NCBI GenBank assembly: GCA_013298745.1
Contig: JAAFIT010000006.1
Coordinates: 1-18,619 of the forward strand
Direction of reading: 5' to 3'
DNA length: 18,619 bases
From: Sphingomonadales bacterium
GTDB taxonomy: Bacteria; Pseudomonadota; Alphaproteobacteria; Sphingomonadales; Sphingomonadaceae
Part shown: positions 1-18,619 of the stretch, piece by piece
Layout of the letters: each line of letters starts with the position of its first letter
Position numbering within the stretch: position 1 is the stretch's first letter
Notes under the pieces: generated by a model
Databases searched by the model: none
What the model saw: only the letters and a program-made list of their open reading frames with translations
Told to the model about the DNA's origin: nothing
Translations under genes and position numbers: made by a program

Positions 1-108
1 CGAGCGGACGACATTGGGAACAAGGGTATAGCCGGCCAACACCGCCGCCGCGAAAATCGTCAGCAGCAGCAGGGGTATCCAGACCAAGGGGCGGCGCAGC
101 AATCCCAT
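1..108 (-). CDS. Membrane-anchored protein, N-terminal fragment (cut by window edge)
   Basis: This is the first 36 codons of a gene reading leftwards out of the window. The start ATG (106-108) is preceded by a GGGGGA ribosome binding site. The peptide begins with a short basic stretch (RR at residues 5-6). A hydrophobic segment of about 20 residues follows (WIPLLLLTIFAAAVLAG, residues 10-26), then a polar part. This is a signal anchor or uncleaved signal peptide, typical of an inner-membrane protein with a periplasmic body. The family cannot be named from 36 residues; AsmA/TamB-like and other single-pass proteins begin this way. It lies downstream of pdeM on the same strand but has its own upstream region containing a palindrome. 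Confidence 0.6.
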   Translation of the reverse strand, partial: MGLLRRPLVWIPLLLLTIFAAAVLAGYTLVPNVVRS

Positions 109-153
109 CGAGTCCCCCGAACGACAGCGGCAATCCTAACCAGCGTCGCGGGT

Positions 154-171
154 GTTACAAGCCTATGTAAC
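154..171. promoter_or_regulatory. Perfect inverted repeat GTTACA-N6-TGTAAC (candidate operator)
   Basis: A 6-bp-arm palindrome with a 6-nt spacer lies in the 83-bp gap between the pdeM stop and the start of the membrane protein, about 46 bp upstream of that start. The half-site spacing resembles that of Crp/Fnr-type or other dimeric regulators. No regulator is assigned. It could also form a weak hairpin, but it has no T-tract. Confidence 0.3.
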
Positions 172-191
172 TTGCCATTGCCCGTTATGGG

Positions 192-875
192 TCATTCGGC
201 GGCAATTGTCGCAGCGGCCACCGGAAAACGCAGCAACCTGCCGGTTTCGGCCACCACCGCCGTCACCGGACCGCGCATCACCCCAGCAATCGCCGGATCG
301 CCGACATCGAGCCCACCGGTAAAGGCGCCATAGGCCGGCAGGATGACTTTGCTGGTGGACACCGCAAAGCAGCGGCGGACGATGCGACGGCCGCGGATCG
401 AGACGGCAACCTTGGGGTGAAAATGGCCGGACAGTTCGGGCGACGGATCATCGGAATCGGCCTCGTGACGCAATGTCAGCGCGCCGATGCGCGCTTCGGC
501 CATTACCCGGCCGCCAAGGCTCGCGCCGGCCGCATCGTCATGGTTGCCGGTAATCCACAGCCAATCGAGGCTGGCGGTCATGGCCTTCAACGCTGCGCGG
601 GGTCCTTCGGGCAAACGCCCTGGCCCTCCCGCATCGTGGAAACTGTCGCCAAGACAGATGACCCGTTCCGCGCGAGTTGTTTCCAGCGCATCGATGAGCA
701 TCCGCAGCGTTTCGGCGCTGTCATAGGGCGGCAGCAACCAGCCGCGACGGGCAAAGGCGCTGGCCTTTTCGAAGTGCAGATCGGCAACCAGCAGCGTCCG
801 TTGCGCCGGCCAGTAGAGCGCACCGCAGGCCAGCGGTTGCAGCGTTTCGCCGGCGAACGAAAGGGAAACATTCAT
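192..875 (-). CDS. pdeM: Ligase-associated DNA damage response endonuclease PdeM (metallophosphoesterase)
   Basis: This is a 227-residue calcineurin-like metallophosphoesterase. The metal-binding blocks are in canonical order: DLHFEK (D32, H34), GDSFHD (D77), GNHD (N111, H112) and GHFHPK (H151, H153). A VILPAYGAFTGGLDV block near the C-terminus is typical of PdeM, and the length fits the family. By family knowledge, PdeM is a DNA-processing nuclease/phosphoesterase. It usually sits with an ATP-dependent DNA ligase, a DEXH helicase and an exonuclease in a DNA damage response cluster. None of those partners is seen here: the upstream neighbour is a CsbD-like gene and the downstream one a membrane protein. 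Its start ATG (873-875) has no strong Shine-Dalgarno. A second ATG lies 15 nt further upstream in another frame. Confidence 0.88.
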   Translation of the reverse strand: MNVSLSFAGETLQPLACGALYWPAQRTLLVADLHFEKASAFARRGWLLPPYDSAETLRMLIDALETTRAERVICLGDSFHDAGGPGRLPEGPRAALKAMTASLDWLWITGNHDDAAGASLGGRVMAEARIGALTLRHEADSDDPSPELSGHFHPKVAVSIRGRRIVRRCFAVSTSKVILPAYGAFTGGLDVGDPAIAGVMRGPVTAVVAETGRLLRFPVAAATIAAE

Positions 876-954
876 TGGTCATGCTTGCCGCAAAACCCTG
901 GCATTGGGCAAGCACCGATCGGACGATCGCAATCGACCCGTCCGGTATGGCGAA

Positions 955-985
955 GCCCGGGCGGCGGGTCAGCGCCAGCCCGGGC
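955..985 (-). terminator. GC-rich hairpin downstream of the CsbD-like gene (weak terminator candidate)
   Basis: Two copies of the self-complementary octamer GCCCGGGC (955-962 and 978-985) can pair across a 15-nt loop. The structure lies 47 bp beyond the stop of the CsbD-like gene. It lacks a U-tract (only TTC follows on the minus strand), so termination is only a possibility. Confidence 0.25.
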
Positions 986-1031
986 CTCTCGATCGAACGC
1001 GGGTCAGCGCCGGATCATCTCGGAGTTCGCT

Positions 1032-1214
1032 TCAGATCTTGTCGCCAAGGGCGCCCTTGACGCTGCCTGTGGCCTTCTGAATTTCGCCCTTGGCCTTCTG
1101 AAGCTCGCCTTCGACATGCAGCTTGGGGTTATCAGTGGCATCGGCAACTGCGACTTTGGTGTTGCCGGCGATTTGGTTGCCAAGGCCCTTGGCCTTATCG
1201 GTGAATTCACCCAT
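1032..1214 (-). CDS. CsbD-like general stress protein
   Basis: The 60-residue protein starts MGEFTDKAKGLGNQIAG and ends in a charged, Lys/Gly-rich helical stretch (ELQKAKGEIQKATGSVKGALGDKI). This is the pattern of the CsbD family of small hydrophilic stress proteins. The ATG at 1212-1214 is preferred over an in-frame ATG 48 nt upstream because an AAAGGAGC ribosome binding site precedes it by the usual distance. The upstream start would also place an uncharacteristic hydrophobic peptide in front. A perfect EcfG-type promoter lies about 55 bp upstream, so expression is probably controlled by the alphaproteobacterial general stress response. The molecular function of CsbD proteins is not established. 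The divergent lipoprotein gene carries the same promoter type. Confidence 0.82.
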   Translation of the reverse strand: MGEFTDKAKGLGNQIAGNTKVAVADATDNPKLHVEGELQKAKGEIQKATGSVKGALGDKI

Positions 1215-1268
1215 CGCGGAAGCTCCTTTGAAACACGCCGGCAGCAAAACTGCGCCAGCCAATGGTCA

Positions 1269-1293
1269 AACGAAGGTGACGCCAATCCGTTCC
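1269..1293 (-). promoter_or_regulatory. EcfG-type general stress promoter for the CsbD-like gene
   Basis: On the minus strand the sequence reads GGAAC - 16 nt - CGTT. This is an exact match to the consensus recognised by EcfG sigma factors (the PhyR-NepR-EcfG pathway). The -35 GGAAC occupies 1289-1293 and the -10 CGTT 1269-1272. The inferred transcript start near 1262 gives a leader of about 48 nt with a strong ribosome binding site before the CsbD-like gene. Confidence 0.78.
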
Positions 1294-1395
1294 CGCTCAA
1301 AAATCGCCGCCCGAAGACGCAACCATTACCGATGTCCGGCGTAGACCATTCGAGAGGCGGCGCAGACAGTCCCCCCGTAAGCGCCGACCTTGAAC

Positions 1396-1438
1396 GGCCC
1401 CGGCCACTTCGAATTGCCCCCGAACCGTGGCCGGGGCC
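1396..1438. repeat. 12-bp perfect inverted repeat (stem-loop) between the divergent stress genes
   Basis: The arms 1396-1407 and 1427-1438 are perfectly complementary and almost entirely G/C, with a 19-nt loop. The structure ends 12 bp before the -35 box of the lipoprotein promoter. It could insulate the two divergent units or act as a terminator, but there is no T-run on either side. The role is unknown. Confidence 0.45.
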
Positions 1439-1450
1439 CCCTTCCAGAAT

Positions 1451-1475
1451 GGAACGCATCGTCGCTTGGCGCGTT
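1451..1475 (+). promoter_or_regulatory. EcfG-type general stress promoter for the lipoprotein
   Basis: GGAAC (1451-1455), a 16-nt spacer, then CGTT (1472-1475) exactly match the EcfG consensus. The transcript would start near 1482, giving a leader of about 42 nt to the ATG at 1524. Confidence 0.78.
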
Positions 1476-1523
1476 GAGCCGCTGGGCACCCAGCAGGGGC
1501 CGCATTGCATCCGGAGACATCAG

Positions 1524-1868
1524 ATGAAAATTACCTTCGCACCGACGCTCGTCATCCTCGCCGCCGGGCTCGCGCTCGCGGGTTGCAACAAGTCCACAAC
1601 CGACGCCCAGGCCGATGCCGTCCGTGACACCACAAAGGCCGAAGCCGCGAGCATGGAATCAAAGGCTGACGTTGTTGAAAACAACGGCGAAGCCATGGGT
1701 GCTGCGACCGAAGACAATGCCGAGGCGACAGCCGACGCGATGCGCAACAGCGCCGACGCGGTGAAGGACACCGGTGAAGCCAAGGCCGATGCCATCGAAG
1801 CCGGTGAGATCGGCGCGACCACCAAGACCGAGAACGCCACAACGACGACCGTGCCGACCAAGAAGTAA
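1524..1868 (+). CDS. Small Asp/Ala/Thr-rich lipoprotein under EcfG control
   Basis: This 114-residue protein has a lipoprotein signal peptide: a basic start, a hydrophobic core, and the lipobox LALAGC with the lipidated Cys at residue 20. The mature part is low-complexity, hydrophilic and acidic. It has recurring A-D-A/A-E-A units spaced like a long amphipathic helix (ADAVRD, KADVVE, EAMGAATED, ADAMRNSADAVKD, KADAIEAGE) and a Thr/Lys tail. It is therefore probably a helical, membrane-tethered envelope protein. Start ATG 1524 follows a GGAGA ribosome binding site; reading further upstream in frame would cross the promoter. No enzymatic function is suggested. The shared promoter type with the divergent CsbD-like gene marks both as general-stress genes. 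Confidence 0.8.
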   Translation: MKITFAPTLVILAAGLALAGCNKSTTDAQADAVRDTTKAEAASMESKADVVENNGEAMGAATEDNAEATADAMRNSADAVKDTGEAKADAIEAGEIGATTKTENATTTTVPTKK

Positions 1869-1893
1869 GTCGTCCGGCCTGTTGGATCGAAAG

Positions 1894-1927
1894 TGGCGCC
1901 GAACCCGTGGTGGTTCGGCGCCATTTT
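1894..1927. terminator. Bidirectional intrinsic terminator between convergent lipoprotein genes
   Basis: A 12-bp perfect stem (TGGCGCCGAACC at 1894-1905 with GGTTCGGCGCCA at 1912-1923) encloses a 6-nt loop, followed by TTTT on the plus strand. It begins 26 bp after the plus-strand lipoprotein stop and ends just before the stop of the opposing minus-strand gene, so it can serve both units. Confidence 0.8.
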
Positions 1928-1931
1928 CACG

Positions 1932-2363
1932 TCAATTGTCGCAGGCGCGGCCGCCCGTCATCGGCGCGCGGCGCTCCAGCCCCGGGGCGGTACCTATTGC
2001 CGACGTTGGCTCCTTCACCGACCAGCCAACGAAATCGCCAGCGTCAAACCAAAGCGTCAAACCGTTCGACCAACGCGCAAAATCCATGGCGCAAGTGTTG
2101 TCATGCCGTTCGTCGGCCGCGCCGAACGAACGGGCAAGAATGGCGATCAGCAACGATTGGCGCAGCCCGAAATCGGCTGGCTTGGCTGCACCGCCGCGGG
2201 GATCGGTCAGCAACAGGCCGCCGGGGGCAACTGCGACGCGATAGACCGGCAGCGCATCAGGGTCAGGTGCCTTGACAGTCGTCTTGGGCGCGACCGGCTT
2301 GGGCGGCACCTCGGGCGAGCAGGCGGCGAGCAAGAGCAGCGGCCACAGGTACCGAAGAGTCAT
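1932..2363 (-). CDS. Putative lipoprotein of unknown function (last gene of the xthA operon)
   Basis: This 143-residue protein begins with a short signal peptide and a lipobox-like LLAAC, with Cys at residue 15. A Pro-rich linker (PEVPPKPVAP) follows, then a compact domain of about 110 residues with no motif I recognise. Cys 91 (NTCAMDF) and the near-terminal Cys 141 (RACDN) could form a disulphide in the periplasm. Its ATG overlaps the stop of the L,D-transpeptidase gene by 4 nt, so translation is likely coupled. The pairing suggests a cell-envelope role, which is inference only. Confidence 0.7.
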   Translation of the reverse strand: MTLRYLWPLLLLAACSPEVPPKPVAPKTTVKAPDPDALPVYRVAVAPGGLLLTDPRGGAAKPADFGLRQSLLIAILARSFGAADERHDNTCAMDFARWSNGLTLWFDAGDFVGWSVKEPTSAIGTAPGLERRAPMTGGRACDN

Positions 2364-2866
2364 GGTTCAATCCTCACCGTGTCACCAGGCTTCAACTGAT
2401 CGAGCCATGCGGACAGCTGCAACCGTTCGATCGCCACACAGCCTTCGGTCGGCCGCCGATCGGGCTGGGTGCAATGGAGGAAGATCGCGCTGCCCAGCGG
2501 CGGCTGCGGCGGGCTGTCGTTGTGGCCGAGCACCACGATGATGTCATAGGCATGGTCATCGCGCCACAACCGCTCGGCGCTGAAGCCATGGGGGTGCGAC
2601 ACCGGGCGGTTATAGGCAGGATCGGCAACACCATCCGACCAGCCATCATGGGGGCGCAGCCAGCGCCAGGGTAGGCGTGTGTGCGGCGCCGCCATGCGAT
2701 CCGGACGCAGCAGAGCGGCACGAACCGGCCAGATGCCCAGCGGCGTTGCACCATCGCCTTCACGCTTGTCGGCAGCGGCAATGGCCCCGCCGCGACCGAA
2801 GCTGGCTGCCACGGTCTCGCCAAACCCGGTCAGCGTGCCGGCGCCGACCGCGGCGACGATCGTCAC
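2360..2866 (-). CDS. L,D-transpeptidase (YkuD-fold) family protein
   Basis: This is a 168-residue YkuD/ErfK-type protein. The catalytic block is H131 in FLHC followed by PTEGCVAI with the nucleophile C143, replacing the classical SHGC motif. Earlier conserved blocks are [12 protein letters not shown] (33-44), a Trp/His-rich region ([13 protein letters not shown]) and VVLGHNDSP (111-119). Members of this COG3786-like group are annotated as L,D-transpeptidases that cross-link peptidoglycan through 3-3 bonds. No N-terminal signal peptide or anchor is visible. Either export uses another route, the true start differs, or the protein acts elsewhere. It overlaps ribA by 4 nt upstream and the lipoprotein gene by 4 nt downstream. 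Confidence 0.8.
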
Positions 2867-3945
2867 AGCAGATGCCCCTGACGGTCGCGCTTGGTATCGA
2901 GATAGCCGCTGTTGTGCGGGTTGGGCGCCATGCTGTGGGCAACGCGCGTCACCGCCAGACCATGCGCAGCCAGCCCTGCCACCTTCAGCGGATTGTTGGT
3001 CAACAGCGACACCTGGCCGACACCGAGTTGTGCCAGCATCGCCGCCGCCAATGTGAAATCGCGCTCGTCGGGTTCAAAGCCAAGGCGGGTATTGGCATCG
3101 ACGGTATCGAAGCCCTGATCCTGCAAGGCATAGGCGCGCAGCTTGTTGATGAGGCCGATGCCACGGCCTTCCTGTTGCAGATAGAGCAGGATGCCGCCGC
3201 CAGGATTGGCGGCGATGGCGGCAAGCGCTGCGTGCAACTGCGGCCCGCAATCACATTTGAGGCTGCCAAGCACATCACCAGTGAGGCACGCCGAATGCAG
3301 GCGGACGAGTACCGGTTGCACCGGATTGGGATCGCCGATCACCAGCGCCAGATGCTCAGGGCCGCCGTCGGCGGGGCGAAAGGCAACGACTTGGGTATCG
3401 GGCGCCAGCGCCAGCGGCAACCGCGCCCGGCTGGAGAGGCGCACCGTCGCCGCCGCTGCCGGCAGCGCCAGCACGGCATCCGCTGTCGCCGTCACCACCG
3501 GCGTCGCGGCAGTGATGGGAACGGCATAAACAGCGGGCAGCAGCGCTGCATGTTTGGCAAGGGCAATCGCGGCCTGGGCGGCAACGCGATCGACGCCCAG
3601 CCACCGTGTCGTGAACGGCCCCTTCATCGGCGTCGCCAGATCGAGCACCGGATCGGCAACGGCGCGGCTGGCGGCAAGATCAAGCCATTCCGGCCGTTCG
3701 ACCCAGACCGGTTCGGGGTCGGCCGCCGCCGCTGCCCGCTGGTTCGCCAGCGTCAATACGGCGGCGCGGCGCGCGGTGATGATCAGGCCGGCACGATGAT
3801 TGGCCTCAAGATTGGCGAGCGACGCGATATCTGCGAGCTCGGCCGACAGCACCGCCAGCCCGCCGCCTTCGCCGGAAATGCCAACCACGCGGCCGCGGCG
3901 CAGCGCATCGATCGCGGCTTCAGCGTGGATTGCGGCGTCGATCAT
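2863..3945 (-). CDS. ribA: GTP cyclohydrolase II with degenerate N-terminal RibB-like domain
   Basis: This 360-residue protein should catalyse the first step of riboflavin synthesis, GTP to a diaminopyrimidinone phosphate. The C-terminal half (about 165-360) is a complete RibA domain. It has zinc ligands C220, C231 and C233 (C-x10-C-x-C), QQEGRGIG (257-264), DTVDAN..LGF (280-290) and DERDF (293-297). The N-terminal part ([14 protein letters not shown]..., residues 11-24 onward) resembles the start of DHBP synthase (RibB). The acidic catalytic signature expected there is replaced by GEGGGLAV, so this half is probably inactive. Such extended RibA proteins are common in sphingomonads. Both junctions, with xthA upstream and the transpeptidase downstream, are 4-nt overlaps. 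Confidence 0.9.
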
Positions 3946-4730
3946 AGATTGAAGGTCGCGATCTGCGGTACATGGTCAGACGGCTTTCCCCAGTCCCGCG
4001 CATCGCGAATGACCTCGAACCGGGTTGCCGTTTGCGCCACCGCCGGGCTGGCCCAGACATGATCGAGCCGACGACCGCGATCGGATGCCTTCCAATCGGC
4101 AGCGCGATAGCTCCACCAGGTGTAGAAAGGTGTTGGCGGCGGCACGAAATGGCGCCCGAGATCGACCCAGTCATGCGCTGCCTGCAAGCGCGCCAGGGCT
4201 TCGATCTCGATCGGGGTATGGCTGACGACGTCGAGCAGCGCCTTGTGGCTCCAGACATCGCATTCGAGCGGCGCGACGTTGAAATCGCCGACAATCACCG
4301 TGTCTTCGCGTAGCGCTTCGGACCAGCGAGTCATGCGCTCGAGGAACGCCAGCTTCTGCCCGAACTTGGGATTCACATCGGCATCGGGAACATCGCCTCC
4401 GGCCGGGACATAGACATTTTCGACCAGCAGTCCGTTGGGCAATCTCGCCCCGATATGGCGGGCCTCGCCATTGTCCTGCCAGTCGTGGCGGCGATCCTCG
4501 GTCAGCGGGATCCGCGACAGCGTGGCGACGCCATGGTGCATTCGCTGGCCGTTGAGCAGACGGTGGCGATAGCCAAGCTCTTCAAACATGGCATGCGGAA
4601 AGTCGCCGTCGATGACCTTGGTTTCCTGCAGGCACAGGATATCGGGCGCGTGATCGCGCAGGAACCGTTCGACAATGTCGAGGCGGAACCGCACCGAATT
4701 GATGTTCCAGGTGGCGATACGCAGCGTCAT
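3942..4730 (-). CDS. xthA: Exodeoxyribonuclease III / AP endonuclease
   Basis: This 262-residue member of the exonuclease-endonuclease-phosphatase fold is full length and repairs abasic sites in DNA. The expected motifs are all present: WNINSVR (8-14), LQETK with catalytic E36, VYVPAG (107-111), GDFNVAP with D149 and N151, TWWSYR (204-209), DHVW (223-226) and the C-terminal SDHVP with D252-H253. It is the first gene of a four-gene, fully overlapping minus-strand operon with ribA, an L,D-transpeptidase and a lipoprotein. The ATG (4728-4730) has no clear Shine-Dalgarno. The 99-bp region before it is shared with the divergent copper chaperone gene. Confidence 0.93.
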
Positions 4731-4772
4731 GGTTCGCGTCTAGACGAACGCATCGCGGGCGTCACCTGTGCG

Positions 4773-4801
4773 ATGACAGCAGGCTGTCATGCGCCTATAT
4801 G
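4773..4801 (+). promoter_or_regulatory. Sigma-70-like promoter with embedded palindromic operator before the copper chaperone gene
   Basis: ATGACA (4773-4778), a 17-nt spacer and TATATG (4796-4801) form a good housekeeping promoter, with a transcript start expected near 4808. An 8-bp-arm palindrome, ATGACAGC-AG-GCTGTCAT (4773-4790), covers the -35 box and most of the spacer. That is where a dimeric repressor would block polymerase. It may respond to copper, because the gene served encodes a PCu(A)C protein. The regulator is not in the window. Confidence 0.6.
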
Positions 4802-4829
4802 GCAACAATCGTTCAAGGAGTTTTCGCCG

Positions 4830-5309
4830 ATGTTGCTTCGCGCCGCAGCACTTGTCCTGTTGATTGCCGCACCGACGCTTGCAGCGCCGCCGCCGGTCAA
4901 GGAAGCATGGGACCAGACGTCGGCCGTAGCCAGCAATGCCTGGGTGCGTGCCGCGGCTGTGCCCGGTCGCCCGGCGGCAGGCTATCTGACCATCAAGGGT
5001 GGCGGCCAGCCTGACACGCTTGTCGAGGTCACCGCGCCCGGCGTGCGCGTCGAAATGCACAGCATGTCGATGGATGGCGGTGTCATGAAGATGGCCAAGC
5101 TCGACAGCGTGCCAGTCCCGGCCGGCGCAACTGTCGGTTTTGCACCTGGCGGTAACCATCTGATGATTTTCGGGATGTCCGGCGCGCCAAAGACGCTGCC
5201 ACTGACGCTCAAGTTTCGCAGCGGCGCTACGCTGACCACGACCGCCGACGTCCGTGCACCATCCGATGCCGCACCGGCCAATCCTCATGCGATGCATGGC
5301 CAGCATTGA
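4830..5309 (+). CDS. PCu(A)C-type periplasmic copper chaperone
   Basis: This 159-residue protein has a cleavable signal peptide (MLLRAAALVLLIAAPTLA, cleavage near residue 18-19) and one PCu(A)C domain. The copper-binding signature is exact: M76-H77, ten residues, M88, twenty-one residues, H110-L-M112. The C-terminal tail adds further potential ligands (HAMHGQH). By family knowledge these proteins carry Cu(I) in the periplasm and deliver it to the CuA/CuB centres of cytochrome oxidases. Start ATG 4830 follows AAGGAG with a 9-nt gap, whereas the longer in-frame extension would run into xthA. The gene's end overlaps the start of the next gene. Confidence 0.9.
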   Translation: MLLRAAALVLLIAAPTLAAPPPVKEAWDQTSAVASNAWVRAAAVPGRPAAGYLTIKGGGQPDTLVEVTAPGVRVEMHSMSMDGGVMKMAKLDSVPVPAGATVGFAPGGNHLMIFGMSGAPKTLPLTLKFRSGATLTTTADVRAPSDAAPANPHAMHGQH

Positions 5310-5757
5310 CACCGACCGGCCGCTGACTGCCGGCGAAATCGCCATCGCAGCCGCGGTTTTCGGCGATGCACTCGATCCGTCGCGTGCCACAGTGCGGCGC
5401 CGCAAGTTCTGGATGTTTCACCCCTGGTGGGTGACGATGGCACCCGATGGCCATATCTGGTGCCATCCCAATGGTTTCACCTGGAGCGCGGATTATGCCG
5501 CCGAGGCAATCAATGGCCGGGCGCATTTCGTCCATGAAATGGTGCATGTCTGGCAGCACCAGAGCGGCCGCAACCTGATCGTCGCGCGGCCGCCGCTGGC
5601 GCGCTACAATTACCGGCTGGAGCCCGGAAAGGCCTTTGCCGACTATGGCATCGAGCAACAGGCCTGTATCGTCGCCGACGCCTATCGCCTGCGTGACCGC
5701 GGCGACCATGCCGCGCTGCCGCCCTATGCAGCGATCCTGCCATTCGGGCACTGGTAA
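5296..5757 (+). CDS. HExxH-motif 'vgr-related' protein
   Basis: This protein of about 153 residues belongs to a small family often annotated 'vgr related' in sphingomonads. The conserved core reads RRKFWMFHPWWVTMAPDGHIWCHP, then FVHEMVHVWQHQSG with H80-E81-x-x-H84, then YNYRLEPG and YGIEQQACIV. The HExxH, with E120 as a possible third ligand, resembles a short zinc metalloprotease core, but catalysis is unproven and no signal peptide is seen. ATGs at 5287 and 5296 are both possible. Either overlaps the copper chaperone gene (by 23 or 14 nt), implying coupled translation. It converges on ptsP with only 6 bp between the stop codons. Confidence 0.75.
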   Translation: MASIDTDRPLTAGEIAIAAAVFGDALDPSRATVRRRKFWMFHPWWVTMAPDGHIWCHPNGFTWSADYAAEAINGRAHFVHEMVHVWQHQSGRNLIVARPPLARYNYRLEPGKAFADYGIEQQACIVADAYRLRDRGDHAALPPYAAILPFGHW

Positions 5758-5763
5758 GCCGCG

Positions 5764-8031
5764 TCAGGCGAGTTCGACACCCTGTTCGGCTGCGGCGCGC
5801 GACAGGGCCTTACGGACATTCACCCCCGGCGCATCAAGCCAACCGGACATGGCTTCGCGCAGCGACGCCAGATCGGCCGAACGGACCATCGCCTTGATCG
5901 GGCCGACGCCCGCCGGCGTGATCGACAGGCTCTCGACACCCAGTGACAGCAACGCCAGCGCTTCCAACGGTCGGCCGCCCATTTCCCCGCAAACCGTTAC
6001 CGGCACCCCCGCCGCGTCGGCAGCACGCACGATACGACGCAGCACGCGCAGAATGGCCGGGGACAGCCAATCATAACGATCGGCCAGCCGCGGGTTGGCG
6101 CGATCAGCGGCGAACAGGAACTGCGTCAGGTCGTTGGTGCCGACCGAGACGAAATCGGTGAGCGGAAGCAAGGTATCGAGCGTCTCGATCAGCGCCGGCA
6201 CCTCGATCATCGCGCCATAGCGAACGGTTTCCGGCAACGCATGGCCCTGCCGCGCCAACAATTTGCGCTGGCCCTCGACCAGCGCCTTGGCCTCGACAAA
6301 CTCCCAGGGCTCACTGACCATCGGGAACATGACATTGAGTGTTCGCCCGGCAGCGCCTTCAAGCAAGGCCCGCGCTTGCACCTTCATCAGCCCGGCGCGA
6401 CCGAGGGCGAGGCGCAAGGCCCGCCAACCCATCGCCGGGTTTTCTTCGCCCTCGCCATCGCCTTGCAGATAGGGGACCGCCTTGTCGCCGCCGATATCGA
6501 CGGTGCGGAACACCACGGGCCTGGCACCCGCAGCGTCGAGCACTGTGCGATACAGGGCCTGCTGCCGCTCGCGCCGCGGCAGGGTGGCCGATACCAGAAA
6601 CTGGAATTCGGTACGGAACAGGCCGATGCCATCGGCGCCGGTCAGATCGAGGGCCTGGGCATCGTCGGCGAGCCCCGCATTCATCTGTACCATGATGCGC
6701 CGACCATCACGGCTGATCGCCGGGAGATCCTTCACTGCCGCGAACTTTTCGGCCTGACGTGCCTTCACGACCCGCATCGCCTCGTAGGAGGCAATCATCG
6801 CGGCCTGCGGCCTGACCAACAGCGCGCCATTGCCGGCATCGACGATGAGTTCGTCGCCATCCGAGACCTGCGCGAACAGATCATGGACCCGGCCGAGCAC
6901 CGGCACCCCCATGGCGCGTGCAACGATGATGACATGCGCCGTCAGACTGCCTTCTTCGAGGACAACGCCCTTCAGATAGCGTTTGTCATACTCAAGCAGT
7001 TCGGCCGGCCCGAGATTGCGGGCGATCAGAATGGTATCGCCGCGCAACCCGGATTTGGCCGCGGTCCCCAATTGACCGGACACGATCCGGAGCAGGCGAT
7101 TGCTGAGATCATCAAGATCGGTCAGCCGCTCCCGCAAATAGGGATCGTCGATCGAGCGCATCCGCGCCCGGGTCCGCGCCTGCACCCGCTCGATCGCGGC
7201 TTCGGCGGTCAGGCCGGTATCGATCGCCTCGTTGATGCGCCGCGACCAGCCTTCGTCATAGGCGAACATCTTGTAGGTATCGAGAACCTCGTGATGATCG
7301 CCGCCGCCGGCAAATTCGGCCTGGCCCATCATCGTGTCGATCTGCTCGCGCATGCGCGTGAAGGCCGAATAGACGCGCAGCCGCTCACCCTCGATATCGT
7401 CCGACACGGTGTGTTCAACGATGACGCGCGGCTGGTGGAAGACGGCGGTGCCGCGCCCCAAACCGTCGACAAGCTTCAAGCCGGCGAGCCGCATCGGACC
7501 GCTGCTTGCCGCGCGTGCGCGCGCCGCCTGGGCGTCATCGACCAGCCCGGCGCCGTGGATGAGTTCCGACAGGACCATGGCGACAGTCTGCAGCGCCTCG
7601 ATCTCGACCTCGTCATATTCGCGCGGCTCGCGGTGCTGCACGCCGAGCACACCGATCGCCGCTTCGCGTCGCACGATCGGCACACCGGCAAAGCTGTGAT
7701 AATCATCCTCACCGGTTTCCGGGCGATACGCGAAGTCCGGATGCTCCTTGGCTTCAGCGAGATTCAAAGGCTCGCGGGTCGCAGCAATCGTACCGACAAG
7801 CCCCTGCCCCATGCTCAAGCGCGTCACATGCACTGCCGATTGCGCCAGGCCTTGGGTGGCAAACAGTTCGAGCATGCCATCGCGCAGGAGATAGATCGAC
7901 GCAACCTCGCTCGACAGCAGTTCGGAGACGATCCGCACCACCTGTCCCAGCTTGGCTTCAGCGCCGGTCCTGGCTGCCATCACCTCGTGAAGGCGACGCA
8001 GGATCTCTCGGGCGGCGCTGACAGCGGCCAT
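5764..8031 (-). CDS. ptsP: Phosphoenolpyruvate-protein phosphotransferase of the nitrogen PTS (EI-Ntr)
   Basis: This is a 755-residue EI-Ntr. An N-terminal GAF domain (about 15-165) senses a small molecule, by homology glutamine in related systems. The PTS enzyme I body follows: the phosphohistidine domain has H366 in GSLTAHVIIVARAMGVPV, and the PEP-binding barrel has GADGIGLFRTEF (465-476), GTNDLTQF (631-638) and CGEMGG with the catalytic C681. It passes phosphate from PEP to NPr and then EIIA-Ntr, controlling nitrogen, potassium and surface functions. It is the last gene of the lysC operon; its ATG shares one base with the upstream TGA (TGATG). An antisense open frame spans most of the gene and is a codon-bias shadow. 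Confidence 0.93.
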   Translation of the reverse strand: MAAVSAAREILRRLHEVMAARTGAEAKLGQVVRIVSELLSSEVASIYLLRDGMLELFATQGLAQSAVHVTRLSMGQGLVGTIAATREPLNLAEAKEHPDFAYRPETGEDDYHSFAGVPIVRREAAIGVLGVQHREPREYDEVEIEALQTVAMVLSELIHGAGLVDDAQAARARAASSGPMRLAGLKLVDGLGRGTAVFHQPRVIVEHTVSDDIEGERLRVYSAFTRMREQIDTMMGQAEFAGGGDHHEVLDTYKMFAYDEGWSRRINEAIDTGLTAEAAIERVQARTRARMRSIDDPYLRERLTDLDDLSNRLLRIVSGQLGTAAKSGLRGDTILIARNLGPAELLEYDKRYLKGVVLEEGSLTAHVIIVARAMGVPVLGRVHDLFAQVSDGDELIVDAGNGALLVRPQAAMIASYEAMRVVKARQAEKFAAVKDLPAISRDGRRIMVQMNAGLADDAQALDLTGADGIGLFRTEFQFLVSATLPRRERQQALYRTVLDAAGARPVVFRTVDIGGDKAVPYLQGDGEGEENPAMGWRALRLALGRAGLMKVQARALLEGAAGRTLNVMFPMVSEPWEFVEAKALVEGQRKLLARQGHALPETVRYGAMIEVPALIETLDTLLPLTDFVSVGTNDLTQFLFAADRANPRLADRYDWLSPAILRVLRRIVRAADAAGVPVTVCGEMGGRPLEALALLSLGVESLSITPAGVGPIKAMVRSADLASLREAMSGWLDAPGVNVRKALSRAAAEQGVELA

Positions 8032-9047
8032 CAGGCGGCCGATTCAAATGTGCGCGACGAAAGGGCGGCTTCGGCCTCGGCAACCAGTTCTGCAATAATG
8101 TCGGCGGCGCTCTGTTCCGTCGTCACCATGCCCACCGACTGGCCTGCCATGACGCTGCCGTTCTCGACATCGCCATCAACGACAGCGCGGCGCAAGGCGC
8201 CGGCCCAATAGTGCTCGATCGCCAATTGCCCGGCGGCCAGATCCATCTCGCCGCGATCAACGGCGGCGGCGACTTCACGCTGCTTGGCGGTAAAGGCTTC
8301 GGTTCCGGCGTTCTTCAAGGCGCGCACCGGAATCACCGGCAGACGCGGATCGATTTGCACGCTTGCCACCGCATCGCGCGCCGAGGCTCGGAAAAAAGCT
8401 TTCTTGAAATTGGGATGTGCAACGCTATCGGACGAGGCTGCGAATCGCGTGCCGAGCTGGACGCCGGACGCGCCCATTTCAAGCCAGGCGGCAATCGCCG
8501 CGCCGCGACCGATGCCACCGGCAACGAACACCGGCACGTCGGTGATGACTGGTAGAATTTCCTGCGCCAGCACGCCGAGCGACACCGGGCCGATATGGCC
8601 GCCGGCTTCGGAGCCTTCGATGACAATGGCATCGACACCCGAGCGCACCAGCTTCTTCGCGAGCGCTGCCGTGGGCGCAAAGCACATCAACTTGGCACCC
8701 GCCGCCTTGATCGCTTCAATCGCGGCGCCCGAGGGCAGGCCGCCGGCGAGGACAATATGGCTAACCTTGTGCTTGGCACAGACGGCAATCAGTTCCAGCA
8801 TCGCCGGGTGCAGGGTGATCAGGTTGACGCCGAACGGCTTGTCGGTCAGCGCCTTGGTCGCAGCGATCTCGGCATCGAGAAGTTCGGGTGTCATCGAGCC
8901 GCAGGCGATCACACCAAAGCCGCCGGCATTGGAAATGGCGCTGACGAGGTGGCGTTCGGACACCCAGGTCATCGCGCCGGCCATGATGGCATGGCGGGTC
9001 CCGAGGAAGTCGCGACCGCGCGCCGACAGTTGGTCAAGCCGGGTCAT
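8031..9047 (-). CDS. Nitronate monooxygenase / FMN-dependent oxidoreductase (2-nitropropane dioxygenase family)
   Basis: This 338-residue TIM-barrel flavoprotein has an N-terminal GTRHAIMAGAMTWVS block and AGGFGVIACG (41-50). The FMN-binding signature is EGSEAGGHIGP (144-154), with the phosphate-binding AGGIGRG (176-182) and GVQLGTRF (195-202). Members oxidise nitronates, or act as NAD(P)H:quinone reductases or FabK-like enoyl-ACP reductases; the exact substrate cannot be read from the sequence. It lies between lysC (4-nt overlap) and ptsP (1-nt overlap), so it is translated with both. It may protect against nitronates such as propionate 3-nitronate, but that role is inferred. Confidence 0.85.
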   Translation of the reverse strand: MTRLDQLSARGRDFLGTRHAIMAGAMTWVSERHLVSAISNAGGFGVIACGSMTPELLDAEIAATKALTDKPFGVNLITLHPAMLELIAVCAKHKVSHIVLAGGLPSGAAIEAIKAAGAKLMCFAPTAALAKKLVRSGVDAIVIEGSEAGGHIGPVSLGVLAQEILPVITDVPVFVAGGIGRGAAIAAWLEMGASGVQLGTRFAASSDSVAHPNFKKAFFRASARDAVASVQIDPRLPVIPVRALKNAGTEAFTAKQREVAAAVDRGEMDLAAGQLAIEHYWAGALRRAVVDGDVENGSVMAGQSVGMVTTEQSAADIIAELVAEAEAALSSRTFESAA

Positions 9048-10279
9048 GCGGCAACGCCGTCGGGCGCATCTAGGCCATAAGCGGTGTGCAGCACGCGCAC
9101 TGCCAGTTCGACATACTCCTCAGCGATCAGCACGCTGACCTTGATTTCAGAGGTAGTGATCGCCTGAATATTGATACCCCTATCGGCCAAGGCGCGGAAC
9201 ATCGTCACCGCGACCCCGGCATGACTCTTCATGCCGACACCGACGACCGAAACCTTGGCGACCGCCGCATCGGACATCACCTTGGCATAGCGAATCGTGT
9301 CGTGCGCCTTCTCAAGCACATCGAGCGACCGCGGCAACTGGGTGCGCGGCACGGTGAAGGTCACGTCGGTGGCACCCTCGCCCTTGGCAATATTCTGGAC
9401 GATCATGTCGACGTTGATATTGGCATCGGCCAAGGGGCCGAAGATCGCCGCGACAACCCCCGGCACGTCGGGGACGCCGACCAGCGTCACCTTGGCTTCG
9501 TTCTTGTCATAGGCGACACCGGCAATCAGTTCGCGTTCCATGTCTTCATCCTCGTCAACAACCATGGTGCCAGGCGCATCGGTAAAGCTCGATAGCACCT
9601 GAACCTTGACCTTTTCCTTCATCGCCAGCTCGACCGAGCGGGTTTGCAGCACCTTGGCACCAACCGACGCAAGTTCGAGCATTTCTTCATAGGTGATGCG
9701 TTCGAGCTTCCTCGCCCGCGGTACGATACGCGGATCGGTGGTGTAGACGCCATCGACATCGGTGTAGATGTCGCAGCGATCAGCCTTGAGCGCCGCTGCC
9801 AATGCCACGGCACTGGTATCCGAACCACCGCGTCCCAGCGTGGTGACACGATTGTCATCGGTCACGCCCTGAAAGCCCGGCACCACAGCGACTTCGCCCT
9901 TGGCCATCGCTGCCAGCACCGATTCGGTTTCAATGCCTTCAATGCGCGCGACGCTGTGCGCGTCCGACGAATGGATCGGCAACTGCCAGCCAAGCCAGGA
10001 CCGCGCCGGCACGCCAGCCGCCTGCAAGGCAATCGCCAGCAAGCCGGCCGTTACCTGTTCGCCAGCGGCCACGACGACATCATATTCACGCGGATCGGCC
10101 AGCGGCGACGCCTCGCGGCAAAAGCCGACCAGGCGATCAGTCTCGCCCGCCATGGCCGAAACGACCACCGCCACTTCGTTGCCGGCCGCGATCTCGCGTT
10201 TGACGCGCGCTGCGACCCCGCGAATGCGTTCGGTTCCGGCCATCGACGTGCCGCCGAATTTCATCACGATACGGGCCAT
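9044..10279 (-). CDS. lysC: Aspartate kinase
   Basis: This 411-residue aspartokinase catalyses the first step toward lysine, threonine, methionine and diaminopimelate. Visible motifs are MKFGGTSMAG (6-15), VVVSAMAGETD, the phosphate-binding GRGGSDTSAVALAAAL and DVDGVYTTDPRIVPRA. Two C-terminal ACT regulatory domains follow (IAGVAYDKNEAKVTLVGVPD... and VAKVSVVGVGMKS...), which mediate feedback control by lysine/threonine in this family. The ATG at 10277-10279 was chosen because the kinase fold begins there. The frame stays open for another 160 codons upstream, but that stretch overlaps divergent ubiG and has no homology. AGAGGAG precedes the ATG by about 12 nt. It heads the lysC-oxidoreductase-ptsP operon. 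Confidence 0.94.
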   Translation of the reverse strand: MARIVMKFGGTSMAGTERIRGVAARVKREIAAGNEVAVVVSAMAGETDRLVGFCREASPLADPREYDVVVAAGEQVTAGLLAIALQAAGVPARSWLGWQLPIHSSDAHSVARIEGIETESVLAAMAKGEVAVVPGFQGVTDDNRVTTLGRGGSDTSAVALAAALKADRCDIYTDVDGVYTTDPRIVPRARKLERITYEEMLELASVGAKVLQTRSVELAMKEKVKVQVLSSFTDAPGTMVVDEDEDMERELIAGVAYDKNEAKVTLVGVPDVPGVVAAIFGPLADANINVDMIVQNIAKGEGATDVTFTVPRTQLPRSLDVLEKAHDTIRYAKVMSDAAVAKVSVVGVGMKSHAGVAVTMFRALADRGINIQAITTSEIKVSVLIAEEYVELAVRVLHTAYGLDAPDGVAA

Positions 10280-10344
10280 TGCGGGGCAGCGCTCCTCTGC
10301 GAAACGGCCTGTGACAGCGAAATGCTTGGGGGCCGGTCCCGCGT

Positions 10345-10373
10345 CTGATAGGAATGACTCACCCCCTTGGCAA
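10345..10373 (-). promoter_or_regulatory. Candidate lysC operon promoter
   Basis: On the minus strand TTGCCA (10368-10373), a 17-nt spacer and TATCAG (10345-10350) resemble a sigma-70 promoter, with a leader of roughly 60 nt to lysC. The match is fair and rests on position and spacing. Confidence 0.4.
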
Positions 10374-10377
10374 GCAA

Positions 10378-10394
10378 GGTGGGCTTGTCCCACC
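10378..10394. repeat. Small hairpin in the lysC-ubiG intergenic region
   Basis: GGTGGG (10378-10383) and CCCACC (10389-10394) form a perfect 6-bp stem with a 5-nt loop, just upstream of the ubiG ribosome binding site. It could be an operator or an mRNA leader structure. The 127-bp divergent gap otherwise holds only the candidate lysC promoter. Confidence 0.3.
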
Positions 10395-10406
10395 GACAGG
10401 AATTCA

Positions 10407-11162
10407 ATGGCCAGCACCACGGCACCCGCGCCACCCGCCCCCAGTATCGCCGCCAATGAAGCCGAATTCTTCGGCAAGCTGGCGGAAGATTGGTGGAATC
10501 CCACCGGCAGCTCGGCGATGCTGCATCGTATCACGCCGGTGCGCAGCGCACTGATCCGCGACGCCGCAGTGGCGCATTTCGGGCTTTCGGCAAAGACCCG
10601 CCGCCCGCTTGCCGGACTGACAGCGCTTGATATCGGCTGCGGCGCCGGTCTGATGACCGAACCGCTGGCGCGTATGGGCGCCACTGCGACCGGCATCGAC
10701 GCGGCCCCCGAAAACATTGCCGCCGCTGCCGCCCATGCCACAGCTGGCGGATTGGACATCGCCTATCACGCGACCTCGGTCGAAGCATTGGCGGCCACCG
10801 GCGCGCGCTTTGACATCATCACCTGCCTCGAAGTCGTCGAGCATGTCGCGGACCGCGACAGCTTCTTTGCGGCGCTCGCAGCGCTGCTGGCGCCGGGCGG
10901 GCTCGCCATCCTGTCCACCCCCAATCGCACCGCCGCATCCTGGGCCGTACTGATCGCCGGCGCCGAGATGATCACTCGGCAGATCCCGCGCGGTGCACAT
11001 GACTGGAACCGCTTCATGACACCGCCCGAGCTTTCGGAAAGCTTGGTCAACGCCGGCCTTGCCGTGATGGCGACACATGGCCTCGGCTGGTCCCCCGCCA
11101 AGGGGTTCCAGATCGGCGGCGACACCGGCATCAACTACTTCCTCACCGCGAGGCACGCATGA
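10407..11162 (+). CDS. ubiG: Ubiquinone biosynthesis O-methyltransferase UbiG
   Basis: This 251-residue class I SAM-dependent methyltransferase performs both O-methylations of ubiquinone synthesis. Signatures are EAEFFGKLAEDWWNPTG (18-34, the UbiG-specific WWNP block), LHRITPVR (39-46), the SAM-binding ALDIGCGAGLMTEPLA (73-88) and ITCLEVVEHV. The C-terminal block RGAHDWNRFMTPPEL...G(L/F)QIGGDTGINYF is also UbiG-like. ATG 10407 follows AGGAA and begins a short Ala/Pro-rich, likely disordered tail before the conserved core. The gene is divergent from lysC and overlaps the next gene by 4 nt. Confidence 0.93.
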   Translation: MASTTAPAPPAPSIAANEAEFFGKLAEDWWNPTGSSAMLHRITPVRSALIRDAAVAHFGLSAKTRRPLAGLTALDIGCGAGLMTEPLARMGATATGIDAAPENIAAAAAHATAGGLDIAYHATSVEALAATGARFDIITCLEVVEHVADRDSFFAALAALLAPGGLAILSTPNRTAASWAVLIAGAEMITRQIPRGAHDWNRFMTPPELSESLVNAGLAVMATHGLGWSPAKGFQIGGDTGINYFLTARHA

Positions 11163-11791
11163 AGCTTTACCATTGCGTCGGTGCGCGCAGCCTGCGCGCC
11201 TTGTGGACGGTTGAGGAACGCGGGCTCGATTGCGAACTGGTCGTCATGCCATTCCCGCCGCGCAAGAAGGTGACAGGCTGGTTATCCGCCAACCCGCTGG
11301 GCACCATTCCGCTGTTCGTCGAACGCGACACGCGGATGACCGAAAGCGTCGCGATCGCGCAATATCTCGCCACCGGCTCGTCGCTCGCCGTCACCCCCGA
11401 TGAAGCCGATTACGGCTGGTATCTCGATTTCCTCCACCACGCCGATGCGACGCTGACCTTTCCGCAAACCGTTTACATGCGGTATCGGCTGTTCGAACCG
11501 CACCGCGGCCTCGAAACCGCCGGCGACCTTTACGCCGACTGGTATGTCGCCCGCCTTGCCAAGGTCGCAGCGCGCCTCGATAATCGCGATTTCCTGTGTG
11601 CCGGGCGCTTCACCGCTGCCGATATCGCCATTGCCTATTCGCTGTATCTGTCGACCCGGATCGGCCTGTCGGACCGGCTCCCACCCCGGCTGGCCGAATG
11701 GCTGGCCACGATGACGGCGCGGCCCGGCTTTCAGGCGGCGCTGGCACGCGAAGCAGCAGCTCCTGTCGTGAGTGATCTGACGGCGATGTAG
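11159..11791 (+). CDS. Glutathione S-transferase family protein
   Basis: This 210-residue cytosolic GST-fold protein has an N-terminal thioredoxin-like domain (1-75) that begins MKLYHCVGARSLRALWTVEE. It includes SANPLGTIPLF with the cis-proline P51 and E62-S63, the glutathione gamma-glutamyl contact of the fold. The all-helical C-terminal domain contains FTAADIAIAYSLYLS, the usual N-capping/hydrophobic staple region. Serine 11 (or Y4) could be the catalytic residue. The substrate is unknown. The 4-nt overlap with ubiG indicates co-translation; a link to quinone or xenobiotic metabolism is plausible but unproven. Confidence 0.85.
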   Translation: MKLYHCVGARSLRALWTVEERGLDCELVVMPFPPRKKVTGWLSANPLGTIPLFVERDTRMTESVAIAQYLATGSSLAVTPDEADYGWYLDFLHHADATLTFPQTVYMRYRLFEPHRGLETAGDLYADWYVARLAKVAARLDNRDFLCAGRFTAADIAIAYSLYLSTRIGLSDRLPPRLAEWLATMTARPGFQAALAREAAAPVVSDLTAM

Positions 11792-11892
11792 AAACCTCCG
11801 GCGGCTGAAGCCTCTCGGGCCGCCCGAATTGTCTAGCTTCCTCATTTGTCGAATTGTGCCAGACTGGGGGCAAGACGAGGGGAGTTCGACCG

Positions 11893-12408
11893 ATGACCAC
11901 CGCCCTGTTGCGCGGCATCCACCACAGTGCCTATCGCTGCCGTGACGCCGAGGAGACACGTGCCTTTTACGAGGATGTGCTGGGGTTGCCGCTCGCCGCC
12001 GCGCTGGAGGAAGAGCGCGAGCCGGGATCCGGGCGCAAGAACCCCTTTGTCCATATCTTTTTCAAACTAGGCGACGGCAATTACATCGCCTTTTTCGATG
12101 CGCCTGCATCGGCAGCACCGAACAGCTTCGATCTCGTCCATGGTTTTGATCGCCATGTCGCCTTTGAAGCCGCAGACGAGGCGGCGCTGAAAGCCTGGCA
12201 GGACAAGCTCAATGCGACGGGCGTGCCGTGCTTCGGGCCGATCGACCACGGCTTTGTCAAATCGGTCTATTTCAGCGACCCCAACGGCCTGCCGCTGGAA
12301 ATCACCACGCGGGTACCGACGCACGACGCCATCATGGCCGAGGAGGCCAGTCACGCCCGCGCCATCATCGCCGGCTGGACCGTCAAGAAGCAGGCAGCAA
12401 GCCGTTGA
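11893..12408 (+). CDS. VOC (glyoxalase / extradiol dioxygenase fold) family protein
   Basis: This 171-residue protein has two beta-alpha-beta-beta-beta modules. The first starts GIHHSAYRCRDAEETRAFYEDVLGLPL (H10/H11). The second includes DRHVAFEA (H88) and ends VYFSDPNGLPLEITTR (E136). The histidine/glutamate set is that expected for a metal centre. The paralogous group includes glyoxalases, fosfomycin-resistance proteins and ring-cleavage dioxygenases; the reaction cannot be named. ATG 11893 follows GAGGGGAG, a strong ribosome binding site. The 101-bp gap after the GST gene shows no clear terminator, so it may have its own promoter or be read through. Its stop overlaps the TTG start of the hydrolase gene. 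Confidence 0.8.
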   Translation: MTTALLRGIHHSAYRCRDAEETRAFYEDVLGLPLAAALEEEREPGSGRKNPFVHIFFKLGDGNYIAFFDAPASAAPNSFDLVHGFDRHVAFEAADEAALKAWQDKLNATGVPCFGPIDHGFVKSVYFSDPNGLPLEITTRVPTHDAIMAEEASHARAIIAGWTVKKQAASR

Positions 12409-13529
12409 GCGGCTTCGTTCGCATCCCGCTGGTCATCGGCTTTCAGGAGCCTGTCGGGGTGCGCGACAGCTATGGCGGCATTGATGGGCTGGTGGTGTTG
12501 CAGGCGCATCATCTGAAGCCCGAGACAGCTTCGGACACCATCGTCATCTTCATGCACCCGATGGGCATCATGCATTATCTGCCGCTCCCCGGCGCCCTGG
12601 CCGCGACGGGTGTGCATGTGCTGACGGCGGTGTCGCGTTACCCGAACAACGACAATGCCTTGATCATGGAGAAGGTCGTCATCGATCTGGGAAAATGGGT
12701 CGAGCACTGCCGCAACAAGCTCGGCTATGCCCGCGTCATTCTTGGCGGCTGGTCGGGCGGCGGCAGCCTCGCGCTATTCTACCAGGCTGAAGCCAACGAC
12801 CCGCAAGTAACGGCAACGCCAGCAGGCGACCCGCCCGATCTGACCCGCACGACCCTGCCGCGGGCCGATGGCGTGATGCTGCTGGCAGCGCATGTCAGCA
12901 GGGCGCATACGCTCACAGAATGGCTCGACCCATCGATCGTCGACGAAGCCGATCCGACGCGGCGCGATCCGGCGTGGAACCTCTACGATCCCGCTTGCGC
13001 GCAGCCGCCCTATTCGACCGACTTCCTCGCCGAGTTCCGTGCTCGCCAGATCGCACGGTCGGACCGCATTACGGAATGGACCGAAACAACGCTGATAGCG
13101 TTGCGCCATCGCGAAGGTCCTCACGCCGAGCGCGCCTTTATCGTCCATGGCACGATGGCTGATCCACGCTGGCTCGATCCGGCTGTCGATGCGAATGATC
13201 GAGTGCCGGGCCGCTGCTATCTTGGCGACCCGCGGTTGATCAACGATTCCCCCGGCGGGCTGGGACGGTTCTCGACGCTCAGATCATGGCTGAGCCAGTG
13301 GAGCCGCAAATCCAAAGCCGATGGCATTGCCTGTGGGCCACGGATTGCCGTGCCGGTGTTGGTCATCGGCAACAGCGCCGATGATGCCTGCACGCCGAGC
13401 CACACCGAGCGGCTGTATGATTGCGTGGCGCAAACCGATCGCCGCCTGCATGTCGTCAAGGGCGCGACCCATTATTACGCTGGCCAACCCGACAAGCTTG
13501 CCGAAGCGGCGGGCATCGTCACCACATGA
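12405..13529 (+). CDS. Alpha/beta hydrolase, C-terminus shortened by a tandem duplication
   Basis: This 374-residue alpha/beta-hydrolase fold protein begins at TTG 12405, within a TTGA overlap with the VOC gene stop. The first residues, SGFVRIPLVIGFQEPVGVRDSYGG, follow directly and no ATG is available. The nucleophile elbow is GWSGGG with S117. The acid is in NSADDACTPSHTE (D326/D327) and the histidine is H356 in GATHYYAG, so the triad survives. The 127-bp tandem duplication at 13402-13655 places a TGA after GIVTT. Judging from the downstream copies, the ancestral protein continued WLVQHGFHA to 383 residues, so nine residues are lost. The substrate is unknown; pairing with a VOC protein hints at ester or ring-cleavage chemistry. 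Confidence 0.8.
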   Translation: MSGFVRIPLVIGFQEPVGVRDSYGGIDGLVVLQAHHLKPETASDTIVIFMHPMGIMHYLPLPGALAATGVHVLTAVSRYPNNDNALIMEKVVIDLGKWVEHCRNKLGYARVILGGWSGGGSLALFYQAEANDPQVTATPAGDPPDLTRTTLPRADGVMLLAAHVSRAHTLTEWLDPSIVDEADPTRRDPAWNLYDPACAQPPYSTDFLAEFRARQIARSDRITEWTETTLIALRHREGPHAERAFIVHGTMADPRWLDPAVDANDRVPGRCYLGDPRLINDSPGGLGRFSTLRSWLSQWSRKSKADGIACGPRIAVPVLVIGNSADDACTPSHTERLYDCVAQTDRRLHVVKGATHYYAGQPDKLAEAAGIVTT

Positions 13530-13655
13530 CACCGAGCGGCTGTATGATTGCGTGGCGCAAACCGATCGCCGCCTGCATGTCGTCAAGGGCGCGACCCATT
13601 ATTACGCTGGCCAACCCGACAAGCTTGCCGAAGCGGCGGGCATCGTCACCACATG
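13402..13655 (+). repeat. Exact 127-bp tandem duplication of the hydrolase 3' region
   Basis: Unit 1 (13402-13528) and unit 2 (13529-13655) look identical base for base. The unit starts ACACCGAGCGG and ends CACCACATG. Because 127 is not a multiple of three, the second unit is read out of frame, and the junction creates the in-frame TGA that ends the hydrolase. A third copy of the unit lies at 15106-15232 inside the larger duplicated block. Confidence 0.92.
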
Positions 13656-13683
13656 GCTGGTGCAGCACGGATTTCACGCATGA
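13531..13683 (+). pseudogene. Detached C-terminal fragment of the alpha/beta hydrolase (copy 2)
   Basis: Fifty residues from TERLYDCVAQ to WLVQHGFHA, with their natural TGA stop, correspond to the hydrolase C-terminus including its catalytic histidine. They are separated from the main gene by the duplication-induced stop and a +1 frame change. The fragment has no start codon or ribosome binding site of its own and is unlikely to be translated. Confidence 0.8.
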
Positions 13684-13686
13684 AAA

Positions 13687-13710
13687 AGGCCCGGGGTTGC
13701 CCCCGGGCCT
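13687..13710. terminator. Intrinsic terminator between hydrolase tail and PEP-CTERM gene A
   Basis: AGGCCCGGGG (13687-13696), a TTGC loop and CCCCGGGCCT (13701-13710) form a 10-bp perfect stem. On the minus strand it is followed by a run of Ts, so it is strongest for the PEP-CTERM transcript. On the plus strand a weaker TGATCATTTT follows. Confidence 0.85.
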
Positions 13711-13733
13711 GATCATTTTACCGGAGCAAAGGC

Positions 13734-14396
13734 TCAGGCGGCGACGGCGGTGCGCTTGCGGCGGCGCGAAGCGACGCCGACCAGACCGAAGCCGGCCACG
13801 AGCATCGCCCAGGTCGATGCTTCCGGGATCATGCTGACGCTGACGCTGTCGATGACCGGACCAAAGGCGCCGTTGTTGCCGCTCGCACGGAACTGAAGGT
13901 CCTGATACGGCTTGCTGGCAACAAAGGTGTATGTTTCAGTGACATACGCCATGTTGTTGGGAGCGTTGGTACCGGGAATGAAGGTGTAGAAATCCTGTTC
14001 GGCGAAACCGCCGGACACCGACACCAGGTAGTTGACCTTCGTCGGACCCTGTGCGGTGTTAGCCGGGTTGGCCGACACGTTGAACTTCAGGACATAGGCC
14101 TTGCCCTGCGTGAAGCCAAACACGCGCTGCGAAACGCCACCGTTCTTCGAGGTCAGTTCGATGCTGCGCGAACCGTTGGCGGCATCCCAGACCGTGTTGT
14201 CGACATAGCTGACACCGGCGCCGAGCACCCGCCAACCGGTGATCGTCGTGGTGTCACCAGCCGAAAGCGCGGTCGAACCGGCCGGGCTCGTGCCGACTTC
14301 AAAGCTCGGGTTGTTGAGCAGGTTGATCGCGGCCTGCGCCGAGGTTGCGGCCGAGACCGAAGCGACGGCGGCGAGAACGAGAACTGACTTGCGCAT
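13734..14396 (-). CDS. Choice-of-anchor C family PEP-CTERM (PEPxxWA) surface protein, copy A
   Basis: This 220-residue secreted protein has a signal peptide at residues 1-22 (cleavage after SAQA), then a beta-rich domain. The domain begins INLLNNPSFEVG and contains ITGWRVLGAGVSYVDNTVWDAANGSRSIEL, the DUF642/choice-of-anchor C pattern. The C-terminal sorting signal is IPEASTWAML (190-199), the hydrophobic VAGFGLVGV and the basic RRRKR (211-215). The third residue of the classical PEP motif is Ala here. Such proteins are recognised by an exosortase, cleaved and anchored or released together with exopolysaccharide; no exosortase gene is in the window. The ATG follows GAAGGATCAATCAG. The protein is identical to copy B. 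Confidence 0.9.
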   Translation of the reverse strand: MRKSVLVLAAVASVSAATSAQAAINLLNNPSFEVGTSPAGSTALSAGDTTTITGWRVLGAGVSYVDNTVWDAANGSRSIELTSKNGGVSQRVFGFTQGKAYVLKFNVSANPANTAQGPTKVNYLVSVSGGFAEQDFYTFIPGTNAPNNMAYVTETYTFVASKPYQDLQFRASGNNGAFGPVIDSVSVSMIPEASTWAMLVAGFGLVGVASRRRKRTAVAA

Positions 14397-14439
14397 CTGA
14401 TTGATCCTTCGTGAAAGCGATTACTCTTCGCTTCCAGCC

Positions 14440-14457
14440 ATGCAGGAATCATGCCAA
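14440..14457 (-). promoter_or_regulatory. Sigma-54 (-24/-12) promoter for PEP-CTERM gene A
   Basis: On the minus strand TTGGCATG-N4-CTGCAT places GG (14454-14455) exactly 10 nt from GC (14442-14443), the spacing required for RpoN. The consensus is TGGCAC-N5-TTGC; here the C of CAC is T and the TT is CT. Transcription would start near 14430, giving a leader of about 34 nt. Sigma-54 control through a PrsK/PrsR-type system is known for PEP-CTERM genes in other bacteria. Confidence 0.6.
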
Positions 14458-14460
14458 CTC

Positions 14461-14490
14461 AAGGAATCCCCGAAATCCGGGAAATTCCTT
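14461..14490. repeat. Imperfect inverted repeat just upstream of the sigma-54 promoter (copy A)
   Basis: AAGGAAT and ATTCCTT arms, with inner CCCG/CGGG complementarity, give a 30-bp near-palindrome ending 4 bp from the -24 element. It could be a regulator site or a DNA structure. The same element is present in copy B at 16038-16067. Confidence 0.4.
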
Positions 14491-14506
14491 CCGAGACGCA
14501 ATGCCG

Positions 14507-14528
14507 TTTGTAAACCTGGCTTTACAAA
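14507..14528. promoter_or_regulatory. Perfect palindrome TTTGTAAA-N6-TTTACAAA (candidate enhancer site, copy A)
   Basis: The 8-bp arms are perfectly complementary around a 6-nt centre. The site is centred about 88 bp upstream of the predicted sigma-54 transcript start, where enhancer-binding activators normally bind. Weaker GTAAA half-sites follow at about 14531-14549. The outer edge of the palindrome is the last base shared by the two repeat copies. Confidence 0.55.
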
Positions 14529-15103
14529 GAGAGTAAACAAAAGGTAAATGCCGCTAGTTCCGTCAACGCCCTGCCCAACATCAATCAGTGCATTTGCAGC
14601 TGCAGGAGAGTCCTGACCAGCTTAAGCCGAATCGGCACATGCGGCCGAATCTATATCGAGGCCGGCATTTGAGTTATATCTATCGGCATATTAAGTGTTA
14701 TCGCTCATATGGCGAACTCTTCAGTCAAAATAAAAATCTAAGTAACAATCTGAACATGAAAAAATATCGATTTGATCGAATATTTCTATAACAAAACTGC
14801 CCTTCACTATGAAGTAATCAGCACGACGAATCTGCTATTGCTGCGGTTCACCTCGGCAGAGTTGGCGGCCCATGACCTGCACCGCCGATCACCGGCATAG
14901 CTGATCTAACGCGGGGCAATCCGGCCGGGATCCGCTACAAGGCGGACGGTCCGGAACCGCCCCTTCGGCCGAAGTCTGCATGTGCCTGGTCACCGCCAGG
15001 TCGGACGCCATGGCAGCTTGCAAAAAATGGTGAGCGCTGGCGCGCCTGTTCTCGCGAAAGTTGGCCCGCTGAAGGAGGCCTCTATCGTCTATGGCAAGCT
15101 TAG
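14529..15103. other. Unique spacer between the two repeat copies
   Basis: The first part (14529 to about 14720) is diverged but alignable to the region upstream of PEP-CTERM gene B; for example CCGAATCGG at 14627 matches 16203. It is followed by an A/T-rich stretch (about 14690-14810) with no recognisable gene. From about 14820 the sequence turns GC-rich and has short open frames on both strands (one minus frame ends at 14889), but none shows a domain I recognise. It may be the end of a gene from another place, or intergenic debris. Confidence 0.6.
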
Positions 15104-15107
15104 TGAC

Positions 15108-15260
15108 ACCGAGCGGCTGTATGATTGCGTGGCGCAAACCGATCGCCGCCTGCATGTCGTCAAGGGCGCGACCCATTATTACGCTGGCCAACCCGACAAG
15201 CTTGCCGAAGCGGCGGGCATCGTCACCACATGGCTGGTGCAGCACGGATTTCACGCATGA
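15108..15260 (+). pseudogene. Orphan C-terminal fragment of the alpha/beta hydrolase (copy 3)
   Basis: The same 50 residues as copy 2 (TERLYDC... to HGFHA, then TGA) occur 1.6 kb away from the hydrolase gene, with no gene body in front. An in-frame ATG at 14982 would fuse it to unrelated sequence, which I regard as accidental. Confidence 0.8.
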
Positions 15261-15263
15261 AAA

Positions 15264-15287
15264 AGGCCCGGGGTTGCCCCCGGGCCT
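15264..15287. terminator. Intrinsic terminator downstream of PEP-CTERM gene B
   Basis: This is the copy of the 10-bp stem/TTGC loop terminator, with the T-run on the minus strand. It ends the transcript of PEP-CTERM gene B. Confidence 0.85.
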
Positions 15288-15310
15288 GATCATTTTACCG
15301 GAGCAAAGGC

Positions 15311-15973
15311 TCAGGCGGCGACGGCGGTGCGCTTGCGGCGGCGCGAAGCGACGCCGACCAGACCGAAGCCGGCCACGAGCATCGCCCAGGTCGATGCTTC
15401 CGGGATCATGCTGACGCTGACGCTGTCGATGACCGGACCAAAGGCGCCGTTGTTGCCGCTCGCACGGAACTGAAGGTCCTGATACGGCTTGCTGGCAACA
15501 AAGGTGTATGTTTCAGTGACATACGCCATGTTGTTGGGAGCGTTGGTACCGGGAATGAAGGTGTAGAAATCCTGTTCGGCGAAACCGCCGGACACCGACA
15601 CCAGGTAGTTGACCTTCGTCGGACCCTGTGCGGTGTTAGCCGGGTTGGCCGACACGTTGAACTTCAGGACATAGGCCTTGCCCTGCGTGAAGCCAAACAC
15701 GCGCTGCGAAACGCCACCGTTCTTCGAGGTCAGTTCGATGCTGCGCGAACCGTTGGCGGCATCCCAGACCGTGTTGTCGACATAGCTGACACCGGCGCCG
15801 AGCACCCGCCAACCGGTGATCGTCGTGGTGTCACCAGCCGAAAGCGCGGTCGAACCGGCCGGGCTCGTGCCGACTTCAAAGCTCGGGTTGTTGAGCAGGT
15901 TGATCGCGGCCTGCGCCGAGGTTGCGGCCGAGACCGAAGCGACGGCGGCGAGAACGAGAACTGACTTGCGCAT
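15311..15973 (-). CDS. Choice-of-anchor C family PEP-CTERM (PEPxxWA) surface protein, copy B
   Basis: This 220-residue protein is identical to the product of 13734-14396. It has the signal peptide (1-22), DUF642-like beta domain, IPEASTWAML sorting motif, hydrophobic segment and RRRKR tail. The leader, ribosome binding site, sigma-54 element and palindrome are also identical. The sequence further upstream is diverged, so the two copies could be regulated differently if distal sites matter. Complete identity, including silent positions, implies very recent duplication or gene conversion. Expected location is the cell surface or extracellular matrix after exosortase processing. Confidence 0.9.
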   Translation of the reverse strand: MRKSVLVLAAVASVSAATSAQAAINLLNNPSFEVGTSPAGSTALSAGDTTTITGWRVLGAGVSYVDNTVWDAANGSRSIELTSKNGGVSQRVFGFTQGKAYVLKFNVSANPANTAQGPTKVNYLVSVSGGFAEQDFYTFIPGTNAPNNMAYVTETYTFVASKPYQDLQFRASGNNGAFGPVIDSVSVSMIPEASTWAMLVAGFGLVGVASRRRKRTAVAA

Positions 15974-16016
15974 CTGATTGATCCTTCGTGAAAGCGATTA
16001 CTCTTCGCTTCCAGCC

Positions 16017-16034
16017 ATGCAGGAATCATGCCAA
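16017..16034 (-). promoter_or_regulatory. Sigma-54 (-24/-12) promoter for PEP-CTERM gene B
   Basis: This is the same TTGGCATG-N4-CTGCAT element as in copy A, 44 bp upstream of the gene start, with GG-N10-GC spacing. Confidence 0.6.
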
Positions 16035-16037
16035 CTC

Positions 16038-16067
16038 AAGGAATCCCCGAAATCCGGGAAATTCCTT
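16038..16067. repeat. Imperfect inverted repeat upstream of the sigma-54 promoter (copy B)
   Basis: This is identical to the AAGGAAT/ATTCCTT near-palindrome in copy A. Confidence 0.4.
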
Positions 16068-16083
16068 CCGAGACGCAATGCCG

Positions 16084-16105
16084 TTTGTAAACCTGGCTTT
16101 ACAAA
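16084..16105. promoter_or_regulatory. Perfect palindrome TTTGTAAA-N6-TTTACAAA (candidate enhancer site, copy B)
   Basis: This is identical to the copy A palindrome and at the same distance from the gene. Beyond it, GTTAAC and CTAAC half-sites sit where GTAAAC and GGTAAA occur in copy A, suggesting a second, weaker site kept in both. Confidence 0.55.
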
Positions 16106-16671
16106 TTTAGTTAACGAAAAGCTAACTGCGCAAATTCGCCTGTTTACCGCACCGCACCAATCAATTGCGCCTGCAGTATCAAAGCGTCTCGTCCTGCTGA
16201 ACCCGAATCGGTCCGCGCGCCCGAATCTAAAACGAGTCTCCAATTTTTCACATTTGCGTTGGTATATTATGTCTAATCGTCAGTGTTCTGAAACCATAAT
16301 TCAACAGTAAAATTATATTGCGCCTTAGCGCACCAGTTGAAACTGGGATTGGAAAATATTTCTGATTTCACTCGATGGCCAACTATGGATGAAGCCGCGA
16401 AACGACTTGATGGTTGCTGCAGCTCGCCCGGAATTGGGCGTCAGAGCATTGGTCGACCAATCGATAATCGTTGGGACAGCTCTGGATATGGCGCGATCCA
16501 GCTTGTCCTGATCCGCCCTTTTCCGCCGGTTGGTGCGTCTGCTGGATCACCCGGGCATCGCAACGCCGCGTCCTCGGACGTACAGCCTGGCATCGTGCGG
16601 CGCAGCGGGCTATTCGCCAGTTGCGACACGGCCGAAATCGACCGATATCCCTTTGCTTTCGCCGGTGTCGT
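16106..16671. other. Intergenic region between PEP-CTERM gene B and the LytTR regulator gene
   Basis: 16106 to about 16300 is the diverged counterpart of the upstream region of copy A (shared blocks such as CCGAATCGG and CGAATCTA-A-CGAG). From about 16345 to 16671 one plus-strand frame reads as a coherent peptide (LDGQLWMKPRNDLMVAAARP..., then after one in-frame TGA at 16509-16511, ALFRRLVRLLDHPGIATPRP...). It has no start codon context and no recognised family, so it may be the remnant of a decayed gene. No functional gene can be supported. Confidence 0.5.
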
Positions 16672-17472
16672 TCAAAGAAACCGGGCCACGACCTCGCGAT
16701 AGCTCCGGCTCACCTTGACCTGGGTATTTGAGCCCAACACCAGGAAACATTCGCCATTGGTGTGTGGCTTGACGCTTTTGATATTGTCGAGATTGACGAT
16801 GGTCGACCGATGGATGCGCTGGAACTTTCGCGGATCGAGCCGGCGCTCGAGGTCCTTCATGGTTTCCCTGAGAATCAACGTCTGATCGGCGGTGTAGATG
16901 CACATGTAATCGCCGGCCGCATCGATACGCTCGATATCGGCGACGTCGACACGGAAGATCTGGCCGCGGTCCTTGATGTTCAGCACCTTTTCATAGCGGC
17001 TGGCCGCCGGCGCGTCGGCTTCGGTGGCAAGGTCATCGGGCATCGATTCCGGCGCCACTTCAGTCAGAATCTCTTTCAAGCGCTCGCTGTCACCGCAGCT
17101 GCGCTTCTCGGCGAGCCGCTGGCGGACCCGTTCGATCGTCAAGGCCAGACGCTCTTCATCGACCGGCTTCATCAGATAATCGACTGCGTGCGCGTCAAAC
17201 GCCTTGAGCGCGTGCTCGCCATAGGCGGTGACGAAGACAAACAGCGGCGGCTCGATATCGGCAAGGCCGGACACCACCGAAAAGCCGTCAAAGCCCGGCA
17301 TCTGGATATCGAGAAACACCAGATCGGGTTTCAGGGTCTTGATGGCGCGGATGGCTTCACGACCATTGGCGCAGCGCTCGACGATCTCGACATCGTCAAA
17401 GGCCTGCAACCGCAATTCGAGGCCCTGAATGGCGAGGGGTTCGTCGTCGACGAGGATGGTGGAAATGGGCAT
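16672..17472 (-). CDS. LytR/AlgR-type (LytTR) response regulator
   Basis: This 266-residue protein has an N-terminal receiver domain (1-120) with acidic pocket D9-D10, phospho-acceptor D55 in VFLDIQMPG, switch threonine T82 and lysine K102 in MKPVD. A linker of about 45 residues follows, then a C-terminal LytTR DNA-binding domain (about 165-266) with RVDVADIERIDAAGDYMCIYT and FQRIHRSTIVNLDNIKSVKPH. It should bind direct repeats upstream of target genes when phosphorylated by the kinase encoded 14 bp upstream. The ribosome binding site AGGAA overlaps the kinase TAG stop, so translation is coupled. Targets are not evident in the window. Confidence 0.92.
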   Translation of the reverse strand: MPISTILVDDEPLAIQGLELRLQAFDDVEIVERCANGREAIRAIKTLKPDLVFLDIQMPGFDGFSVVSGLADIEPPLFVFVTAYGEHALKAFDAHAVDYLMKPVDEERLALTIERVRQRLAEKRSCGDSERLKEILTEVAPESMPDDLATEADAPAASRYEKVLNIKDRGQIFRVDVADIERIDAAGDYMCIYTADQTLILRETMKDLERRLDPRKFQRIHRSTIVNLDNIKSVKPHTNGECFLVLGSNTQVKVSRSYREVVARFL

Positions 17473-17486
17473 GACGCAATCTGTTC

Positions 17487-18619
17487 CTAATGGGCCTGAA
17501 CCAGGGACGGTCCAGCACTTTGTGCCCCCATTCGGGTCTCGTTGCGGCCATCGCCCCCGATGGCCGCATGTGGTGCGTCGGTCTGATATGGAATGTCGAT
17601 CAGCACGATCAAGCCTTGCGGGCTATTTTCCGCCAATTCGAAGCGATGATCCTCACCATAGGCCTGCGCCAGCCGCTCGCGGATATTGGCCAGGCCCACC
17701 TGTGTGCTCGCCGGCGCCGGGTCGCTCGAACTGACGGTACCAGCCAGTCCCGGCCCGGTGTCGGCGACCGTCAGCACCAGCCGATCGGCCATGCGGCGTG
17801 CATCGACGAGGATATCGGCGCCATCCTCGCTGGGCGTCACCGCATATTTGATGGCATTTTCGACGATGGGTTGCAGCAGCAACGATGGCAACCGCGCCTC
17901 CATCACATCGGGCGCGATATCGAAGCGGGTGCGCAGCCGGCTTTCAAATCGGGTGCGCTCGATATCGAGGTAGAGCTTCAGCGCCTCGGCTTCCTGCGCC
18001 ACCGTCGCCAGCCCCTCGCGCTCGCCAACCAGGCTGTAGCGCAGGAACGAGGCGAGGCGGGACAGCATGGCGTTGGCGCGATCGGTCTGTTTCAACAGCA
18101 CCAGAGTCGAGATCGAATTCAATGTATTGAACAGGAAATGCGGGTTGAGCTGGTAGCGCAGCATCTCGAGCTGCGCCGAGTTCGCCTGCGCCGCGACATT
18201 GATCATCCGTTCGGACTGTTCCGACAGAAGCAGATAGTAATTGATGCCGTAATAGAGCCCGGTCCAGGCCGCGAGCACCGAGAAATCGAGCAGGATGGCG
18301 CCGAGAAACTCGATCCCCTGCGGCTGCCACCCCGGCTGATAGAAGGTCGCGTGCGCCCAGACCTCGAGCACCGAGAACAGCGCCGATGACGCGCCGAGGA
18401 TGATCAGTGTCAGCGTCCAGACATAGACCGGCCGCATGACGATGATCCGCCGGTACGCCGCCGCCATCAGCAGGGTGAGCGAGAAGCCGGTCGCCGTAAC
18501 GATGACCGCCGGCAGGATGAAGGCCACGCCCATCGAATTGGCGAGACCCGACAGCGCCCGCAGCAGCAGATAGGCGAACCAGCCGCCGCCCTGGAGGATC
18601 CAGAAGGCACGGTTCTTGT
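17487..18619 (-). CDS. LytS-family membrane sensor histidine kinase (5' end outside window)
   Basis: The reading frame stays open to the window edge (376 complete codons visible), and the residues before the first ATG (18531-18533) are part of a hydrophobic segment (FAYLLLRAL). The true start is therefore beyond the window. The N-terminal half holds about four transmembrane helices (FILPAVIVTATGFSLTLLMA, LTLIILGASSALFSVL, ILLDFSVLAAWTGLYYG). The His_kinase domain has LNPHFLFNTLNS with phospho-accepting His at 18138-18140. The ATPase part has VENAIKYAV, VADTGPGL and GLANIRERL. No separate sensor domain is visible, so sensing may occur in the membrane. It partners the LytTR regulator gene downstream. 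Confidence 0.9.
   Translation of the reverse strand, partial: KNRAFWILQGGGWFAYLLLRALSGLANSMGVAFILPAVIVTATGFSLTLLMAAAYRRIIVMRPVYVWTLTLIILGASSALFSVLEVWAHATFYQPGWQPQGIEFLGAILLDFSVLAAWTGLYYGINYYLLLSEQSERMINVAAQANSAQLEMLRYQLNPHFLFNTLNSISTLVLLKQTDRANAMLSRLASFLRYSLVGEREGLATVAQEAEALKLYLDIERTRFESRLRTRFDIAPDVMEARLPSLLLQPIVENAIKYAVTPSEDGADILVDARRMADRLVLTVADTGPGLAGTVSSSDPAPASTQVGLANIRERLAQAYGEDHRFELAENSPQGLIVLIDIPYQTDAPHAAIGGDGRNETRMGAQSAGPSLVQAH

Follow-up and report, generated by a model that had tools for sequence, protein, structure and literature searches.

Here, we analyze a locus in an 18,619-nucleotide stretch of a Sphingomonadales assembly (contig JAAFIT010000006.1; hereafter, the window) at which one PEP-CTERM gene is printed twice and the end of one hydrolase gene three times. 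The alpha/beta hydrolase gene (12405..13526, + strand; PF12146) comprises 374 residues as printed and ends at a TGA stop codon (13527-13529). It is followed by two printings of a 1,000-bp block, R (13529..14528 and, as an exact repeat, 15106..16105), containing the hydrolase 3' end, a hairpin terminator, a PEP-CTERM gene, and the 5' region of that gene. PEP-CTERM gene A (13734..14396, − strand) encodes 220 amino acids with a DUF642 domain (PF04862) and a PEP-CTERM motif (PF07589), and gene B (15311..15973, − strand) is identical to it. A strong hairpin (13687..13710 and again 15264-15287), which is terminator-like on both strands, lies where the hydrolase and PEP-CTERM genes converge. A palindrome with 8-bp arms and a TGTAA-N8-TTACA core at 14509 (14507..14528; second copy at 16084-16105) lies upstream of the PEP-CTERM gene, ~130 bp from its start, and its right end is the end of block R. 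The two printings are separated by a 577-bp spacer consisting of X1 (14529..14871) and X2 (14872..15105, + strand). To the right of the second printing, the upstream region of gene B (Y, 16106..16671) adjoins a gene for a LytTR response regulator (16672-17472, − strand), which is followed by a histidine kinase gene (17487-18533, − strand). The hydrolase, PEP-CTERM gene A, and the LytTR/histidine kinase pair were assigned with Pfam; in most of the genus relatives, the same pair stands on the right of the locus.

An exact-repeat comparison of the window located the three copies of a 127-bp segment (13402-13528, 13529-13655, and 15106-15232; 100% identical) for which a preliminary description had reported a single left edge; the left edge of block R is the start of all three copies. 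The only other exact direct repeat of at least 20 bp in the window is a 1,002-bp match (13527-14528 and 15104-16105; 100% identical). As sequence, these repeats far exceed chance expectation. The preliminary description had taken the 1,002 bp as the duplicated block; its positions and the lack of differences hold, but the leading TG (13527-13528) belongs to the extra 127-bp copy (13402..13528), of which it forms the end, and its agreement with 15104-15105 is probably accidental (1 in 16); measured by the hydrolase copy, the block is 1,000 bp (13529-14528 and 15106-16105).

The hydrolase and its neighbours can be compared with the same place in relatives. Because the ten best database matches are hydrolases of 381-385 residues, the 374-residue frame ending at 13528|13529 counts as short; moreover, in relatives, a single gene matches both hydrolase pieces. 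The hydrolase is present at 10 of 11 relative loci in a first set, with one PEP-CTERM gene before the LytTR gene in three of these 10 and none in seven, and two PEP-CTERM genes occur at this place in none of the 11. With the PEP-CTERM protein as the query among genome contigs, no named relatives were returned, and the hydrolase was used as the query instead. From the 80 loci fetched in this way, the best 27 (in genomes that are partly those of the 11-locus set) were examined, and none of these 27 has two PEP-CTERM genes or two hydrolases at this place. Among the hydrolase relatives listed, the closest (P0049; ENA source, 92% identical, longest contig 60.7 kb) yielded no locus for this comparison. 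The ancestral order is therefore likely the hydrolase, at most one PEP-CTERM gene, and the LytTR/histidine kinase pair. The comparison with relatives that the preliminary description had suggested thus returns loci with one PEP-CTERM gene or none, and no two-copy locus among those examined.

The preliminary description had also, aptly, named misassembly as something to exclude, and both the 127-bp length and the upper limit of matches between contigs point there. A length of 127 is a common top k-mer of SPAdes and metaSPAdes. The source bin is an assembly of 525 contigs (78.8% complete), of which we compared 126 (1,077,932 bases, or 1.08 Mb; partial contigs left out) for exact matches between contigs. 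Among these 126 contigs, no exact stretch of at least 127 bp is common to two different contigs; rather, the longest exact matches are four that each run up to a contig end (126, 125, 125, and 125 bp), followed by matches of 113, 104, and 100 bp. Terminal matches of 125-126 bp are as left by a k=127 graph, and we infer that this assembly was made with k=127. In the same contigs, there are 15 N gaps, 14 of them of 10 N, and at four of these 15 joins the flanks repeat each other, suggesting that overlaps can remain unmerged at joins of this assembly. A second exact 127-bp tandem copy is found nowhere else in the 126 of 525 contigs, such that an error of this kind would be rare here, and the presumed seam at 13528|13529 carries no N run, whereas the other recognisable joins carry N. 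Separately, one contig (C482) had appeared to have been lengthened after assembly based on a size out of order among its neighbours; however, long contigs recur at every 11th place, reflecting string sorting of the contig numbers. In excerpts of published work, "127 bp artificial overlaps" of SPAdes contigs are described (PMC5923482), and metaSPAdes and MEGAHIT contigs have end sequences of length maxK in common, with metaSPAdes k lists ending in 127 in use (PMC10914622).

The triple copy with its common left edge is best explained by the assembler having printed one 127-base overlap twice, and the extra copy is most likely an unmerged k=127 overlap of two assembly pieces. In this scenario, the first 127 bases of R would be a node of the assembly graph; the path carrying the hydrolase would finish in this node, the next path would begin with the same node, and the two would have been joined end to end with the common 127 bases kept. 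Such a join would yield the "third copy," cut the hydrolase frame by creating the TGA stop codon, and impose one left edge on all three copies, because the node is where the paths meet. The preliminary description instead took the common edge, together with copies that no recognised mobile element accounts for, as a sign of two linked duplications in the cell, for example through template switching or through break-induced copying that began anew from a single position. The spacer indeed gave no mobile element (no Pfam match on two frames covering its right part; no plasmid match). The bases preceding 15106 (G) and 13402 (C) differ, and there is no microhomology at this edge; microhomology is not obligatory. 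Yet, a single left edge follows from the k=127 graph, and the length of the extra copy, 127 bp, is also the inferred assembly k. We consider this explanation very unlikely, and the spacer argues against it as well.

The spacer is homologous to both outer flanks of the repeats, a relationship that the preliminary description had not noticed, and the homologous parts are ordered as they would be in a tandem copy. X1 is a decayed copy of Y over ~353 bp (~16106-16458; 65% identity over 312 aligned bases), and X2 is a decayed, frame-broken homologue of the hydrolase gene (14886-15096 against 12934-13152; 68% over 205 aligned bases), the best breakpoint between the two being near 14871. X1 (14529-14860 tested) aligned to Y with a score of 100 (shuffle mean 24.6; reached by 0/500 dinucleotide shuffles), and X2 (14861-15105 tested) aligned to the hydrolase gene with a score of 98 (shuffle mean 31.1; 0/500). 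The cross-controls failed as expected, with the score reached by 44/500 shuffles for X2 against Y and 294/500 for X1 against the hydrolase gene. X1 and Y match best over the first ~130 bp, and the distal part of X1 alone (14662-14860) is borderline (1/500). X1 was also considered as the upstream region of the PEP-CTERM genes of relatives; in four of these (G009, G010, G022, and G002), it matched no better than shuffles. Likewise, a foreign or mobile origin of the spacer is rejected, as there is no plasmid match and the homologies are those of decayed flank copies; Pfam gave no match on two frames covering its right part, and 198 other genomes of the family and 23 other genomes of the genus gave only short, low-score matches.

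These flank homologies are demonstrated by the alignments, and the locus probably carries an old tandem duplication of ~1.84 kb that has decayed outside block R. The decayed flank copies have JC distances of 0.46 and 0.41, compared with 0.50-0.91 at fourfold sites of the hydrolase gene against nine relatives, arguing that the duplication is old, yet it is unseen in the relatives examined. With the larger duplication that old, a fresh event at the same edge, as linked copying in the cell would entail, would be a coincidence. Integration of a circle from the locus of a diverged relative (R, X1, and X2) by a single crossover in R would leave exactly the printed order R-X1-X2-R; however, the donor would need an identical R together with flanks that are 32-35% different, and X has no close match in the 23 other genus or 198 other family genomes. 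We give this origin hardly any credence.

Block R is 100% identical over 1,000 bp, compared with 65-68% in the flanks. The PEP-CTERM protein has 44-46% amino acid identity to the PEP-CTERM proteins that three relatives encode at the same place, and 41% to that of a fourth; the two paralogues thus exceed both their flanks and the orthologues in similarity. Either gene conversion made the two copies of block R alike, or the assembler wrote out a single copy twice. The assembler alone could account for their identity, and the lack of differences over 1 kb is weak evidence, given that a graph edge used twice necessarily yields identical copies. From the edge of the block onward, the alignment of X1 to Y is in register, like the end of a conversion tract. 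By contrast, the junction at 15105|15106, where the second R begins, is out of register with the hydrolase gene, with 246 bp missing (X2 lacks a counterpart of ~13156-13401), and may represent another artificial join rather than a deletion.

The last point leads to the idea that the entire structure derives from assembly, i.e., that the hydrolase, R-X, and R-Y graph paths, which meet at the first k-mer of R and stem from strains or copies present side by side, were concatenated, with R printed twice and the 246-bp gap marking the end of the R-X path. Co-existing variants are evident from mismatch-interrupted stretches common to pairs of contigs (C19/C512, C498/C515, C14/C515, and C20/C300) and from the right end of the window, which overlaps contig C15 (97% over 101 bp); moreover, X2|R is the only out-of-register block edge besides the presumed seam and begins at the same node. 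However, 15105|15106 carries no N run, compared with 15 N gaps elsewhere; R and X1 are natural neighbours, X1 being in register with Y, and likewise R and Y; and a strain difference alone leaves X2, a hydrolase remnant after X1, unaccounted for. We therefore regard this possibility as unlikely, if the most serious of the alternatives.

Altogether, we think it fairly probable that the locus represents an assembly seam over an old tandem duplication with a recently homogenised block R, the seam being the better-supported step, on strong indirect evidence. Underneath the seam, the duplication would have included the PEP-CTERM gene and extended from ~12920 in the hydrolase gene to ~16458 in the right flank; outside R, the duplicated copy would have decayed, leaving 65-68% identity and a broken hydrolase part. 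One copy of R (hydrolase end, terminator, PEP-CTERM gene, and operator) would have been overwritten recently with the other, most simply by gene conversion or unequal exchange. On this reading, linked template switching is superfluous. More tentatively, and with somewhat more doubt than confidence, we suggest that gene conversion ending sharply at the operator palindrome keeps two tandem copies of a fast-evolving bacterial surface-protein gene identical, while the rest of the old duplication has decayed to 65-68%. If true, an uncultured relative of Sandarakinorhabdus would have preserved a natural record of the limits of conversion tracts; and if the duplication is real, the locus would exemplify, on a small scale, the local homogenisation of two PEP-CTERM genes. 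More generally, a leftover k-mer-length overlap in a metagenome contig can mimic linked DNA rearrangements and break a conserved gene on paper; a simple test is to set the repeat length against the upper limit of the exact matches that different contigs of the bin share.

Among literature matches listed for Sandarakinorhabdus, PEP-CTERM/DUF642, and bacterial gene conversion, nothing recognisable concerns this locus, and we compare it with three known systems. Tandem duplications by template switching or break-induced copying similarly give head-to-tail copies without a transposase; however, they leave the common edge and the exact k length unexplained, and the spacer homology indicates an old event. 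Concerted evolution by tandem duplication and gene conversion resembles the locus in its identical paralogues, decayed flanks, and low orthologue identity (41-46%), and differs in that the identity here may be an assembly product. In the case of k-mer-length end overlaps of SPAdes and metaSPAdes, the cases described in the excerpts cited above lie at contig ends, whereas here the overlap is inside a contig at an N-free join; nonetheless, the locus shares with them an exact 127-bp direct repeat beginning at the repeat boundary where paths meet, in a bin whose exact matches between the 126 contigs stop at 126 bp.

The 127-bp segment occurs without a single difference at 13402-13528, 13529-13655, and 15106-15232, and 13527-14528 equals 15104-16105, confirming the repeat and its coordinates as reported in the preliminary description. 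On one side, the leftmost TG of the larger match is made up of the last two bases of the extra copy (13402-13528); because this TG belongs to the extra copy, the block proper (R) is 1000 bp (13529-14528 and 15106-16105). Within the window, no further exact direct repeats of at least 20 bp were found. On its right side, R ends where a palindrome ends (14507-14528 and 16084-16105); this palindrome, with 8-bp arms and a TGTAA-N8-TTACA core, is located ~130 bp upstream of the start of the PEP-CTERM gene. The 1.08 Mb of own contigs contain the core nowhere else, and three of the five relatives with a PEP-CTERM gene at the locus carry it upstream of the gene, so the palindrome is probably an operator; it would also fit the TGT-N12-ACA pattern of PpsR/CrtJ. 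R also contains a G+C-rich hairpin of 10 pairs, preceded by an A run and followed by a T run (13687-13710 and 15264-15287), which could be a terminator for both converging genes.

The window is the entire contig C482 of an assembly of 525 contigs (completeness 78.8%, contamination 5.3%). From left to right, the gene order is a glyoxalase-like gene, an alpha/beta hydrolase, a PEP-CTERM/DUF642 gene on the opposite strand, a LytTR regulator, and a histidine kinase, and Sandarakinorhabdus species are among the named relatives sharing it. Of a first set of 11 relative loci, 10 hold the hydrolase, three of them with a single PEP-CTERM gene between it and LytTR and seven with none; the 11th has no hydrolase within the stretch retrieved. 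Among 27 named loci (the best 27 of 80 retrieved, with genomes partly overlapping those of the first set), four have a single PEP-CTERM gene at the same place, 16 have a LytTR match, and none has two hydrolase matches. Two PEP-CTERM genes between hydrolase and LytTR were found in none of the 11 loci and none of the 27. In one relative's locus (L059 of G002), the PEP-CTERM gene adjoins LytTR, and the hydrolase is absent from the 8 kb retrieved.

With k = 127, a de Bruijn assembly is not expected to give two contigs a common exact 127-mer other than at points where paths join, and the pieces joining there overlap by a length of k. Comparing 126 of the 525 contigs of the bin, all whole (1,077,932 bases; seven N-only contigs excluded), we found no exact matches of at least 127 bp between different contigs; the longest were 126, 125, 125, and 125 bp, each running up to one contig's end, followed by a match of 113 bp. 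Because these matches stop below 127 bp, the cap coincides with the length of the extra copy, and we infer the k value of the assembly. According to PMC10914622, metaSPAdes and MEGAHIT contigs have end sequences of maxK in common, and metaSPAdes k lists given there end in 127. We suggest that the initial 127 bases of R would close the path carrying the hydrolase and also open the next path; joining the two paths untrimmed would print this node twice and create the stop codon at the seam (13527-13529). The third copy, at the start of the second R, would be this node again and would therefore share the left edge. As printed, the hydrolase has 374 residues, while its best ten database relatives have 381-385, and both pieces, queried separately, match the relatives' gene; on these grounds, the frame break is probably a break on paper only. 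Flanks repeat each other at 4 of 15 N-gap joins in the 126 contigs, which suggests that overlaps can remain unmerged in this assembly. Counting against an artificial seam, recognisable joins have N runs while 13528/13529 has none, and the 126 contigs contain no further tandem copy of 127 bp. Altogether, an artefact is the most likely origin of the shared breakpoint, and we hold with high confidence that the 127-bp copy is one. In other contigs of the bin (C501, C509, C9, and C13), the sequences on either side of 10-N gaps are mutually repeated, and these joins may hide unmerged overlaps. The right end of the window (18519-18619) overlaps the start of contig C15 (97% over 101 bp), and several bin contigs have common stretches broken by mismatches; these reflect co-existing variants within one bin.

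At E <= 0.001, the 577-bp spacer between the R copies (14529-15105) matches nothing in its own genome outside the window; it has no match in plasmids, seven matches of 22-42 bp in 198 other genomes of the family, and only short, weak matches (listed to E = 1) in 23 other genomes of the genus. Foreign origin is nevertheless ruled out by the homology of both halves to the flanks. From the block edge onwards, the left half (tested as 14529-14860) is in register with the region that follows the second R on the right, at 65% identity over 312 aligned bases, and the right half (14886-15096) aligns with the hydrolase (12934-13152) with 68% identity over 205 aligned bases and broken frames. None of 500 dinucleotide shuffles equalled either score, whereas the crossed controls failed as expected (44/500 and 294/500); taken by itself, the distal section of the left half (14662-14860) is borderline (1/500). 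The two homologies are best joined at ~14871 (positions between 14852 and 14876 are nearly tied), where ~16458 is paired with ~12920; this is how the scar of a ~1.84 kb tandem duplication would be expected to look. A counterpart of ~13156-13401 is absent immediately left of the second R. The presumed seam aside, 15105/15106 is the sole block edge out of register; as it and the seam start from one and the same node, it may be another artificial join.

Jukes-Cantor distances of the spacer halves are 0.46 and 0.41, probably underestimates because local alignment selects the better parts; 4-fold sites of the hydrolase in nine relatives give 0.50-0.91. Based on this comparison, the tandem duplication would be old, though it is absent from the relatives examined. 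With 44-46% amino-acid identity of its protein to the same-place proteins of three relatives, and 71% to the best database relative, the PEP-CTERM gene is fast-evolving. Selection alone would not be expected to keep copies that old identical over 1000 bp, terminator and non-coding sequence included; the identity of R reflects either recent overwriting of one copy by the other or one R edge used twice by the assembler. The linked template switching or break-induced copying proposed previously leaves both the exact 127 bp and the decay of the spacer unexplained and need not be invoked. We consider it fairly probable that the real feature underneath is an old tandem duplication whose core was homogenised. 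Such a duplication and an artefact of assembly are both of known kinds.
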